Part shown: positions 1-64,000 of the stretch, one piece after another | Position numbering within the stretch: the first letter of the stretch is position 1 | How the letters are laid out: every line of letters begins with the position of its first letter | Source of the DNA: Saccharothrix espanaensis DSM 44229 | Lineage (GTDB): Bacteria > Actinomycetota > Actinomycetes > Mycobacteriales > Pseudonocardiaceae | Length of the DNA stretch: 64,000 nt | Direction of reading: 5' to 3' | Assembly (NCBI RefSeq): GCF_000328705.1 | Contig: NC_019673.1 | Coordinates: 930,001-994,000, forward strand | Made by a program: the position numbers and the translations under genes | Notes under the pieces: model-generated | Database searches by the model: none | Told to the model about the DNA's origin: nothing | What the model saw: the letters and a program-made list of their open reading frames with translations, nothing else

Positions 1-1
1 G

Positions 2-451
2 AGGCTCGGCCTGCCGGGCGTGTGGGGCCGGGCGTTCGTGGCCGGCGAGCGCGCCTCGAACCGGCAGATCGCCCGGCTGCGCCGGCCGCAGCTGCTCCAG
101 CGGACCCGGGTCCTGCGCCCCGGTCTGCGGTGGCTGCTGTTCGGCAAGCAGCCGCTGTGGCGGGACGTGGCGTCGTCGGCGGTCATGGTGGGCCGGTGCA
201 ACCCGGTGGCCATGGTGGCGTTCCGGAGCTCCCTGGACGCACACGACCGGGTGAAATCGCTCAAGCAGTTCGGCGGCATCCCGGCAGTAGTCCTCGCCGG
301 CGGCGCGGACCGCCTCACCCCGGCCCGGCACGCACGGATCATCGCGGACGAGGTGACGCACGCCGAGTTGGTGATCTACCCAGGAGCGGGTCACATGCTC
401 CCGATGGAGCGATCACGAGAGGTCACAGCACACATCACCGCGCTGCTGTGA
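2..451 (+). CDS. Alpha/beta hydrolase, C-terminal part (gene cut by window edge)
   Basis: The reading frame is open from the left edge and ends at TGA 449-451, so only the last ~149 residues are present. The C-terminus has the typical end of an alpha/beta hydrolase fold: a strand-plus-Asp stretch (VVLAGGADRLTP, likely acid residue) followed by GAGHMLPMER, whose His would be the catalytic base. The nucleophile elbow would lie outside the window, so activity and substrate cannot be judged. In mycobacteria an alpha/beta hydrolase (LipV-type) lies in the same conserved neighbourhood as the genes that follow, which makes this a plausible but unproven counterpart. The gene converges on the TetR gene to its right, and a long hairpin element begins 15 bases after its stop. 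Confidence 0.85.
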   Translation, partial: RLGLPGVWGRAFVAGERASNRQIARLRRPQLLQRTRVLRPGLRWLLFGKQPLWRDVASSAVMVGRCNPVAMVAFRSSLDAHDRVKSLKQFGGIPAVVLAGGADRLTPARHARIIADEVTHAELVIYPGAGHMLPMERSREVTAHITALL

Positions 452-465
452 CGACCCGCCGGACC

Positions 466-565
466 ACCACGCGAGGCCGCGTCGGTAGGTCGAGACTCAT
501 TTCCCGGCGATCACGCTTTTCGATCGTCGGGAAATCAGGCTCGACCTACCGACTTCCCGGCGGCC
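466..565 (+). repeat. Hairpin repeat element, copy 1 (inverted partner at 4816-4914)
   Basis: The left arm 481-512 and right arm 522-553 are 32 bases each and pair with only about three mismatches and one G-T pair around a 9-base loop ACGCTTTTC (513-521). The outer flank 466-485 (ACCACGCGAGGCCGCGTCGG) and the loop core 509-526 (GATCACGCTTTTCGATCG) are found identically, on the other strand, in copy 2. The right flank 549-565 matches copy 2 at 16 of 17 bases. The element lies between two convergent genes, so a transcription terminator role is possible. The conserved flanks and loop go beyond what a plain terminator needs. Confidence 0.85.
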
Positions 566-598
566 GAGCCCGCCGCGACGGAGTCGCGGCAATCCAAC

Positions 599-1243
599 TC
601 AGTGCTGGAGGGGGAAGCCGCCGCCGATGCCGCGCCACGCGAGGTTGGAGATCAGGGCGACCGCGTCTTCCTTCGGGACCTGGCGGTCGTCGGCCAGCCA
701 CGCACGTGCCGTGACCTGCGACAAGCCGACAAGGCCGACCGCGAGCAGCCGGGCGCGGTGCTCGTCCAGGCCGGTGTCGGCGGTGATGGTGCCGGTGATC
801 GCCTTCACGCTCTCCGTCGTCGCCCGCTCCACGGCCTGCGCCACGGCCGGCTCGCTGCGCAGGTCGGACTCGAAGACCATGCGGAACGCCTGGCCCTCGC
901 CGTCCACGAAGTCGTAGAACGCGCCGACCGTCGCCTTCACCCGCTGCTTGTTGTCCGTGGTGGACTCCAGCGCACCGCGCACGCGGTTCACCAGCTCGTC
1001 CACGTGGGATTCCAGCAGCGCCATGTACAGCTCCAGCTTGCCGGGGAAGTGCTGGTACAGCACCGGCTTGCTGACGCCCGCGCGCTCGGCGATCTCGTCC
1101 ATCGCGGCGGCGTGGTAGCCGTTGGACACGAACACGTCCTGCGCCGCGGCCAGCAACTGGGCACGCCGGGCGGTGCGTGGGAGTCGGACCCCTCGTCCCG
1201 CGCCGCCGTTGTGCCCGACCGTGGTCTGGGCCGTCTCCGTCAT
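599..1243 (-). CDS. TetR/AcrR family transcriptional regulator
   Basis: This 214-residue protein has a TetR helix-turn-helix near residues 18-64 (RTARRAQLLAAAQDVF then ITAERAGVSKP-like VLYQHFPGK), the family hallmark YxHFxxK, followed by a helical ligand-binding half ending in WRGIGGGF. Longer in-frame starts exist to 1423, but ATG 1243 has a GGAGG six bases upstream and gives a normal family length, so it was chosen. It is transcribed away from the alpha/beta hydrolase gene at 1382 and probably controls itself and that gene. Position next to DUF3152 and moeZ matches the mycobacterial TetR gene Rv3208. The ligand is unknown. Confidence 0.9.
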   Translation of the reverse strand: MTETAQTTVGHNGGAGRGVRLPRTARRAQLLAAAQDVFVSNGYHAAAMDEIAERAGVSKPVLYQHFPGKLELYMALLESHVDELVNRVRGALESTTDNKQRVKATVGAFYDFVDGEGQAFRMVFESDLRSEPAVAQAVERATTESVKAITGTITADTGLDEHRARLLAVGLVGLSQVTARAWLADDRQVPKEDAVALISNLAWRGIGGGFPLQH

Positions 1244-1304
1244 GGTGCCTCCAGCCAACCTGTCCATCGCGAAACCGGCAAGGGGTGGCCCTGCCGGCTC
1301 GTCG

Positions 1305-1333
1305 GCAACCTTACTCGCTGGTAGCAGCGTTGC
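1305..1333. promoter_or_regulatory. Candidate TetR operator in the divergent intergenic region
   Basis: The outer arms GCAAC (1305-1309) and GTTGC (1329-1333) are exact inverted repeats, and an imperfect TTAC...GTAG pair lies inside. The site sits between the divergent starts at 1243 and 1382, where an autoregulating TetR protein would be expected to bind. The symmetry is modest, so this is a suggestion only. Confidence 0.3.
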
Positions 1334-1381
1334 GGGAAAGCTTCTCGTTTCGTAGGACGCCCGAGCAGGCATCCTGGAGGA

Positions 1382-2359
1382 ATGACCGAGGCCCTGGAGG
1401 CGAGCAGACCCGCCCTCACCCACGTGCCCCTGTCCGCCGCGCCGCTACCCCCGCTGGACTCAACGAGCGCGCCGTGGCCAGGTGACTACCTCGACATCGA
1501 CGGCCACACCGTGCACGTCCGGCGCACCCCCGGCCCGGCCGACTCGACCGCCGTCTACGTGCACGGCCTGGGCGGTTCGGCCACGAACTGGACCGACCTG
1601 GCCGGGCAGCTCTCCGGCCACGTCGACGGGCACGCGCTGGACCTGCCCGGGTTCGGCCGCTCCGAGCCGATCCCCGGCTACACGTTCAGCATGGCCACCC
1701 ACGCCGAGGTGGTCGTCGCCTACATCGAGTCGCTCGGCGTCGGCCCGGTGCACCTGTTCGGCAACTCAATGGGCGGCGCGATCTCGCTGATCGCCGCGGC
1801 CGCCCGGCCCGACCTGGTGCGCACGCTGACCCTGATCTCGCCCGCCGTGCCGGACCTGCGTCCCAGCCTGCGCCGGGTGTCCGACCCGCGGCTGCCGCTG
1901 GCGTTCCTGCCGGTCCTGGGCTCGCGGATGCGCCGGCAGCTCGCCCTGGTCACGCCCGAGCAGCGGACCCAGCAGATGCTGCGGCTGTGCTTCGCCGACC
2001 CGTCGCAGGTCCCGGAAGTGCGGATCGAGCAGTCCGCGGCGGAGTACGCGGAGCGGACCGCGCAGCCGTGGTCGGGCACCGCGCTCGGCCGCAGCACGGT
2101 GGAGCTGATCAGGACGTGGCTGGTGCCGCGCTCGCGGTCGATGTGGCTGCTGCCGCCCCGGATCACCGCGCCCTCGCTGGTCGTCTGGGGCACCGAGGAC
2201 CGGCTGGTCAGCGCCCGCAAGGCGCCCCGGGTGGCCCGGCTGCTGCCGCGCGGCCGGCTGCTGGTGCTGCCGCGCACCGGGCACGTCGCCCAGATGGAGC
2301 GGCCGGAGTCGGTGGCGCGGGCCGTGCTCGGGATGTGGGAGTCCGGTGCGGCCTGGTAG
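1382..2359 (+). CDS. Alpha/beta hydrolase
   Basis: A 325-residue alpha/beta hydrolase. VYVHGLGGSATNW is the oxyanion-loop region (HGxGG), GNSMGG is the nucleophile elbow with Ser, WGTEDRLV carries the probable acidic residue and GTGHVAQMERP the catalytic His. No signal peptide is apparent, so a cytoplasmic esterase, lipase or related enzyme is likely. The substrate cannot be read from the sequence. ATG 1382 has GGAGG only one base upstream, which is too close, so translation may be leaderless or start slightly downstream at a GTG near 1420. It is divergent from the TetR gene, its likely regulator, and followed after 87 bases by the DUF3152 gene. Confidence 0.9.
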   Translation: MTEALEASRPALTHVPLSAAPLPPLDSTSAPWPGDYLDIDGHTVHVRRTPGPADSTAVYVHGLGGSATNWTDLAGQLSGHVDGHALDLPGFGRSEPIPGYTFSMATHAEVVVAYIESLGVGPVHLFGNSMGGAISLIAAAARPDLVRTLTLISPAVPDLRPSLRRVSDPRLPLAFLPVLGSRMRRQLALVTPEQRTQQMLRLCFADPSQVPEVRIEQSAAEYAERTAQPWSGTALGRSTVELIRTWLVPRSRSMWLLPPRITAPSLVVWGTEDRLVSARKAPRVARLLPRGRLLVLPRTGHVAQMERPESVARAVLGMWESGAAW

Positions 2360-2446
2360 CCCGGTCCAGCGCGGTGACCTGGGCCGTCCGCCCGGCTCGG
2401 GCACCGGAGTCCGCTGGGCGGGCGCCGCTGTGGCACCCTGGTCGCC

Positions 2447-3472
2447 GTGAACCGGACATCGCAGGACGGGCGCGACACCGCGCCTGCCTCGGATGCCCGG
2501 CCGTCCCCTCCGGACGACCGCTACCGCCGGGGTTCCCGGCGGACCGGGGCCGAGCCGCTGACCGCCTCCTGGGAGCCCGCCGGCTCCCGGCCCGGCCCGC
2601 GCCGGCGCGGGCTCAAGGGCCTGGTCGCGAACTACGGCTGGCGGATCTACGCGGTGCCCGTGCTGTTGGTGCTGACCGCGCTGGTGGTGCTGGACACGGC
2701 CACGCCCACCGGGATCGGTTCGGCCGGCGAGACGTCCGCCGCCGCGTCGGCCACGACGACCACGCCCGGCCCGCCCGCGGCCAGCGAGACGCCGCCCGCG
2801 AAGGTCGACCTGGTGACCATCCCGACCGCGGTGCTGCCCGACGGCCCCAAGTTCTCCGAGCAGGGCGCGGGCACCTGGCAGGTCATCGCGGGCTCGGCAC
2901 CGCAGGTGGGGCAGGGCAAGCTCTACAGGTACACGATCGCCGTGGAGGACGGCGTGGACGCGGCCGACTACGGCGGCGACCGCGAGGCGTTCGCGCGGAC
3001 GATCGACGGCATCCTAGCCGACAGCCGGAGCTGGATCGGCACCGGCGAGGTCTCGATGCAGCGCGTCGAGCCGAACCAGCCGGTGGACTTCACCGTGAGC
3101 CTCAGCACCACGGGGACCACGCACAGCATGTGCGGCTTCCAGATCCAGTACGAGTCGTCGTGCTGGCACCCGCCGACGAAGCGCGTGGTCATCAACGTGG
3201 CCCGGTGGGTGCGCGGCGCGAAGGCGTACAGCAACGACTTGTCGACTTATCGCGCGTACGCGATCAACCACGAGGTCGGCCACGCGCTGGGCAACGGCCA
3301 CGAGGGCTGCCAGGAGAACGGGCACGCCGCGCCGGTGATGATGCAGCAGTCCTTCGGGGTCGCCAACGACTACGTGGCCCAGTTGAACGAGGTGGACTAC
3401 TCCAACCGCGGCGTCGTGCCGGCGGACGGCAAGGTCTGCACGCCCAACGCGTTCCCGGTGGCACCTCGCTAG
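2447..3472 (+). CDS. DUF3152 domain protein, membrane-anchored metzincin-like
   Basis: This 341-residue protein has an acidic/proline-rich cytoplasmic N-terminus, a single membrane span around residues 66-83 (VPVLLVLTALVVL), a Ser/Thr/Pro linker and an extracytoplasmic DUF3152 domain. At residues 275-285 it has HEVGHALGNGH, an exact HExxHxxGxxH zinc signature as in metzincin peptidases. Four cysteines (near CGFQ, SSCW, EGCQ, KVCT) could form disulfides outside the cell. Proteolysis has not to my knowledge been shown for the family. It lies directly upstream of moeZ, an arrangement I recall also from mycobacteria (Rv3207c-Rv3206c). GTG 2447 is the first good start. Confidence 0.85.
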   Translation: MNRTSQDGRDTAPASDARPSPPDDRYRRGSRRTGAEPLTASWEPAGSRPGPRRRGLKGLVANYGWRIYAVPVLLVLTALVVLDTATPTGIGSAGETSAAASATTTTPGPPAASETPPAKVDLVTIPTAVLPDGPKFSEQGAGTWQVIAGSAPQVGQGKLYRYTIAVEDGVDAADYGGDREAFARTIDGILADSRSWIGTGEVSMQRVEPNQPVDFTVSLSTTGTTHSMCGFQIQYESSCWHPPTKRVVINVARWVRGAKAYSNDLSTYRAYAINHEVGHALGNGHEGCQENGHAAPVMMQQSFGVANDYVAQLNEVDYSNRGVVPADGKVCTPNAFPVAPR

Positions 3473-3615
3473 CCCCTTCGGCGCAGCGGTCGGGCATCCT
3501 GGGACGAGCGGTCCGACACGTGTCCACGCGCTGGGACGGCTTCCCATCCGGGAAGACGGTGGGCCAGGCTGGTGTTGTCCGTCGGTAGAGGACATGTTTC
3601 GTCGAGGAGGATCAG

Positions 3616-4788
3616 ATGGCGCTTCCGCCGCTCGTGGAGCCCGCAGCGGAGCTGACCAAGGAAGAAGTCGCGCGGTACAGCCGGCACCTGATCATCCCGG
3701 ACGTCGGGGTTGCCGGGCAGAAGCGGCTGAAGAACGCGAAGGTCCTGGTCGTGGGGGCGGGCGGGCTGGGTTCGCCGGCGCTGCTCTACCTGGCCGCGGC
3801 CGGGGTCGGCACGCTGGGCGTCGTGGACTTCGACATCGTCGACGAGTCGAACCTCCAGCGCCAGGTCATCCACGGCCAGTCCGACGTCGGCAAGCCCAAG
3901 GCGGAGTCCGCGCGGGACTCGGTGGCCGAGATCAACCCGTTCGTGAAGGTGATCCTGCACCAGGTGCACCTGAACTCGGAGAACGTGCTCGACATCTTCC
4001 GGGACTACGACCTGATCCTGGACGGCACGGACAACTTCGCCACCCGGTACCTGGTCAACGACGCCGCCGTGCTGCTGGGCAAGCCGTACGTGTGGGGCTC
4101 GATCTTCCGGTTCGAGGGCCAGGTCAGCGTCTTCTGGGAGGACGCGCCGGACGGCCAGGGCCTCAACTACCGCGACCTCTACCCGGAGCCGCCGCCGCCC
4201 GGCATGGTCCCGTCGTGCGCCGAGGGCGGCGTGCTGGGCGTGCTGTGCGCGTCGATCGGCTCGATCATGGTGACCGAGGCGATCAAGCTGCTGACCGGCA
4301 TCGGCGACCCGCTGCTCGGCCGGCTCATGGTCTACGACGCCCTGGAGATGTCCTACCGGACGATCAAGATCCGCAAGGACCCGGAGAGCATCAAGATCAC
4401 CGAGCTGATCGACTACGAGGCGTTCTGCGGCGTGGTCTCCGACGACGCGCAGCAGGCCGCGGCGGGCAACACGATCACCCCGCTGGAGCTCAAGCAGAAG
4501 CAGGACGGCGGCGAGGACTTCCTGCTGGTCGACGTCCGCGAGCCGCACGAGTTCGAGATCGTGCGCATCCCGGGCTCGGTGCTGATCCCCAAGGACCGCA
4601 TCCTGTCCGGCGAGGCGTTCGCCGAACTGCCGCAGGACAAGCAGGTCGTCCTGCACTGCAAGTCGGGCGCCCGCTCGGCCGAAGCTCTGGCCGCACTGCA
4701 CCGCGCCGGCTTCAGGGACGCCGTGCACGTGGGCGGCGGCGTGCTCGCCTGGGCCCGCGAAGTGGACCCCAGTCTGCCCACGTACTGA
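3616..4788 (+). CDS. moeZ: Adenylyltransferase/sulfurtransferase MoeZ
   Basis: A 390-residue fusion of a ThiF/MoeB-type E1-like adenylyltransferase (residues about 20-260; nucleotide loop GAGGLGSPAL near residue 48, then DxDxVxxSNLxRQ) and a C-terminal rhodanese domain (about 290-390) with active-site Cys348 in HCKSGARS. MoeZ adenylates the C-terminal Gly-Gly of small sulfur carriers and forms the thiocarboxylate, and in mycobacteria serves CysO (cysteine synthesis), MoaD (molybdenum cofactor) and possibly ThiS. The zinc CxxC pairs of E. coli MoeB are not visible, as is usual for MoeZ. GAGGAGG lies just upstream of ATG 3616. A long hairpin element follows 27 bases after the stop. Confidence 0.95.
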   Translation: MALPPLVEPAAELTKEEVARYSRHLIIPDVGVAGQKRLKNAKVLVVGAGGLGSPALLYLAAAGVGTLGVVDFDIVDESNLQRQVIHGQSDVGKPKAESARDSVAEINPFVKVILHQVHLNSENVLDIFRDYDLILDGTDNFATRYLVNDAAVLLGKPYVWGSIFRFEGQVSVFWEDAPDGQGLNYRDLYPEPPPPGMVPSCAEGGVLGVLCASIGSIMVTEAIKLLTGIGDPLLGRLMVYDALEMSYRTIKIRKDPESIKITELIDYEAFCGVVSDDAQQAAAGNTITPLELKQKQDGGEDFLLVDVREPHEFEIVRIPGSVLIPKDRILSGEAFAELPQDKQVVLHCKSGARSAEALAALHRAGFRDAVHVGGGVLAWAREVDPSLPTY

Positions 4789-4815
4789 CGGCCCCGCCTC
4801 CGGCGATCGCGGTGA

Positions 4816-4914
4816 GGCCGCCGGCAAGTCGGCCCATCGCGTCGTCTTTCACCCCGATCGAAAAGCGTGATCGGGTGAAAGGCGACGCGACAGGCCGACG
4901 CGGCCTCGCGTGGT
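4816..4914 (-). repeat. Hairpin repeat element, copy 2 (inverted partner of 466-565)
   Basis: Arms 4828-4859 and 4869-4899 pair along nearly their whole length around the loop GAAAAGCGT (4860-4868), the exact reverse complement of the loop in copy 1. Segment 4895-4914 is the reverse complement of the 20-base flank of copy 1, and 4816-4832 matches the other flank at 16 of 17 bases. The middle of the stem differs from copy 1 on both arms, yet pairing is kept. The element starts 27 bases after the moeZ stop and fills about half of the 243-base gap before the next gene. Confidence 0.85.
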
Positions 4915-5031
4915 GTGACGTTCGCGATGGCCTCAACCCGCATTAGTGCGGTTGGGCCGGATGGGTGTGTGGCGCGCGACTAGCGGCGCGAGGTCCACCA
5001 CACGTGAGGGTTTGACGGGTAGCGTGCCGGC

Positions 5032-5829
5032 GTGACCCCATCCCCGGAGCCGCCACCGTCGCACGTGCGCGCCGCGTTCGGCGCGCGCGACGCCGAGCCG
5101 GAGCTGATCGACGCCGGTCCGGTGTGGCGCTGTGGCGACGCGGCGATCCGGCCGGCGGGCAACCCCGCCGAGGCGACGTGGGTCGCCAGGACGCTCGACA
5201 CGCTGACCGTGGACAAGCTGCGCGTCGGCAGACCCCTGCGGTCGACCGACGGCCGGTACGTCGTCGGCGGGTGGGCCGCCACCAAGTACCTGTCCGGCCG
5301 GGCCGAGCCGCGGCACGACGAGATCGTGGAAGTCGCCGTCAAGCTGCACGAGGCGACCAAGGACCTCACCAAGCCCCGCTTCCTCGACGCCCGCGCGGAC
5401 GTGTTCGCGGTCGCCGACCGGTGCGCGTGGGAAGAAGGCCCCGCCGAGCTGGACGCCGCGCTCGGCGGCCGGCTGTACGAGCTGCTCACCGCCTACCGCA
5501 AGCCGTTGACGCTCAAGCCGCAGGTCGTGCACGGCGACCTGTTCGGCAACGTGCTGTTCGCGGGCGACGCGGCACCGGCCGTCATCGACTTCAAGGCGTT
5601 CTGGCGGCCCGCCGAGTACGGCGCGGCGATCGTCGTGGTGGACGCGACGTCGTGGGGTGGCGCGGATCATGGGCTGATCCAGCGGTGGGCGCACCTCGCG
5701 GAGTGGCCGCAGATCCTGCTGAGGGCGACCCTGTTCCGCCTCGCGGTGCACGCCCTGCACCCGCTGTCCGGCCCGAAGTCGCTGGTGGGGCTGGAGCGCA
5801 CGGCCACCAAGGTGCTCGAACTCCTCTGA
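5032..5829 (+). CDS. TIGR02569 family protein (aminoglycoside phosphotransferase-like fold)
   Basis: A 265-residue cytoplasmic protein related to the aminoglycoside phosphotransferase/choline kinase fold. HGDLFGNVLF (near residue 168) resembles the catalytic loop HGDxxxxNxL, and AVIDFKAFW the metal-binding IDF/IDW motif. The N-terminal nucleotide loop is not clear, and whether it is an active kinase is unknown. The assignment to TIGR02569 rests on overall resemblance and on position: in mycobacteria the gene beside moeZ (Rv3205c) is of this family. Start GTG 5032 follows the hairpin element with no strong ribosome binding site. No partner or substrate can be named. Confidence 0.75.
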   Translation: MTPSPEPPPSHVRAAFGARDAEPELIDAGPVWRCGDAAIRPAGNPAEATWVARTLDTLTVDKLRVGRPLRSTDGRYVVGGWAATKYLSGRAEPRHDEIVEVAVKLHEATKDLTKPRFLDARADVFAVADRCAWEEGPAELDAALGGRLYELLTAYRKPLTLKPQVVHGDLFGNVLFAGDAAPAVIDFKAFWRPAEYGAAIVVVDATSWGGADHGLIQRWAHLAEWPQILLRATLFRLAVHALHPLSGPKSLVGLERTATKVLELL

Positions 5830-6026
5830 CCTCCTCCCGTCCCGGCGGCGGTGGGCGGGCAAGTTCGCCTGGCCGGAACACCGCGCGGCGTGGAGTCGAC
5901 AGCACGTTCCTGCGGTCGTCCCTGACCGACACCCACCGCCCGTACCGCGCGTGGCAGTGCGCGATGTCCGTGACCGATGTCGTGCGACGCGGCGCTGAAC
6001 CGCGAAGTCCTCCTGTTCGGGCGGAA

Positions 6027-6044
6027 TAGTTGAAGTCTCAACTA
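6027..6044. promoter_or_regulatory. Palindrome upstream of pirin gene, MarR-type operator candidate
   Basis: TAGTTGA (6027-6033) and TCAACTA (6038-6044) are perfect inverted arms with a 4-base spacer. TTGA-N-TCAA symmetry is common in operators of MarR-family repressors. The site is 48 bases before the chosen pirin start. No MarR gene is adjacent, so the regulator would act from elsewhere. In otherwise very GC-rich DNA an AT-containing exact palindrome at this spot is notable. Confidence 0.5.
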
Positions 6045-6091
6045 GGTTGGACGGGGTGAGACCGAACGTCCGAGCGGAGAAGGAGGCAGCC

Positions 6092-7054
6092 ATGCCCGCC
6101 GTGACCGCGGACACCCTGACCCTGCCGAGGCTGCCCGACCTCCCGGAGACCACGACCGACTGGCGTCCGGTCCGCAAGGTCGTCGCGGCGCGCAAGTCCT
6201 ACGAGGGTGAGGGCTTCCAGGTGCGCCGCCCGTTCCCCGGCGTCGACCTGCCATCGGCCGACCCGTTCCTCCTGCTCGACCACATGGGCGCGGTGGAGTA
6301 CGGGCCGGGCGAGGCGAAGGGCGCGCCGTGGCACCCGCACCGGGGCTTCGAAACCGTCACCTACATGATCGACGGCGCTTTCGAGCACCTCGACTCCACC
6401 GGTGGCGGCGGCCTGATCAAGGACGGCGCGACCCAGTGGATGACCGCCGGCAGCGGTGTCCTGCACAGCGAACTGCCGCCGCCGGACATGGTCGCCAAGG
6501 GCGGGCTGTTCCACGGCGTGCAGCTCTGGGTGAACCTGCCCAGGGCCGCGAAGTGGACCCCGCCCCGCTACCAGGACATCAAGGCGCACGACATCCGCCT
6601 GCTGGCCAGTGACGACGGAGGCGCGCTGGTCCGGGTGATCGCCGGCGACCTCGCGGGCCACCGGGGACCCGGGACGACCCACACCCCGATCACCTACCTG
6701 CACGCGACCGCCGCGCCCGGAGCCCGGCTGGCCTTCCCGTGGCCGGCGGACTTCAACGCGATGGTCTACGTGTTGTCCGGCAAGGGTTTCGTGGGCCACG
6801 AGCGCCGCCCGCTGGAGGAGGGCGAGCTGGCCGTCCTCGGCAACGGCGAGGCGCTCACCCTGCGGGCGGCCACCGAGTGGGACGTGCTGGTGCTCGGTGG
6901 GCTGCCGCTCGACGAGCCCGTCGCGCGCTACGGGCCGTTCGTGATGAACACCCGCCAAGAGATCCTCGACGCGATCGAGGACTTCCAGGCCGGGCGACTC
7001 GGCGGGACGCACGTCCCGCACGTCGGCCCGGCGGACGAGGAGCTGGAGAAGTGA
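6092..7054 (+). CDS. Pirin family protein
   Basis: This 320-residue bicupin has the four metal ligands of the pirin N-terminal cupin: His81 and His83 in HPHRGFETV, His125 and Glu127 in HSE. The C-terminal cupin follows from about residue 180. Pirins bind iron, and several oxidise quercetin or act as redox-responsive co-regulators, so the exact role here is open. An upstream TTG at 6047 is in frame, but ATG 6092 has AAGGAGG five bases before it and is preferred. A perfect palindrome (6027-6044) precedes the gene. The stop overlaps the start of the TPR gene (GTGA), so both are probably one operon. Confidence 0.92.
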   Translation: MPAVTADTLTLPRLPDLPETTTDWRPVRKVVAARKSYEGEGFQVRRPFPGVDLPSADPFLLLDHMGAVEYGPGEAKGAPWHPHRGFETVTYMIDGAFEHLDSTGGGGLIKDGATQWMTAGSGVLHSELPPPDMVAKGGLFHGVQLWVNLPRAAKWTPPRYQDIKAHDIRLLASDDGGALVRVIAGDLAGHRGPGTTHTPITYLHATAAPGARLAFPWPADFNAMVYVLSGKGFVGHERRPLEEGELAVLGNGEALTLRAATEWDVLVLGGLPLDEPVARYGPFVMNTRQEILDAIEDFQAGRLGGTHVPHVGPADEELEK

Positions 7055-7440
7055 CCGACATCCGCGAACTGCTGGACCGCGGCCGGGAGTTCCGCGCCGC
7101 GGGTGACCCGAGCAGCGCCGCGCGGTTCCTGGCGGAGGCCGCGACGCACGCCCCGGGCGACCGCACCGTGCTCACCGAGCTGGCGCTGGCGCACTTCCAG
7201 TCGGCGGCGCTGGGCCGGGCCGAGGGCGTGCTGCGCGACCTGGTCGAACTCGACCCGGCCGACGGCTACACCCGGCTGCTGCTGGGCCGCACGCTCAGCC
7301 GGCAGAGCCGGTACGCGGAGGCGTTGCCGCAGTTGCGACTCGCCGTCGCGCTCACCCGCGACCCGGACGTCGAGGCCGAGCTGGCCCGCGTGGAGAAGCG
7401 GGTCACCACAGACCGGGCGGCTCCTCCGCCTTCTCCGTGA
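7051..7440 (+). CDS. Tetratricopeptide repeat protein
   Basis: This 129-residue protein starts at GTG 7051, overlapping the pirin stop by four bases. It is almost entirely helical repeats of TPR type: about three 34-residue units, with recognisable pattern ALAHFQSAALGRAEGVLRDL then LLLGRTLSRQSRYAEALPQL. It should be a small cytoplasmic scaffold, and the translational coupling suggests it works with the pirin. Its last 38 bases overlap the end of the oppositely transcribed ATL gene. No catalytic motif is present. Confidence 0.85.
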   Translation: MTDIRELLDRGREFRAAGDPSSAARFLAEAATHAPGDRTVLTELALAHFQSAALGRAEGVLRDLVELDPADGYTRLLLGRTLSRQSRYAEALPQLRLAVALTRDPDVEAELARVEKRVTTDRAAPPPSP

Positions 7441-7729
7441 CCGCGTCCTCCCAGCGGTACGTGCGCAGGTCGATCTTCCCGTCGGCCACCGCCACGCCTT
7501 CCTCGCGCAGCAGCTGGTGCTGCGTGTCGGCGATGTGCGGCGCGCACGTGCCGTTGGCGCGCAGCACCCGGTGCCACGGCAGGTCGTGCCCGTCCTGGTT
7601 CAGGACGTGGCCGACCAGCCGCGGCGACGGGGCGCGCGACAGGTCGGCGACGTCGCCGTAGGTGGCGACCCGGCCGCGCGGGATGGACCGCACGACCTCG
7701 CGGATCATTTCGTGCAACTCTTCATCCAC
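7403..7729 (-). CDS. Alkyltransferase-like (ATL) protein, MGMT family without the acceptor cysteine
   Basis: This 108-residue protein is made of the DNA-binding domain of O6-alkylguanine-DNA alkyltransferase. RGRVATYGDVA, RLVGHVLN and the active-site segment are all present, but the segment reads PWHRVL where true methyltransferases have PCHRV: residue 52 is Trp instead of the alkyl-accepting Cys. ATL proteins bind O6-alkylguanine and hand the lesion to nucleotide excision repair. The position beside adnAB matches mycobacterial Rv3204, recalled as a similar protein. GTG 7729 is the start. The gene converges on the TPR gene with a 38-base overlap. Confidence 0.93.
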   Translation of the reverse strand: MDEELHEMIREVVRSIPRGRVATYGDVADLSRAPSPRLVGHVLNQDGHDLPWHRVLRANGTCAPHIADTQHQLLREEGVAVADGKIDLRTYRWEDAVTEKAEEPPGLW

Positions 7730-7763
7730 CGAACCAGTTTTCCACGGTCGGTGCGCGTCCCGA

Positions 7764-8720
7764 TCAGCCGGTGTAGCCGGCCACGAGCTTGGTGAAGTCG
7801 TACGTGCCCTGGTTGGTGCCGCTGCAATCGCTGCCGGACGCGCCGCAGTTGCCCTTGTCGCGGTTGGTGGCCCAGAACGTGAAGCGGGACAGGTGCTTGC
7901 TCGTCGCCCAGTCGCGGATCGCGCGGAACTGGGCGGTGGTCACCGTCTCGCCGGTGTCGGTGATCCCGTTCATCGAGGACAGCCCGCTGCGCCGGTACGC
8001 GGCGTCGTCGGTGAGCCCGAACGTGGCCTTCACGTGGTTCTTCAGCCCGTCCACAGCGGACTTCGTGCCCGCGACCAGGTCGCTGGGCCCGCCGAAGTTG
8101 AACGGCATCACCGCCCACACGTCGACCGGGACCGCGAGCTCCTTGGACTTGGTGACCAGCCGGGTGCCCCACGAGTTCAGCCCGGCCCGGTTGGTCGGCA
8201 TCGTGACCACGGTCCTGATCGCCGGGTTGCGCTGCTTCACGATCTTCAGCGCGCCGAGGATCCGGTCCTGCACGGTCGCGTTCTCGAACTCGTCGGTGTT
8301 CTCGATGTCGATGTCGATCGCCTTGAGCTGGTAGGCGTCGATCACCTTCTGGTAGGCCGCCGCGAGCGCCGTCGCCGACGAACAGCGCGGGCCGAGCTTG
8401 GTGCCCGACCAGCCGCCGAACGACGGGATGACGTCGCCGCCGGCCGCACGGATGTTGCGGATCAGGGTGGCGTCCGCGCCGGTCAGGGGACGTTGGCCGT
8501 CCCAGGCCGGGTTGCACCCGCCATCCGAGAGGATGAAGGCGAGCGTGAACGCCTTCACGCCCGTCTGGTTCATCACGGTCACCGGGTTGGGTTTCGCGCC
8601 CCACTGGTACAGGTACGGGGACGCCAGGACGGGGTCCGGCGCGGCCTGGGCGGCGGGCGTCAGGGACATCGCCGCGAGGCCGGCCGTGAGGGTGATCATC
8701 AACCGCCGCAGGGGTTTCAT
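7764..8720 (-). CDS. Secreted GH18-type chitinase-like protein
   Basis: The 318-residue product begins with a signal peptide (MKPLRRLMITLTAGLAAM, cleavage probably after AQAA). The mature part looks like a GH18 TIM barrel: IDIDIE near residue 130 is the DxDxE catalytic signature, Glu being the proton donor, and SDGGCNPAW and PSFGGWSG are the early barrel strands. GH18 enzymes cleave chitin or related GlcNAc polymers, and some act only as binders. ATG 8720 has GGAGGAACG before it and was preferred to longer in-frame starts. There is no separate carbohydrate-binding domain. It is divergent from the adnA gene. Confidence 0.85.
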   Translation of the reverse strand: MKPLRRLMITLTAGLAAMSLTPAAQAAPDPVLASPYLYQWGAKPNPVTVMNQTGVKAFTLAFILSDGGCNPAWDGQRPLTGADATLIRNIRAAGGDVIPSFGGWSGTKLGPRCSSATALAAAYQKVIDAYQLKAIDIDIENTDEFENATVQDRILGALKIVKQRNPAIRTVVTMPTNRAGLNSWGTRLVTKSKELAVPVDVWAVMPFNFGGPSDLVAGTKSAVDGLKNHVKATFGLTDDAAYRRSGLSSMNGITDTGETVTTAQFRAIRDWATSKHLSRFTFWATNRDKGNCGASGSDCSGTNQGTYDFTKLVAGYTG

Positions 8721-8885
8721 CGTTCCTCCGGGACGCAGGGGAGCACGCTGCGGCGGCGGGGTGACGCGTGCGCGGGTCGTCCCCAACGTGGCCTGGACCA
8801 CTCGGATTTGTCAAGAGCCCATACGAAACGGCCGGTCACCCGGGCCCTCCCCGGCTCTGTCGTACCCCCGTGGTTCCATCGGGGC

Positions 8886-11800
8886 ATGGCAGTGAACAGG
8901 GCACCGTTGCTGGTGCGCCGGGTGCGGCAGGAGCGCCCCCGGCGTGACTGGAGCGCGCCCGCGCGGGCGGTGTTCGACCACCCGGGCGGGCCGCTGCGCG
9001 TGCTCGGCGGCCCCGGCACCGGCAAGACCACCCTGCTGGCCGAGGTCGCGGCCGACCGCATCCGACGCGGCGGGGCCGACCCGGAGAGCGTGCTCGTGCT
9101 CACCGCGAACCGGCGGGCCGCGGTCGCCATGCGCGCCCACATCACCCGCCTGCTGACCGACGAGGCCGAGGGCGAGGTGCTGCCCACCACCCAGGAGCCG
9201 CTGGTCCGCACCGTGCACTCGTACGCGTTCGCCGTGCTGCGCACCCGCGCCGTGCGGGAGGGCGAGCCGACACCCCGGCTGCTGGCCGGCCCCGAGCAGG
9301 ACGCGATGGTCCGCGAACTGCTCCTGGGCGACGTGGCCATGGGCGCGCCGAAGTGGCCGCAGCGGCTGCGCCCGGCCCTCCCGCTGCCCGGGTTCGCCCA
9401 AGAGCTGCGCGACCTGCTGCTGCGCGCCACCGAACGCGGCCTGGCCCCCGAAGACCTGGTCGAGCTCGGCCGCGCGCACGGCCGTGACGAGTGGGTGGCG
9501 GCGGGCCTGTTCGGCACCCAGTACGAGCAGGTCAACCTGCTGTCCGCGGCGGGCCAGGGCGCGGCCTCGTCCTACGACGCGGCCGAACTGGTCGGCAGCG
9601 CGCTGCTGGCGTTCGAGACCGAGGCCGACCTGCTGCACGCCGAACGCGTCCGGGTCCGCCACCTGCTCGTGGACGACGCCCAGCACCTCGACCCGTTGCA
9701 GCACGCGCTGCTGTCCGTCCTCGGGAGCGCGGCGCAGGAGTTCGTCCTGGCGGGCGACCCGGACCAGGCCGTGTTCTCCTTCCGCGGCGCGGACCCGGTC
9801 CTGCTGTCGGACACCGAAGGGCCGACGGTCGTGCTGCGCGAGGGCCACCGGATGACACCGGAGATCCGGGCCGCGGTCGCCCGGCTGGCCGGTCGGCTGC
9901 CCGGCGCGTCGCCGACCCGTGAACCCACCCCGGCCGACGGCACCGGCTCCGTGCAGGTCCGGCTGTTCGCATCGGGCGCGCAGGAGGCGAGCTGGGTCGC
10001 CGACCAGCTGCGCCGCGCCCACCTGATCGACGAGGTGCCCTGGTCGGAGATGGCCGTGGTCGCCCGCTCGGCCAGCCGCTCGCTGCCCGTGCTGCAACGG
10101 GCGCTGCTCGCGGCGGGCGTGCCGGTCGCCGTCCCGCGTGACGAGCTGCCGCTGGCCCGACAACCCGCCGTGGCCCCGTTCCTGGCCCTGCTGCGCTGCG
10201 CCGCCACCCCCGGCAGCCTGGACGAGGACACCGCCGCGATGCTGTTGGCGTCCCCGCTGGGCGGCGCCGACCCGCTGGCGCTGCGCCGGCTGCGGCGCGG
10301 CCTGCGCCGGCTGGAGATGGCCGCCGGCGGCGACCGGCCCAGCGGCGAGCTGCTGGTCGAGGTGATCGAGTCGGACGACCGGCTGGCCGCGCTGGAGGAC
10401 GCCGAGGCCCAACCCGCCCGGCGGATCGCCGGCCTGCTGCGCAAGGCCCGGCGCGGCATCACCGACGGGCACAGCGTCGAGCAGGTGCTGTGGGAGCTGT
10501 GGCAGAGCACCGGGCTGCAGAACCGCTGGGTCGCCCAGTCGTCGCGGCACGGCACGTCCGGGATGCAGGCCGACCGCGACCTGGACGCGATCGTCGGGCT
10601 GTTCGAGTCGGCGGCGAAGTACGTCGACCGGCTGCCCGGCGCGGGCGCGGACGGCTTCGCCGACTACCTGGCCGCCCAGCAGATCGTCGGCGACACGCTC
10701 GCCGCGTCCGCCCCGGTCGGCGAGGCCGTGGCGGTGCTGACCGCGCACTCCGCGGCCGGCCGCGAGTGGACCGTGGTGGCCGTGCCCGGCGTGCAGGAGG
10801 GCAGCTGGCCCGACCTGCGGCTGCGCGGGTCGCTGCTGGGCGTGGAGCGGCTGGTCGACGTGGTGGCCGGCGTCGGCGAGCAGGTCTCGGCCATCGCCCC
10901 GCTGCTCGCCGAGGAACGCCGGCTGCTCTTGGTCGCGGCCAGCCGGGCCCGGCGCTCCCTGCTGGTCAGCGCGGTGCGCGGCGAGGACGAGCAGCCGTCC
11001 CGGTTCCTCGACGAGCTGGAGGAACTCGCCACCGACCAGCCCGAGCGCCCCACCTACACCCCCGAACGCGGCCTGGTGCTGGCCGAGCTGGTCGGCGAGC
11101 TGCGCCGGGTGGTGTGCGACGGGGAGGAGACCGAGGACCGCCGGAACAGGGCCGCCGCCCAGCTCGCCCGGCTCGCCGCCCAGGGCGTGCCGGGGGCGCA
11201 CCCCGACTCCTGGTACGGCCTGGCCGACGTGACCTCGCAGGACCCGCTGTGGACCGAGGAGCACACGGTCAGCGTGTCGCCGTCCACGGTCGAGGTGCTG
11301 GCCAAGTGCCCGGTGCGCTGGGTGGTCGAGCGGCACGGCGGCCAGGACCCGGCCGAACTCGCCTCCATCACCGGCACCCTCGTGCACGCCCTCGCCCAGG
11401 CCGCCGCGTCCGGCGCCGACGAGAAGGAACTGCGCACCAAGCTCGCCGAGGCGTGGTCCGCCGTCGACGCCGGCGCGCCGTGGTTCTCCCGCCGCGAGCG
11501 GATCCGGGTGGAGCGGATGCTCGACACGTTCCTGAACTGGCTGACCGCCAGCCGCGACCAGCTCACCCAGGTCGCGGTCGAGGAGGAGATCTCGGTCGAG
11601 GTGCCCAAGCAGGAGGGCGGCCCCTGGCTGCGGGTCAAGGGCCGCGTCGACCGGCTGGAGACCGACCGCGACGGCCGCCCGGTCGTGATCGACCTCAAGA
11701 CCGGCAAGTCCCCGGTGACCAAGGAAGAGGCCCGCCAACACCCGCAGCTCGCGGTCTACCAGCTGGCGTCCGCGCTCGGCGGCTTCACCCACCTGGGCCT

Positions 11801-12047
11801 GGGCACCGACCCGGGCGGCGCGCGGCTGCTGTACGTGGCCAAGGAGAACAAGAAGACCGGCGCGACCGAACTCGAACAGGCCCCGCTGGACGAGCAGGGC
11901 GTCCGGGCGTGGCTGGAAGCCGTCCAGGCCGCCGCGAACTCCAGCGTGGGCCCGACCTACACCGCCACCGAAACCCCGGACTGCGACCGCTGCCCGGCCC
12001 GCACCTCGTGCCCCGTCCACGCCTCCGGCCGGCAGGTGAGCCAATAA
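8886..12047 (+). CDS. adnA: AdnA-like helicase-nuclease subunit (UvrD-type motor plus RecB-type nuclease)
   Basis: This 1053-residue protein is close to the ~1055 residues I recall for mycobacterial AdnA. Residues 41-48 GGPGTGKT are Walker A of an SF1A UvrD-type helicase, and DDAQHLD lies at the Walker B position. The C-terminus is a RecB-family nuclease: Asp936 and Lys938 in DLKTGK, then QLAVYQ. Cysteines 808, 1033, 1036 and 1042 have the spacing of the iron-sulfur ligands in AddB/Cas4-type nucleases. AdnAB resects double-strand DNA ends for recombination in mycobacteria. ATG 8886 follows a GC-rich leader. An unusual 543-base gap separates it from adnB. Confidence 0.9.
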   Translation: MAVNRAPLLVRRVRQERPRRDWSAPARAVFDHPGGPLRVLGGPGTGKTTLLAEVAADRIRRGGADPESVLVLTANRRAAVAMRAHITRLLTDEAEGEVLPTTQEPLVRTVHSYAFAVLRTRAVREGEPTPRLLAGPEQDAMVRELLLGDVAMGAPKWPQRLRPALPLPGFAQELRDLLLRATERGLAPEDLVELGRAHGRDEWVAAGLFGTQYEQVNLLSAAGQGAASSYDAAELVGSALLAFETEADLLHAERVRVRHLLVDDAQHLDPLQHALLSVLGSAAQEFVLAGDPDQAVFSFRGADPVLLSDTEGPTVVLREGHRMTPEIRAAVARLAGRLPGASPTREPTPADGTGSVQVRLFASGAQEASWVADQLRRAHLIDEVPWSEMAVVARSASRSLPVLQRALLAAGVPVAVPRDELPLARQPAVAPFLALLRCAATPGSLDEDTAAMLLASPLGGADPLALRRLRRGLRRLEMAAGGDRPSGELLVEVIESDDRLAALEDAEAQPARRIAGLLRKARRGITDGHSVEQVLWELWQSTGLQNRWVAQSSRHGTSGMQADRDLDAIVGLFESAAKYVDRLPGAGADGFADYLAAQQIVGDTLAASAPVGEAVAVLTAHSAAGREWTVVAVPGVQEGSWPDLRLRGSLLGVERLVDVVAGVGEQVSAIAPLLAEERRLLLVAASRARRSLLVSAVRGEDEQPSRFLDELEELATDQPERPTYTPERGLVLAELVGELRRVVCDGEETEDRRNRAAAQLARLAAQGVPGAHPDSWYGLADVTSQDPLWTEEHTVSVSPSTVEVLAKCPVRWVVERHGGQDPAELASITGTLVHALAQAAASGADEKELRTKLAEAWSAVDAGAPWFSRRERIRVERMLDTFLNWLTASRDQLTQVAVEEEISVEVPKQEGGPWLRVKGRVDRLETDRDGRPVVIDLKTGKSPVTKEEARQHPQLAVYQLASALGGFTHLGLGTDPGGARLLYVAKENKKTGATELEQAPLDEQGVRAWLEAVQAAANSSVGPTYTATETPDCDRCPARTSCPVHASGRQVSQ

Positions 12048-12590
12048 CCCCGCCCCCTCCCGCGCCCGTGCCCGCCACCCACCCGGCAGCCACCGCACCG
12101 CGCCACCCACACCCGGCCACGCACCTGCGCCTGTCCACGCGCCCACGCTTGGCCGCGTGCGTGGTCGCGCACCCGCGCTTAGCCGCGTCCCTGGTTGCGC
12201 GCCCGTTCGTGTGCCGCCCGAGCTTGGCCGAGTGCCCGCGATTGGTCGCGCGCCCCTGCCTGGCCGAACACCCGTACCTGGCCGCGTACCCGCGTGTTCC
12301 CGAGACGTCGTGTCGGGCCGTGATCCCGCGCCTCGGCGCCCGGCCGCACTGTGTCCGTCGTCTCGTGTCGGACCGCGAACGTGGTCCGGAGGCCGGTTCG
12401 GGCAGCACCGCGTCACCCGGCGGTGGCGCACGGTGGGCGTTACCGACGTGGCGTTTGGAGATGCCCGCTCGCGTCTGACACAGTCGTGGGCCGCTGAGAC
12501 CAGGGCAGCGCCGCTGCCCGCACCGCGTCCTCGACCGATCCGGCCGCGCTGCTGCGGGTCGCCGAAGCTTCGCGCGGCCGGAATCGGAGA
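12048..12590. repeat. adnA-adnB intergenic region with 18-bp degenerate tandem repeat (12151-12298)
   Basis: From about 12151 to 12298 the sequence consists of units following the consensus GGCCGCGYRCCCGCGCTT. Successive unit lengths, cutting at GG(C/T)CG-like starts, are about 12, 18, 12, 18, 15, 18, 18, 18 and 18 bases, always multiples of three. Several frames stay open across it, which is expected for such GC-rich repeats. A weak continuation reaches ~12360. The rest of the gap (12048-12150 and 12360-12590) shows no recognisable gene. No terminator is obvious between adnA and adnB, so they may still be cotranscribed. Confidence 0.65.
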
Positions 12591-15500
12591 ATGCGAGTCG
12601 TGGCAGTGCCGGGTGGTGATCGGGAACGAGCGGGCGAGGCGGAGCACCTGGCCGGCCCGTTCGAAGTCGCCGAAGCCCTCGGCCTGCCCAAACCGACGCC
12701 CGAGCAGGCCGCCGTCGTCGCCGCCCCGACCGCCCCGGCGCTGGTGGTGGCCGGTGCGGGCGCCGGCAAGACCGAGACCATGGCCGCCCGCGTCGTCTAC
12801 CTGGTCGCGAACGGCTTCGTCACCCCCGACCGCGTCCTGGGCCTGACGTTCACCCGCAAAGCCGCCCGCCAGCTCTCCGAACGCGTCCGGACCCGGCTCC
12901 GCCGGCTCGGCGGGTCGCCGCTGCTCGACCGCCTCGACCCGAGCGGTGAACGCCGCGCCGCCGTCCTCACCACCGAGCCGGTCATCCTGACCTACCACGC
13001 CTACGCGGGCCGCCTGGTCGGCGAGCACGGCCTGCGCCTGCCGGTCGAGCCGGGCGTCCGGCTGCTCACCGAGACCGCGTCCTGGCAGCTCGCGCACCGG
13101 GTCGTCTCGACGTGGGCGGAGGACATCGACACCGACAAGGTCCCGGCCACCGTCACCGGCTACCTGCTGGCACTGGCCGGCGAACTCGGCGAGCACCTCG
13201 TCGAACCCACCGACCTGCGCAAGAACGCCGAGTGGCTGACCACCGTGATCGAGTCCGCCCCCAAGACCGCGCGCCAGCGCGACGCCCTGCCCGAGAAGCT
13301 GAAGGACATCGTCAACGCCCAGCGCCTGCGGGTGAACCTGCTGCCGCTGCTGGAGGCATACCAGGCCCGCAAACGGCGTGAGGCGGCGATGGACTTCGCC
13401 GACCAGATGTCCCTGGCCGCCCGGCTGGCCAGCGAGTACCCGGAGGTCGTGCGCGGCGAGCGGGAGCGCTACGGCGCGGTCCTGCTCGACGAGTACCAGG
13501 ACACCGGCCACGCCCAGCGCGTGCTGCTGCGGTCCCTGTTCGGCCAGGGCGAGCCGATGGCCGTCACGTCCGTCGGCGACCCGGCCCAGGCCATCTACGG
13601 CTGGCGCGGCGCGTCGGCGGCCAACCTGCCGCGCTTCGTCCACGACTTTCCGCCCGCCCGCAAGTACGGTTTGCTGACCAGCTTCCGCAACCCGCCGGAG
13701 GTGCTCGCGCTGGCCAACGCCGTGTCCGAGCCGCTGCGCGCGTCCGGCCTGGACGTGGAGGAGCTGCGGGCCCGTCCCGGCGCGGGCCCCGGTGACGTCC
13801 GCATCGGCCTGTTCCCCGACGTCCGCGCCGAACTCGGGTGGATGGCGGACACCGTCGCCGCCCAGTGGGCCGCGCACCTGGACTCCAGCGACGAGCCGCC
13901 CACCGCCGCCGTGCTGGTCCGCCGCCGCGCCGACATGGCCGCCATCGCCGCCGCCCTGCGCGAACGCGACCTGCCGGTCGAAGTGGTCGGGCTCGGTGGC
14001 CTGCTGGACGAGCCCGAGGTCCGCGACCTGACCAGCGCCCTGCGCGTCCTGGTCGACCCGCTGGCCGGCACCGCCGCCGCCCGCCTGCTCACCGGCTCCC
14101 GCTGGCGGGTGGCGGCCGTCGACCTGGCCGCGCTGTGGCAGCGCGCCCGCGAACTCGCCGGGGCACCCAGCCGGCAGTCGGTGGTGGACGACCCGCTGGC
14201 CGTCCTCGCCGACGCGCTGCCGGGCGAACACGCCGAACAAGCCGGCCTGGCCGACGCCCTGGACGACCCGGGCGACCCGACCGCGTACTCCGCCGAGGGC
14301 TACCGCCGGGTCCGCCGGCTCGGCGCGGAACTGTCGTCCCTGCGCCGGCGGCTGGAGCAGCCGCTGCCCGAACTCGTCGCCGACGTCGAGCGGACCCTGC
14401 TGCTCGACATCGAGGCGATGGCCCGGCCGGGCGGCGTGGGCCGGTCACACCTGGACGCGTTCGCCGACGTCGTCGCCGACTTCGCGGCGGCCAGCCCGTC
14501 GGCCACCCTGCCCGCGCTGCTGGACTACCTGTACACCGCCGAGCACGCCGAGGACGGCCTGGAACCGGGCGAGGTCGAGGTGGCCGAGAACCGGGTGCAG
14601 GTGCTCACCATGCACTCGGCGAAGGGCCTCGAATGGCACATCGTCGCCGTGCCGCACGTGGTGAAGGACGTGTTCCCGGGCCGGAAGAAGACGTCGTGCT
14701 GGCTGAAGGCGGTCGCCGAACTGCCCGCCGAACTGCGCGGTGACGCCGCCGACCTGCCGAAGCTGCGCATCCCCGGCGGCAGCAACCGCAAGGAGGTCGA
14801 GGAAGCGCTGGACCGCCACGCCGACGACTTCGAGGACCGCCGCCTGGTCGAGGAGCGCCGGCTGCTCTACGTCGCACTGACCCGGTCCGAGCACAGCCTG
14901 CTGGTGTCCGGCCACTGGTGGGCCGAGACCGGCGACAAGCCCAAGGGCCCCTCCACGTTCCTCGCCGAACTGCGCGAGTCCGTCCTGGCCGCCGACCACC
15001 CGCCCGCCGACATCGCCCACTGGGCACCCCCGCCGGCCGAGGACGAGCCCAACCCCCTCGCGTCCCAGGTGAAGTCGGCCGACTGGCCCGCCGACCCGCT
15101 GGGCAAGCGCCGCGCCGCCGTGGCCGAAGGCGCCGCCCTGGTCCGCGCCGCCCTGGACCGCCACCTGTCAGCCCCACCCCCGCCCACCCCGACGCCCACC
15201 CCGCCCCACCCCGTCACACCTGCCGCTCAGCCCCCCGACGACCTCCCCCCGGACGACCTCCCGCCAGAGCCCCCGGACGGCCTCCCGCCAGAACCCCCGG
15301 ACGACTACGACCTCCCCCCCGAACCGGACGACCACGACCCCGGCGGCGAGTTCGACCTACCCGCAGACCCCACCCCCGACCTCGAAGCCCCGACGGACCT
15401 CGAAGAGTCGCGGGAACCCGGTGCACCGGAGCAGCTCGGCGAATCGGCCGACGACCCGGAAGGCTGGGCGCGGGACGTCGACGTGCTGCTGGCCGAACGC

Positions 15501-16127
15501 GCCGCCGCCGCGGACCGCCGCGAACGGGTCGTGCTGCCCGACCACCTCTCGGTGAGCCAGCTGGTCGAACTCGCCGCCGACCCGGACCAGCTGGCCCGCC
15601 GGCTGCGCCGCCCGCTGCCGTTCCCGCCGAACCCGCTGGCCCGGCGCGGCACGGCCTTCCACACCTGGTTGGAACAGCGGTTCGGCGCGACCCGGCTGCT
15701 CGACCTGGACGAGCTGCCCGGCGCGGCGGACGAGGGCGCGTCCCCCGACTCCGACCTGGGCCGGCTCCAAGAGGCGTTCCTGACCAGCGCCTGGGCCGAC
15801 CGCACCCCGCACGACGTGGAGGTGCCGTTCGAGGCCGAGATCGACGGGATGTCGGTGCGCGGGCGGATGGACGCGGTGTTCGCCGACCCGGACGGCGGCT
15901 GGACCGTCGTGGACTGGAAGACCGGCGCGGTGCCCGAGGAGGAACGGCTGCCGGCGCTGTCAGTGCAGCTGGCGGCCTACCGGCTGGCCTGGGCCGCGCT
16001 GTCGGACACCCCGGTCGAGCGGGTGCGGGCGGCGTTCCACTACGTCCGGCACGACCACACGCTCCGCCCTGCCGACCTGCTCGACGCCGCCGGCCTGCGC
16101 GCCCTGATCCGCTCGGTACCGACCTGA
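12591..16127 (+). CDS. adnB: AdnB-like helicase-nuclease subunit with proline/acidic insertion
   Basis: This 1178-residue partner of AdnA is longer than the ~1100 residues I recall for mycobacterial AdnB. Residues 55-61 GAGAGKT are Walker A, LLDEYQDTGHAQ the DExx box, VGDPAQAIYGWRGA and TMHSAKGLEWHIV UvrD motifs. The C-terminal nuclease has Asp1108 and Lys1110 in VVDWKTG and the QLAAYRLAW motif. Between roughly residues 860 and 960 lies a low-complexity stretch of PPDDL/PPEPPD repeats linking motor and nuclease, which likely accounts for most of the extra length. The start ATG 12591 has GGAGA immediately upstream. It probably forms a heterodimer with AdnA for end resection. Confidence 0.9.
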   Translation: MRVVAVPGGDRERAGEAEHLAGPFEVAEALGLPKPTPEQAAVVAAPTAPALVVAGAGAGKTETMAARVVYLVANGFVTPDRVLGLTFTRKAARQLSERVRTRLRRLGGSPLLDRLDPSGERRAAVLTTEPVILTYHAYAGRLVGEHGLRLPVEPGVRLLTETASWQLAHRVVSTWAEDIDTDKVPATVTGYLLALAGELGEHLVEPTDLRKNAEWLTTVIESAPKTARQRDALPEKLKDIVNAQRLRVNLLPLLEAYQARKRREAAMDFADQMSLAARLASEYPEVVRGERERYGAVLLDEYQDTGHAQRVLLRSLFGQGEPMAVTSVGDPAQAIYGWRGASAANLPRFVHDFPPARKYGLLTSFRNPPEVLALANAVSEPLRASGLDVEELRARPGAGPGDVRIGLFPDVRAELGWMADTVAAQWAAHLDSSDEPPTAAVLVRRRADMAAIAAALRERDLPVEVVGLGGLLDEPEVRDLTSALRVLVDPLAGTAAARLLTGSRWRVAAVDLAALWQRARELAGAPSRQSVVDDPLAVLADALPGEHAEQAGLADALDDPGDPTAYSAEGYRRVRRLGAELSSLRRRLEQPLPELVADVERTLLLDIEAMARPGGVGRSHLDAFADVVADFAAASPSATLPALLDYLYTAEHAEDGLEPGEVEVAENRVQVLTMHSAKGLEWHIVAVPHVVKDVFPGRKKTSCWLKAVAELPAELRGDAADLPKLRIPGGSNRKEVEEALDRHADDFEDRRLVEERRLLYVALTRSEHSLLVSGHWWAETGDKPKGPSTFLAELRESVLAADHPPADIAHWAPPPAEDEPNPLASQVKSADWPADPLGKRRAAVAEGAALVRAALDRHLSAPPPPTPTPTPPHPVTPAAQPPDDLPPDDLPPEPPDGLPPEPPDDYDLPPEPDDHDPGGEFDLPADPTPDLEAPTDLEESREPGAPEQLGESADDPEGWARDVDVLLAERAAAADRRERVVLPDHLSVSQLVELAADPDQLARRLRRPLPFPPNPLARRGTAFHTWLEQRFGATRLLDLDELPGAADEGASPDSDLGRLQEAFLTSAWADRTPHDVEVPFEAEIDGMSVRGRMDAVFADPDGGWTVVDWKTGAVPEEERLPALSVQLAAYRLAWAALSDTPVERVRAAFHYVRHDHTLRPADLLDAAGLRALIRSVPT

Positions 16128-16161
16128 CCAGCCCGACCGGCCCTGGCCGCTCGGCTGGTCA
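16125..16161 (+). terminator. Stem-loop at the adnB stop
   Basis: TGACCAGCC (16125-16133, containing the adnB stop codon) pairs with GGCTGGTCA (16153-16161), giving a 9-bp stem with a GC-rich inner loop that can pair further (CCGACCGG/CCGCTCGG). It lies between convergent genes. There is no U-tract, as is common for high-GC actinomycete terminators. Confidence 0.5.
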
Positions 16162-16174
16162 CTCCGGTGGTCGA

Positions 16175-16711
16175 TCAGCTGTTCACGCGGGCGTTCGCCG
16201 GGACTTCCTTCAGCACCCGGTCGTAGAGCACTTCGAGCAGCCAACGGCCGAACAGCGACGGCCCGAACTCGGTCGACCGGTCCTCCGGCGGCACCAGCAG
16301 CTCGGCCGTGCCGGCCTCGTCCACGGCCACCACGCCGATCCCGTAGTAGTCCAGCTCCATCAACGGCCACGACCGCTCGCCCTGCGGCGCGGGCAGCACC
16401 ACGGAACACGGCGCGAGCGTCATCAACGTGCCGCACGACTGCAACGCGCGATCCACCGTGGACTCACCGACCAGGACACCGACCAGCTCCACCGCGGGCA
16501 CCGGCAACTGGTCGTGCGCGGTGGGCTCGAACCAGGAGCGGAACCACGACGGGTCCGCCTGAGGCGGCCAGCCGTTCGCGCTGCGCCACTCGTGCACATC
16601 GGCACGAACCCGCACGACGGCCGACACCTGGTGACCCAGCACGGCGACGTCGGGAACGACGATGCCGCGCCAACCGAGTGCCGACGCGGCATGGTGGAGG
16701 AGCGGTTGCAC
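16175..16711 (-). CDS. Hypothetical protein
   Basis: I do not recognise this 178-residue protein. It has no signal peptide or membrane span. It is rich in Trp and hydrophobic strands (WRGIVVPDVAVLGHQVSAVVRVRADVHEW, read as several short pieces) and ends with a helical FGRWLLEVLYDRVLKEVP. Start GTG 16711 has AGGA nine bases upstream. The gene converges on adnB and is 78 bases from the next gene on the same strand. Codon use looks like its neighbours, so it is probably real and native. Its role cannot be inferred. Confidence 0.7.
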   Translation of the reverse strand: MQPLLHHAASALGWRGIVVPDVAVLGHQVSAVVRVRADVHEWRSANGWPPQADPSWFRSWFEPTAHDQLPVPAVELVGVLVGESTVDRALQSCGTLMTLAPCSVVLPAPQGERSWPLMELDYYGIGVVAVDEAGTAELLVPPEDRSTEFGPSLFGRWLLEVLYDRVLKEVPANARVNS

Positions 16712-16789
16712 TCGGGCATCCTAGGGCTGGTTGCGGGTTCGATGACAGATCTCGGCCGCGCTGAGTATCGCACCCAGCGCCGAGAGTGA

Positions 16790-17170
16790 TCAGTGCGCTG
16801 AACGGCGGACGCGCAGCGCCCACAGGATCAACGGCACCTGGAGCGGTAGCCGGCCGAAGGCGATGGCCTTTGCCCTGGGCGACTTCGTCCGGTAGTCGTA
16901 GGCCATCTTCACGTTCGCCGGGAACACCGCGGCGAAGAACCCCGCCGTCAGCAGGCCACCGAGGCCGCGCGTGCGGGGCACGGCCACTGCGGCGGCCAAC
17001 GCCACCTCCGTAACCCCCGAGACATAAGTCCAGGTCCAGGGCTTGCCCGGGAGCGATCGCGGCACGATCGCGTCGTACGGCCTCGGCCGGGTGAAGTGCG
17101 TGACGCCGGCCGCGCCGAGCAACCCGGCCAGCGCGATCGCCGACCAGGAACGGGAACGAGTGGGTTCCAT
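16790..17170 (-). CDS. DoxX-like small integral membrane protein
   Basis: This ~126-residue protein has four predicted membrane segments (SAIALAGLLGAAGVTHF, TYVSGVTEVALAAAVAV, LGGLLTAGFFAAVFPANV, PLQVPLILWAL). HF...P near the first segment and the PANVKMAYD loop are typical of DoxX-like proteins. Function within the family is varied, including redox-linked membrane complexes, so only a general membrane role can be assigned. ATG 17170 is chosen; an alternative GTG at 17179 would add three residues. It is divergent from the M20 peptidase gene. Confidence 0.75.
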   Translation of the reverse strand: MEPTRSRSWSAIALAGLLGAAGVTHFTRPRPYDAIVPRSLPGKPWTWTYVSGVTEVALAAAVAVPRTRGLGGLLTAGFFAAVFPANVKMAYDYRTKSPRAKAIAFGRLPLQVPLILWALRVRRSAH

Positions 17171-17229
17171 GAGGCTCACCCTGTCATGCCACCCGCCGGC
17201 CGGCCCGCCCAGGGTTATCCTCCGGCACC

Positions 17230-18642
17230 GTGAGTGGTGATCCGGAAAATCCCGAACATCCCGAGCGCGCCGCGGTGGCCGCTTTCGCCGACGACTTCGT
17301 CGCGGACCTGCGGGAGTGGCTGTCCATCCCGTCGATCGGCACCGACCCGGCGCACCACGAGGACGTGGCGCGCTCCGCCCGGTGGCTCGCCGACGCGCTG
17401 CGCCGCGACGGCTGGCCCGACGTCCAGGTGTGGTCCGGCTCCGGCGCGCTGCCCGCCGTGTACGCGTGCCTGCCCGCCGCCGACCCCGACGCGCCGGTCG
17501 TGCTGGTCTACGGCCACCACGACGTGCAGCCCGTCGACCCGGTCGAGCAGTGGCACTACCCGCCGTTCGAGGGAACCCTGGTCGGCGAGGAGCTGTTCGG
17601 CCGCGGCGCCAGCGACGACAAGGGCCAGGTCGCCATGCACCTGCTCGGCGTCAAAGCGCACCTCGCCGCCCTGCGCGCCGACCACCCGTCGGTGACGATC
17701 AAGCTGTTCGTGGAAGGCGAAGAGGAGTCAGGGTCCCCGAACCTGACCCGCCTGCTCGACGACCACGTCGACGACCTCGCGTGCGACCTCGTCGTCTTCA
17801 CCGACACACCGCTCTACGCGCGTGACGCACCGACGATCTGCACCGGCCAGCGCGGCCTCTACGGAGCAGAGGTCGTGTTCACCGGCGGCACCGCGGACGT
17901 CCACTCCGGCCGCGCGGGCGGCAGCGTGCCGAACCCGGCCACCGCCATCGCCCGCCTGGTCGCCGCACTGCACGACGACCAGGGCAGGGTGCGACTGCCC
18001 GGCTTCTACGCGGACGTCATCGAGCCGACCGCCGCCGAACGCGCCGACTACGCCACCCTCCCGTTCGACCAGGACGTGTGGCTCGCCAACTCCGGCGGCG
18101 CCCAGGCCGAAGCGGGCGAGGAAGGCTGGTCGACCCTCGAACGCGTGTGGGTGCGCCCGACCGCCGAGGTCAACGGCATCCTCGGCGGCTACGCCGGACC
18201 GGGCCTCAAGACCATCGTCCCGTCCCGGGCCGCGGTGAAGCTGTCGTTCCGCCTGGTGCCCGACCAGCGGCCGGAGCGCATCGCCGACGCACTCCGCGAG
18301 TTCGTCGACGCCCACACCCCGCCCGGCCTGAGCGCCGAGATCATCCCGCGCGGCGACGGCACACCGCCGTACGCGATGCCCGTCGACCACCCGGCCGTGC
18401 GCGCGGTCAAGGAGGCGCTGGAAGCCGCGTTCGAGCAGCCGGTCCGGTTCAGCCGCACCGGCGGCAGCGGCCCCGCGGCACTGCTGCGGCAACGGATCGG
18501 CGTGCCGGTCGTGTACCTGGGCGCGACGTTGCCGGATGATCGCATCCACGCGCCCAACGAGCGCGTCGTCGTGCCGCTGCTGCTTCGCGGCGCGGAAGCA
18601 GCAGCCCGCCTCTGGCGGCTACTCCCGGAGAGGCTGTCATGA
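17230..18642 (+). CDS. M20 family metallopeptidase/dipeptidase
   Basis: A 470-residue M20/M25/M40 dizinc hydrolase. GHHDVQP (His96, Asp98) gives the first metal ligand and its supporting Asp, GRGASDDKGQ the bridging Asp, and EGEEESGS the catalytic Glu and neighbouring ligand. The lid/dimerisation domain lies in the middle and HAPNERV near the C-terminus carries the last His. Such proteins cleave dipeptides or N-acyl amino acids in the cytoplasm. Start GTG 17230. Its stop overlaps the start of the potassium-channel gene (ATGA), so the two are translated together, although no functional link is obvious. Confidence 0.92.
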   Translation: MSGDPENPEHPERAAVAAFADDFVADLREWLSIPSIGTDPAHHEDVARSARWLADALRRDGWPDVQVWSGSGALPAVYACLPAADPDAPVVLVYGHHDVQPVDPVEQWHYPPFEGTLVGEELFGRGASDDKGQVAMHLLGVKAHLAALRADHPSVTIKLFVEGEEESGSPNLTRLLDDHVDDLACDLVVFTDTPLYARDAPTICTGQRGLYGAEVVFTGGTADVHSGRAGGSVPNPATAIARLVAALHDDQGRVRLPGFYADVIEPTAAERADYATLPFDQDVWLANSGGAQAEAGEEGWSTLERVWVRPTAEVNGILGGYAGPGLKTIVPSRAAVKLSFRLVPDQRPERIADALREFVDAHTPPGLSAEIIPRGDGTPPYAMPVDHPAVRAVKEALEAAFEQPVRFSRTGGSGPAALLRQRIGVPVVYLGATLPDDRIHAPNERVVVPLLLRGAEAAARLWRLLPERLS

Positions 18643-19715
18643 TCCGCCGGTTCCACCAGGGCGAGCCGCTCAGCGAACGGCCCGGACACACCCTGGTGGG
18701 TGTGGTCCGCATGCCGGACACGGTGCAGAGCCCGGTCCAGGCGATCGCGAAACGCGTCATCGGCGCGCTGGCCGCGCTCATGGCCGCAGTGCTGATCGTG
18801 TACTTCGACCGCGACGGCTACCGCGACGTCAACGACGACGGCCTGTCGTTCCTCGACGCGGTGTACTACGCGACGGTGTCGCTCTCCACCACCGGCTACG
18901 GCGACATCACGCCCGCGAGTTCGTCGGCGCGGTTGGTCAACGTCCTGGTCATCACCCCTCTCCGTGTGTTGTTCCTGATCGTCCTGGTCGGCACCACACT
19001 CGAAGTGCTCACCGAACGTTCGCGGCAGGCGCTGCGGATCCAGAAGTGGAGGACGAAGGTGCGGGACCACGTGGTCGTCGTCGGGTACGGGACGAAGGGA
19101 CGTTCCGCCGTCAGCGCGTTGATGGGCGACGGCATGGAGCCGGGCTCCATCGTCGTGGTGGACACGTCGCAGGAAGCCCTCGACGCGGCCTCCGCCATCG
19201 GCCTGGTCACCGTGCACGGCACGGGTACCAGCAACGACGTCCTGCGGGTCGCCGGCGTGCCCAAGGCGCGGGCGGTGGTCGTGGCCGCGAACCGCGACGA
19301 CACGTCGGTCCTGGTCACCCTCACCGCCCGCGAACTCGCCCCGAAGGCGCAGGTGGTCGCCTCGGTCCGGGAACGCGAGAACGAACACCTCCTGCGCCAG
19401 TCCGGTGCCGACTCGGTGGTCGTCTCCAGCGAGACGGCCGGCCGCCTGCTGGGCATGGCCACCGCCACCCCGTCCGTGGTCGACATGGTCGAGGACCTGC
19501 TCACCCCGGACGCGGGCCTGGCGATCGCGGAACGCGACGTCGAACCGTCCGAGATCGGCGGCTCACCCCGCCACCTGCCCGACATCGTGCTGGGCGTCGT
19601 GCGCGCCGGAACCCTGTACCGCGTAGACGCCCCGGAAGCCGACGCCGTAGAAGCCGGCGACCGCCTCCTGTACGTCAAGAAGGTCACCCCACCCAAGGAA
19701 GCAGACCCCCGCTAG
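18639..19715 (+). CDS. Potassium channel with TrkA-N (RCK) domain
   Basis: This 358-residue protein has two membrane segments (about 38-54 and 96-121) flanking a pore loop with selectivity filter TTGYGD (near residue 85), followed by a cytoplasmic TrkA-N/RCK domain with Rossmann motif VVVGYGTKGRSAV and a C-terminal TrkA-C part. It should gate K+ (or similar cation) flow in response to a nucleotide or ion. It corresponds in family and neighbourhood to mycobacterial Rv3200c, which I recall beside adnAB and nudC. The start ATG overlaps the preceding stop by four bases. A 384-base gap with short repeats follows. Confidence 0.93.
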   Translation: MIRRFHQGEPLSERPGHTLVGVVRMPDTVQSPVQAIAKRVIGALAALMAAVLIVYFDRDGYRDVNDDGLSFLDAVYYATVSLSTTGYGDITPASSSARLVNVLVITPLRVLFLIVLVGTTLEVLTERSRQALRIQKWRTKVRDHVVVVGYGTKGRSAVSALMGDGMEPGSIVVVDTSQEALDAASAIGLVTVHGTGTSNDVLRVAGVPKARAVVVAANRDDTSVLVTLTARELAPKAQVVASVRERENEHLLRQSGADSVVVSSETAGRLLGMATATPSVVDMVEDLLTPDAGLAIAERDVEPSEIGGSPRHLPDIVLGVVRAGTLYRVDAPEADAVEAGDRLLYVKKVTPPKEADPR

Positions 19716-20099
19716 CCCCCCACCCGCCCCAAGCCGTCGCACCCCCGGCGCGACGGCCAGACCCCGCCTGCGGGCCCTGTCCGCCGGCCTGAGCCCGGCA
19801 GGCGCCGTCCGAGCCCGACTGGCGCGGTCCAGCAGGCGCGGTCCAGCAAGTCGGGTCCACCCGGCGGGCGCTGCCGGGGCCTGATCCAGCTGGGGCGGCC
19901 GGGTCAACGGCAGGGCTGGATGAGCGGCAGGGCAGGATCAGCGGCAGGGCAGGGCCTGGCCGGTGCGGGCGAGGTTGGCGCGGTCCGGCAGGACCGTGGT
20001 GGCGGACTGTCGTGGCAGGCAGAGGTTCGGCAGCCGGCGCTTCGGCGGCGTGGGTTCGGCGGCGGGATTCGGTAGGCCGCGCCTGGCGGCGGGGTGTGG
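19716..20099. repeat. Gene-free stretch with short tandem repeats (17-bp x3 at 19908-19958)
   Basis: Three adjacent 17-base units begin CGGCAGGGC at 19908, 19925 and 19942; the first two differ at few positions and the third degenerates at its end. Just upstream, GGCGCGGTCCAGCA is repeated twice (about 19821-19850). The stretch lies between the convergent ends of the potassium channel and the histidine kinase. I see no gene in it, and open frames that cross it have the look of GC-rich chance. Confidence 0.6.
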
Positions 20100-21371
20100 C
20101 TAGTCGGCCAGCGGGATGCGGACCTGGAAGGCTGCGCCGGGGCCGTCCGGGTCGATGCAGGACAGTTCGCCGCCGTGGGCTCGGACCACGCCGCGAGCGA
20201 TGGAGAGGCCGAGGCCGGAACCACCGGAGCGGCGGTCGCGGGCCTCGTCCAAGCGGACCAGGCGGTCGAAGATGCGGTCGCGTTCGTCCGGGGGAACGCC
20301 CGGCCCGTTGTCGGACACCACCAGCCACGCGTAGCTGCCCACGGTCGACACGCGCACCCGCACCCGACCGGACGGCCCGGTGGCCTGTCGGGCGTTGTCG
20401 GCCAGGTTCGCCAGGACCTGCGCCAGGCGCTGCGGATCGCCTGACACGTAGGCCGACTCGCCCTCGGCCGCGATGTCGAACTCGGGAGCCAGGAGCCGGG
20501 CACGTCCGACCTCGGCTTCCGCCAACGCCAACAGGTCCACCCGTTCCCGGTGCAGTTCCAGGCCGGCGTCGATGCGGGCCAACGCCAGCAGGTCGTCCAC
20601 CAGGCGTCCGGCCCGGCGGGACTCCCGCACCAGGAGCAGGTTGAGGCGTTCGCGCTCCTCGGCGCTGCCGGTCTGCATCAACGCCTCGGACACGGCCTGC
20701 ACGCCCGCGATCGGTGTCCTCAGTTCATGCGCCGCGTCCGCGACGAATCTCTTGGTTCGTTCCTCTGATCCCTCCAGTGAGTCGAGCATGTCGTCGAACG
20801 CGGCCGCCGTCCGACCGAGCTCGTTGTCCGTTCGTGCGGGGTTCAGCCGGTGCCCCCGGTCGCCTCGCGCGATCGACCGGGCCAGCGTGGTCATCGAGTC
20901 CAACGGAGCCAACGCCCGCCGCACCACCCACACCAGCGCCACCGCCGTCACCGCCAGCGAGCCGAAGCCGACCAGCAGCAGCAACCGGCGCAGGCGGGTC
21001 TGTGCGACGGTGATCACCGACGACTCGACGTAGAGCGTGATGGTCGACCCGTCCGGCAGGTCACGGGTGACCTTGTTGGTCACCTCGTCGGCCGGCAGGT
21101 GGCCGTGCTCCGTGCCGTCCGGCATCACCAGCCGAGCCTGCACGCCCCGACCTTCCAGCCGGTTCACCAGCTCCGCCCCGCGCACCCGCTGCTGCTTCAC
21201 CAGCGTCTGCGCGTTGCGGGACTTGTCCAGCAGAGTGGTCTCCACGTCCTGCACCGACTGCGACATGAACATGGCGTCCACCACCAGCACCAGCGCGACC
21301 AGGACGATGCCCAGCACGGCGATCGCCGAGACCGTGACCCGACGCCGCAGCGACACCGTGCGGAGGTTCAC
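20100..21371 (-). CDS. Sensor histidine kinase
   Basis: A 423-residue class I sensor kinase. The first membrane span is at about 15-36 (AIAVLGIVLVALVLVV), followed by an extracytoplasmic sensor of ~110 residues, a second span (LLLLVGFGSLAVTAVALVWVV), a HAMP linker, a HisKA domain with ADAAHELRTP (His is the phosphorylation site) and a HATPase domain with N box NLADNARQ, G1 DNGPGVP and G2 GSGLGLSI. Longer starts upstream exist, but GTG 21371 overlaps the response regulator stop by four bases (GTGA), the usual coupling of such pairs. The signal is unknown. Confidence 0.93.
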   Translation of the reverse strand: MNLRTVSLRRRVTVSAIAVLGIVLVALVLVVDAMFMSQSVQDVETTLLDKSRNAQTLVKQQRVRGAELVNRLEGRGVQARLVMPDGTEHGHLPADEVTNKVTRDLPDGSTITLYVESSVITVAQTRLRRLLLLVGFGSLAVTAVALVWVVRRALAPLDSMTTLARSIARGDRGHRLNPARTDNELGRTAAAFDDMLDSLEGSEERTKRFVADAAHELRTPIAGVQAVSEALMQTGSAEERERLNLLLVRESRRAGRLVDDLLALARIDAGLELHRERVDLLALAEAEVGRARLLAPEFDIAAEGESAYVSGDPQRLAQVLANLADNARQATGPSGRVRVRVSTVGSYAWLVVSDNGPGVPPDERDRIFDRLVRLDEARDRRSGGSGLGLSIARGVVRAHGGELSCIDPDGPGAAFQVRIPLAD

Positions 21372-22045
21372 GAGTCTTCCGCTCGCAACACGTACCCCAA
21401 CCCCCGCACGGTGTGCAGCAAGCGGGGCCCGTGCTCCTCCAGCTTCCGTCGCAGCGCGCTGACGTGCACCTCGACCAGGTTGGGGTCGTAGTCCTCGTAA
21501 CCCCACACCGCGGTCAGGATCTGCGTCTTGCCGACCACCCGCCCGCGCTGGGCGGCCAGGTAGCGCAGCAGCCGCAGCTCGGTCGCTGTCAGCTCCACGG
21601 GGGCGCCCCCGCGCAGCACCACGGCCGAGTCGGCGTCCACCACCAGGTCGCCGATCTGCACGGTCGACGGCGTGCGGCCCAGCCTCCGCAGCACCGCACT
21701 GACCCTGGCCACCAGTTCGGCCAGCACGAACGGCTTCACCACGTAGTCGTCCGCGCCCCGGTCGAGCCCGCGCAACCGGTCCACCACACCGTCCCGGGCC
21801 GTCAGCATGACCACGCCCGCCCCGCTGGTGCGCCGGATGACCTCCAGCAGCATGAACCCGTCCCGGCCCGGCAGCATCACGTCCAGCACCACCAGGTCGG
21901 GCCGGAACCGGGTGAGCTCGCCCTCCAAGTCCCGGCCGTCCGGACGGACCTGGACCTGGTAGCCCGCATCGCGCAGGGCCGAGCTCACCGCGGCGCCGAT
22001 GGCCTCCGCGTCTTCGATCACCAACACCCTGGCAGCAGTCGACAC
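21368..22045 (-). CDS. OmpR-family response regulator
   Basis: The 225-residue protein has a receiver domain (residues 1-120) with phospho-acceptor Asp in VVLDVMLPGRDG, the acidic pair near ED at residues 11-12, Thr/Ser in VVMLTA and Lys in YVVKPF, followed by a winged-helix DNA-binding domain ending in the YV beta-hairpin TVRGLGYVL. It is the partner of the kinase at 20100-21371, with which it is translationally coupled. Target genes are unknown. Its upstream region (22046-22446) is shared with a divergent small membrane-protein gene. Confidence 0.95.
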   Translation of the reverse strand: MSTAARVLVIEDAEAIGAAVSSALRDAGYQVQVRPDGRDLEGELTRFRPDLVVLDVMLPGRDGFMLLEVIRRTSGAGVVMLTARDGVVDRLRGLDRGADDYVVKPFVLAELVARVSAVLRRLGRTPSTVQIGDLVVDADSAVVLRGGAPVELTATELRLLRYLAAQRGRVVGKTQILTAVWGYEDYDPNLVEVHVSALRRKLEEHGPRLLHTVRGLGYVLRAEDS

Positions 22046-22335
22046 CTCCTCATTCTGCGCGGTGGGAGCAGGGCCCCGCCCGCGTCTTCAGCCTGCGTTC
22101 AGGCAAATGGCCGGACAGTCGGTCTGGAGAAGTGGGAACGGCACGCGCGGTGTGCGGACCGGGCCGGGCAGGACCCGGACCGCCGAGCGCCCCGAACGAG
22201 AGGGGCACCCAGGCGTGCGGTCATGGGTCGGCGGCCGGGTCGGAGCTGCGTCTGGTGTGGACGGTGGGCGCGATCGAGGCAGGCGGCCGGCGACCGATCG
22301 CGTGGTCGGGTGTCGATTTGTGCATGGATTCATCT

Positions 22336-22377
22336 TCGAACAAGTGTTCGACAATGGTCAAGATCACTTTCGGGTGA
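22336..22377 (+). promoter_or_regulatory. Composite site copy 1: LexA-type palindrome plus conserved block
   Basis: TCGAAC-AAGT-GTTCGA (22336-22351) is a perfect match to the mycobacterial SOS-box form TCGAAC-N4-GTTCGA. Eight bases later come AAGATCAC (22360-22367), two bases, and TCGGGTGA (22370-22377); ATCAC and GTGAT there can form a small hairpin. The whole arrangement, with the same spacings, recurs on the opposite strand at 26775-26816. The site lies in the 401-base gap 22046-22446, 70 bases before the gene at 22447. The rest of the gap shows no gene. Confidence 0.6.
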
Positions 22378-22446
22378 TGTGGCGGGCGGTGGAACACCGG
22401 CCCGGCCCCACGACAAGACGACACCCGGTCTGCGACCATCCACCCT

Positions 22447-22950
22447 GTGGCGGTTCGGCTCGGCCCAGTCAGAGGGGCGCTGATCCTGCTGGTCATCGGA
22501 CTGGCGGGGGTCGCGACGGCGGTCGCGCTCTGGTGGCCGGGTGGCGCATCGGCCGAGGTCCGGCGAGCCCAGGCGACCGTGGTGACACCGGCACCCTGCG
22601 GCGGCTCCGACACCTACGACCGCATCGAGGTCGAGGTCGGCGACCAGAACCGCACCGCCAAGCTCGACGGCTGCGGCCACCGCCAAGGAGAAGTGGTCGA
22701 GGTCGTGCTCCCCGAGGACACCAACGGCGACTTCACCGTCCAGATGGCCGGCAGCGCCCCGGTCTCAGCGCCGTTCGACTCGAGATTGGCCGCGATGCTC
22801 GTCTGCCTCAGCGGCCTCGCCGGCGGCCTGTACTCCTACCTGCTCGGCAGACCCGGTCAGGCGCCCGGTCAGGCGCCCGGTCAGGCGACAGCCTCCGGCG
22901 AAGCCGTGAACGTGTTGCACGACGTCGTGACGCCCCCGGTGAAGCCGTAA
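22447..22950 (+). CDS. Hypothetical membrane protein, two membrane spans
   Basis: This 167-residue protein is not recognised. A first span (LILLVIGLAGVATAVALWW, residues ~12-30) is followed by an extracytoplasmic domain with two cysteines (PCGG, GCGH) that could pair, a second span (LAAMLVCLSGLAGGLYSYLL) and a short cytoplasmic tail with three APGQ repeats encoded by a 12-base tandem repeat. Start GTG 22447. A perfect LexA-type palindrome lies 96 bases upstream. The 3' end overlaps the convergent zinc peptidase gene by 70 bases, so the true stop may matter; the frame stays clean to 22950. Confidence 0.65.
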   Translation: MAVRLGPVRGALILLVIGLAGVATAVALWWPGGASAEVRRAQATVVTPAPCGGSDTYDRIEVEVGDQNRTAKLDGCGHRQGEVVEVVLPEDTNGDFTVQMAGSAPVSAPFDSRLAAMLVCLSGLAGGLYSYLLGRPGQAPGQAPGQATASGEAVNVLHDVVTPPVKP

Positions 22951-23777
22951 GACGCCCACTCCGCCTGGTTGGCCGGACTGCCGTGCGCGTTCTTGTCCGC
23001 CGGCTCCTCGACGGCGTACTGGAAATCGTCCGTCGCCTCCTGCGCCAGTTCCGCGCCGATCGACCCGGACACCGCGGTCAGGAACATCCCGGCGAAGCAG
23101 TTGGCCTGCAACTCGATCCGGCGGGACATCTCCAGCCCGGCCGGAGTCTCCTCGCCCGCGTCGACGATCTTGCTGTCCGCAGCGCGCAGCATGCCGGTCA
23201 GCGCCTGTACGTGGTGCCCGTACTCGTGAGCCAACGTCGCGAGGTGCGTCGCCGGATGGTCACCGCCGCCGTTGTCACGCAGCCGTGACGTGGGCATGTA
23301 GATGGTCCGGTTGCGTCCGCAGTAGTACGCGACCGCCTCGGTCTCCGCCGGAGCGGAACCGCATGGACCGTCCTTAAGGTCCGGCGAGGCGTCCAGCTTC
23401 GGTGTGTCGAACGGCAGGTTCCCCTGCTCCAACGCGGGCCGCCATGCCAGGTCCAGACACGCCACACCGGCCGTGTAGTAGGCGGAGAGTTCCGCGTCCG
23501 ACACCCCGAACGCGGGCATCGCGCACGTCGCGCCCGCCACGCGCACCGGAGTGGTCAGGAACGGGTGGTCGGCGAGTCGGTGCACCGCACGGGGCCGCGG
23601 CTGCTCGGTCGTGGTCGGCGAGCCCGGCGCCTGGGGTGCCGCGACCGGCCTGCCGCTGATCCGCCGGTTGGTGTCCACCTGGGTGAGCAGGCCGAGGCCG
23701 AGCACACACGAAACGATCAACGAGAACACGCCGATGAGGACGATCGGGTTGTTCTTGGGCTCCTCGGGCGTGTGCAC
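22881..23777 (-). CDS. Membrane-anchored neutral zinc metallopeptidase
   Basis: This 298-residue protein has an N-terminal membrane anchor (residues 11-32, PIVLIGVFSLIVSCVLGLGL) and an external domain of the YpfJ-like neutral zinc metallopeptidase family. The zinc motif HEYGHH starts at His184 (His184, Glu185, His188), with the family's Asn/Glu-rich ERQA-like segment (RRIELQANCFAG) downstream as third-ligand region, and the conserved C-terminal SCNTF. GTG 23777 has GGAGG three bases away. It lies 15 bases behind a second gene of the same family on the same strand, probably as one operon. Substrates are unknown. Confidence 0.88.
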   Translation of the reverse strand: MHTPEEPKNNPIVLIGVFSLIVSCVLGLGLLTQVDTNRRISGRPVAAPQAPGSPTTTEQPRPRAVHRLADHPFLTTPVRVAGATCAMPAFGVSDAELSAYYTAGVACLDLAWRPALEQGNLPFDTPKLDASPDLKDGPCGSAPAETEAVAYYCGRNRTIYMPTSRLRDNGGGDHPATHLATLAHEYGHHVQALTGMLRAADSKIVDAGEETPAGLEMSRRIELQANCFAGMFLTAVSGSIGAELAQEATDDFQYAVEEPADKNAHGSPANQAEWASYGFTGGVTTSCNTFTASPEAVA

Positions 23778-23792
23778 GGTCCTCCAGTCGGG

Positions 23793-25055
23793 TCAGCTGA
23801 CGTCCGCCGCGCTCGCGAGCCAAGTGTTGCACGCGCTCGTTTCGTTGTTCTCGAACCCGTGGTTGACCCAAGCGGCGTTACGTTCCGGCGCGCCGTGATC
23901 ACGGTTGGGGTAGATGGGGTAGTCGCCGCGGTTGCCCGCGTCCGTCAGCGCCACTGAGATCACGTCACCGGGCACCGCGCCGTGCGAGAGCGGAGCCAGC
24001 GTCATACCGCCGAAGCAGGTCGCTTGGAGCTCCTTGCGCCGGTTGAGGTCGAGGCCGGCATCGGTGTCCCACCCGCCCTTCTCGTACTGCGCCTGACTGG
24101 AGGCGCGCAGGATGCCGGACAACCACTGGATGTGGTGCCCGTACTCGTGCGCCAATTGCCCGAGGTACTTACCGGGGTGGTTCGGGTTCGAAGAACCCTG
24201 CTCGCTCGCGTAGTGGTTAGGCGTCCAATAGATCGTGCCGTCGCAGTACATCGCGGTGCGATCCGGACCCATCGAGCCGCACGTGTTCGTGATCTGCGAG
24301 GTCACCATGACCAGTTCGACCGGCTGGTAGGGCAGGTTCGCCTTCTGGAACGACGGCTTCCACATCGCCTCGATGCACGGCAGCGCGGCGCGCAGGAACT
24401 GGTCCTGGCCGGCGGGCGAGTAGTTCATCCCCGGCAGCGCGCAACCGTCGATGTTGAACGCGCCCAGGCCGCCGGCGTGAATCGGGTTGTCGCCCAGTGC
24501 GATCACGGCTTTGGGGCCGGCTTTGGTGGAACTGGTCGACGTCGACTTGGTGGACGACGTCGTAGTGGTCGTCGTGGTGGTCTCGGTCGTTGTGGTCGTT
24601 TCGTACGTGTACGAGTAGCTGGAGTAACCCGAATAGGCAGAGTCGTTCACGCTTTTGCGTTTGCTGGTCGCGATGGCGATCCCGACCGCCGCAATACCCA
24701 GCACGACGACCGCGATCACCACGCCCGCGACGAGCGGTCCTTTGCTCTTCTTCCGCGGCGGCGGCATGTATGGCCCGCCGGGGCCCCAGCCGGGCTGCGG
24801 GCCCCAGTTCACCGGCGGCGGCTGCGGCGCGGCCATCGGCGGTGGCATCACCTGATGGGGTGGTTGTTGCGGCCACTGCTGGGTGGGCGGCACCTGCTGC
24901 GGCGGGGGCATCTGCTGCGGCTGCTGGGGCGGGGGCTGCTGCGGCTGCTGGGTCGGCCACGGACGAGTCGGTTGGGGGGTCAGCGGAGCGGGCATGGGCG
25001 GCGGCCCGACCGGTCGTGGCGGCGGCCAGCCACCCGGCGGCGGTGGTTGCGTCAT
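23793..25055 (-). CDS. Membrane-anchored zinc metallopeptidase with Pro/Gln-rich N-terminus and Thr-rich stalk
   Basis: This 420-residue paralogue of the next gene starts with ~95 residues of Pro/Gln-rich low complexity, then a basic stop (RKKSK) and a membrane span (VVIAVVVLGIAAVGIAIA). A stalk of almost pure Thr/Ser follows, leading to the peptidase domain with HEYGHHIQWLSGI (zinc motif), RRKELQATCFGG and the C-terminal SACNTW. The Pro/Gln-rich part would face the cytoplasm and the peptidase would stand outside on the stalk. Start ATG 25055. It is divergent from the DUF2207 gene with only 75 bases between, so both promoters overlap. Confidence 0.88.
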   Translation of the reverse strand: MTQPPPPGGWPPPRPVGPPPMPAPLTPQPTRPWPTQQPQQPPPQQPQQMPPPQQVPPTQQWPQQPPHQVMPPPMAAPQPPPVNWGPQPGWGPGGPYMPPPRKKSKGPLVAGVVIAVVVLGIAAVGIAIATSKRKSVNDSAYSGYSSYSYTYETTTTTETTTTTTTTSSTKSTSTSSTKAGPKAVIALGDNPIHAGGLGAFNIDGCALPGMNYSPAGQDQFLRAALPCIEAMWKPSFQKANLPYQPVELVMVTSQITNTCGSMGPDRTAMYCDGTIYWTPNHYASEQGSSNPNHPGKYLGQLAHEYGHHIQWLSGILRASSQAQYEKGGWDTDAGLDLNRRKELQATCFGGMTLAPLSHGAVPGDVISVALTDAGNRGDYPIYPNRDHGAPERNAAWVNHGFENNETSACNTWLASAADVS

Positions 25056-25130
25056 CGCTGGTCGTCCCCCATATCGCGGATGCCCGAATCAGCACTGAAG
25101 CATAGGCGGACTCCGCTATTCTCCGCGGCC

Positions 25131-26771
25131 GTGTTGAAAAACTGGGGAGCGGCGGTCATCTGCGCCGCCGCGCTGTGCACGGTCACCGGCACGGCGACGG
25201 CGCAGCCGGGCAGCCAGGTGGGGCTGCCCGGCACGGTCGGCGCCGACGTGCGCCTCAAGTTGGAGCGCGACGGCAAGCTGTCCGTGACGGAGGTCGTCAC
25301 CGTCCCCGAAGGCAGGACCGCCAAACGGGTGGTCCCACTGCGGATCGCGGTCAGCGACACGCGTGACCGGGTGTTCGAGGTCGAAGGCGCGGCCGTCAAC
25401 GGCAAGGGCGCCGCGACGACGACTGCTGACGACCTCACCATCGCGTTGGAGGCGGGCACTTCCACCGTCACGTACTCCGTGGTGGGCGCGGTCGCCCAGA
25501 TCGGCGACTCCCTGGAGCTGCGGTGGCAGCCGGCGAGCGGCTGGGACACCGCGCTGGACTCGGTGAAGGTCTCGGTCATCACGCCGGATGCCCCCAAGTC
25601 GGTGAACTGCCTGGCCGGCACGCCCGGTACGGCCAAGCCGTGCACGACCGCCGAACTCGGCGACGGACGTGGCGTGCGGGCCACCGAAATCGGCCTTCCC
25701 GCAGGTGAGCGTATCGACGTGGCGGTCGGGCTGCAGGACGGCGCGGCGCCACCGAACGCCCGGATCGAGGAGACGTCGGGGCTCGCCGCGGCCTTCGCGC
25801 TGACCCCGTTGAGCGCCGCCGTGCTGGGCGGCCTGGCGCTGCTGCTGCTCGGCGGCGTGCTGCTGCTGTGGTACCTGCGCGGCCGGGACTCGCGGGCGTT
25901 GGCGGGCGAGGTCGGACCGGTGAACGTGCTGGTGTCCGACCCGTCCGGGCACATGGCCTTCGCCTCCCCGGACGGCGTGCTGCCGGGCCAGGTCGGGACC
26001 GTGGTGGACGAGCACGTCGACGTCGTGGACGTGACGGCGACGATCGTCGACCTCGCCGTGCGCAACTACCTGTGGATCGAGGAGGTCGACGGGATCGACT
26101 GGCGGTTCGTGCGCCGCAATCCCGCCGACACGTCGCTGTCCGGGTACGAGCGCGCCGTGTACGCCGCGATCCTCCCGGACGGTGTGGACGTCGTGCTGCT
26201 GTCGGAGTTGCGCAGCCGTCGGATCGACCTCGCGAAGGTGCGCGACGAGCTGTACGCCGACGTCGTCGCCAAGAACTGGTTCGTACGGCGGCCGGACGCC
26301 GAGCGCAGCCTGTGGTGGTGGGTCGGGATCGCGCTGACCGTCCTGGGCGTCGGTGTCACCGTGCTGCTCGTGTTGATCACCGGACCCGCATTGTTCGGGT
26401 TGGTGGTGGCGGTCGCCGGCATCGCTTTGGCGTTGGGCGCGCGGTCGATGCCCGCGCGTACCAAGCGGGGCAGTGTGCTGTTGGAGCACGTGCGCGGCTT
26501 GCGCGGATATCTGGTCTCTGCGACGCCCAATGACATCCCCGAGGCGGATCGGGAGATGGTGTTCTCGCGGTCGTTGCCTTACGCGGTCGTGTTGGGCGAG
26601 ACGGAGCGGTGGCTCGGCGCTTTCGCCGGCACCCGGTCCGGGCTGTACTGGTTCGGCGAGGCCGAGCAGGCCGGTGACCTGCGGCGATTCGCCCAGCGGT
26701 TCCCGGCTTTCCTGGGCGCGGTGGACGGGGTGCTGGCCCAGGCCGGGCACCTGAGGTCGCTCCGCGGCTGA
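25131..26771 (+). CDS. DUF2207 domain membrane protein
   Basis: This 546-residue protein begins with a signal peptide (KNWGAAVICAAALCTVTGTATA), followed by an extracytoplasmic beta-rich DUF2207 domain, a strong membrane span (~228-250), a cytoplasmic segment, two more spans close together (near residues 395-440) and a C-terminal cytoplasmic domain with the family pattern LRGYL...R. The function of DUF2207 proteins is unknown; they are common in Actinobacteria and some Firmicutes. GTG 25131 is chosen because it directly precedes the signal peptide. A much longer open frame upstream is antisense to the peptidase genes and unlikely to be translated. Confidence 0.85.
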   Translation: MLKNWGAAVICAAALCTVTGTATAQPGSQVGLPGTVGADVRLKLERDGKLSVTEVVTVPEGRTAKRVVPLRIAVSDTRDRVFEVEGAAVNGKGAATTTADDLTIALEAGTSTVTYSVVGAVAQIGDSLELRWQPASGWDTALDSVKVSVITPDAPKSVNCLAGTPGTAKPCTTAELGDGRGVRATEIGLPAGERIDVAVGLQDGAAPPNARIEETSGLAAAFALTPLSAAVLGGLALLLLGGVLLLWYLRGRDSRALAGEVGPVNVLVSDPSGHMAFASPDGVLPGQVGTVVDEHVDVVDVTATIVDLAVRNYLWIEEVDGIDWRFVRRNPADTSLSGYERAVYAAILPDGVDVVLLSELRSRRIDLAKVRDELYADVVAKNWFVRRPDAERSLWWWVGIALTVLGVGVTVLLVLITGPALFGLVVAVAGIALALGARSMPARTKRGSVLLEHVRGLRGYLVSATPNDIPEADREMVFSRSLPYAVVLGETERWLGAFAGTRSGLYWFGEAEQAGDLRRFAQRFPAFLGAVDGVLAQAGHLRSLRG

Positions 26772-26774
26772 CGT

Positions 26775-26816
26775 TCACCCGATGGTGATCTTGCCTTCAT
26801 TCGAACCCTTGTTCGA
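26775..26816 (-). promoter_or_regulatory. Composite site copy 2: LexA-type palindrome plus conserved block
   Basis: Read on the minus strand, TCGAAC-AAGG-GTTCGA (26816-26801) is followed after eight bases by AAGATCAC (26792-26785), two bases and TCGGGTGA (26782-26775), with exactly the spacings of copy 1 at 22336-22377. It starts four bases after the DUF2207 stop and lies 175 bases before the M16 peptidase gene at 26991. On its own strand it points towards the 3' end of DUF2207, where no minus-strand gene start is seen. Confidence 0.55.
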
Positions 26817-26990
26817 CAATTGACCCGTCCCACCAGACGGCTCCGACGGGCAGCGGAGTCGGCCGGCCGGGACGGTCGTCGGTGTCCCGGGGTGTGGGAA
26901 CGCGCCCGGTTCGCCACGGGCGGACACGGGCGTTGGTCCGGGCAGGCCACCTGTGGGCCTCATCGGGTCGGTAGCCCGTAGGCTGCTTCC

Positions 26991-28304
26991 ATGGCGCTAC
27001 CCGAACTGCACAGGTTCACGCTTCCCAACGGCCTGCGGGTGGTGCTCGCCCCAGACCCGAGCGCCCCGGTCGTCGGGGTGAGCGTGCATTACGACGTGGG
27101 ATTCCGCTCGGAGCCGGAAGGCCGGACAGGGTTCGCGCACCTGTTCGAGCACCTGATGTTCCAGGGCAGTGAGAGCTTGGAGAAGCTCGCTCACTTCCGT
27201 CACGTGCAGTCCTCGGGCGGCACGTTCAACGGGTCGACCCACCCCGACTACACCGACTACTACCAGGTGCTGCCGTCCGCCGCTTTGGAGCGGGCGTTGT
27301 TCCTGGAGGCGGACCGCATGCGTGCGCCGAAGCTCACCGAAGAGAACCTGCGGAATCAAATCGACGTGGTGAAGGAGGAAATCCGACTCAACGTGCTCAA
27401 CCGGCCGTACGGCGGGTTCCCCTGGATCCTGCTGCCGCCGGTCCTGTTCCAGACCTTCCCGAACGCCCACAACGGCTACGGAGACTTCACCGACCTGGAG
27501 AACGCGACGGTCGACGACTGCGCCGCGTTCTTCGACACCTACTACGCGCCGGGCAACGCGGTGTTGACCGTCGCGGGCGATTTCCGACCCGAGATCGCCA
27601 AGGAGTTGGTGGAGAAGCACTTCGGGGACGTGCCCGCGCGTCCCGTGCCGGAGCGGCCGTCGTTCGCGGAAGCGCCGCCGAAGGGTGAGCTGCGCGCCGA
27701 GCACTCGGACAAGCACGCACCGATGCCCGCCATCGCGTTGGGGTACCGCATCCCCGACCCGGTGAACGACGTCGAGGGCTACCTGTCCTACCTGGTGCTC
27801 GCGGGCGTGCTCACCGACGGCGACGGGTCCCGGCTCCAGCAGCGGCTGGTCCACCAGGACGCGATCGTGGTCGACGTCGGTGCCGGGTGCGGGCTCTTCG
27901 GTCCGCTGGAGGCGCGCGACCCGGACACGTTCAACGTCACCGCGATCCACCCGCCGGACATCACGTCCGACCAGGTCGTCGCGGCGGTGGACGAGGAGCT
28001 GCTGAAGCTGGCCGAGGAAGGGCCGACGGAGCAGGAGCTGGCGAAGGTCACCGCCCGCTGGGTGTCGACCATGCACCGCGAGCACGACCGGCTGACCAGC
28101 CGCACGCTCGGCCTGGGCTCGGCGGAGCTGCTGTTCGGCCGCGCCGAACTGCTCTACGAGCTGCCGGACAAGCTGGCCGCGATCACCACCGACGAGGTCG
28201 CCGCGGCGGCCAAGGCGTTGCGGCCGGACTCGCGGGCCGTGCTGATCCTCAACCCCGCCGTCGCCGAGGCCGGCACGGCTGCTGACAACGGAGGTACCGA
28301 GTGA
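26991..28304 (+). CDS. M16 family zinc peptidase, catalytic subunit type
   Basis: A 437-residue M16B-type peptidase. HLFEH at residues 50-54 is the inverted zinc motif HxxEH (His50, Glu53, His54), and the downstream Glu ligand lies in KEEIRLN near residue 130. The two homologous halves of the clamshell fold are recognisable. The next gene encodes a related protein without the zinc motif, and the two overlap by four bases, matching the two-subunit arrangement of processing peptidases and of many bacterial M16B pairs. No signal peptide is seen, so cytoplasmic or non-classical location is likely. Start ATG 26991. Confidence 0.93.
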   Translation: MALPELHRFTLPNGLRVVLAPDPSAPVVGVSVHYDVGFRSEPEGRTGFAHLFEHLMFQGSESLEKLAHFRHVQSSGGTFNGSTHPDYTDYYQVLPSAALERALFLEADRMRAPKLTEENLRNQIDVVKEEIRLNVLNRPYGGFPWILLPPVLFQTFPNAHNGYGDFTDLENATVDDCAAFFDTYYAPGNAVLTVAGDFRPEIAKELVEKHFGDVPARPVPERPSFAEAPPKGELRAEHSDKHAPMPAIALGYRIPDPVNDVEGYLSYLVLAGVLTDGDGSRLQQRLVHQDAIVVDVGAGCGLFGPLEARDPDTFNVTAIHPPDITSDQVVAAVDEELLKLAEEGPTEQELAKVTARWVSTMHREHDRLTSRTLGLGSAELLFGRAELLYELPDKLAAITTDEVAAAAKALRPDSRAVLILNPAVAEAGTAADNGGTE

Positions 28305-29689
28305 GCGCCCCGACGACGCACCGCAGCGCCGAGGAGATCGGTCGCACGGAGCAGGGGCCGCGTCCGCTCCCGGAGCTGGGCGACCAGCGGGCCGCCGCGG
28401 ACCTGTCCTCGGTGGACACCGTGCTGGCCAACGGGCTGCGGGTGATCGCGGTGCGCCGGTCGTCGGTGCCGCTGGTGGAGGTGCGGCTGCGGATCCCGTT
28501 CGGGGACCCGGCGTCCTCCAGCGTGGGCTCGACGCACGCGGCGCGGGCCGAGGTGCTGGCCAACACCGTGCTCACCGGCACCGCGACGCGCAGCCGGGTG
28601 GCCGTGGACACCGAGCTGGCGCTGGTCGGCGGCGAGCTGGACGCGGTGGTCGACCCGGAGCGCCTGGCGTTCTCCGGCAACGCCCTGGTGTCCGGGCTGG
28701 ACACCGTGCTGGACGTGCTGCGGGACGCGCTGACCGGTGCGACCTACCCGGTCGAGGAGGTCGAGCGGGAGCGGGCGCGGCTGGTCGAGCGGATCCGGCT
28801 GGCGCGGTCGCAGCCGAACGTGATCGCGCGGGAGGCGTTGCAGCGCCACCTGTACGGCGACCACCCGTTCGCCAAGGAGATGCCGGAGGCCGAGGAGGTC
28901 GCCGAGGTCGGCCGGGACGACGTGCTGGCGCTGCACGCGGCGGCGGTGCTGCCGCGCGGCTCCGTCCTGGTGGTCGTCGGCGACATCGAGCCGGACGCCG
29001 CCGTGCGGGCGGTCGAGGGCGCGCTCGGCGGGTGGACCGGCGAGGGCACCGCGGTGTCGCTGTCGCCGCTGCCCGAGGTGCGCGGCGGGGACGTCCTGCT
29101 GGTGCACCGGGCCGGTGCGGTCCAGTCGCAGATCCGGCTGGCCGGGCGCGGGCTGGTGCGCACCGACCCGCGGTACCCGGCGTTGCAGGTCGCGAACCTG
29201 GTGTTCGGCGGGTTCTTCTCCTCGCGACTGGTGGAGAACATCCGCGAGGACAAGGGCTACACCTACAGCGCGCGGTCGCACCCGGAGTTCACGCCGGAGG
29301 GCGCGGCGATCCTGGTCGACGCGGACACGGCGAGCGAGGTGACCGCGGCCGCGCTGCTGGAGACCCGCTACGAGCTGGGCCGGCTGGGCCTGGTGCCGCC
29401 GTCGGAGTCCGAGGTGGACACCGCTCGGCGGTACGCGATCGGGTCGCTGCTGACCGCGACCTCGTCGCAGGGCGGGCTGGCGTCGTTCCTGGTGAACCTC
29501 GCCGCGCTGGGCCTGGACATCGAGTGGTTCGCCGGGCACCCCGCGCGGTTGGCCGCGGTCACCGTGGAACAGGTCGCGGCGGCGGCGCTGGAGTTCTTCG
29601 CGCCGAGCGCGTTCACCGGGGTCCTGGTGGGTGACGCGGAGCTGCTCGCGCCGCAGCTGCGGTCGTTGGGCGGGGTCAGCCTGCCGTGA
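28301..29689 (+). CDS. M16 family peptidase-like protein, non-catalytic partner
   Basis: This 462-residue protein has the M16 fold, but at the place of HxxEH it reads FGDPASSSVGSTHAAR, so the zinc ligands are missing. The second half keeps the R/Y pair region (KGYTYSARSH) used in substrate binding by non-catalytic M16 subunits. It very probably forms a dimer with the catalytic subunit encoded just upstream, with which it overlaps (GTGA). Its own stop overlaps the nudC start, so three genes are translationally linked. GTG 28301 is the start; a charged, unstructured N-terminus of ~35 residues precedes the fold. Confidence 0.92.
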   Translation: MSAPTTHRSAEEIGRTEQGPRPLPELGDQRAAADLSSVDTVLANGLRVIAVRRSSVPLVEVRLRIPFGDPASSSVGSTHAARAEVLANTVLTGTATRSRVAVDTELALVGGELDAVVDPERLAFSGNALVSGLDTVLDVLRDALTGATYPVEEVERERARLVERIRLARSQPNVIAREALQRHLYGDHPFAKEMPEAEEVAEVGRDDVLALHAAAVLPRGSVLVVVGDIEPDAAVRAVEGALGGWTGEGTAVSLSPLPEVRGGDVLLVHRAGAVQSQIRLAGRGLVRTDPRYPALQVANLVFGGFFSSRLVENIREDKGYTYSARSHPEFTPEGAAILVDADTASEVTAAALLETRYELGRLGLVPPSESEVDTARRYAIGSLLTATSSQGGLASFLVNLAALGLDIEWFAGHPARLAAVTVEQVAAAALEFFAPSAFTGVLVGDAELLAPQLRSLGGVSLP

Positions 29690-30645
29690 GCTTCGAGCTG
29701 GTGGAGCTGCCGGCGCTGTCACGGTTCACGGTGGACCGGCAGGAGCCGTTGCGCGGTGACGCGGAGCGGCTCCTGCAGATGTGGCCCAAGGCTCGGGTCA
29801 TCACGGTCGACGCCCACGGGCGGACGCTGGTGGCCGATCGGGCGTCGCGCCTGGTCGACCGGCCCGCCACCGAGTTCGGCGACGAGCCGCCCGAGGGCGC
29901 GGTCCTGCTCGGCGAGCAGGACGGCGTCGCGTACTGGGCGGTGCTGCTCGCCGAGGCCGAAGCCGAGGGCGGCCCGGCCGCGCCGGCCGGGCGGGCCTGG
30001 TTCGGCGCGGATTTGACCGACGAGCCGCAGTGGCTGGACCTGCGGGCGTGCGGGGCGTTGTTGGACGACACCGGCGCGGGGCTGTTCACGTCGGCGGTGG
30101 CGTTGTTCAACTGGCACCGGACGGCGAAGTTCTGCGCGGTGTGCGGTGGCGGCAAGCAGGCTGTCAAGGCCGGGTGGGTGCGGGTGTGCTCGCAGTGCGG
30201 GCGCGAGGAGTACCCGCGCACCGATGCCGCGGTGATCTGCCTGGTGCACGACGGCGCCGACCAGGTGCTGCTCGCGCGCGGCGAGGGGTGGCCCGAGGGG
30301 CGGTACTCGGTGCTGGCCGGGTTCGTGGAGGCGGGCGAGTCGTTGGAGGCCTGCGTCGCTCGGGAGATCGCCGAGGAGGTGGGCGTCGCGGTGTCCGCCA
30401 TCGGCTACCTGGGCAGCCAGCCGTGGCCGTTCCCCCGCTCGCTGATGGTCGGGTTCCAGGCGGTCGGGGATCCGGGCGAGCCGTTGCGGTTGGCCGACGG
30501 GGAGATCGCGCAGGCGAAGTGGGTCACGCGGGCCGAGGTGCGGCAGGCGCTGGCGGTGCCGGGCAGCGTGCCCGATCTGCTGCTCGCGCCGGGGGCGTCG
30601 ATCGCGTACCGGATGATCCAGTCCTGGGCGGCGGTCGGCGACTAG
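29686..30645 (+). CDS. nudC: NADH pyrophosphatase NudC
   Basis: A 319-residue NudC-type Nudix hydrolase. Zinc-ribbon cysteines are C150, C153, C168 and C171. The Nudix box runs from Gly212 through Glu218, Arg226-Glu227 and Glu230-Glu231 to Gly233, exactly the GX5EX7REUXEEXGU pattern. SQPWPFPRS (244-252) is the NADH-specific array of this subfamily. The enzyme splits NAD(H) to NMN(H) and AMP and can remove NAD caps from RNA. In mycobacteria nudC lies next to the TrkA-type channel gene near adnAB; here ~10 kb of other genes separate them. Start GTG 29686 overlaps the preceding stop. Confidence 0.95.
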   Translation: MSFELVELPALSRFTVDRQEPLRGDAERLLQMWPKARVITVDAHGRTLVADRASRLVDRPATEFGDEPPEGAVLLGEQDGVAYWAVLLAEAEAEGGPAAPAGRAWFGADLTDEPQWLDLRACGALLDDTGAGLFTSAVALFNWHRTAKFCAVCGGGKQAVKAGWVRVCSQCGREEYPRTDAAVICLVHDGADQVLLARGEGWPEGRYSVLAGFVEAGESLEACVAREIAEEVGVAVSAIGYLGSQPWPFPRSLMVGFQAVGDPGEPLRLADGEIAQAKWVTRAEVRQALAVPGSVPDLLLAPGASIAYRMIQSWAAVGD

Positions 30646-30683
30646 CTGTTGCGGGTCATGACGTTGGTGACGGTGGTGTGTGG

Positions 30684-30713
30684 CGCGGGCCGGCCCTGGT
30701 GGGTCGGCCCGCG
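30684..30713. terminator. Bidirectional terminator-like hairpin after nudC
   Basis: CGCGGGCCG (30684-30692) pairs with CGGCCCGCG (30705-30713) around a 12-base loop whose GCCC/GGGT ends can pair further. It lies between the convergent nudC and NmrA-family genes, the classic place for a shared terminator. Confidence 0.7.
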
Positions 30714-30727
30714 TCGTCCTTCCGGGG

Positions 30728-31582
30728 TCAGAGGAGTTCGGACCAGGGCGTGGCGGCGGCGATCTCGGCGTAGGTGTGCCAGGTGATCTCCGGCAGGGCC
30801 GCGTGCAGGCGGGGCAGGTCGATGTCGGTGTCGACCTCGGTGAAGTAGCGGAACATCGCCGCCAGGTCGGCCGAGTGGCGTTCCACGATGTCCATCGGCG
30901 TGCGGCGGTGGTCGATCCGCCGGCCGATCGCGGCGGTGAGGACCTGCGCCATCCGGTGCGGGGTGATGGCTTCGCCGGCCAGGTCCAGGCGGGTGCCGGT
31001 GAAGCGGGTCGGCTGTTCCAGCGCGAGTGCGGCCACCGCGGCGATGTCGCGCACGGCGACCACGTGCAGTTCGCGGTCGCTCGGCATGGGCATGCCGAGC
31101 ATGCCGCGCCGCAGGCCGGAGAGGGTCCACTCGCCGAACTTGTCATCGATGAACGCGGCCGGGCCGAGGATCGTCCACCGGACGTCGCCGGCGGTCAGGT
31201 GGTCCTCGATGCGCTGCTTGCTGTCGAAGTGCGGGATGCCGGTGGAGCGGTCGGCGTTCGACGCCGAGGTGAACACGATGTGGTCCACCTCGTGGGCCGC
31301 GTCCAGCAGGGCGATGCCTTGGCGGACCTCGGTTTCGGTGTCGGTGCCGAACGGGGTGGTCACCGCGAACAGGGAGCGGACGCCGGTCAGGGCTTGTTTG
31401 AGGGAGGTCGGGTCGTCGAAGTCGCCGGGCGCGATCTCGGCTCCGGCGGCTCGGAGCTGGTGCGCGGCGGGGCTTTCCGGGTTGCGGGTGAGGGCGCGGA
31501 CGGGGTGGCCGCGGTCGAGGAGGAGGCGGGCGAGCGCGCCGCCTTGGGCTCCGGTCGCGCCGGTCACCAGGATCAGTTCCAT
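30728..31582 (-). CDS. NmrA-family NAD(P)-binding protein
   Basis: A 284-residue atypical short-chain dehydrogenase. The nucleotide-binding motif TGATGAQGG is at residues 7-15 (GxxGxxG), followed by an Arg (TRN, near residue 35) typical for NADP preference. The usual YxxxK pair is replaced, as in NmrA/HSCARG redox sensors and quinone-oxidoreductase-like proteins. It is divergent from a MarR gene with a 27-base palindrome between the two starts, a standard layout for a regulator controlling a redox or detoxification gene. ATG 31582 begins exactly at the Rossmann strand (MELILVTG); earlier starts would overlap the palindrome. Confidence 0.88.
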   Translation of the reverse strand: MELILVTGATGAQGGALARLLLDRGHPVRALTRNPESPAAHQLRAAGAEIAPGDFDDPTSLKQALTGVRSLFAVTTPFGTDTETEVRQGIALLDAAHEVDHIVFTSASNADRSTGIPHFDSKQRIEDHLTAGDVRWTILGPAAFIDDKFGEWTLSGLRRGMLGMPMPSDRELHVVAVRDIAAVAALALEQPTRFTGTRLDLAGEAITPHRMAQVLTAAIGRRIDHRRTPMDIVERHSADLAAMFRYFTEVDTDIDLPRLHAALPEITWHTYAEIAAATPWSELL

Positions 31583-31591
31583 GGGCAAAGG

Positions 31592-31618
31592 TTGACACTG
31601 AAAATATTCCTGAGTCAA
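31592..31618. promoter_or_regulatory. MarR operator candidate between divergent genes
   Basis: TTGAC (31592-31596) and GTCAA (31614-31618) are exact arms of a 27-base palindrome with an AT-rich centre (AAATATT) and further paired positions inside. It lies between the starts of the NmrA-family gene (31582) and the MarR gene (31632), overlapping the expected promoters of both, and so is the probable binding site of that MarR protein. Confidence 0.6.
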
Positions 31619-31631
31619 GCGAGTTGGTAGG

Positions 31632-32111
31632 GTGGCGGCCGTGAACCGGGACGAGCCGAGCGACGAGATGCTGGCGTGGCTCTACACGCAGCAGGGTGTG
31701 GACGCGGTGCGCGTCGCCATGAGCGGGCGGGTCGAGGCGTCGGCCGGGTGCTCGCTGCTGGAGCACGAGGCGCTCTACCGGATCGACATGGGCGGGCGGC
31801 TGCCGATGTCCGAGCTGTCCGAACTCCTCGCGGTGAGCCCGAGTGGGGTGACGCGCCTGGTGGAACGGCTCGTCCGGCGCGGCTGGGTGGAGCGGTCGCA
31901 GCCGCCGGACAACCGGCGGGTGGTCTACGCGGCGCTCACCGACGAGGGCCGGCACGTCCTCCACGACACCACCGCGCCCACCTACCGCGCCGCCGTTGCC
32001 GAGGAGTTCGCCGGGCCGTTGAACGACCGGGACGTCGCCGACCTCAAGCGGATCGGGCGGAAGTTGTTGGAGGCGCACGGGAAGTGGGACGCGCAGCGGT
32101 TCGCGACCTGA
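31632..32111 (+). CDS. MarR family transcriptional regulator
   Basis: A 159-residue winged-helix regulator. Recognition region MSELSELLAVSPSGVTRLVERL (residues ~57-78), wing with DNRRVVYAALTDEG and helical dimerisation ends are standard MarR features. MarR proteins usually repress neighbouring genes and release DNA on binding phenolic or oxidising compounds. A 27-base palindrome immediately upstream and the divergent NmrA-family oxidoreductase suggest that gene as the target. The start could be GTG 31632 or GTG 31641; neither has a good Shine-Dalgarno sequence, which suggests leaderless translation. Confidence 0.9.
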   Translation: MAAVNRDEPSDEMLAWLYTQQGVDAVRVAMSGRVEASAGCSLLEHEALYRIDMGGRLPMSELSELLAVSPSGVTRLVERLVRRGWVERSQPPDNRRVVYAALTDEGRHVLHDTTAPTYRAAVAEEFAGPLNDRDVADLKRIGRKLLEAHGKWDAQRFAT

Positions 32112-32230
32112 TCAGCGGACATCGGGTAGATGCCGGCGGGTGTCGGGAGTGTCGGCGAGGGTGGTTCGGGTGGTGAACGGAGTGGGCCGATGACGTACGT
32201 TCGACGCCTGGTCGGACGGAGGAGTGGGCT

Positions 32231-33409
32231 GTGCAGCGCAGGCTGACCGTGCGGGACCTGCGAGCCGGCAACCGGGCGCGAGTGTTGCGCACGCTGTACT
32301 TCGACCAGCCGCGCAGCCGGCAGGAGTTGGCCGTCGCGACCGGGCTCAGCCAGGCGTCGGTGAGCACCGTCGTCGGCGAGTTGCTCGCCGAGGGGCTCGT
32401 GGTCGAGGCCGGGCAGGTCGAGTCCGACGGTGGACGGCCGCGCGTGCTGCTGCGGGTGAACCCCGGGTTCGCCGCGGTGGTCGGGGTGGACGTCGGCGAG
32501 ACGCACGTGCTGGTCGAGGTGTTCGACCTGACGCTGGAGCGGCTGGCCGAGTCGAGGTCGCCGGTGCCGGCCGGCGGGTGTTCGCCCGACGAGGTCGCGC
32601 GGCTCGTGCTCGCCGGGCTGGACCGGTGCCTGGCCGCGTCCGGGGTGACCGACGTGCTCGGGGTCGGCGTCGGGGTGCCGGGGCTGGTCGAGGACGGGCT
32701 GGTCTACGCGCAGACCGTCGGCTGGCACGCGGCCCCGCTGGAACGGCTGCTGCGCGCCGGCACCGGGCTGCCGCTGTTCCTGGACAACGGGGCCAACACG
32801 CTCGGGCAGGCCGAGTCGTGGTTCGGGGCCGGGCGGGGCGTGCCGGACGTCGTGGTCGCGCTGATCGGCTCCGGGGTGGGTGCGAGCGTGATCCTGGGCG
32901 GAGTGCCGTACCGGGGCGCGTCGGGTGGTGCGGGGGAGTGGGGGCACACGACCGTCGCGCTCGACGGGCGGCCGTGCCGCTGCGGAGCCGCCGGGTGTCT
33001 GGAGGCGTATCTCGGTGCGGCCGGAATCGTGCAGCGGTACCGGGAACTCGACCCGTCCGTGCCGGACGACGAGGAGGCCGCGTTGCGTGCGCTGGTGGCG
33101 GACGATTCGACTGGCGCGGCGGCGATTCTGGCGGCGACCGCGCGGTTCGCCGGGTTGGGGATCGGCAACTTGATCAACCTGGTCAACCCGGCCGCGGTGG
33201 TGCTCGGCGGGTGGGCCGGGCTGGTGCTCGGCGAGCGGCTGCTCGGCCCGATCCGGCGGGAAGCGGCGCGGCACGCGTTGCACCGGCCGTTCGAGCAGGT
33301 GTCGATCGGGCTGTGCGAACTCGGCCCCGAGTCGGTCGCGCTCGGGGCCGCCACGCTGCCGGTGGCCGCGTTGCTGGAGTCCGGCGGGGTGCGCCGCCGG
33401 ACCGGGTAG
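32231..33409 (+). CDS. ROK family transcriptional regulator/sugar kinase-like protein
   Basis: A 392-residue ROK protein with an N-terminal winged helix-turn-helix (residues ~16-57, including ELAVATGLSQASVSTVV), so a regulator rather than a simple kinase. The ROK domain has the ATP-binding DVGETH region, EWGH at the expected catalytic/signature place and the structural zinc cluster C249xC251x4C256. It probably represses sugar uptake or catabolism genes and senses a sugar or its phosphate. No transport or sugar gene is adjacent. GTG 32231 follows a GGAGGAG-like ribosome binding site. It converges on the Wadjet operon with an 85-base gap. Confidence 0.92.
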   Translation: MQRRLTVRDLRAGNRARVLRTLYFDQPRSRQELAVATGLSQASVSTVVGELLAEGLVVEAGQVESDGGRPRVLLRVNPGFAAVVGVDVGETHVLVEVFDLTLERLAESRSPVPAGGCSPDEVARLVLAGLDRCLAASGVTDVLGVGVGVPGLVEDGLVYAQTVGWHAAPLERLLRAGTGLPLFLDNGANTLGQAESWFGAGRGVPDVVVALIGSGVGASVILGGVPYRGASGGAGEWGHTTVALDGRPCRCGAAGCLEAYLGAAGIVQRYRELDPSVPDDEEAALRALVADDSTGAAAILAATARFAGLGIGNLINLVNPAAVVLGGWAGLVLGERLLGPIRREAARHALHRPFEQVSIGLCELGPESVALGAATLPVAALLESGGVRRRTG

Positions 33410-33494
33410 TGCCGCGTCGGGACTCCGGGTTGGTGTGGTCGCGAGCCGGGTAGCGCCGGATCGGGAGTGCGGGTGGGGTGACGACGTGTCGGTG

Positions 33495-36400
33495 TTACGG
33501 GTCGATGCGGTCGAGGGCTGCGCCGTCCCACGTGGTCTGGGTGCACGCGACGCCGCGGCCGTTCTTGGGCCGCAGCACGTCGTAGATGTGCATCCGGGGG
33601 ATCTTGTCCGACACGCCCCAGCCGCTCGGCCAGGTGATCACCCAGTCCATGTCGAGGTCCACCAGCAGGCCGAGCATCCGGGCGATGGTCGGGTCGTCGA
33701 GCCGCTCGAACGCCTCGTCCAGCAGCACCAGCCGCAACGGCGAGAACTCGCCGCTGACCGCGTCGTAGAACGACGCCGCCGCCGCGAACAGCGTCACGTA
33801 CGAGATGAGCCGCGTCTCGCCGGACGAGAGCTGCCGCAGCCGTCGCTCCCGGGGGTTGCCGTCCGGGCCGGTGTCGGCGACGGTCACGGTGAACTGGTGC
33901 CACGTCCGGTAGTCCAGCGCACGGGACAGGATCTCCGCGTAGCTGCCGGAGTGCGAGTCGCGTTCGGCCTCGATGCGCTCGGTGAACACGCGGCGCAGCA
34001 ACGCGTCCTGCTCCGGGTCGCGGTCCGCGTACGGCAGGCGCACCAGCGCCAGCGCGTCGCGCGTCTCCTCCTCCAGCGCCGCCGACGGCTTCCACGCCAG
34101 CTTCACGTGCACGCCCTGGCTGGACCGCGCCCGCCCGAGCACCTCGTTCATCCGCTTGCACAGGTCCTCGGCGACGGCGATCTGGCCGCGCAGCCACTCG
34201 GCGAGGTCGCGGATCAGGTAGTCGGCGAAGATGTTCTGGTAGCGCTCGTCGAGGAACCCCCGCTGCTCGGCCAGCTTCGTGGTCACCTGGCGGGTGGCGA
34301 CGGCGACCGGGCGCGCGCCGTCCTCGCCGGTCACGGTCACGGTCAGCAGGCCCTCGTGCTGCTCGGCGGCGATGTCGTGGCTGCCCGCGAGGGACGTCTG
34401 CAACGCCTGGAGCTTGGTGATCACGGTCGCCTCGCCCGCGCCGCGCCGGTCGGCCGCGGCCAGGGCGGCGCGCACCGACTCGACGTCCTCCGGCACGTCC
34501 GGCAGGGCCGCGACCAGCACACCGGGTGCCTGGACGGTGGCCTTGAACTGCTCGACCGCCCGCGTCCGCGCGTCCTGCGCCGAAGCCAACTGCTCGCCGG
34601 CGGCGTCGAGCTGGGCGGACAGCTTCGCGGCCTGCTCCCGGGCCGTGGCGACGCGTTCCCGGACGCCCTTGAGCTCGTCGCGCATCTCGCGCCGGGACCG
34701 TTCGGCGGCGGAGAGCTGGTCGGCGATCTCCCGCGCCTCGCCGCCGATCGCGTCGGTCAGCTCGGCCAACGTGCCCGCCTGGGTCGCGTAGTCCACGCAC
34801 CGGGCCTCGGCGTCGGCCTCGGCGGCGACCCGGTCGGCCACGGCCGCGTGGTAGCGGTGGGCGGCGTCGGTGAGGTCGGTGACGGTCGACTGGCACTGGC
34901 GGCGCAGCACGTCGCCGAGCCGGTCGGCGGTGCGCTGGGCCTCGGCGGCGGCGCTCTGCGCCTGGCGCAGGCCCTCGGTGGTGGCGGGCAGGCCCGCGTC
35001 CCCGGCCTGCCGCACGACCTCGCCCTGCGCCGCTTCGCCGCGGGACTGGGCGGTGTCGAGTTCGGCGCGCAGCTCTTCGGCGCGTTTCGCGGCCCGGTCG
35101 GCGGATTCCTGCGCGGCTTGCAGCCGGCCGTGCTTGGCGACGAGCTCGCGGTCGGCGGGGAACCGGTCGAGGTGATTTTCCCACTGGTCGACCAGGCCGT
35201 GCGCGGCGGCCAGCTCGGTCTCGGCCTCGCCGAGTTCGGTGCGCAGGGCGGCGAGTTCGTCCTCCAGCTCGGCGATCCGCCGGCGACGGGCCGCCTCCCG
35301 CGCGCCCGCGCCGATGAACTCGGCCGCGTCCTTGCGCCACGCGCCGGTCAGCACGCCCGCACGCCATCCGCCGTCCGGCGTCACGGCGAACGTGCCTGGT
35401 TCGAGGGTGGATGAGGCTGGTGCTGTGGAGGGCGTGCGTTCGGCGAGGGACACCGATGCCAAAAGTGCGGCGACGACGTCGGTGGGGACCGGTGAGCCCG
35501 GGTCGACCGCGGGCGTCAGCACGGAGGCGAGGGACGGTCCGGTGACCGGCTCGGCGGCGACCGCGAGCACGTCGGAGGAGGAAGAGGAAGGAGAGGGAGT
35601 AGTCGTGCCGGATGCGGTGACCCACGCGTCGAGCAGGCCGGACGCCTCCAGGGCCGCTTCCAGACCGGCCCGGCGGGTGTCGTCCACGTCGGGTTGGAAG
35701 TCGACCAGGCGGTAGAACGGCGAGCCGGCCGCCGGTTCGCGGCCGGCGAGGGCGTAGCGGCCCCGTTCGGGCACGCGGGCCGTTCCGGAGCGCAACGCCG
35801 CGAGTTCCGCGTCCAGCGCGTCGATCGCCCCGCGCAGGTCGCCTCGCCGCACGGTCACGCCGTGCGCGGCCTCGCGGGCGACGGCGACCAGCGGGCCGAC
35901 CCACTCGCGGGCGGCGGAGGTCAGCTTCCGCGCGGCCACCGGGTCGACCGACGCGGGCAGTTCCAGCGCGTTCTCCGGCCGGCCCGGCCCGGACTCCTGC
36001 CAGGACCGCACGTCGTCCAGCCAGGTCAGCGCGACCTCGGCGAGTTCCTGGGCCTCCTGGTTGCGCAGCGCGGAGGACTCGGTCGCCGCCTGCTGGGCGT
36101 CCCGCGCGGTCTGCCGCAGCGCGTCCACCTTGCGCTGCGCGGTCTCCAGCTCCTCGGCCTGCCGGTGCAGCGCCAACGCCAGCGCGCCGCGTTGCCGGGC
36201 CAGCGAGGCGATCTCGGTGGTGCGCGCGGCGGCCGGTTCCAGGTCGAGGTCGGACAGCGCGGGCGGCACCCGGCGGTCGATGGGCAGCGGTTCGGCTTCC
36301 GGGTCGGGCTTGGCGCGCACGGACTCGGTGCGCACCACCGCGTCGACCACGGCCACCCGCGGCACGTCCGGCGCGAGCGCCTCGGCCAACCCGGCCACCC

Positions 36401-37562
36401 GCAGGTGGTGGCGCAGCGGCTCGACCAGTTCCTCCGCCGTGCCCAGGTCGTCGGCGAGCCGGCGCAGCAGCCGCAGCACGCCGTCGACCGAGCCGTCCTC
36501 CTGCGAGCGCTGCTTGTTCGCCATGTCCAGCGCGGCGATCGCCGACGAGCGCTTCTCCGCGACCAGCTTCTCGCGGGTCTGGAGGTCTTGCAGGTCGCGG
36601 AACGCGGGCAGTTCCTTCAACGCGCCGATGGTCTCCTCGGCCTGCTGCTCACCGGCTTCCAACGAGGTCAGCGAGTGCTCGGCGGAGGCGCGCTCGGCCG
36701 CCGTCCCGGACAGCGCCGCGGCCAGCTTCGCCGACGAGCGCTCCAGCTTGCGCACCGCGTCCTCGGCCGCGCCGAGCCGGTCCGCCGACGAGCGCAGCCC
36801 ACCGAACGCGTAGTCCCCGTAGGTCTTGAGGAACGTGCCGAGCGCCGCGTCCGCCGACGACAGCCGGACGATGTTCTCCCGGATCGACTCCAGGTCGTCG
36901 AACGAGGTCGCGAGCTGCTCGACCATCGCCTGGTCCAACGGCGGCAGCGCGTCGGACAGGATCTGTTCCAGTTGCCCTTCCAGCACCTTCAGCCCGACGT
37001 CCGGGTTGCGCAGGGTGCGCTGGAGGTGCAGGAGGTCGCCGTAGCGCGCGCCCGGCACGCCGTACACGGTCTCGGCGATCTTCGCCCGGAACGCGGCTTC
37101 CTCCAGCACGCAGTCCGCGCCGATCAGGTCGCGCAGCTGGGCCGGGCCGAGCGGGGTGCGCTCCGCGCCGATGAGCTGGAGGCCGTGCCCCACGCGCGCG
37201 GACGTGACGAACCGCCACGAGTCGGTGATCGCCTGGGACGTCTTGGACGCCTTCACGCCCAGCCCGCACGTCAGGTGCTCGTCACCGCGCACCAGCTCCA
37301 CCCACGCGTACCCGATGCGGTTGGGGCCGCCGTCGTAGTCGTCCAGCATCAGCCGGCGCAGGCTGACCGTGTCGAAACCCTTCGACCCGACCTGGCGCAG
37401 GTCGCCGTCCAAGCACAGCGGCAGCAGCAGTTCCAGCGTGCGCGACTTGCCGGACCCATTGGTGCCCTGGAAGATCGCGCGGCCACCGGAGAAGTCGAAC
37501 GTCTGCTCGGTGTACTGCCAGATGTTGACGATGCCGCCGCGGTGCAGCCGCCACCTGTTCAC
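33495..37562 (-). CDS. jetC: Wadjet type II JetC: SMC-like ATPase (TIGR02680 family)
   Basis: A 1355-residue SMC/MukB-like ATPase. Walker A GTNGSGKS is at residues 33-40, the ABC signature LSSGE near 1245, and Walker B LVLLDEAFERLD near 1278-1289. Long coiled-coil arms rich in Ala, Glu, Arg and Gln flank a central hinge-like region with a Ser-rich loop (SSSSSD) around residue 660. In Wadjet systems JetC with JetA and JetB extrudes DNA loops and recognises small circular DNA, which JetD then cuts. Start GTG 37562 overlaps the jetB stop by four bases. The gene is the last of the operon: only 85 bases follow before the convergent ROK gene, and no jetD is present. Confidence 0.92.
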   Translation of the reverse strand: MNRWRLHRGGIVNIWQYTEQTFDFSGGRAIFQGTNGSGKSRTLELLLPLCLDGDLRQVGSKGFDTVSLRRLMLDDYDGGPNRIGYAWVELVRGDEHLTCGLGVKASKTSQAITDSWRFVTSARVGHGLQLIGAERTPLGPAQLRDLIGADCVLEEAAFRAKIAETVYGVPGARYGDLLHLQRTLRNPDVGLKVLEGQLEQILSDALPPLDQAMVEQLATSFDDLESIRENIVRLSSADAALGTFLKTYGDYAFGGLRSSADRLGAAEDAVRKLERSSAKLAAALSGTAAERASAEHSLTSLEAGEQQAEETIGALKELPAFRDLQDLQTREKLVAEKRSSAIAALDMANKQRSQEDGSVDGVLRLLRRLADDLGTAEELVEPLRHHLRVAGLAEALAPDVPRVAVVDAVVRTESVRAKPDPEAEPLPIDRRVPPALSDLDLEPAAARTTEIASLARQRGALALALHRQAEELETAQRKVDALRQTARDAQQAATESSALRNQEAQELAEVALTWLDDVRSWQESGPGRPENALELPASVDPVAARKLTSAAREWVGPLVAVAREAAHGVTVRRGDLRGAIDALDAELAALRSGTARVPERGRYALAGREPAAGSPFYRLVDFQPDVDDTRRAGLEAALEASGLLDAWVTASGTTTPSPSSSSSDVLAVAAEPVTGPSLASVLTPAVDPGSPVPTDVVAALLASVSLAERTPSTAPASSTLEPGTFAVTPDGGWRAGVLTGAWRKDAAEFIGAGAREAARRRRIAELEDELAALRTELGEAETELAAAHGLVDQWENHLDRFPADRELVAKHGRLQAAQESADRAAKRAEELRAELDTAQSRGEAAQGEVVRQAGDAGLPATTEGLRQAQSAAAEAQRTADRLGDVLRRQCQSTVTDLTDAAHRYHAAVADRVAAEADAEARCVDYATQAGTLAELTDAIGGEAREIADQLSAAERSRREMRDELKGVRERVATAREQAAKLSAQLDAAGEQLASAQDARTRAVEQFKATVQAPGVLVAALPDVPEDVESVRAALAAADRRGAGEATVITKLQALQTSLAGSHDIAAEQHEGLLTVTVTGEDGARPVAVATRQVTTKLAEQRGFLDERYQNIFADYLIRDLAEWLRGQIAVAEDLCKRMNEVLGRARSSQGVHVKLAWKPSAALEEETRDALALVRLPYADRDPEQDALLRRVFTERIEAERDSHSGSYAEILSRALDYRTWHQFTVTVADTGPDGNPRERRLRQLSSGETRLISYVTLFAAAASFYDAVSGEFSPLRLVLLDEAFERLDDPTIARMLGLLVDLDMDWVITWPSGWGVSDKIPRMHIYDVLRPKNGRGVACTQTTWDGAALDRIDP

Positions 37563-38797
37563 ACGTTCTCCTCGTCCTGCGGGACACCCGCGCCCGGTCG
37601 GCCGTGGCGTGCGGGAACAGCGTCGCGCGCCCCGTCCTCCGGGGTATCGAAAAGCGACCAGCCCGGCACCTCAGGGGTGACCGGCGGTTGCTCCACTTCA
37701 CGTTCCGGGTCGCCGTCCGGCTCCGGTATCCAGCGGTGCGCGGCGGCGTTGAGCTGCCAGCCGCCGTCGGTGGGCACGGCCAAGCCCATGCGCCGCAACA
37801 GTTCCAGCACTTCGTCGGCCAAACGTTCCCGGTCGTCGGTGAACTGCTTGGACCACGCCGCCGGGTAGTCCTCGACCAGCCGTCCGCACAGCTCGACCAG
37901 TGCGGCGCGGTCCACGGGGTGCCTGCCCGAGACGGGTTCGCCGGACAGCAGTTCGGGCAGGGCCAACAGCGCGATCCGCGCCACGGTGGACGTGCCGGGG
38001 AAGTACAGGTCGGTCAGGTAGTCCTCGGGGTCGGCCGTCAGCACGCCCTCCGCGCGGGACTCGGTGCGCAGCCCGAACGACGTCTCCAGCGAAGCCGACT
38101 CCCGGCGCTGGTTGCGCCGCAGCCACTCGGACTGCTCGGCGGGCAGGTCGGCGTGCAGCACCACGGGGTTCTCCACGAGCTTGCGCCGCACCGCGTGCTC
38201 CACACCGCGCGGGCCGGGCCGGTTCGCCAGCTCCACCAGCCGTCGCGGCGACGTCGCCTCGGCCACCGGGCCGGTCAGCAACTGCCCGAGCAGGTCGGTG
38301 TCCACGGTGATCAGCGCCTCGGTCTGCATGTCGACGGTGCCCTCGGTCTCGTGCAGCACCCCCAACGACACCAGGTGCCGCAGGGCCGCGGTCAACGCGC
38401 GCCGGTCGACCACGTCGTCCACGACCTCGATGCCCGCCTCCGCGGCGGCCGCGCGGATGTCGGAGACCAGCCGGGACAGCAGGGTCTGCCGCCCGATCCC
38501 GGTCAGCACGGCCATGGTCAGCGCCACGTACGCGTACCCGCGCGGCGACATGCCCAGCACGCCCCGCGAGTCGTCCGCGCCGGGACCGGCCTTGTAGAGG
38601 CGGGCGTAGCGGCGTTCCACCACCAGGCGGTAGCCGAGTTGGCGGGCGAACAGGTCCTGGAGCGCGAACCGGTGCCGGTACACCAGGGTCAGCAGCTCGC
38701 CGTCCGGCCCGTCGGCGCGCAGCAGCGGCCGGCGCAGCAGGGTGCGGGCGCAGCGCACGACGTTCGCGGCGTCGATGTCGGAGAGGTCGTCGAACAT
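37559..38797 (-). CDS. jetB: Wadjet type II JetB: DUF2398 (TIGR02678) family
   Basis: This 412-residue protein corresponds to DUF2398/TIGR02678, the MukE-like (KITE) subunit of type II Wadjet complexes. It starts at ATG 38797, sharing one base with the jetA stop (TGATG), and is built of winged-helix modules: RCARTLLRRPLLRADGPDG at the N-terminus, the RLYK segment near residue 67, and a central HLVSLGVLHETEG wing. The C-terminal ~70 residues are acidic and Pro-rich. Together with JetA it would bridge the JetC heads. Longer in-frame starts reach into jetA and are not needed. The family assignment is from overall pattern and operon order. Confidence 0.88.
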   Translation of the reverse strand: MFDDLSDIDAANVVRCARTLLRRPLLRADGPDGELLTLVYRHRFALQDLFARQLGYRLVVERRYARLYKAGPGADDSRGVLGMSPRGYAYVALTMAVLTGIGRQTLLSRLVSDIRAAAAEAGIEVVDDVVDRRALTAALRHLVSLGVLHETEGTVDMQTEALITVDTDLLGQLLTGPVAEATSPRRLVELANRPGPRGVEHAVRRKLVENPVVLHADLPAEQSEWLRRNQRRESASLETSFGLRTESRAEGVLTADPEDYLTDLYFPGTSTVARIALLALPELLSGEPVSGRHPVDRAALVELCGRLVEDYPAAWSKQFTDDRERLADEVLELLRRMGLAVPTDGGWQLNAAAHRWIPEPDGDPEREVEQPPVTPEVPGWSLFDTPEDGARDAVPARHGRPGAGVPQDEENV

Positions 38798-40275
38798 CAG
38801 TCGAGCACCAGCGTCGAGTCGTGCAGCGTCAACGTGCCCGCGTGCGAGTGGATCTGCGTGGAATGGCCGGCTTCGTGCGCGACGGTGACGCGCAGGCCGC
38901 GCACCGGGTCGGTCGCCGAGCCCGCGTCGGCGGCGGTGTCGCGTTGCGCCATCGCGAGCGTCAACAGCTCGCACAGCACGCCCAACGCCTCGCCGGACAG
39001 CGTCGTGGTGGACAGGCACGGCGCGGCGGCGGCGAGTTCGGCGACCGACGCGGCCCGCCGCTCGTCGGCGTCCCGCGCTTCGGCCAGCAGCGACTGCTCG
39101 GTCATCGGGTCGTCGAGGATGCGTGACGTCCGGCCGCGCGCGCCCCGGTCGCTGCGGCTGCGGACGCTCACCGACACCTCGTGCACCGGGCCGTCACGCC
39201 ACGACGTGCGCTCGTTGTCGCTGTCGTGCTCCGGCGCGGGGGAGAGGTGGCGCGCCGAGTACAGCCCGAACGCCGCCGCGTACAGCTCGTGCGCCTGCGA
39301 CCGGGTGCCGCCGTCGAACCACGCCGCGAGCTTGAGCAGCTCGGCGCGCCGGCCGGGCAGCAGGCCGCCGCCGGACGTGGCCCGCTTCACACTGGCCAGC
39401 AACGACCCGATCGCGCGGGCCGTCGCGTCGCGCAACGCCGTCACCTGGCTGGGGCGGCCGGTCCGGTCCACGAACCAGTCGGTCAGCTCCTGCCAGTCCT
39501 CCGCCGACCGCCCGCGCGCCCGTTCGACCCGGTCGCCGAGGTCGGCGCGGCCCAGCAGGCGCAGCAGCTCGGTGCGGGCGGCGTTGAGCCCCGCCAGCGC
39601 GTCGGCTATCGCGGGGGTGTGCCGCAGCACGTCCTCCACGACCATCTGGATGTACTCGACCAGCAGGTTGCGGAACCCGGAGATCTCCTCGGGCGCGAGG
39701 TGGTGGCGGGTCACCACCTGGCCCAGGTAGGCGTAGAAGTCGCGGACCGTCGCGGCCAGCTCGGCGTGCTGGAGGAACAGCGTCGTCACCTGCTCGGCGA
39801 GCACCTCGCGCGGGCGCTTCGCCTCGCTGAGCAGCGCCTCGGACAGCGACCGGCCCAGCTGCCCGAGGCCGCGCTCCACGGCGGGCAGCAGCTCGCGCGA
39901 CACCTCGCGGGCACCCTCCGGGACGCGCAGCAGCTCGTCCACGTCCCGCTGCACCCGGACCGCCAGCTTCGAGACCTGGTAGCGGACGCTGCCGTGCTGG
40001 AACTCGGCGATGCTCGACGCCACCACCTCGCGCCGGCCCTGCACCAGGTTGCCCCACTCGACCAGCTGCCGCAGCCGGTTGATCACGTTCTCGATGCGCG
40101 ACTCGCCCGGTTCCACCCGGCCCTCGCGCTCCGCGCCGGCCAGCGCGCCCGCGACCTCGCCCGCCGACAGGTCGGCCAGCAGGGTCGACGTGAACAGCCG
40201 CATGATCGCCAGGTAGGTGCGCTGGTGATCGCGCGCGTCCAGGTACGCGTAGAGCTTCAGGCGGGCCGGTTCCAC
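38797..40275 (-). CDS. jetA: Wadjet type II JetA: DUF2397 (TIGR02677) family
   Basis: A 492-residue kleisin-like subunit of the DUF2397/TIGR02677 family, first gene of the operon. The N-terminal winged-helix part (LKLYAYLDARDHQRTYLAIM) and the conserved EFQHGSVRYQVS segment near residue 100 are followed by a long helical body. In Wadjet complexes JetA links the two JetC heads and binds JetB. GTG 40275 is chosen because VEPARLKLYAYL matches the expected beginning; another GTG (40284) lies nine bases upstream. The divergent cobD gene begins only 51 bases away, so operon and cobD share a short promoter region. Confidence 0.88.
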   Translation of the reverse strand: MEPARLKLYAYLDARDHQRTYLAIMRLFTSTLLADLSAGEVAGALAGAEREGRVEPGESRIENVINRLRQLVEWGNLVQGRREVVASSIAEFQHGSVRYQVSKLAVRVQRDVDELLRVPEGAREVSRELLPAVERGLGQLGRSLSEALLSEAKRPREVLAEQVTTLFLQHAELAATVRDFYAYLGQVVTRHHLAPEEISGFRNLLVEYIQMVVEDVLRHTPAIADALAGLNAARTELLRLLGRADLGDRVERARGRSAEDWQELTDWFVDRTGRPSQVTALRDATARAIGSLLASVKRATSGGGLLPGRRAELLKLAAWFDGGTRSQAHELYAAAFGLYSARHLSPAPEHDSDNERTSWRDGPVHEVSVSVRSRSDRGARGRTSRILDDPMTEQSLLAEARDADERRAASVAELAAAAPCLSTTTLSGEALGVLCELLTLAMAQRDTAADAGSATDPVRGLRVTVAHEAGHSTQIHSHAGTLTLHDSTLVLD

Positions 40276-40325
40276 GGGAGGCACCCTAGTGCGGGCTACC
40301 GACAGTCGCGGGATACCGTGCCTGT

Positions 40326-41288
40326 GTGAGCGTGGGACGCGCGGTCGGGTTGTTGCTGGGCGTGGCCGCCGACGCGGTGTTCGGTGACCCGAGGAAGTAT
40401 CACCCGGTAGCGGGATTCGGGCGGGTTGCCGCGGCGGTGGAGCGCAAGGTCTACCGCGACCACCGGGCGGCGGGCGCCGTGCACACCGCGACCCTGGTCG
40501 GCGGGACCGTGCTGGCCGGGATGGCGGTGGAGCACGTCGGGCGCAAGCACCCGGTGTTCCAGGCGCTGACCACGGCCGCCGCGACGTGGGTCGTGCTCGG
40601 CGGGTCGTCGCTGGCCGACGAGGGCACCGCGATGGGCCGTGAACTCGACGGCGGGGACCTGGGCGCCGCGCGGCTGCGGCTGCCGAACCTGTGCGGCCGC
40701 GAACCGGCCCGGCTGGACACCATGGGCCTGGCCAAGGCGACCGTCGAGTCGGTGGCGGAGAACACCTCGGACGCGGTCGTCGCGCCGCTGTTCTGGGGCG
40801 CGGTCGCCGGCGTGCCGGGCCTGCTGGGCTACCGCGCGGCGAACACCCTGGACGCGATGGTCGGCCACCGCAACGCCCGCTACCAGCGGTTCGGCTGGGC
40901 TGCGGCCCGGCTCGACGACCTCGCCAACCTGGTGCCGGCCCGGCTCGCGGCACTGCTCACGGCGGCCGGCGCGCCGGTCGTGGGCGGCTCGTCCGGCGAG
41001 GCGTGGAAGACCTGGCGGCGCGACGCGGCGGCCCACCCCAGCCCGAACGCGGGACAGGTGGAGGCGGCGTTCGCGGGCGCGCTGGAGATCCGGCTGGGCG
41101 GGCGGACGGTGTACTCGCACGGCGCGGAGGACCGGCCGGTGCTCGGCCACGGCCGCCAGCCCGACGCGGGGCACGTGACCCGCGCGGTGGAGCTGTCCCG
41201 GGTGGTCGGCGCGTCGGCCGCGGTGATCACCTCGGTGTTGGCGCTGCTTCATCCTCGGCGAGCATCTCGGCGACCGACTTCCGCTTGA
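40326..41288 (+). CDS. cobD: Adenosylcobinamide-phosphate synthase CobD/CbiB
   Basis: This 320-residue integral membrane enzyme has the N-terminal signature DAVFGDPRKYHPVAGFGR, the central ENTSDAVVAPLFWG and the loop GYRAANTLDAMVGHRN that define CobD/CbiB. It joins (R)-1-aminopropan-2-ol (phosphate) to adenosylcobyric acid, giving adenosylcobinamide (phosphate). Several membrane spans are present. A CobC-like threonine-phosphate decarboxylase homologue and a histidine-phosphatase domain lie 6-10 kb downstream in the same conserved block. The 3' end overlaps the convergent SURF1 gene by 62 bases. Start GTG 40326. No cobalamin riboswitch was found in the short upstream gap. Confidence 0.95.
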   Translation: MSVGRAVGLLLGVAADAVFGDPRKYHPVAGFGRVAAAVERKVYRDHRAAGAVHTATLVGGTVLAGMAVEHVGRKHPVFQALTTAAATWVVLGGSSLADEGTAMGRELDGGDLGAARLRLPNLCGREPARLDTMGLAKATVESVAENTSDAVVAPLFWGAVAGVPGLLGYRAANTLDAMVGHRNARYQRFGWAAARLDDLANLVPARLAALLTAAGAPVVGGSSGEAWKTWRRDAAAHPSPNAGQVEAAFAGALEIRLGGRTVYSHGAEDRPVLGHGRQPDAGHVTRAVELSRVVGASAAVITSVLALLHPRRASRRPTSA

Positions 41289-42036
41289 CCTTCGGCCCGT
41301 CGGTCCGCTCTTCGGCCAGCGCGCCGCCGGGGCGGGCCTCGCGGACGGTGAAGTACAGCCAGCCGGCCAGCGCCATCGCGCCGAACGCGATCCACTGCAA
41401 CGCGTAGGAGAAGAACGGGCCGGCGTCCAGCTTCGGCAGCGGCAGCGCCTCCTCGACGCCCGGCTGACCCTCGGTGAGCTGGAAGTAGCCGGGCCGGATG
41501 TCCAGTCCCGAAGCCCGGCCCACCACCGCCGAGTTGATCGCGTACACCTCGCGGTGGCCGTCGCGCTCGATCGCGTCGCGGTTGTCGTTCTCGCCGGTGC
41601 GCACCCACGCGACCAGCGTGACCGTGCCGTCCGGGAGGGGCTTGAGGGTCGGCACCTTCAGGCCGTTCACCGGGCGCACGTAACCCCGGTCGACCAGCAC
41701 GGTCTGGCCGCTCTCCAGCGCGAACGGGGTCAGCACCTCGGAGGCGGCCTCGCCCTGGACGGTGCGCAGCCGTGCGACGGCCTGGCCCTCGGGCAGGTAG
41801 CGGCCCGTCATCGTGACCCGACGCCACTCGTTGTCGGCGTTGGGGCGGTCGAGGATCTGGGTGACCGGGACCGGGCCGGTGCGCACGGAGGTCGTGACGG
41901 CGTCGTTCTGCGCGTCGCGTTCGGAGTCGCGGGTGAACTGCCACGGGGCGAGCAGCGCGAAGCACGCGCCCGCGAACACCCAGACCGCCAGCGTCAACGC
42001 CAGCCAACCCGGCCGCAACAGGAAGCTCAACCGCAC
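41227..42036 (-). CDS. SURF1 family protein (cytochrome oxidase assembly)
   Basis: The 269-residue protein has the SURF1 layout: an N-terminal membrane span (LALTLAVWVFAGACFALLAPWQF; LGxWQ-like motif present as APWQFTRD), a large external domain containing WRRVTMTGRYLP and VLVDRGYVRP, and a C-terminal span (YALQWIAFGAMALAGWLYF). SURF1 helps insert haem a into subunit I of aa3-type cytochrome c oxidase. In mycobacteria a SURF1 gene also stands beside cobD (Rv2235/Rv2236c as I recall). A basic/acidic tail of ~30 residues follows the second span. ATG 42036. Confidence 0.92.
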   Translation of the reverse strand: MRLSFLLRPGWLALTLAVWVFAGACFALLAPWQFTRDSERDAQNDAVTTSVRTGPVPVTQILDRPNADNEWRRVTMTGRYLPEGQAVARLRTVQGEAASEVLTPFALESGQTVLVDRGYVRPVNGLKVPTLKPLPDGTVTLVAWVRTGENDNRDAIERDGHREVYAINSAVVGRASGLDIRPGYFQLTEGQPGVEEALPLPKLDAGPFFSYALQWIAFGAMALAGWLYFTVREARPGGALAEERTDGPKVKRKSVAEMLAEDEAAPTPR

Positions 42037-42052
42037 CCCACCACGGTAAGCC

Positions 42053-42616
42053 CTAGGCCGTTGTGATCTGCACCCGGTCGAACCGGGCGGTGAAACCGGG
42101 ACCGGTCGGTGCCGCCGCCATCACCCCCACCAGGGCGCTGACCTCGGGCGGGAAATACGCCAGGCGCAGCATCGTGGTCGGCTCGGCGTCGTCCAGGCCG
42201 TAGCGGACGGTGACCGTGTCGCCTTCCCTGGTCGCCGAGATCGCGACCCTGGTCAGGTGCGCGACCGGGACCACCGACCAGTCCGAGAAGTCACGGGTGA
42301 CGACCGTGCTGACCTGGAACTCGTCGTCGACCAGCTCGACGCCGGCCTTGATCCAGTTCCGCTCGTCCACGCGCAGCGCGATGCCGACCTGGTCGTACTG
42401 GGCGGCGTAGTCGGCGGCGAAGGTGGTGGAGATGGTGAAGTCGCCGGTCAGCGGGATGCCGAGGACGTGACCGGTGTCGCGGACGAACCCGTAGTGGGTG
42501 GTGCGCCAGAAGTCGGTCGAGGGGTCGGTGGTGATGCACAGACCTGCGTCGGCGGACCAGGAGGCCGGTTCGTTGAGCCATTGCCAGTCGTCGCGGTCGA
42601 ACGCCTTGATCCCCAT
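42053..42616 (-). CDS. DUF1349 domain protein
   Basis: This 187-residue cytoplasmic protein belongs to the DUF1349/concanavalin-like beta-sandwich family. WQWLNEPASW near the start, DFWRTTHYGF, the strand GDFTISTTF, QVGIALRVDERNWIKAGVE in the middle, and the VGVMAAAPTGPGF end are characteristic. Family members resemble regulators of arabinofuranosidase and carbohydrate-related proteins, but no activity is established. It is 16 bases from the SURF1 gene on the same strand and could be cotranscribed. ATG 42616. Confidence 0.85.
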   Translation of the reverse strand: MGIKAFDRDDWQWLNEPASWSADAGLCITTDPSTDFWRTTHYGFVRDTGHVLGIPLTGDFTISTTFAADYAAQYDQVGIALRVDERNWIKAGVELVDDEFQVSTVVTRDFSDWSVVPVAHLTRVAISATREGDTVTVRYGLDDAEPTTMLRLAYFPPEVSALVGVMAAAPTGPGFTARFDRVQITTA

Positions 42617-42716
42617 CGGCTCATCATGGCAGCGGCGGGGCTGGTGGGCGTGCGGTGGCCGGGCGGGGGTGTGGGGCTGGCTTTGGTGGGGGGTGGTTGG
42701 GCTGGGTGGGCTTGCG

Positions 42717-43574
42717 TCAGAGGGAGCGCGCGGCGGACAGGGTCTGGGAGGCGTAGCCCCGGCCGAACAGGACGGTGTGCACGAGGAGCGGGAACAGTTG
42801 GTGCAGCGGGAAGCGCTCGCGCCAGCCGTCGGAGAGCGGGGCGACCTCGTGGTAGGCGGCGAGGATCCGGTCGAGGTGGGGGCAGCCGAACAGGGCGAGC
42901 ATCGCCAGGTCGGACTCGCGGTGGCCGCCGTGCGCTGCCGGGTCGATCAACCACGCCCGACCATCGGCTGCCCAGTGCACGTTGCCGTTCCACAGGTCGC
43001 CGTGCAGTCGGGCGGGAGGTTCGGTCGGGGCGTCGACGCGGACGTCCTCGATGATCCGAGCTTCGGACGTGGTGAGAACGCCGATGTCGACGGCCTGGCG
43101 GACGTAGTGCGCGATGCGGTGTTCGGCGAACCACTCCGGCCAACTGGGGTGCGGCTCGTTGGGCATGTGGGCCAGGCCGATGAACGCGTCGCGCGGACCG
43201 TCGGGCGGGGGCACGCCGAACGCCGGGGCACCGGTGGCGTGCAGCGCGGCCAGTTGACGGCCGAAGTCCTCGGCGGCTCGTGGGGTCGGGCTGCCCGGTT
43301 CGATCTGATCCAGGACCAGCCAGCGGTCGTCGTGGGCGCGGACTTGGGGGACTGGCGGGCCCTCGGGTTCGGCCAGCCAGGAGAGGGACGCGGCTTCGGC
43401 TTGGACGGCGTTCGGGTGATCGTGGCTCTTGACGACGACCAGGTCGCCGTCGTGCAGGTCGACCTCGAAGACCGCGCTGCCGATTTGGCGGGTTGAGGTG
43501 GCTGGGGTGCCGGTCAGCTCGGATGCTGCGGTGGCGGCTGCGGTGGGAGTGGTGGGTGGGTTGGGGTGGGTCAT
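42717..43574 (-). CDS. Fructosamine-kinase family protein (ketosamine 3-kinase-like)
   Basis: A 285-residue protein of the fructosamine kinase/ketosamine 3-kinase family. RLHGDLWNGNVHW gives the catalytic Asp and Asn (HGDxxxxN), and WLIDPAAHGGHRESDLAML the metal-binding DPA-x-x-GHRE segment that is specific for this family. Enzymes of this group phosphorylate sugar adducts on protein lysines so that they fall off (deglycation); bacterial members often prefer ribulosamines. The gene starts at ATG 43574 overlapping the stop of a low-molecular-weight phosphatase gene (ATGA), which points to a shared pathway. A longer frame upstream overlaps that gene and is not used. Confidence 0.9.
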   Translation of the reverse strand: MTHPNPPTTPTAAATAASELTGTPATSTRQIGSAVFEVDLHDGDLVVVKSHDHPNAVQAEAASLSWLAEPEGPPVPQVRAHDDRWLVLDQIEPGSPTPRAAEDFGRQLAALHATGAPAFGVPPPDGPRDAFIGLAHMPNEPHPSWPEWFAEHRIAHYVRQAVDIGVLTTSEARIIEDVRVDAPTEPPARLHGDLWNGNVHWAADGRAWLIDPAAHGGHRESDLAMLALFGCPHLDRILAAYHEVAPLSDGWRERFPLHQLFPLLVHTVLFGRGYASQTLSAARSL

Positions 43575-44029
43575 AGCTGGGTGCGTACCCAGGTGAGGAG
43601 GCCGGGGATGGAGGCTTCCACCTGGGAGATCACCAGGTCGAAGCCCTGTCGGTCGCCGTAGTACGGGTCGGGGACGTCGTTGCCGTCGGCGTCCGGGGCG
43701 AACGAGCGGAGCAGGCGGACCTTGGCCGGGTCGGTCAGCCGGGTGAGCGCGCGGGCGTGGCCGGTGTCCAGCGCGACCACGAGATCGGCGTCCAAGTGCT
43801 CGTCCGACACCTGCGCGGCGGTGTGCTCGGTGGGGTAGCCGTGGTCGGCGAGCGACTTGGCGGCCCGTGGGTCCGCGGGGTCTCCGACGTGCCACCCACC
43901 GGTGCCCGCGCTGGTCACGGTGACGAGGTCACCCAGGCCGGCCCGGGTCAGGTGGTCGCGGAATATGATCGCTGCCACGGGGGACCGACAGATGTTGCCA
44001 GTGCAGATGAAGGTCACGTTCAGAGCCAC
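43571..44029 (-). CDS. Low-molecular-weight protein-tyrosine phosphatase family
   Basis: This 152-residue enzyme has the P-loop CTGNICRSP from Cys9, with Arg15 and Ser16, the exact CX5RS signature of LMW phosphatases, and the DPYYGD general-acid Asp near residue 118. The family includes tyrosine phosphatases such as mycobacterial PtpA, and also enzymes that remove phosphate from protein-bound ribulosamine 5-phosphate. Coupling (ATGA) to a fructosamine-kinase-family gene favours the second role here. GTG 44029 places the P-loop at the usual distance; a 34-residue longer form from 44131 is possible but lacks support. Confidence 0.92.
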   Translation of the reverse strand: MALNVTFICTGNICRSPVAAIIFRDHLTRAGLGDLVTVTSAGTGGWHVGDPADPRAAKSLADHGYPTEHTAAQVSDEHLDADLVVALDTGHARALTRLTDPAKVRLLRSFAPDADGNDVPDPYYGDRQGFDLVISQVEASIPGLLTWVRTQL

Positions 44030-44124
44030 GGCGGGAGTCTGCCAGGTTGCGCGCTCCGGGTGAGGGCTCTGGACGCGGCGTCCGGCACGTCTGACCATCG
44101 AGACGGCCGGGTGTTGGGGGATCG

Positions 44125-44595
44125 ATGTCAAGCGTGGTCGCTGTGGTGCTGCTGCTCGTCGCGGGCTTCGCGGCGTTCGCGGGCATCTCGTGGTGGCAGC
44201 GGTCGTCGCCGGAGACGCCCGCCTTCGCCCGGCACCGGCCGTCGGTGCCGAACGCGGAGCTGCTGGTCGACCGGAACGCCGGATTCTTCACCGACCGCGG
44301 ATTCCTGTTCCGGAAACGCCATTTCTTCGTGGCCACGGGATGCCCGCCGGTGCGTATCGCGGACTATCCGTCACTCGACGTGCGCAGACGGGAACAGCCC
44401 GTGCGTATCGCGCGGGTGGGGCTGCGTTCGTGGTGGTGGTTCGAAGAGGGTTTCTACCGCGAATCGGCCGGTTACCGGGACGACGCCGTGCGCCAGTTGG
44501 TGCGTGATCAAGAGCGTCGTGAGCAGGCCAAACGGGATCGCGAGCGGTTGATGTCCGATGTGGACGCGAACCTGCGCAAGCGCGATCAGGGGTAA
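44125..44595 (+). CDS. Hypothetical single-span membrane protein
   Basis: I do not recognise this 156-residue protein. It has an N-terminal membrane anchor (VVAVVLLLVAGFAAFAGISWW, residues 4-24) and a soluble basic domain rich in Arg, Phe and Trp (FFTDRGFLFRKRHFFVATG; SWWWFEEGFYRES), ending in a highly charged helix (RDQERREQAKRDRERLM). The start ATG 44125 is clear. It is divergent from the phosphatase gene, and a promoter-like sequence for a following microprotein begins eight bases after its stop. Confidence 0.75.
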   Translation: MSSVVAVVLLLVAGFAAFAGISWWQRSSPETPAFARHRPSVPNAELLVDRNAGFFTDRGFLFRKRHFFVATGCPPVRIADYPSLDVRRREQPVRIARVGLRSWWWFEEGFYRESAGYRDDAVRQLVRDQERREQAKRDRERLMSDVDANLRKRDQG

Positions 44596-44602
44596 CGTTC
44601 GG

Positions 44603-44631
44603 TTGATTCGCCACGACGTTGTTCGTGTAGT
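44603..44631 (+). promoter_or_regulatory. Sigma70-type promoter candidate for the 38-aa gene
   Basis: TTGATT (44603-44608) and TGTAGT (44626-44631) are separated by 17 bases, the ideal spacing for a housekeeping sigma promoter. Transcription would begin near 44638, 15 bases before the ATG at 44653. Confidence 0.5.
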
Positions 44632-44652
44632 GGCACCTCGGGAAGAGGAAAC

Positions 44653-44769
44653 ATGAGCGACCCCCTACTACGTGACTTCGCGGCCGGTGACGCGCGGCCT
44701 CCTATGCGGTGGCATTGGATCCTTTGCATCGTGGTGGTGTTGCTCGCGGTGGCCGCGTCGGTGCTCTGA
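44653..44769 (+). CDS. Small membrane protein, 38 residues
   Basis: ATG 44653 to TGA 44767-44769 encodes 38 residues: an acidic-then-basic head (MSDPLLRDFAAGDARPPMRW) and one membrane span (ILCIVVVLLAVAASVL) running to the C-terminus. It is supported by an AGAGGA ribosome binding site three bases upstream and a well-spaced promoter-like sequence. Two consecutive Leu codons are CTA, a very rare codon in such GC-rich genomes. No family is recognised. Single-span proteins of this size often modulate a membrane complex, but that is a general inference. Confidence 0.6.
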   Translation: MSDPLLRDFAAGDARPPMRWHWILCIVVVLLAVAASVL

Positions 44770-44913
44770 GTTGTTTTGCGTGGTGAATGTGTCAGTTGGC
44801 GGTGTGTGGTGGAGCGCGGGTTGGTGAAGCGCGGCCTGTGGGTGGGCGGGTTGTGAGAGGCGGGCGCGGGCGTCTCAGCAGGCTCTCAGGAGGGGCGCGC
44901 GACGATCTGTGGT

Positions 44914-45897
44914 GTGTCCACCACGACCATGCCGACCATCCCGGCGCTGGCCAACGCGCTGCCGAGGGTCGAGGACGAGATCCGGCAGTTGGCAACCTCA
45001 TCGACGCTTCCGATCGTCAACTCGTTCTCCGGTCGGATAACCGCGGCGGGGGGCAAGCGCCTGCGGTCGGTGGTGCTGCTCGCCGGGTCGTTGGCGCTGG
45101 CCGGCGAGGTCTCGGAGAAGGCGGTCAAGGCGGCGGCGTGCGTGGAGCTGCTGCACGCCGGGTCGCTCGTGCACGACGACCTGATGGACAACGCGGTCGA
45201 GCGGCGTGGCGTGCGGACGGTGAACGCGGAGTGGGGGCCGGGGCCGGCGGTGCTGGTCGGCGACTTCATGCTGGCGCGGGCCAGCCAGGCCGCGCTGGAG
45301 TGGATCTCGCCGTTCGCGGCGGGCAAGCTCGCGGCGGCGGTGACGGACCTGGTCGAAGGACAGGTCCTGGAGGTCTTGGACCTGTACGACGTGCACCGGT
45401 CGCCGGACGCCGCGTTGCGGTCGATCGCGTTGAAGACCGGGGCGTTGTTCCGGGTGGGGTGCGTGCTGGCGGCGCACTGCGCGTCGGCCTCGGACGAGGT
45501 GACGATCCGGCTCTCGGAGTACGGCGCGCACTTCGGGCTGCTGTTCCAGATCCTGGACGACCTGCTGGACCTGACGTCGTCGGTCGAGAGGTTGGGGAAA
45601 CCGGTCGGGAACGACATCCGGCAGGGCGTCTACACGTTCCCGCTGCTGCGCTCGTTGACGGAGGTGCAGCGGGAGATGCTCGCCGCCCGCGGCCGCGAGT
45701 TGGGGGACGACGAGTTGACCGGCCTGCTGACCGAGTTGCGGGGCGGGGGATTGGTGCCGGAGACGATCGCGTATTGCCGGAGTCTGGCTGAGCAGACGGT
45801 CCTGGCGTTGCCGGAGGTGCCGGAGTCGGAGGCATTGGAAATCCTGCGGCAGTTGCCGGCGGCGTATTTGGAGTGGGCGGTGTCGCAGATCGGCTGA
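44914..45897 (+). CDS. Polyprenyl diphosphate synthase (trans-isoprenyl type)
   Basis: A 327-residue all-helical prenyltransferase. The first Asp-rich motif is DDLMD (residues 88-92) and the second DDLLD (215-219); GGKRLR precedes the first as usual. The short spacing and small side chains before the first motif (LHAGSLVHDD) suggest a long-chain product such as a menaquinone side chain, but chain length cannot be fixed by eye. Start GTG 44914, with AGGAGG ~17 bases upstream, so leaderless or weak initiation is possible. No menaquinone gene is adjacent. Confidence 0.92.
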   Translation: MSTTTMPTIPALANALPRVEDEIRQLATSSTLPIVNSFSGRITAAGGKRLRSVVLLAGSLALAGEVSEKAVKAAACVELLHAGSLVHDDLMDNAVERRGVRTVNAEWGPGPAVLVGDFMLARASQAALEWISPFAAGKLAAAVTDLVEGQVLEVLDLYDVHRSPDAALRSIALKTGALFRVGCVLAAHCASASDEVTIRLSEYGAHFGLLFQILDDLLDLTSSVERLGKPVGNDIRQGVYTFPLLRSLTEVQREMLAARGRELGDDELTGLLTELRGGGLVPETIAYCRSLAEQTVLALPEVPESEALEILRQLPAAYLEWAVSQIG

Positions 45898-46096
45898 GGG
45901 GGAGGCGGATCGGTATCGCGGCGCATCGTGCTGCTGGTTTCAACGCTTCAGGGCTTCGACGCTGCAACGCTGCAACGCTTCAGGGCGTGGAGCGTGGGGC
46001 GTTGAGAGCGGAGAGCGGCGAGCGGAGGGGAAGTGTCGGTGGGGCGTGGGATGATGGTGTTGGGGGCCGGAGGCCACGCTTGTCGCGATGGGCTAG
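45898..46096. other. Gene-free stretch with short direct repeats
   Basis: AACGCTTCAGGGC occurs twice within about 50 bases (45942-45954 and 45975-45987), separated by repeats of GACGCTGCA/AACGCTGCA, followed by GAGAGCGG-type repeats. Base composition is less GC-rich at third positions than neighbouring genes. I see no gene here; the following 153 bases may encode a small membrane protein. Confidence 0.4.
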
Positions 46097-46249
46097 GTGC
46101 GTGAGGAAAGAGAAGCGGCCAAGCTGAAAGCGACGCTCGCCGCTGGGCAGGCCGCCGGGGGAGGTGCCGGCGGGGGGATTGTGGTCGCTGGTGTGGCTTT
46201 GTGTGTTGTGGTGCACGGGGTGGTCGGTGCGCTGGTGGGGGTCGCTTAG
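46097..46249 (+). CDS. Possible 50-aa membrane peptide upstream of cobC-like gene
   Basis: GTG 46097 to TAG 46247-46249 encodes 50 residues with a charged head (REEREAAKLKATLAAGQAAG), a Gly-rich turn and one hydrophobic stretch (IVVAGVALCVVVHGVVGALV). The stop is ten bases before the ATG of the CobC-like gene, which would suit translational coupling. Against it: an in-frame stop directly precedes the GTG, there is no clear ribosome binding site and codon use is unremarkable. It is listed as a candidate only. Confidence 0.35.
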   Translation: MREEREAAKLKATLAAGQAAGGGAGGGIVVAGVALCVVVHGVVGALVGVA

Positions 46250-46259
46250 ACTTCCGGTG

Positions 46260-47294
46260 ATGACCAGCCAGGATCGGGTGTTGTTGCGGCACCACGGGGA
46301 TGTCGATGCGGCACCCGGGCTTGTCGATTTCGCCGTCAACGTTCGGATGGCCGCGCCTCCCGGGTGGTTGCGGGAGCGGTTGGCGGGGGTGTTGGGCCGG
46401 TTGGGGAGTTACCCGTCGGTGGCTGACGATCTTCGGGCGCGGTCCGTTGTCGCGGCTCGGCACGGGCGGGGCGTGGATGAGGTCTTGATCCTTTCCGGGG
46501 CGGCCGAGGGGTTTGCGTTGTTGCCCGCGTTGCGGCCTCGGTCGGCCGCTGTGGTGCATCCCTCGTTCACGGAGCCCGAGGTCGCTCTGGCGGACGCCGG
46601 GGTTCCGGTCCGGCGGGTGTTGTTGTCGGCTGACGACGGGTACCGGCTTCGGCCCGGGTTGGTGCCCGAGGACGCGGACCTGGTGGTTCTGGGGAATCCG
46701 ACCAATCCGACGTCGGTGCTGCACCCGGCCGAGGTGGTGGCCTCGTTGAGCCGGCCCGGTCGGGTTCTGGTGGTCGACGAGGCGTTCGCGGACGCGGTTC
46801 CCGGCGAGGTCGAGTCGTTGGCTTCGGCGCGGGTGCCGGGGTTGTTGGTGTTGCGGAGCCTGACCAAGACGTGGGGGCTCGCGGGATTGCGGGCCGGGTA
46901 TGCGTTGGGGCCTCCTGAGCTTTTGGCGCGGTTGGCGCTTCCTCGCCCGCAGTGGCCGGTGAGCAGCTTCGTGCTGGAGGCCGTTGCCGCCTGTTGTGGA
47001 CCTGACGCCGTGGCGGAGGCCGAGGCGTCGGCGCTGGAGTGCCGGGAGCACACGGCGTCCGCTGTGCGTTCTTTGGGCGATCTTGTGGTGGTGCCGCCGT
47101 CCGCCCCGTTCCTGCTGCTTCGGGTCCCTGATGGGGAACGGGTGCGGCTTTCGTTACGGGACAAGGGGATCGCTGTTCGGCGCGGGGACACGTTCCCCGG
47201 GCTGACCGCCGATCACCTCCGGGTGGCCGTCCGGGCGCCCGACGAGTTCGCGTTGCTGGTGGACGCGCTGCGAGTGGTCTTGGAGGAGCGGTGA
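46260..47294 (+). CDS. cobC: CobC-like class I/II aminotransferase (threonine-phosphate decarboxylase homologue)
   Basis: This 344-residue PLP enzyme has the histidinol-phosphate aminotransferase/CobD(Salmonella)-type fold. GNPTNPTS is the substrate-binding Asn-Pro motif, VVDEAFADAVPGE holds the cofactor Asp, and SLTKTWGLAGLRAGY carries the Schiff-base Lys. The gene lies in the position of mycobacterial Rv2231c, annotated cobC, and may make (R)-1-aminopropan-2-ol phosphate for CobD. ATG 46260 (MTSQDRV) is preferred; GTG 46257 is adjacent. The stop overlaps the NIF3 start. A TTA codon is present at 47154-47156 (codon 299), rare in such genomes. Confidence 0.85.
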   Translation: MTSQDRVLLRHHGDVDAAPGLVDFAVNVRMAAPPGWLRERLAGVLGRLGSYPSVADDLRARSVVAARHGRGVDEVLILSGAAEGFALLPALRPRSAAVVHPSFTEPEVALADAGVPVRRVLLSADDGYRLRPGLVPEDADLVVLGNPTNPTSVLHPAEVVASLSRPGRVLVVDEAFADAVPGEVESLASARVPGLLVLRSLTKTWGLAGLRAGYALGPPELLARLALPRPQWPVSSFVLEAVAACCGPDAVAEAEASALECREHTASAVRSLGDLVVVPPSAPFLLLRVPDGERVRLSLRDKGIAVRRGDTFPGLTADHLRVAVRAPDEFALLVDALRVVLEER

Positions 47295-48436
47295 CGTCGG
47301 TCGGGGACGTGGTGGCGGTGCTGGAGGCTGCCTATCCGCCTGCCACCGCCGAGTCGTGGGACGCCGTGGGCCTGGTGTGCGGTGATCGCGGCGAGGACGT
47401 GTCGCGGGTGTTGTTCTGCGTCGACCCCGATGCGTCCGTTGTGGACGAGGCGGAGTCGGTCGGTGCGCAGCTCGTGGTGGCGCACCACCCGTTGTTGTTG
47501 CGCGGTGTGCACGGGGTGCCGGCTGACGATCCCAAGGGTGCGTTGGTGCACCGGTTGATCCGCAGCGGTATCGCGTTGTACACGGCGCACACGAACGCCG
47601 ATGTGGCGTCGCCCGGAGTGTCGGACGCGCTGGCGTCGGCCTTGGGGTTGACGGTGACCGGGCCGTTGAGCGCCGCTCCGGCTCAGGCGATGGACCTGCT
47701 GACGACCTACGTGCCCGTCGAGTCCGCTTCCGGTGTGCTGGCCGCTCTGCACGCCGCCGGGGCCGGGGCGATCGGGGACTACCGGGACGCGGCCTGGGTC
47801 GTGGACGGTGTGGGGCAGTTCCGGCCGGTGGCGGGGGCCGAGCCGGTGGTGGGGTCCGTGGGCTCGTTGTCGCGGGTCGCCGAGACGCGGGTCGAGGTCG
47901 TGCTGGACCGGGGGCTGCGGGCCTCGGTGGTGGCCGCTCTGCGGGCCGCCCACCCGTACGAGGAAGTGGCGTTCTCGCTGGTGGAGATCGCCGACGTGCC
48001 CTCGCGCGCGGGCACCGGGGCCGGGCGGGTGGGCGAGCTCGCCACCGCCGAGCCGTTGCGCGTCTTCGCGCAGCGCGTCGCCGACGCCCTGCCCGCGACG
48101 GCGTGGGGTGTGCGGGCGGCCGGCGACCCGGAACGGCCGGTGCGGCGCGTCGCGGTGTGCGGCGGTGCCGGGGACGGCTACCTCGACGCGGCCACGCGGG
48201 CCGGGGTCGACGCGTACGTGACCGCCGACCTGCGGCACCACCCGGCGGGCGAGCACCTCGCCCGGGGCGGCCCCGCGTTGGTGGACGTGGCGCACTGGGC
48301 CAGCGAATGGCCGTGGTGCGGGCAGGCGGCGGGCATCGTGCGGGACGCTGTCGGCGGTACGGTCGACGTCCTCGTCTCGACTCGCCGGACCGATCCGTGG
48401 ACCGTTGGCGTGACGACCCGAACTGGAGGCCGCTGA
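47291..48436 (+). CDS. NIF3/DUF34 family metal-binding protein
   Basis: The 381-residue protein shows the NIF3 family features: VAHHPLLLRGV (metal-binding His pair), LYTAHTNADVASPGVSDALA, and the C-terminal AYVTADLRHHPAGEHLARG...VDVAHWASEW, completing the dinuclear metal site. Between the halves is the PII-like insertion (CutA-like) typical of the longer bacterial members. The biochemical role of the family is unsettled despite older annotation as GTP cyclohydrolase I type 2. The GTG start overlaps the cobC stop (GTGA), and the zinc-ribbon gene follows after one base, so the four genes 46260-50269 form one operon. Confidence 0.92.
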   Translation: MTSVGDVVAVLEAAYPPATAESWDAVGLVCGDRGEDVSRVLFCVDPDASVVDEAESVGAQLVVAHHPLLLRGVHGVPADDPKGALVHRLIRSGIALYTAHTNADVASPGVSDALASALGLTVTGPLSAAPAQAMDLLTTYVPVESASGVLAALHAAGAGAIGDYRDAAWVVDGVGQFRPVAGAEPVVGSVGSLSRVAETRVEVVLDRGLRASVVAALRAAHPYEEVAFSLVEIADVPSRAGTGAGRVGELATAEPLRVFAQRVADALPATAWGVRAAGDPERPVRRVAVCGGAGDGYLDAATRAGVDAYVTADLRHHPAGEHLARGGPALVDVAHWASEWPWCGQAAGIVRDAVGGTVDVLVSTRRTDPWTVGVTTRTGGR

Positions 48437-48437
48437 A

Positions 48438-49175
48438 GTGAAAGCCGATCCCGCCGTGCAGCGCAGGCTGCTCGACCTGGCGCAGGTGGACGCCGAACTG
48501 TCGCGCGTCACCCACCGCCGCCGCACGCTGCCGGAGATCGCGGAGATCGCCGAGGCCGAGAAGACCGTGCGGGCCAAGACGGACGCGCTGACGACGATCG
48601 AGACGACGCTGGGCGACCTCAACCGGGACGTCAAGCGCCAGGAGACCGAGATCGACCAGGTCCGCGCCCGCGAGGACCGGGACCGCAAGCTCATGCAGTC
48701 CGGCTCGGTGGGCGCGAAGCAGCTCACCGACCTGGAGCACGAGATGGCCACGCTCCAGCGCCGCCAGTCCGCGCTGGAGGACGACCTGCTCGAACTGATG
48801 GAACGCCGGGAGGCCGTCGAGGCCGACGTCCAGCACGCGCGGGTCGCGCTGGACAAGGCGCAGGAGGCGCTGTCCGACGCCGCGCGCCGGCGGGACAGCG
48901 TGCTGGCCGACCTGGAGTCGACCGAGACCAAGCGCACGGCGGACCGCAAGCTCGCCGCCACCCAGTTCCCGGAGCCGCTGCTGGCCCTCTACGACCGGGT
49001 GCGCAAGCACAAGGGCATCGGGGCGGCGCTGTTGCGGTCACGGCGGTGCGGCGCGTGCCGGATCGAGCTGGACAGCAACGCGTTCTCCAAGGTGCGGGAG
49101 TCCGCCGCGGACGAGGTCGTGCAGTGCGAGGAGTGCGGCGCGATCATGGTGCGCACGGGGGAATCCGGGCTGTGA
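48438..49175 (+). CDS. Zinc-ribbon coiled-coil protein (CdsZ/DUF164-type)
   Basis: This 245-residue protein is a long antiparallel coiled coil (residues ~10-170, rich in Glu, Arg and Leu heptads) ending in a C4 zinc ribbon: CGAC...(about 25 residues)...CEEC near residues 199-233. Members occur next to NIF3 and RNase H-phosphatase genes across Actinobacteria (mycobacterial Rv2229c). They have been proposed to connect NIF3 proteins with nucleic acids or other partners; no enzymatic activity is visible. GTG 48438 has GGAGG nine bases upstream. The stop overlaps the next start (GTGA). Confidence 0.88.
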   Translation: MKADPAVQRRLLDLAQVDAELSRVTHRRRTLPEIAEIAEAEKTVRAKTDALTTIETTLGDLNRDVKRQETEIDQVRAREDRDRKLMQSGSVGAKQLTDLEHEMATLQRRQSALEDDLLELMERREAVEADVQHARVALDKAQEALSDAARRRDSVLADLESTETKRTADRKLAATQFPEPLLALYDRVRKHKGIGAALLRSRRCGACRIELDSNAFSKVRESAADEVVQCEECGAIMVRTGESGL

Positions 49176-50269
49176 AGGTCGTCGTCGAGGCGGACGGCGG
49201 GTCGAGGGGCAACCCGGGACCCGCCGGGTACGGCGCGGTGGTGCGGGACGCGGCGACCGGCGAGGTGCTGGTCGAGCGGTCCGAGGGCATCGGGGTCGCC
49301 ACCAACAACGTCGCCGAGTACCGGGGGCTGATCGCGGGCCTGCGGGCGGCGGCGGAGCTGGGTGCCTCGGCGGTGGTGGCGCGGATGGACTCCAAGCTCG
49401 TGGTGGAGCAGATGTCCGGGCGCTGGCAGGTCAAGCACCCGTCGATGCAGCCCCTGGCGCGGGAGGCCCGTGAGGTCGCGTCGGGGTTCGCGAGCGTGTC
49501 CTACGAGTGGATCCCGCGCGAGCGCAACAAGGCCGCTGATCTGCTGGCCAACGAGGCGATGGACGTCCAGGCGGGTCGTGGGGGCGGGCGCGCGCGGCGG
49601 GTGCCGGGGGTGGCTTCCGCGGTGTCGCCGCCCTCGTCGTGGACCGGGGCCGTGGGGGAGCCGACCCGGCTCTACCTGTTGCGGCACGGGCAGACCGAGT
49701 TGTCGGTGGCGCGGCGGTACTCCGGGCGGGGGAACCCGCCGTTGACCGACGTCGGGCGGCAGCAGGCGGAGGCGGCCGCGGCGCGGTTGGCGAAGCTCGA
49801 CGGGGTGGCGGCGGTGGTGTCGTCACCGCTGGGGCGCGCGGTGGAGACGGCGGCGGCGGTCGGGCGTGGGCTCGGGGTCGACGTCGAGGTCCTGGACGGG
49901 CTGGTCGAGACGGACTTCGGCGGCTGGGAGGGGCTGACGTTCGCCGAGGCCGCCGAGCGGGACCCGGAGTTGCACGGGCGGTGGCTGGGCGATCCGTCGG
50001 TGGCCGCGCCGGGCGGCGAGAGCTTCGACGTGGTGCACCGGCGGGTGCGGCGGGCCCGGGACGAGGTGATCACCCGGTTCGGCGGGCGCGACGTCGTGGT
50101 GGTCAGCCACGTGACCCCGATCAAGTCGCTGCTGCGCATGGGGTTGGACGCGGGGCCGTCGTTGTTGTTCCGGCTGCACCTGGACCTGGCGTCGTTGTCG
50201 GTGGTCGAGTTCTACCCGGACGGCCACGCGTCGGTCCGGCTGGTCAACGACACCTCGCACCTGGGCTGA
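49172..50269 (+). CDS. Bifunctional RNase H / histidine phosphatase
   Basis: A 365-residue fusion. Residues 1-130 are a type I RNase H: Asp8 in EADGGSRGNPG, the Glu in NNVAEYRGL and the Asp in ARMDSKLV are the first three catalytic acids. After a linker, residues ~165-365 are a histidine-phosphatase domain starting with LLRHGQTEL (phospho-His), with VVSHVTPI carrying the second His. In mycobacteria the homologue (Rv2228c) removes RNA from hybrids, and its phosphatase half can act on alpha-ribazole phosphate, a cobalamin intermediate. This fits CobD and CobC nearby. Start GTG 49172 by GTGA overlap. Confidence 0.95.
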   Translation: MKVVVEADGGSRGNPGPAGYGAVVRDAATGEVLVERSEGIGVATNNVAEYRGLIAGLRAAAELGASAVVARMDSKLVVEQMSGRWQVKHPSMQPLAREAREVASGFASVSYEWIPRERNKAADLLANEAMDVQAGRGGGRARRVPGVASAVSPPSSWTGAVGEPTRLYLLRHGQTELSVARRYSGRGNPPLTDVGRQQAEAAAARLAKLDGVAAVVSSPLGRAVETAAAVGRGLGVDVEVLDGLVETDFGGWEGLTFAEAAERDPELHGRWLGDPSVAAPGGESFDVVHRRVRRARDEVITRFGGRDVVVVSHVTPIKSLLRMGLDAGPSLLFRLHLDLASLSVVEFYPDGHASVRLVNDTSHLG

Positions 50270-50278
50270 CGGCCGGGG

Positions 50279-50836
50279 TCAGACCGCGGGGCGCAGTTGG
50301 GGGCGCTTGCGCCGGAACCGGGCTTCTTCCACGGCCAGGGTGAAGCGGTCCACGGCGGCGCGGATCGCTTCGGCGGCGGTGGGCGCGATCACCTCGCCGA
50401 CGATGTCCGGGTCGAGCACGAATTCGCCGCGCAGCACCTGGTCGGCTCCCTTGCCGGTGAGCAGCGGATTCAACGCGTAGTCCATCGCGACCAGGAATCC
50501 CTGGCTGCCGCCGGTCGCCAACGGCAGGATGACCCGGCCGCGCAGCCCCTTCTTCGGCAGCAGGTCGAGCAGCGCTTTCACCAGTCCGCTGTAGGCCGCG
50601 CGGTAGACCGGGCTGGCCACCACGATGCCGTCCGCGCGCAGCACGGCGCTGACCGCGTCGGCGATCTCCTGGTCGTGCAGGTCCTCGGTGAGCAGCGACA
50701 ACGTCGGCAGTTGGCGCACGTGCAAGGTCTGCACGTCGTACCCGGCGTCGCGCAGCAACTCGTCGACGCGCGCCACGACGATGCCGGCGCGGGACGCGGG
50801 AGAAGGACTGCCGGAAATAACCAGAATGGAGGACAT
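50279..50836 (-). CDS. NADPH-dependent FMN reductase (SsuE-like)
   Basis: This 185-residue flavodoxin-like reductase has VISGSPSPASR at the FMN phosphate-binding loop, SPVYRAAYSGLVKALLDLLP in the middle and LPLATGGSQG later, the pattern of SsuE/MsuE enzymes that provide reduced FMN to sulfonate monooxygenases. No monooxygenase or sulfonate transporter is adjacent, so the partner is unknown. ATG 50836; GGAAGG lies about 12 bases upstream. It converges on the RNase H gene with a 9-base gap and is divergent from rnpB. Confidence 0.9.
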   Translation of the reverse strand: MSSILVISGSPSPASRAGIVVARVDELLRDAGYDVQTLHVRQLPTLSLLTEDLHDQEIADAVSAVLRADGIVVASPVYRAAYSGLVKALLDLLPKKGLRGRVILPLATGGSQGFLVAMDYALNPLLTGKGADQVLRGEFVLDPDIVGEVIAPTAAEAIRAAVDRFTLAVEEARFRRKRPQLRPAV

Positions 50837-51017
50837 GGCTCGCTGACACCTTCCCGAAAAGGCTCGGACTACGAGATAAAATCGGTCAGCGTCAACAGAT
50901 TGCGGCGGCGGTGCGACCGTAGTCCACGTGCCGACGGCGGGTAAGTCCCCCGATTCCTGCCATGTTTTTCAGTAGAGCAGTTCGTTCCACATCACGACAA
51001 GGTTTCGGGCTCCTGGT

Positions 51018-51048
51018 TCCACAGCCTGGGACGCGTCCGGCTATGCTG
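51018..51048 (+). promoter_or_regulatory. rnpB: rnpB promoter candidate
   Basis: TATGCT (51043-51048) matches a -10 box and lies a few bases before the RNA start; TTCCAC (51018-51023) at 19 bases is a weak -35. A strong constitutive promoter is expected for this gene. Confidence 0.5.
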
Positions 51049-51051
51049 GCG

Positions 51052-51460
51052 GCGCGGATGAGTCGGCAGGGCGGCCGCGTCGGCGGACTTCACGTCTGCC
51101 GCCGAGGAAAGTCCGGACTCCACAGGGCAGGGTGGTTGTCAACGGCAACCAGGGGCGACCCTCGGGACAGTGCCACAGAGAACAGACCGCCCCGGCGCGA
51201 GTCGGGGTAAGGGTGAAACGGTGGTGTAAGAGACCACCAGCGCCCCCGGTGACGGGGGCGGCTCGGTAAACCCCACCCGGAGCAAGGCCAAGAGGGCGCT
51301 TCGGCGCCTGCGCAGGCGATCGAGGGCGGCCCGCCCGATGCCTGCGGGTAGGCCGCACGAGCCTGTCGGCGACGGCAGGCCGAGATGGATGGCCGCCCAC
51401 CGGGACCGCCGCGAGGCGCCCGGGGACAGAATCCGGCTTACATGCCGGCTCATCCGCGCC
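51052..51460 (+). ncRNA. rnpB: RNase P RNA (bacterial type A)
   Basis: The 409-base catalytic RNA removes tRNA leaders. The ends GGCGCGGATGAG (51052-51063) and CTCATCCGCGCC (51449-51460) pair perfectly as helix P1. The universal core segments are present: GAGGAAAGTCCGG (P4 side, near 51101), CACCCGGAGCAAGGCCAA near 51275 and ACAGAATCCGGCTTA near 51427, which pairs back to form P4. The GGTAAACCCC segment precedes the second. The gene lies beside RNase H/phosphatase, as I recall for mycobacteria. The pairing of the ends fixes the boundaries to within a few bases. Confidence 0.96.
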
Positions 51461-51467
51461 CCCGGTT

Positions 51468-51491
51468 CGGCACCCCGCACGGGGGTTGCCG
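51468..51491 (+). terminator. Terminator-like hairpin after rnpB
   Basis: CGGCACCCCG and GGGGGTTGCCG (51468-51491) form a GC-rich hairpin with one bulge, starting seven bases after the end of the RNase P RNA. Confidence 0.5.
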
Positions 51492-51724
51492 CGCCGAGCA
51501 CCCGTCGCGCGGCCGAACGTCGGGCCCGCCGGGGCCGACCGCCCTAGCCGGGAATCGGCCGAAAACGGGCGAAGGGCACACTGATCCGCCTATAGATCCC
51601 TTGGGCCCCAACGGTGTTACAGAAGTGACGCCGTTCGAGTGGTCATCGGTATCAGGCCGTACGCGGCCTCGTCCTCCAGCCGAACCGCGGGCCCTGCCCC
51701 GCGTTCACGAGGAGGAGGAAACCC

Positions 51725-53323
51725 ATGTCAGCCACCAAGCGGGCCGCCACCTGGCTCGCCTTGACCGGACTGGTCGGCGCGGCGGCCGTCACCAGCACGG
51801 TCACCGCGTCGGCCGCGTCGGTCGAACTGCCGGTCTACGCGGTCCGCAGTGCCGGGCTCAGCCTGGAGCAGGCGACGGCGTTACAGCGGGCGTTCGGCCT
51901 GAAGAGCGTCGAACGCGACCAGGACGGCTCCGTGTCGTTCACCGACGAGGCCACCTACCTGAAGGTCCCGGGCCTGGACAAGGGCGCCGGCAGACCCGAC
52001 GAGGACGGACTGCCCACCCACGAGACCCAGCTCGACGTCGAGGCGCTCAAGCAGTTGCGGGCCGTCCCGACCGACGTGGCCGTGAAGAAGGTCCAGGAAG
52101 CCCTGCGCGGGGCCGGGCTGCTGCCCGCCAACGCCGTGGCCTCCGCCACCAACACCACGTTCGACGTGGTCGGCACGGACGGCAGCGTCGTCGTGTCGGC
52201 CCCGCTGGACACCGCGGTGTCGTTCGCGTTCTCCCTCGACGGCATCCCGCTGGAGGGCGGCGGTGCCAAGGTCCGGGTCGCGCTCGACGGCCAGGGCGCG
52301 GTCTCCGGGCTCGTCTACAGCACGCGGGACCTGGTCAAGGTCGGCACCGTGAAGTCGCTCGACCTGACCGAGGCCCGCACGCGCTGCGCCAAGGTGTTCG
52401 CGGCGGACACCCAGATCACGGGCGTGTCCTACGCCTACGACGCTCCCGCGCTGTCGGAGAAGCCGACCAGGCTGGAGCCGAGCATCCGGTGCGCGGGCAC
52501 CGACCCGAACGGCGCGACCGTGCAGCCGGTGACGCTGCCCGCCGCGGTGGACGGCAAGCTGCCCGAGCCCGGCCCGACCCAGCCGCCGCGCACCGAGACC
52601 GGTGGCGGCGTGTCCGCGCAGTGGATCCCCCGGATCGACGTCGGCAGCGAGGGCACCGGCCGGTGCGCCGGCCTGCCGTGGACCGCGAACGACGTCAACG
52701 GGTTCAACAACCAGTTCACCAGCCGGGGCATCCCGGTGCAGTACAGCTGGCTGGACCAGAACGCGTGGGAGCGCGACTTCAAGGACCCGGCCTTCGCCGG
52801 CGGCTGGGACCAGCTCTACGCCGACGACGTGGACCTGAGCTACTGGCACGGCCGCGGCTCGCCCACCGGCTTCTCCTTCGCCGGGTGCAGCAGCAACACC
52901 GACACGTTCCTGTCCAACCGGGACGCCCGCTGGGGCAACCGGGACCTGGAGTGGATCAGCCTGTTCACCGCCTCGATCCTGCAAACCAGCGCGGGCGGCC
53001 AGAACTGGGCGCAGCGCTGGGGCCGGGCGTTCAACGGCCTGCACCAGATCAACAGCTTCGAGACGGTGTCGTACCACCACGCCTCGCACGGTGCCCGGTA
53101 CGGCAACTACCTGCTGCGCAACCGCCCGGCCCCGATGAAGGTCCGCGACGCGTGGGCGCAGGCGTCCATCGACACCCAGCCCCCGTGGGTGCGGTGGGCG
53201 ACCATGGGTCCGATCGGCTACTCGTGGATCGCGAACTACAACGACTACTTCTGGAACAAGGGACCGGTCGGCCCGGACACCCTGCCGACGGTCGGCTTCT
53301 GGCGGATCTCCGGCTGGAGCTGA
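51725..53323 (+). CDS. Large secreted protein of unknown function (DUF6345-like)
   Basis: The 532-residue product has a signal peptide (ATWLALTGLVGAAAVTSTVTASAA). Residues ~40-270 form a repetitive beta/alpha region reminiscent of peptidase propeptides (PepSY-like), and residues ~285-530 a separate domain with DDVDLSYWHGRGSP, GFSFAGCSSN, HQINSFE and a Trp/Tyr-rich end. The second domain resembles DUF6345, which I recall only as uncharacterised; this is a tentative match. A TTA Leu codon is at 51881-51883 (codon 53). A long 5' region includes a possible -10 TATAGAT (51591-51597), and GAGGAGGAGG precedes ATG 51725. Confidence 0.8.
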   Translation: MSATKRAATWLALTGLVGAAAVTSTVTASAASVELPVYAVRSAGLSLEQATALQRAFGLKSVERDQDGSVSFTDEATYLKVPGLDKGAGRPDEDGLPTHETQLDVEALKQLRAVPTDVAVKKVQEALRGAGLLPANAVASATNTTFDVVGTDGSVVVSAPLDTAVSFAFSLDGIPLEGGGAKVRVALDGQGAVSGLVYSTRDLVKVGTVKSLDLTEARTRCAKVFAADTQITGVSYAYDAPALSEKPTRLEPSIRCAGTDPNGATVQPVTLPAAVDGKLPEPGPTQPPRTETGGGVSAQWIPRIDVGSEGTGRCAGLPWTANDVNGFNNQFTSRGIPVQYSWLDQNAWERDFKDPAFAGGWDQLYADDVDLSYWHGRGSPTGFSFAGCSSNTDTFLSNRDARWGNRDLEWISLFTASILQTSAGGQNWAQRWGRAFNGLHQINSFETVSYHHASHGARYGNYLLRNRPAPMKVRDAWAQASIDTQPPWVRWATMGPIGYSWIANYNDYFWNKGPVGPDTLPTVGFWRISGWS

Positions 53324-53339
53324 CGCTCCGCTGACGGGT

Positions 53340-53375
53340 GGGGCCCTTCCGCCGCACTGGGGGTGGAAGGGCCCC
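53340..53375. terminator. Bidirectional terminator after the secreted-protein gene
   Basis: GGGGCCCTTCC (53340-53350) pairs perfectly with GGAAGGGCCCC (53365-53375) around a 14-base loop, in the gap between two convergent genes. Confidence 0.8.
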
Positions 53376-53382
53376 TCCGCTG

Positions 53383-53877
53383 TCAGAAGCGCCAGCGGGT
53401 CTGGCTGTAGGGGTCCTTGCCGAACCCGAACGCGGTGACCGGCTCGACCCGGAACACCAGCGCGACGCCGTGCGGGTTGGCGAAACCGCCCTCGACCACG
53501 TCGAGGTGCCAGTCCGGCCCGTACTTGGCCTCCCACGCCGCGGCGAGCGCGGCCAGCGCGCCGGGGTCGGTGACCCGCTCCGCGGTGCCTTCCACGACCA
53601 GGTCGAGGCCGCCGTGCAGCGCGTTGTCGCCGGTGGTGACCACGACGTTCGGGTTCTCCGCGACGTTGCGGGCCTTGCGCTCGTCCTGCCCGGTGCACAG
53701 GTGCACGGCCTCGTCGTGCCAGACCGCGATCAGCGGCGTGACGTGCGGGCGGCCGTCCGGGCGGACGGTGGACAGCCAGTACACCTCGGCCTCGGCGAAC
53801 TTCCGGCGGGCCTCGGTCCACGGGGTGGCGGGCGCGTCCGGGTCGCCGTAGCGGGGGTCGGTGTCGGTCGAAGTCAC
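53383..53877 (-). CDS. Pyridoxamine 5'-phosphate oxidase-like (split-barrel flavin-binding) protein
   Basis: A 164-residue split-barrel protein. VYWLSTVRPDGRPHVTPLIAVW is the first strand pair that binds the flavin phosphate (given here as one feature; shorter pieces LSTVRPDGRPH and PLIAVW are the key parts), and RKARNVAENPNVVVTTG follows. Actinobacterial members use FMN or F420 and act on varied small molecules, so only the family is assigned. ATG 53877. It is followed on the same strand, upstream in transcription, by the ribbon-helix-helix gene (15-base gap), with which it may be cotranscribed. Confidence 0.88.
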   Translation of the reverse strand: MTSTDTDPRYGDPDAPATPWTEARRKFAEAEVYWLSTVRPDGRPHVTPLIAVWHDEAVHLCTGQDERKARNVAENPNVVVTTGDNALHGGLDLVVEGTAERVTDPGALAALAAAWEAKYGPDWHLDVVEGGFANPHGVALVFRVEPVTAFGFGKDPYSQTRWRF

Positions 53878-53891
53878 GAAACGTCCTCACA

Positions 53892-54236
53892 TCAGCCACG
53901 TCGGGCGGGTCTGCCCGGCGGCATCCGGTGCACCGGGCGGAACGCCTCGCCGCCGTTGAAGCGCCGTTCCAGCTCCGCCACGTACGCCGCGACCGCCGGG
54001 TTCACGATGTCGGCGAGGCTGCGCACGCCCGCCACGGGCTCGTACGCGGCCAGGTAGGTCGCCGCCGCGCGAGCGCGCTCCAGCACGTCCTGGTCGAAGT
54101 TGACCGTCCGCTGCACCCGCCGCCCCGCGGGCGGCTCCGTGCCGGTAACCTGATCACTGCCCGAGACGGTCACGGAGACGGTGATTTCGTTCACTCCGGA
54201 GGCTGGTTCGGGCGCGGCTTCCGGTGGCTGGGCCAT
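53892..54236 (-). CDS. Putative ribbon-helix-helix DNA-binding protein
   Basis: This 114-residue protein has an unstructured N-terminus rich in Pro, Glu and Val and a C-terminal half RTVNFDQDVLERARAAATYL followed by SLADIVNPAVAAYVAELERRF. That is a beta-strand, helix, helix pattern like ribbon-helix-helix proteins, such as plasmid centromere-binding or operon-repressor proteins. It is divergent from the type IV secretion-like operon, with 383 bases of regulatory DNA containing palindromes between, so it is a candidate regulator of it. GAGGAGG precedes ATG 54236. The family assignment is tentative. Confidence 0.6.
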   Translation of the reverse strand: MAQPPEAAPEPASGVNEITVSVTVSGSDQVTGTEPPAGRRVQRTVNFDQDVLERARAAATYLAAYEPVAGVRSLADIVNPAVAAYVAELERRFNGGEAFRPVHRMPPGRPARRG

Positions 54237-54619
54237 CTGCGAGCCTCCTCGGCGTCGTCACTCCGGGATGCGGTCCGTTCGGTGCAACGTCCCGGCCGAA
54301 CGGGTCAACCGGGCGGCGGGCTGGACAAGGGGGAGTGCGGTCGTGCACACAGTGCGTGACCTCGAAGTTCGCAGTCGGGTGAACTGTCTCAGCAATCGGG
54401 AGAATCCAGTGTCGCCGGTTCTCCACCGGCTTCCCCCGACCCATGATGACCGTGGTCAGATTAGACGTAATCGAGGCTCAGGGGAACGGCCAGTGATCTA
54501 CCCACCGCGAACCGACAGATACACCTCGTGACGAAGACGTGTTCTACTCGTTGGCGCACGAACCGGACGGGCACCCCTCGGCCCGCCCGGCGAAGTCCTG
54601 CGTACTCAGGAGTACTGCG
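54237..54619. promoter_or_regulatory. Regulatory gap before the T4SS-like operon, with palindromes
   Basis: Two exact palindromes stand out in this 383-base gap: GATTA-GACG-TAATC (54459-54472) and GTACTC-AG-GAGTAC (54602-54615). The second overlaps the AGGAG ribosome binding site five bases before ATG 54620, so a protein bound there or a local fold could block translation initiation. A smaller GACC-GT-GGTC lies at about 54449-54458. No gene is seen in the gap. Confidence 0.5.
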
Positions 54620-54898
54620 ATGACCGCCCACACCCTGGTAACACTCGCGCAGCAGACAGAACCCGCCCTGGGCACAGGCGGTGTGCGTCAGTGGATCCTC
54701 GACAACCTGGTACCCCTGCTGCTGCTGACCGTCGCGGTCCTGCTGCTGTGGTTGGGCGGCGGCAAGGGCGACAACGCCGGTGTCATGCGCCGACTGGGGG
54801 GCGTGATCATCGCGCTCGCCATCATCGGACTGGCGGTGACCACCAACGCCGGGGCGAACATCGGCCAGTGGATCGCCGGCCTGTTCACCGGCGGGTGA
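54620..54898 (+). CDS. Small membrane protein, first gene of T4SS-like operon (pilin/VirB2-like candidate)
   Basis: The 92-residue product has two hydrophobic segments (LVPLLLLTVAVLLLWLGGG and VIIALAIIGLAVTTNAGANIG) joined by a short basic loop (NAGVMRRLGG), with a short polar N-terminus. Size and two-span topology resemble VirB2/TrbC-type pilins, but there is no sequence signature that proves this. It starts the co-directional run to 62277. ATG 54620 lies behind a palindrome that includes the ribosome binding site. Confidence 0.75.
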   Translation: MTAHTLVTLAQQTEPALGTGGVRQWILDNLVPLLLLTVAVLLLWLGGGKGDNAGVMRRLGGVIIALAIIGLAVTTNAGANIGQWIAGLFTGG

Positions 54899-54901
54899 CC
54901 C

Positions 54902-55378
54902 TTGCGGGTACGCACTGACGACGAGGTCTACCGGGTCGACGCCGTCTGGCTCGGCCCGCCCAAGGCCACCTTCCCGTGGCGTGCGCGCTACGTGGCGTGG
55001 GGCGTCGGAATCGTGGTGTTCCTGCTGGTCACAGCGTTGCAGCGGCAGATCGGCTTCGGTTTCGACTTCATCAACACCGGCTGGGGCTTCGTGTTCACGG
55101 TCGCCCTGACCCGCTACATCTGCACCCGCATCAGCCACGAGCGCCCGCTCTCGTCGGTGATGACGATGTGGGTGCGCGAGCTCAACTCCCCGCGTGAGAC
55201 GACCTCGGGCACCGGCGGCGCGGCCAGCGCCGCCCGGATCCGGGTCAACCAGGACCGGCCTCGGAAGCGTCTGTCCGAGAAGGGGGCGAAACGCGCGGCG
55301 CGCGCCACCCGATCCCAGCACCGCAGGAAGACAGACCGCCGTAAGAAGGAGGTTCGCGGTGTTCGGACGCCGGCGTGA
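54902..55378 (+). CDS. PrgI/VirB3-like membrane protein
   Basis: A 158-residue protein with two adjacent membrane spans (ARYVAWGVGIVVFLLVTAL and FINTGWGFVFTVALTRYI) after a short N-terminal strand, and a strongly basic C-terminal tail (KRLSEKGAKRAARATRSQHRRK). Small two-span proteins directly before VirB4 are VirB3/PrgI components of type IV secretion systems, and this gene stands in that place. TTG 54902 is used as start, only three bases after the preceding stop. It overlaps the VirB4 start by 20 bases. Confidence 0.75.
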   Translation: MRVRTDDEVYRVDAVWLGPPKATFPWRARYVAWGVGIVVFLLVTALQRQIGFGFDFINTGWGFVFTVALTRYICTRISHERPLSSVMTMWVRELNSPRETTSGTGGAASAARIRVNQDRPRKRLSEKGAKRAARATRSQHRRKTDRRKKEVRGVRTPA

Positions 55379-58226
55379 CCACACCCGACGCTCCGCGGCG
55401 CAGCACGTGGCCCAGCACGCCGCTGCCGCGCGGGACGACCGGAAGGTCTACTCCAAGCGTGGCCGACGCCTGCCCGGTGAGCAGGCGGTGCCCAGCTACA
55501 CCCCGTCGATCGCCGCGCGCAGCATCGACGGCCACCTGCTGCGCACCGGCCAGGAGGTGTACGCCTGGTACAAGCTCGCCCCGCAGCGCTGGTCGTTCCG
55601 CTCCGACTCGCAGCGCCAGGACCTGATCGCCGCGATCGCCGGCCAGTACGCCGAACTCCAGGGCCGGTGGATGCACCTGCGGGTGACGACCAGGCCCTAC
55701 CCGATCCGGATGTGGGCCGAGGCGCACGTGCACAACGCGGTGCGCCGGCTGCCGGACACCCCCGGCACGCTGTCGTTCGACGACTACATGGTCGGCGAGC
55801 AGCAGCAGCTCATGGGCCGCTCGATGGCGGAGAAAGAGGTCTACCTGGGCATCCAGGTGCAGACCCGGAACATGATGGACCGCGCCGTGGAACGGGCCGC
55901 GCCCGTGCTGCGCAAGGTCTTCCCGGACGCGGTGGACGCGGAGCTGACCGCCATCGAGTCCGAGGTCGACCACCTCGACCAGGTGATCGGCTCGGCCGGG
56001 CTGGAAGGCCGGCCGGTGACGGCCGAGGAGATGTCCTGGCTGATGCACCGGTCGTGCTCGCTGGGCCTGCCCGCGCCGCGCAACCTGCCGGCCGTGCCCG
56101 GCGCCCCGTGGGAACCCGAGGACCTGGCGTCGTTCACCGACGCCGCGGACTTCCACCAGGAGCCGTACTCGCCGACCGTGACCGTGCGCGGCCGCACCGG
56201 CTCCAACGCCGGCATCAAGCGGCACGTCGCCGTGCTCACCGTCGGCCTCATGCACGGCCTCCAGATCCCCGAGGTCGACGACCCGTGGGTGCAGCGCTCC
56301 GACCGGCTGCCCGCCGCCGTCGAGTGGTCCGCCCGGATCTACGTGCGCCGGCCCGAGGAGGTCTCCGGCGAGCTGACCCGGCAGATGAACAAGGTCCGCT
56401 CCCAGGTGCGGCACTACACCGACGAGCACGAGCTGGAACCGCCGCAGTCGCTGGCCCGCCAGGCGTCCCGGGTGCTGGAGATCGACGACGAGATGACGTC
56501 GGGCTTCACCGCGCTGGGCACCCGGGTCCGGTCGTGGTGGCGGCTGGCCGTGTCCGGCCCGACCGAGCGCGAGGCGCTGCGGCTGGCCCAGGCCCTGCTC
56601 GACCTGTACAAGCCGAAGGTCGCCATCGAGCACCCCGAGGCCCAGTACGCCATCGCCCGCGAGTTCATCCCCGGCGAACCGCTGTCCTCGTCGGCCTACC
56701 TGCGACGCGGCTCGGTGCTGTGGGCGGCGTCGTCGGTGCCGACGGCGACCGCGGAGGTCGGCGACCGGCGCGGCATCCTGCTCGGCGAGACGGTGACCGC
56801 CACCCGGCGGCCCGTGGCGTGGGACCCGTGGATGGCGCAGGAGCTGCGCGACGCGTCCGGCCTGTCCGCGATGGTCGCGGGGCTGGGCGCGGGCAAGTCG
56901 TTCCTCGGCGGCGGCATCGTCTACAAGACGTTGCGCTCCGGCGCGCACTGGACGCTGCTCGACCCGTCCGGGCCGCTGGCCGCCCTGTGCGAGCTGCCCG
57001 AGCTCAAGCCCTACGCGCGGCCGATCAACCTGCTCAACGCCCAGCCCGGCATCCTCAACCCGTACCGGGTGGTCGCCGAGCCCCAGCTCGAGCACTTCCT
57101 GGACGAGGAGGACCCGGAACGGGCGTGGCGGCGCGAACGCGCGCTGGCCGCGGCGACCCGCCGCCGGCTCGTGCTCGACGTGCTCACCGGCCTGCTCCCG
57201 TTCGAGGTGGCCCGGCTCCCGCAGACCCGGATCGTGCTGCTGCGCGCGGTGCGGACGGTCGGCGGCCGCCCCGACGCCCACCCCGGCCAGGTCTTCGAGG
57301 CCCTGCGCCGCGACGCGTCCGAGCACCACGAGCACGCCGTCGTGGTCGCCGACTTCCTCGACGAGATGCGCGAGCGGATGTCGCTGCTCATCCCCGAGCA
57401 GGACGCCGACCCGTACAACGAGCAGCGCGACGACCGGCTCACCGTGCTCACCATGGCGGGCCTGAACCTGCCCAAGGACGGCGTCGGCCGCGAGCACTGG
57501 ACCGACGCCGAGGCGCTCGGCGTGGAGATGCTCAACCTGGCCGCGTGGCTGACCCAGCGGTCGATCTACGAACGCCCCAAGGACCTCCGCAAGGGCGTGT
57601 GGATCGACGAGGCGTTCTTCCTGTCCGAGGTCCCCACCGGCCGGGTGCTGATGAACCGGTTCGCCCGCGACTCCCGCAAGTGGAACGTCCGGGTGCTGCT
57701 GTCCTCCCAGATCCCCGCCGACTTCCTCAAGATCCAGGGCTTCGTCACCCTGCTCGACTCGGTGTTCGTCGGCCGGCTGGACGACGACCAGGCCCAGGCC
57801 GACGCGCTGCGCCTGCTCAAGGTCCCGGTCGGCGCGGGCTACGAGCAGGTCGTGGCCTCGCTCGGCCGCCGCCCCGGCGGCGTCCGCAACAGCACCGAGC
57901 GCGACCGCGCGCCCCGCCAGTTCATCTTCGGCGACGGCGCGGGCGGCGTCGAGCGCATCCGCATCGACTTCTCCGGCCCGCACCTGGAGCACCTGCGCAA
58001 CTCGCTGGACACCACCCCCGACGCGATGCGCGAGGGCCCGGACCAGAACGAGGTGGAGCTCTCCTCGCCGCCGCAGGACCCGTTCGCCTACGACGAGGGC
58101 CTGACCGACGAGTACGACGACGAGCTCGCGGCCGACCTCGAGGTCGGCCTGGCCGACCCGCAGCTGGTCGACTCGACCCACGGTGAGGGAGGAAACCGGC
58201 GTCCGGGCCGGGAAGGTGCGGCATGA
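55359..58226 (+). CDS. VirB4-like type IV secretion ATPase
   Basis: This 955-residue protein is the operon's motor. The N-terminal half is of CagE/TrbE/VirB4 type; the ATPase half has Walker A GLGAGKS (residues 508-514) and Walker B VWIDEAFF with Asp750-Glu751, and later the SSQIPADF motif of FtsK/HerA-type ATPases. The C-terminal ~50 residues are acidic. GTG 55359 has AAGGAGG six bases upstream, settling the start. The membrane-protein gene that follows overlaps by four bases. VirB4 energises substrate transfer or pilus assembly at the membrane. Confidence 0.92.
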   Translation: MFGRRRDHTRRSAAQHVAQHAAAARDDRKVYSKRGRRLPGEQAVPSYTPSIAARSIDGHLLRTGQEVYAWYKLAPQRWSFRSDSQRQDLIAAIAGQYAELQGRWMHLRVTTRPYPIRMWAEAHVHNAVRRLPDTPGTLSFDDYMVGEQQQLMGRSMAEKEVYLGIQVQTRNMMDRAVERAAPVLRKVFPDAVDAELTAIESEVDHLDQVIGSAGLEGRPVTAEEMSWLMHRSCSLGLPAPRNLPAVPGAPWEPEDLASFTDAADFHQEPYSPTVTVRGRTGSNAGIKRHVAVLTVGLMHGLQIPEVDDPWVQRSDRLPAAVEWSARIYVRRPEEVSGELTRQMNKVRSQVRHYTDEHELEPPQSLARQASRVLEIDDEMTSGFTALGTRVRSWWRLAVSGPTEREALRLAQALLDLYKPKVAIEHPEAQYAIAREFIPGEPLSSSAYLRRGSVLWAASSVPTATAEVGDRRGILLGETVTATRRPVAWDPWMAQELRDASGLSAMVAGLGAGKSFLGGGIVYKTLRSGAHWTLLDPSGPLAALCELPELKPYARPINLLNAQPGILNPYRVVAEPQLEHFLDEEDPERAWRRERALAAATRRRLVLDVLTGLLPFEVARLPQTRIVLLRAVRTVGGRPDAHPGQVFEALRRDASEHHEHAVVVADFLDEMRERMSLLIPEQDADPYNEQRDDRLTVLTMAGLNLPKDGVGREHWTDAEALGVEMLNLAAWLTQRSIYERPKDLRKGVWIDEAFFLSEVPTGRVLMNRFARDSRKWNVRVLLSSQIPADFLKIQGFVTLLDSVFVGRLDDDQAQADALRLLKVPVGAGYEQVVASLGRRPGGVRNSTERDRAPRQFIFGDGAGGVERIRIDFSGPHLEHLRNSLDTTPDAMREGPDQNEVELSSPPQDPFAYDEGLTDEYDDELAADLEVGLADPQLVDSTHGEGGNRRPGREGAA

Positions 58227-60133
58227 GCACCCTCCTGCTGGCGGCGGTCGTGGCCGCCGCGCTCTACGCGCGGCGGCGGTTCAGACGTGATCCCGACCCC
58301 GACAGCGGGCCCGAGCGGCCCGCGAGCGGCGGGCGGTGGCGGGCGATGGCCGTCGTGGTCGCCATCGTCGGGCTCCAGGCGGTCGTCGGTGCCGCGCCCG
58401 CGTACGCCGCGCCGTGCGGTGAGTCGCCCATCCCGGAACGGCCCGGCTCCGGCATGGTCGGCGCGCTCGACCCGTCGATCGGCAACGGCGTCAAGGACTC
58501 CCCCTACCTGACCTACGGCTACGCGGGCATGGTGTGGCACACCTACCAGGAGAAGTGCCTGGTGCCCAACGCCTCCCCGGTGCTCGACACGTGGGCGGGC
58601 AACCAGCTGTTCAACGTCGGCAAGAACATCGTCGGCGCGACCAACGCCCTGCACTACACCGTCGTCGGCCAGGGGCTGCTCCAGCCGCTGGACAAGGCGG
58701 TGAAGGAGGGCGTGCAGAAGGTCTACGACAACGTCTACCTCCGCTGGTTCGGCCTGGTCGCGCTGGTGCTCGCGGTGCTGATGTTCCGGCAGATCTGGAA
58801 CGGCGACCTGGCCGCGATCAGCAAGCGCGGCCTGTGGGCGCTGGCCGCGATGTGGCTGGCCACCTCGACCCTGGCGCTGCCCCAGTTCTACGACCTGCTG
58901 GACAACACGCTGGTCACCAAGACCTCCGAGATCCAAGCGGGGTTCATCGACGTCGAGGAGGGCAAGGACAGCCTCGACGTCCTGCCGTCCCGGCTGCACG
59001 ACTCGGTGGTCTACCAGAGCTGGCTGCGCGGCGAGTTCGGCTCGCCCGACGCGCCCCAGGCCGCCGAGTTCGGCCCGAAGGCGCTGGCCGCCCAGGCGTG
59101 GACGGTGCAGGAGATCGGCGACCACAAGGACGGCGACCAGAACGCCCTCAACGCCAAGCGCACCGAGTACAAGAACATCTACAACCAGCTCGGCCCCGCG
59201 CAGGCGTCGTTCAGCGGCGAGGCCGGCGGCCGCACCGGCGCCGGGTTCCTGTCGCTGCTCCAGGCGGTCGCGTTCTCGCTGTTCCAGCTCTTCGCCAAGG
59301 CCGCGGTGCTGCTCGCCCAGCTCCTGCTGCGGGTGCTCACCCTGGCCGGCCCGCTGATCGGCCTGGTCGCGCTGCTGCACCACGACCTGCTGCGCAAGGT
59401 CGGCCGCGCGGTCGCCGTCACCGTGTTCAACGTGCTGGTCCTCGCGGTCCTCGCGGGCACCCACGCGCTGCTGCTGCAGGCGATCTTCAACGCCAACGGG
59501 CTCTCGCTGCTGACCCGGACGCTGCTCGGGCTGATGCTGACCCTGGTCTGCTTCATGATCGGCAAACCGCTGCGCCGGATGTGGCAGATGGTGGAGATGT
59601 CGGTCGGCTCGGCGAGCAACGCCCTGCCGATGCGCGGCGGGCTGCTGTCCCGGCTGCGCCGCAAGAAGGACACCGGGCCCTCGCCGCAGGAGGAGTTCTG
59701 GGACACCGTCCGGGACACCGACCCCGACGGCCCCGAGGTGCCGCAGCGCGGGCGCGGCCGGATCCGGCCCGAAGCGGCCAACCCGGTCGTGGCCACCGCG
59801 CACCGGCTCGACCGGACCGGCGGCCCGGTCCCGCTCGACGCGGGCGTGACCGGCTCCGGCCGCGCCGCGCTCCCGGCCGGCGGCCACGACAGCCCGGCCG
59901 CGCTGACGACCGGCCGGTCCCGGGTCGTGGACGCGCCGCCGGTCGCCGATCGCAACTGGGACCGCCTGGACGACGCCGTGCTGGTGCCGTCCCGGGTGCA
60001 CAACGGGTTCTCCCGGATGTCCGACGGCCCGGTCGTGCCGGGTCCGCGGCGAGCGGAGACCGAGGTGGTGGCCGGTCGGCAGGTCCACGTGATCTACCGG
60101 CCCTCGCGCGGACTCGAAGTCAGGGACAGCTGA
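58223..60133 (+). CDS. Polytopic membrane protein, VirB6/TrbL-like position
   Basis: This 636-residue protein begins with two hydrophobic segments, the second (AMAVVVAIVGLQAVVGAAPAYA) resembling a cleaved or retained signal. A ~100-residue external part follows, then spans near 174-190, 205-222, 340-370, 375-395, 405-430 and 435-455, and a hydrophilic Pro/Arg/Gly-rich cytoplasmic tail of ~150 residues. Topology and place after VirB4 fit VirB6/TrbL channel proteins; sequence similarity cannot be judged by eye. ATG 58223 overlaps the VirB4 stop (ATGA), and its stop shares a base with the next start. Confidence 0.8.
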   Translation: MSTLLLAAVVAAALYARRRFRRDPDPDSGPERPASGGRWRAMAVVVAIVGLQAVVGAAPAYAAPCGESPIPERPGSGMVGALDPSIGNGVKDSPYLTYGYAGMVWHTYQEKCLVPNASPVLDTWAGNQLFNVGKNIVGATNALHYTVVGQGLLQPLDKAVKEGVQKVYDNVYLRWFGLVALVLAVLMFRQIWNGDLAAISKRGLWALAAMWLATSTLALPQFYDLLDNTLVTKTSEIQAGFIDVEEGKDSLDVLPSRLHDSVVYQSWLRGEFGSPDAPQAAEFGPKALAAQAWTVQEIGDHKDGDQNALNAKRTEYKNIYNQLGPAQASFSGEAGGRTGAGFLSLLQAVAFSLFQLFAKAAVLLAQLLLRVLTLAGPLIGLVALLHHDLLRKVGRAVAVTVFNVLVLAVLAGTHALLLQAIFNANGLSLLTRTLLGLMLTLVCFMIGKPLRRMWQMVEMSVGSASNALPMRGGLLSRLRRKKDTGPSPQEEFWDTVRDTDPDGPEVPQRGRGRIRPEAANPVVATAHRLDRTGGPVPLDAGVTGSGRAALPAGGHDSPAALTTGRSRVVDAPPVADRNWDRLDDAVLVPSRVHNGFSRMSDGPVVPGPRRAETEVVAGRQVHVIYRPSRGLEVRDS

Positions 60134-60744
60134 TGCCGATCAGGACGAACCGGGGGCGCACGGCGGTCTACCGCCGGCTGTGGGGGTGGCCGTTGCGGTC
60201 GCCCCGGCACCTGGTCGCCACCGTCGTCGGACTCATCGCGCTGGTCGCCACGACCAGCATCGTCTTCGACCACACCGTGGGGTCGAAGTCCGGCGCCGCA
60301 CCCGGTGCCACCACCACCTCCGGCAGACCCACGACGATCGGCGGCGGCAACCAGATCGGCGTGCTGCCGCCCGCCGGCACCACCACGGCGTTGCCGACCA
60401 AAGCACCCAGTCCCACCGCCGCCGCCTCGTCGGCGCCGGTGACGGCCGACGCGCAACTGGTCGCCGAGAGCTGGATCGACGCGTGGCTCAACCACCCGGC
60501 GGGCACCACCAACGCCAAGTGGCTGGGCGGGCTCAAGCCGTGGACGTCGGACGAACTGCTGCCCACGCTGCAGTCGGTCGACCCGGCCAACGTGCCCAAG
60601 GAGATCAAGAGCCCGGTCAAGGCCGTCCGGCCGACCACCGATTCGGTCGATTTCGAAGCCGACCTGGAAACCGGCAAGCTCGTGCTGACCGTGGCCAAGC
60701 TGCCCGAGGGCTGGCGCGTGCACAAGTACAGCAGGGTGGGTTGA
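60133..60744 (+). CDS. Conjugation-type membrane protein, VirB8/TcpC-like
   Basis: The 203-residue product has one membrane span (LVATVVGLIALVATTSIVF, residues ~27-45), a Thr/Pro/Ala-rich spacer and an external domain (QLVAESWIDAWLNHPAG...WRVHKYSRVG) with the helix-plus-sheet pattern of NTF2-like VirB8/TcpC domains. These bridge the inner-membrane channel and outer parts in type IV secretion of Gram-positives. It shares a base with the preceding stop (TGATG), and the hydrolase gene starts one base after its own stop. Confidence 0.75.
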   Translation: MPIRTNRGRTAVYRRLWGWPLRSPRHLVATVVGLIALVATTSIVFDHTVGSKSGAAPGATTTSGRPTTIGGGNQIGVLPPAGTTTALPTKAPSPTAAASSAPVTADAQLVAESWIDAWLNHPAGTTNAKWLGGLKPWTSDELLPTLQSVDPANVPKEIKSPVKAVRPTTDSVDFEADLETGKLVLTVAKLPEGWRVHKYSRVG

Positions 60745-60745
60745 G

Positions 60746-61744
60746 ATGCTGAAGATCGCGCTGGTCGTCGCGGCGGTGGCCGCCGTGGTCGCGGTGACCG
60801 TGACCAACGGCGTCTCCACCGTGGTCAACAACACCACACCCGACGAGAGCGTCGGCATCCGCAACGTCGGCTGCAACGCGTCCATCGGCCCGTGGGAGGG
60901 CGGCGGCGCGGAGAAGGGCCGCAACGACGCGAGCCGGCTCAACGAGGAGCAGCGCGGCACCGTCGCCAAGATCATCTCCATCGGGCAGGAGCGCAAGCTC
61001 CCGCCGCTGGCGTGGCAGATCGCGATCCAGGCGGGCATGACCGAGTCCGGGCTGCGCAGCCTCGACTACGGCGACCGCGACTCGCTGGGCATCTTCCAGA
61101 TGCGCCCGTCGATGGGCTGGGGCTCACCCGCCCAGGTCACCGACCCGGTGTACGCGATCAACAAGTTCTACGACGTGCTGGTCAACGTCCCCGACTGGGA
61201 GGACCGGCGGCCCGGCGAGTCGGCGCAGGCCGTGGAGCGCTCGGCGTTCCCCGACCGGTACCACAACTGGGAGGCGATGGCCGCGTTCCTCATCGGCGAC
61301 CTCGGCGACGTGGTCGACCCGGCGGGCTGCGGCCAGGCCGTCGGCCAGTTCCTGCTCGCCTCCGGGGCCGCGGCCACCGCGATCGAGTTCACCAAGCAGC
61401 AGTTGGGCGAGCCGTACCTGTGGGGCGGCAACGGCCCCGACCAGTGGGACTGCTCGGGCATCCTGGTCAAGGCGTTCGCCGAGGCCGGGGTGAAGATCCC
61501 GCGCGTCGCGAACGACCAGTACGTGGCCGGTGGCGCGCACTTGCCCGTGCGCGAGGCCAAAGCAGGTGATTTGATCTTCTGGGCGACCAACCCGGCCAAC
61601 CCGGTCACGGTGCACCACGTGGCCATGTACCTGGGCAACGACGAGTACATCCACGCCCCCCAGACCGGGGACGTGGTGAAGATCAGCAAGGTCAAGTGGG
61701 ACTACCACGAGTTGATGCCGCTGGCCGTCCGGCCGGGCGTGTAG
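60746..61744 (+). CDS. Bifunctional cell-wall hydrolase: lysozyme-like plus NlpC/P60 domain
   Basis: This 332-residue protein has an N-terminal membrane anchor or signal (IALVVAAVAAVVAVTVT), a lysozyme-like transglycosylase part with MTESGLR (catalytic Glu) and SLGIFQMRPSMGWG, and a C-terminal NlpC/P60 endopeptidase with Cys236 in WDCSG and His291 in HHVAMYLG. It can cut both glycan strands and peptides, the VirB1-like role of opening the wall for a secretion channel. It lies one base after the VirB8-like gene. ATG 60746. Confidence 0.92.
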   Translation: MLKIALVVAAVAAVVAVTVTNGVSTVVNNTTPDESVGIRNVGCNASIGPWEGGGAEKGRNDASRLNEEQRGTVAKIISIGQERKLPPLAWQIAIQAGMTESGLRSLDYGDRDSLGIFQMRPSMGWGSPAQVTDPVYAINKFYDVLVNVPDWEDRRPGESAQAVERSAFPDRYHNWEAMAAFLIGDLGDVVDPAGCGQAVGQFLLASGAAATAIEFTKQQLGEPYLWGGNGPDQWDCSGILVKAFAEAGVKIPRVANDQYVAGGAHLPVREAKAGDLIFWATNPANPVTVHHVAMYLGNDEYIHAPQTGDVVKISKVKWDYHELMPLAVRPGV

Positions 61745-61767
61745 ATCGTGTGAGGGAGGCACCACCG

Positions 61768-62277
61768 ATGTTCACCCCCGACCCCATCCAGCGCCACGCC
61801 GGACCACCCGCGTCCAGCACCCCGCTGCGGGACTACCTGTCGTCCCTGCCGCCCGGCGTGGACGGCACGTACGCCGTGCTGCCGCGGTCGCTGGTCGAGG
61901 CGATGCCGCTGCCGTGGCAGCAGCAGATGACCCACCTGATGGCGGAGTTCCACCGCTCGTTCGCCCACCTGGGCTGGCCGGTCTACCGGGTCATCCCGTC
62001 CCGCCGGGAGCGCCTGGTCGACCTCGACGAGGAGCAGCTGGCCGAGGTCGGCGCGATCATGGAGATCGACGCGGACGGCGAGCTGGTCTACCGCGACCGC
62101 ACCGGGACCCGGATCGAGGACCCGGAGAACCGGGTGGTCCTGGTGTCGGTGCTGGACCCGATCCCGGGCGACTACGCCAACGCCAACCAGAACACCCCGG
62201 CGCGCGGGTTCCCGGTGCCCCAGCAGCAGCACCCGCACTCCGGCCCCCTGCCGGTGCAGGCGCCGCACCAGCGCTGA
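61768..62277 (+). CDS. T4SS-operon accessory protein, unknown
   Basis: This 169-residue soluble protein has no signal peptide or membrane span. The middle part (LPWQQQMTHLMAEFHRSFAH through YRVIPSRRERL) looks folded, and the C-terminus is rich in Pro, Gln and His. It is the last gene of the co-directional run, 23 bases after the hydrolase gene, so a link to the secretion-like system is likely but its role is unknown. ATG 61768 has GGGAGG eight bases upstream and is preferred to an earlier in-frame start inside the previous gene. Confidence 0.75.
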   Translation: MFTPDPIQRHAGPPASSTPLRDYLSSLPPGVDGTYAVLPRSLVEAMPLPWQQQMTHLMAEFHRSFAHLGWPVYRVIPSRRERLVDLDEEQLAEVGAIMEIDADGELVYRDRTGTRIEDPENRVVLVSVLDPIPGDYANANQNTPARGFPVPQQQHPHSGPLPVQAPHQR

Positions 62278-62534
62278 CCGGGACGGCGGCCCCCGTCGCC
62301 CGCGGGGCCGCCCCACCGTTCGGGTGATCTACGCGGGACGACGTGCGGTGACGGCGTTCCCGTCGCTCGGGTGGGCATGGAACCCCACCGCACCACCCGC
62401 CTGACGACCTGGCTCCGAACCCTGCGCCCGCGGGCCCTCCAGCCCTGCCGCACGACGGAGTCCTGCCTCGGCGCCCGGCTGTTCCGGCGTCCCGGAACGG
62501 GTGATAAGCGGGTTCGGCACTGCGCGTCGCGGGG

Positions 62535-63170
62535 ATGAGGCGCACCCTGGTCGCCATGGCGCACTTCGAGGCTAGTCCGGGTGGCACGCCTGGTCCGACG
62601 CAGTCGCTCGCGGCGCTCGGCCAGTCGAAGGGGCTGCGGGTCACGTTCGGCGTGATCACCGTGCTGATCGGGCTGCTGGTGCTGATCTGGCCCGGCCTCA
62701 CGATCCTCACCGCGGCCGTGCTCTTCGGCGTCCAACTGCTGATCACCGGCGTGTTCTGGCTGGTCAGCACGTTCACGACGGACGGCGCGGGCACCGGTCA
62801 ACGGGTCCTGTTCGCGGTCGCCGGGCTGCTGTCGCTGCTCGCGGGCATCCTGTGCCTGCGCGCCCCGTTCCAGACCATCGCCGTCCTGGCGCTGCTGCTG
62901 GGCGCGATCTGGGTCGTCGGCGGCGTCGCCGAGATCTTCCACGGGTTCGGCACCAGCGGCTGGGCGGTGTTCTCCGGCGTGGTCACGGTCATCGCCGGCA
63001 TCGTCGTCCTGGTCGCCCCGCTGTCCAGCATGGTCGCGCTCGCCTGGCTGTTCGGCATCACGCTGCTCGTGCTCGGCATCCTGAGCATCGCGGCCGCCGT
63101 GTCCGACGGCCGTGCCCCCGCGCCGAAGACGTCCGCGGATCACACCACCGGCCACGCCGCCCCCGCGTAG
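62535..63170 (+). CDS. DUF308 (HdeD-like) membrane protein
   Basis: A 211-residue protein of six membrane segments arranged in pairs (VTFGVITVLIGLLVLIWPG, ILTAAVLFGVQLLITGVFWLV, VLFAVAGLLSLLAGILCL, ...). The repeated pattern G-x-L-x-x-x-x-G-x-x-x-L-x-x-P of DUF308/HdeD proteins is visible. HdeD is linked to acid resistance in enteric bacteria; in actinomycetes the role is unknown. ATG 62535 is used, but ATG 62556 (seven residues shorter) is equally possible, since neither has a good ribosome binding site. It converges on the NAD synthetase gene. Confidence 0.88.
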   Translation: MRRTLVAMAHFEASPGGTPGPTQSLAALGQSKGLRVTFGVITVLIGLLVLIWPGLTILTAAVLFGVQLLITGVFWLVSTFTTDGAGTGQRVLFAVAGLLSLLAGILCLRAPFQTIAVLALLLGAIWVVGGVAEIFHGFGTSGWAVFSGVVTVIAGIVVLVAPLSSMVALAWLFGITLLVLGILSIAAAVSDGRAPAPKTSADHTTGHAAPA

Positions 63171-63173
63171 CAC

Positions 63174-63222
63174 CACGCACGTCGGCCGGGCCTCCGCGCT
63201 GGAGGCCCGGCCGACGTGCGTG
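63174..63222. terminator. Strong bidirectional terminator hairpin
   Basis: A perfect 22-bp stem (63174-63195 with 63201-63222) closes a 5-base loop GCGCT. It lies between the convergent DUF308 and NAD synthetase genes, four bases after the DUF308 stop. Confidence 0.92.
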
Positions 63223-63236
63223 TCGACGTGCGGGTC

Positions 63237-64000
63237 TCAGCCCTCGCGCCACCCGCTCGTGATGGGCAGCCGGCGGTCACGGCCGAACGCCTTGAACGTG
63301 ATCTTCGTGCCCGGCGGGTACTGCCGCCGCTTGTACTCGGCGCGGTCGACCATCCGCAGCACCTTGTCGACCAGCTCCGCCGCGAACCCCGCCGCGATCA
63401 GGTCGTGGTAGCCCTTGTCGCCCTCGACGTAGTCGTCCAGCACGGCGTCGAGCAGCTCGTAGTCCGGCAGCGAGTCCGCGTCGACCTGGCCCGGCCGCAG
63501 CTCCGCCGACGGCGGCTTGCTGATCGAGTTCTCCGGGATCGGCGGCAGCTCGCCCAACTTCTCCGCCTGCGCGTTGCGCCACCGCGCCAGGTCCCACACC
63601 AGCGTCTTCAACACGTCCTTGATCGGCGCGAACCCGCCCACCGCGTCGCCGTAGATCGTCGAGTAGCCGACCGCGAGCTCGGTCTTGTTGCCGGTCGCGA
63701 GCACCAGGTGGCCGTGCTGGTTGGACAGCCCCATCAGCGTCACGCCCCGGCAGCGCGCCTGCACGTTCTCCTCGGCCAGCCCGGTCAGCCCGAGCTGCCC
63801 GACGAACACCTGCACCATGTCCGCGATCGGCTGCACCTCGTAGTGCACACCGGTCCGCTGCACCAGGTCGTAGGCGTCGGACTTCGAGTGGTCCGACGAA
63901 TAAACCGACGGCATCGACACGCCGTAGACCGAATCGGCACCCAGCGCGTCCACGGCCAACGCCGCCACCACCGCCGAGTCGATCCCGCCCGACAGCCCCA
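63237..64000 (-). CDS. nadE: NAD(+) synthetase, C-terminal part (gene cut by window edge)
   Basis: The minus-strand frame is open to the right edge, giving ~254 residues of the synthetase domain. The ATP-binding P-loop SGGIDS lies at the edge (near 63975-63992), followed by GLSNQHGHLVLATGNKTELAVGY (shorter key part: TGNKTE) with substrate-binding residues and YGDAVGG. It ligates ammonia to nicotinic acid adenine dinucleotide. The long C-terminal extension and ENVQARCRG are typical for the glutamine-dependent form, whose glutaminase domain would lie beyond the window. A strong terminator follows the gene. Confidence 0.95.
   Translation of the reverse strand, partial: GLSGGIDSAVVAALAVDALGADSVYGVSMPSVYSSDHSKSDAYDLVQRTGVHYEVQPIADMVQVFVGQLGLTGLAEENVQARCRGVTLMGLSNQHGHLVLATGNKTELAVGYSTIYGDAVGGFAPIKDVLKTLVWDLARWRNAQAEKLGELPPIPENSISKPPSAELRPGQVDADSLPDYELLDAVLDDYVEGDKGYHDLIAAGFAAELVDKVLRMVDRAEYKRRQYPPGTKITFKAFGRDRRLPITSGWREG

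Follow-up and report, generated by a model that had tools for sequence, protein, structure and literature searches.

Can a Wadjet operon that lacks its nuclease still serve plasmid defence, or has its SMC complex been kept for something else? The question is raised by a 64,000-nucleotide stretch of Saccharothrix espanaensis DNA (the window), which carries an intact type II jetA-jetB-jetC operon without jetD (Table 1). As originally predicted, the three genes are complete, overlapping and in canonical order: jetB overlaps jetA by 1 base and jetC overlaps jetB by 4 bases, and the PADLOC matches place JetA2, JetB2 and JetC2 in one operon, as expected for type II Wadjet, at nearly full length. NCBIfam models TIGR02680 (jetC, 736.7 bits) and TIGR02678 exceed their cut-offs, and TIGR02677, at 143.8 bits, falls below its cut-off of 165.85. 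The predicted ATPase motifs of JetC are likewise present, as Walker A GTNGSGKS, signature LSSGE and Walker B LVLLDEA. Type I Wadjet or Mks is not the best family for JetC, since JetC1 models, which were used here rather than an MksB model, reach at most 59 bits versus 1249.5 for JetC2. Although the subunits and their order match type II JetABCD, whose orthologous loci end in an intact JetD, the window operon has no such gene. A JetD profile search of all 64 kb gave no match, no operon-encoded JetD (DUF3323 plus DUF2399 toprim nuclease) is present, and the jetC stop lies 85 bases from a convergent ROK gene, again as predicted. The operon thus consists of conserved SMC, kleisin and KITE genes without a nuclease, which is the make-up of an MksBEF-like system.

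Table 1. Features of the nuclease-free type II Wadjet locus and its flanks (window positions).
Feature	Position	Strand	Details
jetA (type II kleisin, DUF2397)	38797..40275	-	492 aa, GTG start; PADLOC JetA2 668 bits
jetB (type II KITE subunit, DUF2398)	37559..38797	-	412 aa, ATG start; PADLOC JetB2 400 bits
jetC (type II SMC ATPase)	33495..37562	-	1355 aa, GTG start; PADLOC JetC2 1249.5 bits
85-base gap, no jetD match	33410..33494	.	jetD here in many relatives (intact, dead, truncated or TIR-fused)
ROK-family gene, convergent, outside the system	32231..33409	+	Pfam ROK 159 bits
cobD (CobD/CbiB), divergent from jetA	40437..41288	+	Pfam CobD_Cbib 319.6 bits (longer frame from 40326)
SURF1-family gene	41227..42036	-	Pfam SURF1 116.6 bits

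The state of JetD was compared across 108 rows, comprising a 100-locus census, seven loci with intact JetD and the window. Of these, 23 have an intact JetD and 59 have none; in 17 the toprim domain is missing its catalytic Glu, 6 retain only the N-terminal half and 3 have a TIR domain in place of the toprim. Within the 100-locus census, whose loci, unlike the control set, were not picked by JetD, the corresponding counts are 58 with none, 17 dead, 16 intact, 6 N-terminal halves and 3 TIR fusions. JetD is dead, halved, TIR-fused or not found in the searched stretch (4.9 kb downstream of jetC) at 82 of the 107 other loci; these classes also include two more loci from groups whose JetD is otherwise intact. 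The 107 loci come from a pool of 155 other genomes in which jetC was matched, the 48 left out belonging mostly to many-member genera, and some census genomes are duplicated under two handles (e.g. G060/G106, G089/G109 and G008/G117). The presence of jetA and jetB was checked in 11 of the census genomes and in one further set of loci. Over the 108 rows, JetD state changed at least 11 times on a JetC tree built from 305 aa, in which many forks are weak. As a precedent, MksG is drastically impaired by E236A and D279A, according to the accessible part of one study (PMC10123090).

In a sample of the same genus, jetC was found in all 25 genomes; a search of the adjoining 4.9 kb showed no jetD in 22 of them, a JetD-TIR fusion in 3 and a toprim JetD in none. 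The JetD-less state also extends to other whole groups beyond the genus. A strain-specific deletion of jetD is ruled out by the 100-locus census: relatives do carry jetD at this position, as the original prediction had allowed, but the loss is genus-wide, and loss or inactivation of JetD recurs in the family, so that this is no simple deletion in one strain. On their own tree, JetABC sequences cluster by genus, as vertical descent would predict. A handful of records labelled Nocardia, Rhodococcus or Actinosynnema fall within other genera on the same tree.

The neighbourhood is largely shared. Counting the window among 68 loci, the cobD cluster is found at 60, the SURF1 cluster at 64 and the ROK neighbour at 14. 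cobD also adjoins intact JetABCD in other genera: an orthologous A-B-C-D array with intact JetD lies next to the same cobD in 7 of 8 other loci, which were chosen for high JetD score from the 29-member control set (JetD intact in 29/29, a set of best DUF2399 scores and hence biased toward intact JetD). A conserved replacement gene beside jetC was ruled out, as the genes separating jetC from jetD or ROK in relatives vary by lineage (MerR plus oxidoreductase, DinB/TetR-like and others, named by sequence).

Without JetD, JetA, JetB and JetC remain under purifying selection (dN/dS 0.04-0.34). Across 12 pairs from JetD-less lineages, one of which contains a TIR carrier, dN/dS ranged from 0.044 to 0.179 for JetA, 0.048 to 0.344 for JetB and 0.060 to 0.287 for JetC, the JetC value of the L057 pairs being based on 683 codons. 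These values resemble those of two flanking genes and of 3 pairs with intact JetD; they omit one jetB pair (L064, L073) and cobD of two L125 pairs, where the BLAST stretch overran a stop near the end, and the set is incomplete for the NudC-like gene. The ATPase motifs are kept in all 70 JetCs uncut by a contig edge. One JetC, that of G194, has an open frame of only 838 aa and is split into two gene calls in the matching L067 (Kutzneria sp. 744).

Partial defence systems are common, and the missing JetD, together with the short G194 frame, could mark JetABC as a functionless leftover from a defence system stripped of its nuclease. We consider this very improbable: selection on JetABC is about as strong as on its neighbours, the ATPase motifs persist and the JetD-less state is shared by most of the genus and by other whole groups, and the dN/dS values led us to reject the relic reading. 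It is also unlikely that the window JetABC still cuts plasmids by recruiting the JetD of a second type II, or of a type III, operon. Such proteins exist, and a jetD elsewhere in the genome was one of the outcomes that the original prediction had named as refuting it: genome-wide there is one DUF2399 gene outside the window (C1:1066777-1068036), with Glu and DxD intact, and one JetD_C gene. Both, however, belong to two other Wadjet loci. The DUF2399 JetD is the first gene of a separate, complete type II operon (D-A-B-C), whose JetC is 32% identical to that of the window, and the other locus is a type III JetC-JetD pair (JetD3). Moreover, seven relatives with single-contig genomes (G021, G059, G023, G027, G043, G076 and G086, one of which matches Actinosynnema mirum) have JetA, JetB and JetC frames open over the matched length, no JetD within 4.9 kb and, genome-wide, no DUF2399 and no JetD_C, by both Pfam toprim models. 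Among 28 JetABC genomes selected for absence of intact DUF2399, a JetD_C protein is found in 9 and lacking in 19.

A further possibility, which we regard as doubtful but deserving of attention, is that the system still acts against plasmids or phages, with JetABC sensing DNA shape and an effector that is unlinked, or has been swapped, executing the response. In its favour, three genomes of this genus carry, downstream of jetC, a single open reading frame that fuses the JetD N-terminal domain to a TIR domain. Two of these fusions match both PF11796 and PF13676 (87.3 and 84.3 bits in L043, 84.7 and 87.5 bits in L013), the third (G088) was recognised by profile only, and dN/dS is 0.236 for the single pair computed. 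The NAD+ hydrolase AbTIR is among the closest solved relatives (113.8 bits), and the Glu of a WTKQE motif in the fusion aligns to a Glu of AbTIR, which we take to be its catalytic residue. AlphaFold models the N-terminal domain well and the TIR part poorly (blocks mostly below 60), and a JetD profile search of the PDB returned chance matches only. Lone JetD genes also lie away from the locus in 4 Saccharothrix, but catalytic residues are missing there too. Against an unlinked or swapped effector in the window genome, no JetD-TIR match reaches E 1e-30, no candidate effector was seen adjoining the operon and the genes on the jetC side differ among lineages. A substitute nuclease, as originally suggested, was not found in the window operon itself; three relatives carry a TIR-domain substitute. 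A plasmid-borne JetD-TIR was rejected (0 of 324 matching plasmid records cover 80% of the query), as was a wider spread of the fusion through the phylum (none among 396 genomes at E 1e-36, in a set without a positive control).

What stands out as most novel is the exchange of toprim for TIR, and the literature searched, which included few subscription papers and no bioRxiv, gave no title on type II Wadjet without JetD or on a JetD-TIR fusion. Because a TIR effector sits on the JetD N-terminal domain, DNA sensing in these genomes may, judging from sequence, be linked to the loss of NAD+ rather than to cleavage of DNA. If so, the fusion would represent a Wadjet that responds by something other than cutting DNA. 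This recalls Lamassu, where an SMC-like sensor is combined with exchangeable LmuA effectors, including TIR, as described in the accessible part of a review (PMC10586767); the protein families are different, judging from that part and from general knowledge, and in the relatives studied here the TIR replaces the toprim on the JetD N-terminal domain within a type II Wadjet locus.

We posit that the window operon probably encodes an MksBEF-like SMC complex that arose from type II Wadjet, was inherited vertically, has no nuclease and is kept for a non-cutting job. Of the three options originally put forward, a non-cutting role has the most support; it is favoured over a JetD encoded elsewhere because the other JetDs sit in their own loci and seven relatives have no JetD that we could find. 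The type II complex would have shed its nuclease at this locus and been retained for a task needing no DNA cutting. JetABC would still form an ATP-driven, loop-extruding SMC dimer and, by analogy with SMC biology, may have condensin-like activity, compacting or organising DNA in the way proposed for Pseudomonas MksBEF; its target would probably be the chromosome, or possibly plasmids, on which it could act as a non-cutting brake. Several observations temper this reading. In S. espanaensis the JetDs of the two other Wadjets could supply the nuclease in trans, and 9 of the 28 JetABC genomes mentioned above do encode a JetD_C protein. A canonical SMC is also encoded in the S. espanaensis genome, so there is no gap for JetABC to fill, and C. 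glutamicum MksBEFG, nuclease included, does not fold the chromosome, according to the accessible part of that work (PMC7083940).

The available part of the same review (PMC10586767) treats Pseudomonas MksBEF as a nuclease-less relative of Wadjet and proposes that MksBEF, and likely MukBEF too, arose from Wadjet-type plasmid defence, MksBEF via JetD loss. The window system differs from Pseudomonas MksBEF in being of another Wadjet type, of independent origin and actinobacterial, with graded intermediates still visible. JetABC resembles MukBEF in its subunits, in having no nuclease and in the defence ancestry about which that review speculates, but it differs in having no established housekeeping function and in occurring, in this genome, alongside a canonical SMC.

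Taken together, the cutting subunit of Wadjet has repeatedly been lost or disabled in these soil actinobacteria, the Pseudonocardiaceae, while the motor was preserved, pointing to a defence system that became, or doubles as, something else. More tentatively, and with somewhat less than even confidence, type II Wadjet may have turned into a nuclease-free housekeeping SMC complex repeatedly and in parallel, one lineage giving rise to a sensor armed with TIR. JetABC would then be a modular DNA-geometry sensor with several possible outputs: a toprim that cuts, a TIR that depletes NAD+, a JetD subunit without catalytic activity, or extrusion alone. JetD loss is visible in stages at one locus, from intact through catalytically dead, truncated and TIR-swapped to absent, and the proposed defence origin of MksBEF and MukBEF is therefore directly testable by experiment, using natural pairs of close relatives. 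A jetABC operon labelled as a defence system need not imply plasmid cutting.

All three genes of the window operon were assigned to type II Wadjet by PADLOC (see table), with overlaps of 1 base between jetA and jetB and 4 bases between jetB and jetC, and the ATPase motifs of JetC are all intact, as originally predicted. The predicted lack of JetD after jetC was likewise confirmed: an 85-base gap is followed by the convergent ROK gene, and a JetD profile search of the whole window returned no match. It is on JetD that type II Wadjet membership of the complex fails.

The host genome is a single contig of 9,360,653 bases, the length given for its circular chromosome in the genome paper, where no plasmid was detected (PMC3469384). 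The suggestion that jetD might be encoded elsewhere stands in part: DUF2399 and JetD_C proteins are present, but both lie within two other Wadjet loci. The single DUF2399 protein belongs to a second type II operon, whose JetC is 32% identical to that of the window; a profile of 18 type II JetDs revealed no further type II JetD in this genome. The JetD_C protein near 2.17 Mb is JetD3 (409.7 bits), which adjoins a JetC3 of 1485 aa (1964 bits), both being type III Wadjet proteins. Three Wadjet loci were thus seen in S. espanaensis, of which only the window operon has no adjoining JetD.

Locations of Wadjet genes and jetD variants (C1, S. espanaensis contig; L, loci examined; G, genomes)
Feature	Location	Strand	Remarks
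jetA	window 38797-40275	minus	PADLOC type II Wadjet, 668 bits
jetB	window 37559-38797	minus	PADLOC type II Wadjet, 400 bits
jetC	window 33495-37562	minus	PADLOC type II Wadjet, 1249.5 bits
Second type II operon, jetD-jetA-jetB-jetC	C1:1066777-1074898 (L003/L004)		complete; ~100 kb from window operon
DUF2399 JetD of second operon	C1:1066777-1068036		first gene; toprim Glu and DxD present
JetC3 and JetD3 genes, type III	C1:2165492-2171066 (L005 5492-11066)		adjacent
JetD with insertion	L221 (G136) 882-2714
Inverted jetD, Actinokineospora inagensis	L070 14094-15185		opposite to jetC
JetD N-terminal fragment, Saccharothrix deserti	L131 (G102 C8:341706-341954)		96-aa frame
Lone jetD	L106 5756-6760
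Lone jetD	L107 5862-6866
Lone jetD	L108 6380-7384
Lone jetD	L109 6121-7125
jetD beside cobD	L120 (G035) 8310-10571		catalytic residues intact

The neighbourhood of jetABC is conserved among relatives. Across the window and 67 loci with a JetC relative in named genomes, drawn from the best 80 of 109 pattern-matching stretches, the SURF1 cluster was found at 64 of 68 loci, the cobD cluster at 60, the NudC-like and M16 peptidase clusters at 52 each, and the ROK gene at only 14. In eight loci of other genera chosen for a high JetD score, seven display the order A-B-C-D with an intact JetD adjoining cobD. At the eighth (L120), jetD stands without jetA, jetB or jetC, none of which was detected in the surrounding 20 kb, the reverse of the window case.

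Among the loci from these best 80 of 109 stretches, JetD follows jetC in Lentzea, Actinokineospora and others, and 31 of the 33 JetDs that keep the toprim half have lost its Glu. The 23 Lentzea-type proteins (one of them from a record labelled Nocardia) have R or H in its place, and their DxD motif has lost its second Asp as well; one Umezawaea likewise has R or H, and seven Actinokineospora JetDs have Q, S or T. Of the 33, all three residues are kept only in Halosaccharopolyspora and Actinopolyspora (L074, L075). Two Umezawaea retain only the N-terminal half. One JetD without the toprim Glu carries a long low-complexity insertion between its halves (L221), and in A. inagensis jetD is inverted in place.

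JetD genes were also observed away from jetABC, as a fragment in S. deserti and as lone Lentzea-type genes without the catalytic Glu in four unrelated neighbourhoods of four Saccharothrix species (L106-L109). The latter share ~1.05 kb (the gene plus some 20 bases) at 92-97% identity, and it looks as if the gene moves singly. Three contigs of one Saccharothrix genome (L128, L129 and L130 of G120) all begin within copies of this lone jetD, suggesting that the genome carries at least two.

We then surveyed 297 Pseudonocardiaceae genomes with the C-terminal 305 residues of JetC (E 1e-40), which matched 156, including 25 of 25 listed for the genus; the first of the 20 listed among the 141 genomes without a match belong to other genera. 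JetD was sought within 4.9 kb downstream in 100 matching genomes and seven taken earlier. The 100 census loci comprised 58 with no JetD, 17 with a JetD lacking the toprim Glu (dead), 16 intact, 6 with the N-terminal half only and 3 with this domain fused to TIR; with the seven and the window (108 rows) these became 59, 17, 23, 6 and 3. JetD state changed at least 11 times on the JetC tree, where the N-terminal halves form two groups and the starred branches require at least three changes for the dead state. Since L223 and L224 have intact JetDs inside the Actinokineospora-like group, inactivation is not common to that whole group; L241 and L242 are dead within an otherwise intact one. Some relatives do carry jetD at this locus, as had been considered, but a one-strain deletion does not account for its absence: of the 25 genomes of the genus, 22 lack it within the searched 4.9 kb, the other three carry the TIR fusion, and loss or inactivation recurs family-wide.

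In the fusion of Saccharothrix S26 and NRRL B-16314, TIR replaces toprim behind the DUF3323 JetD N-terminal domain (PF11796 and PF13676, 84-88 bits). Three of the 297 family genomes, each from the genus, carry one copy, which lies between jetC (upstream) and the ROK gene as a ~1.2 kb module present or absent between close relatives (L156 versus L148, L149 versus L153); in the pair L165/L164, MerR and oxidoreductase genes occupy the site in the relative. The closest solved structure to the TIR domain is the TIR protein 3h16 (118.8 bits), presumably from Paracoccus. The NAD+ hydrolase AbTIR scored 113.8 bits, and the Glu of the fusion's WTKQE motif aligns with an AbTIR Glu that we take to be catalytic. 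At E 1e-36 the fusion was not detected among 396 genomes of the phylum, a set without a positive control, and no plasmid match covered 80% of the query.

Genome-wide, the JetD profile had no match in 8 of 37 genomes searched; three of these eight (G112, G126, G125) have a JetD_C protein, one weak. JetD_C was also absent from 19 of 28 genome handles chosen for having no intact DUF2399 (a few genomes being counted twice). The 19 include seven single-contig genomes (G021, G059, G023, G027, G043, G076, G086), and in 7/7 jetA, jetB and jetC are open over the matched length and adjoin cobD. Because these seven have open jetABC and neither DUF2399 nor JetD_C, JetABC is kept in nature without a recognisable Jet nuclease, although such genomes may hold a nuclease of an unrecognised family.

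Selection on the operon was estimated by Nei-Gojobori, all dN/dS values being approximate owing to high-GC codon bias. In 12 pairs from JetD-less lineages (one including a TIR carrier), JetA ranged over 0.044-0.179, JetB over 0.048-0.344 and JetC over 0.060-0.287, values comparable to those of two flanking genes (0.052-0.260) and of three intact-JetD pairs (0.069-0.316). Dead JetDs (0.17-0.44, 5 pairs), lone JetDs (0.21 and 0.30, 2 pairs) and JetD-TIR (0.236, 1 pair) were also well under 1. Walker A, signature and Walker B motifs are present in 70 of 75 JetCs, including that of Kutzneria sp. 744 (L067), which is split into two gene calls; the remaining five are contig-edge fragments.

In type I systems, according to published work, circular DNA is sensed via extrusion by JetABC and then cut by JetD (PMC10586767, PMC12287153). 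The C. glutamicum nuclease MksG is reported to be drastically impaired by E236A and D279A (PMC10123090); as the toprim motif is common to both, the residues lost in dead JetDs would correspond to E236 and D279. By analogy, the window complex is probably a nuclease-free loop extruder retained for a non-cutting task, with JetABC possibly organising the chromosome. C. glutamicum MksBEFG, whose nuclease is kept, is reported not to do so (PMC7083940). Taken together, the window complex is best described as a nuclease-free derivative of type II Wadjet, probably working like MksBEF. The finding is larger than one strain's missing gene: across the family, the Wadjet nuclease is repeatedly lost, inactivated and replaced, and the SMC part is conserved.
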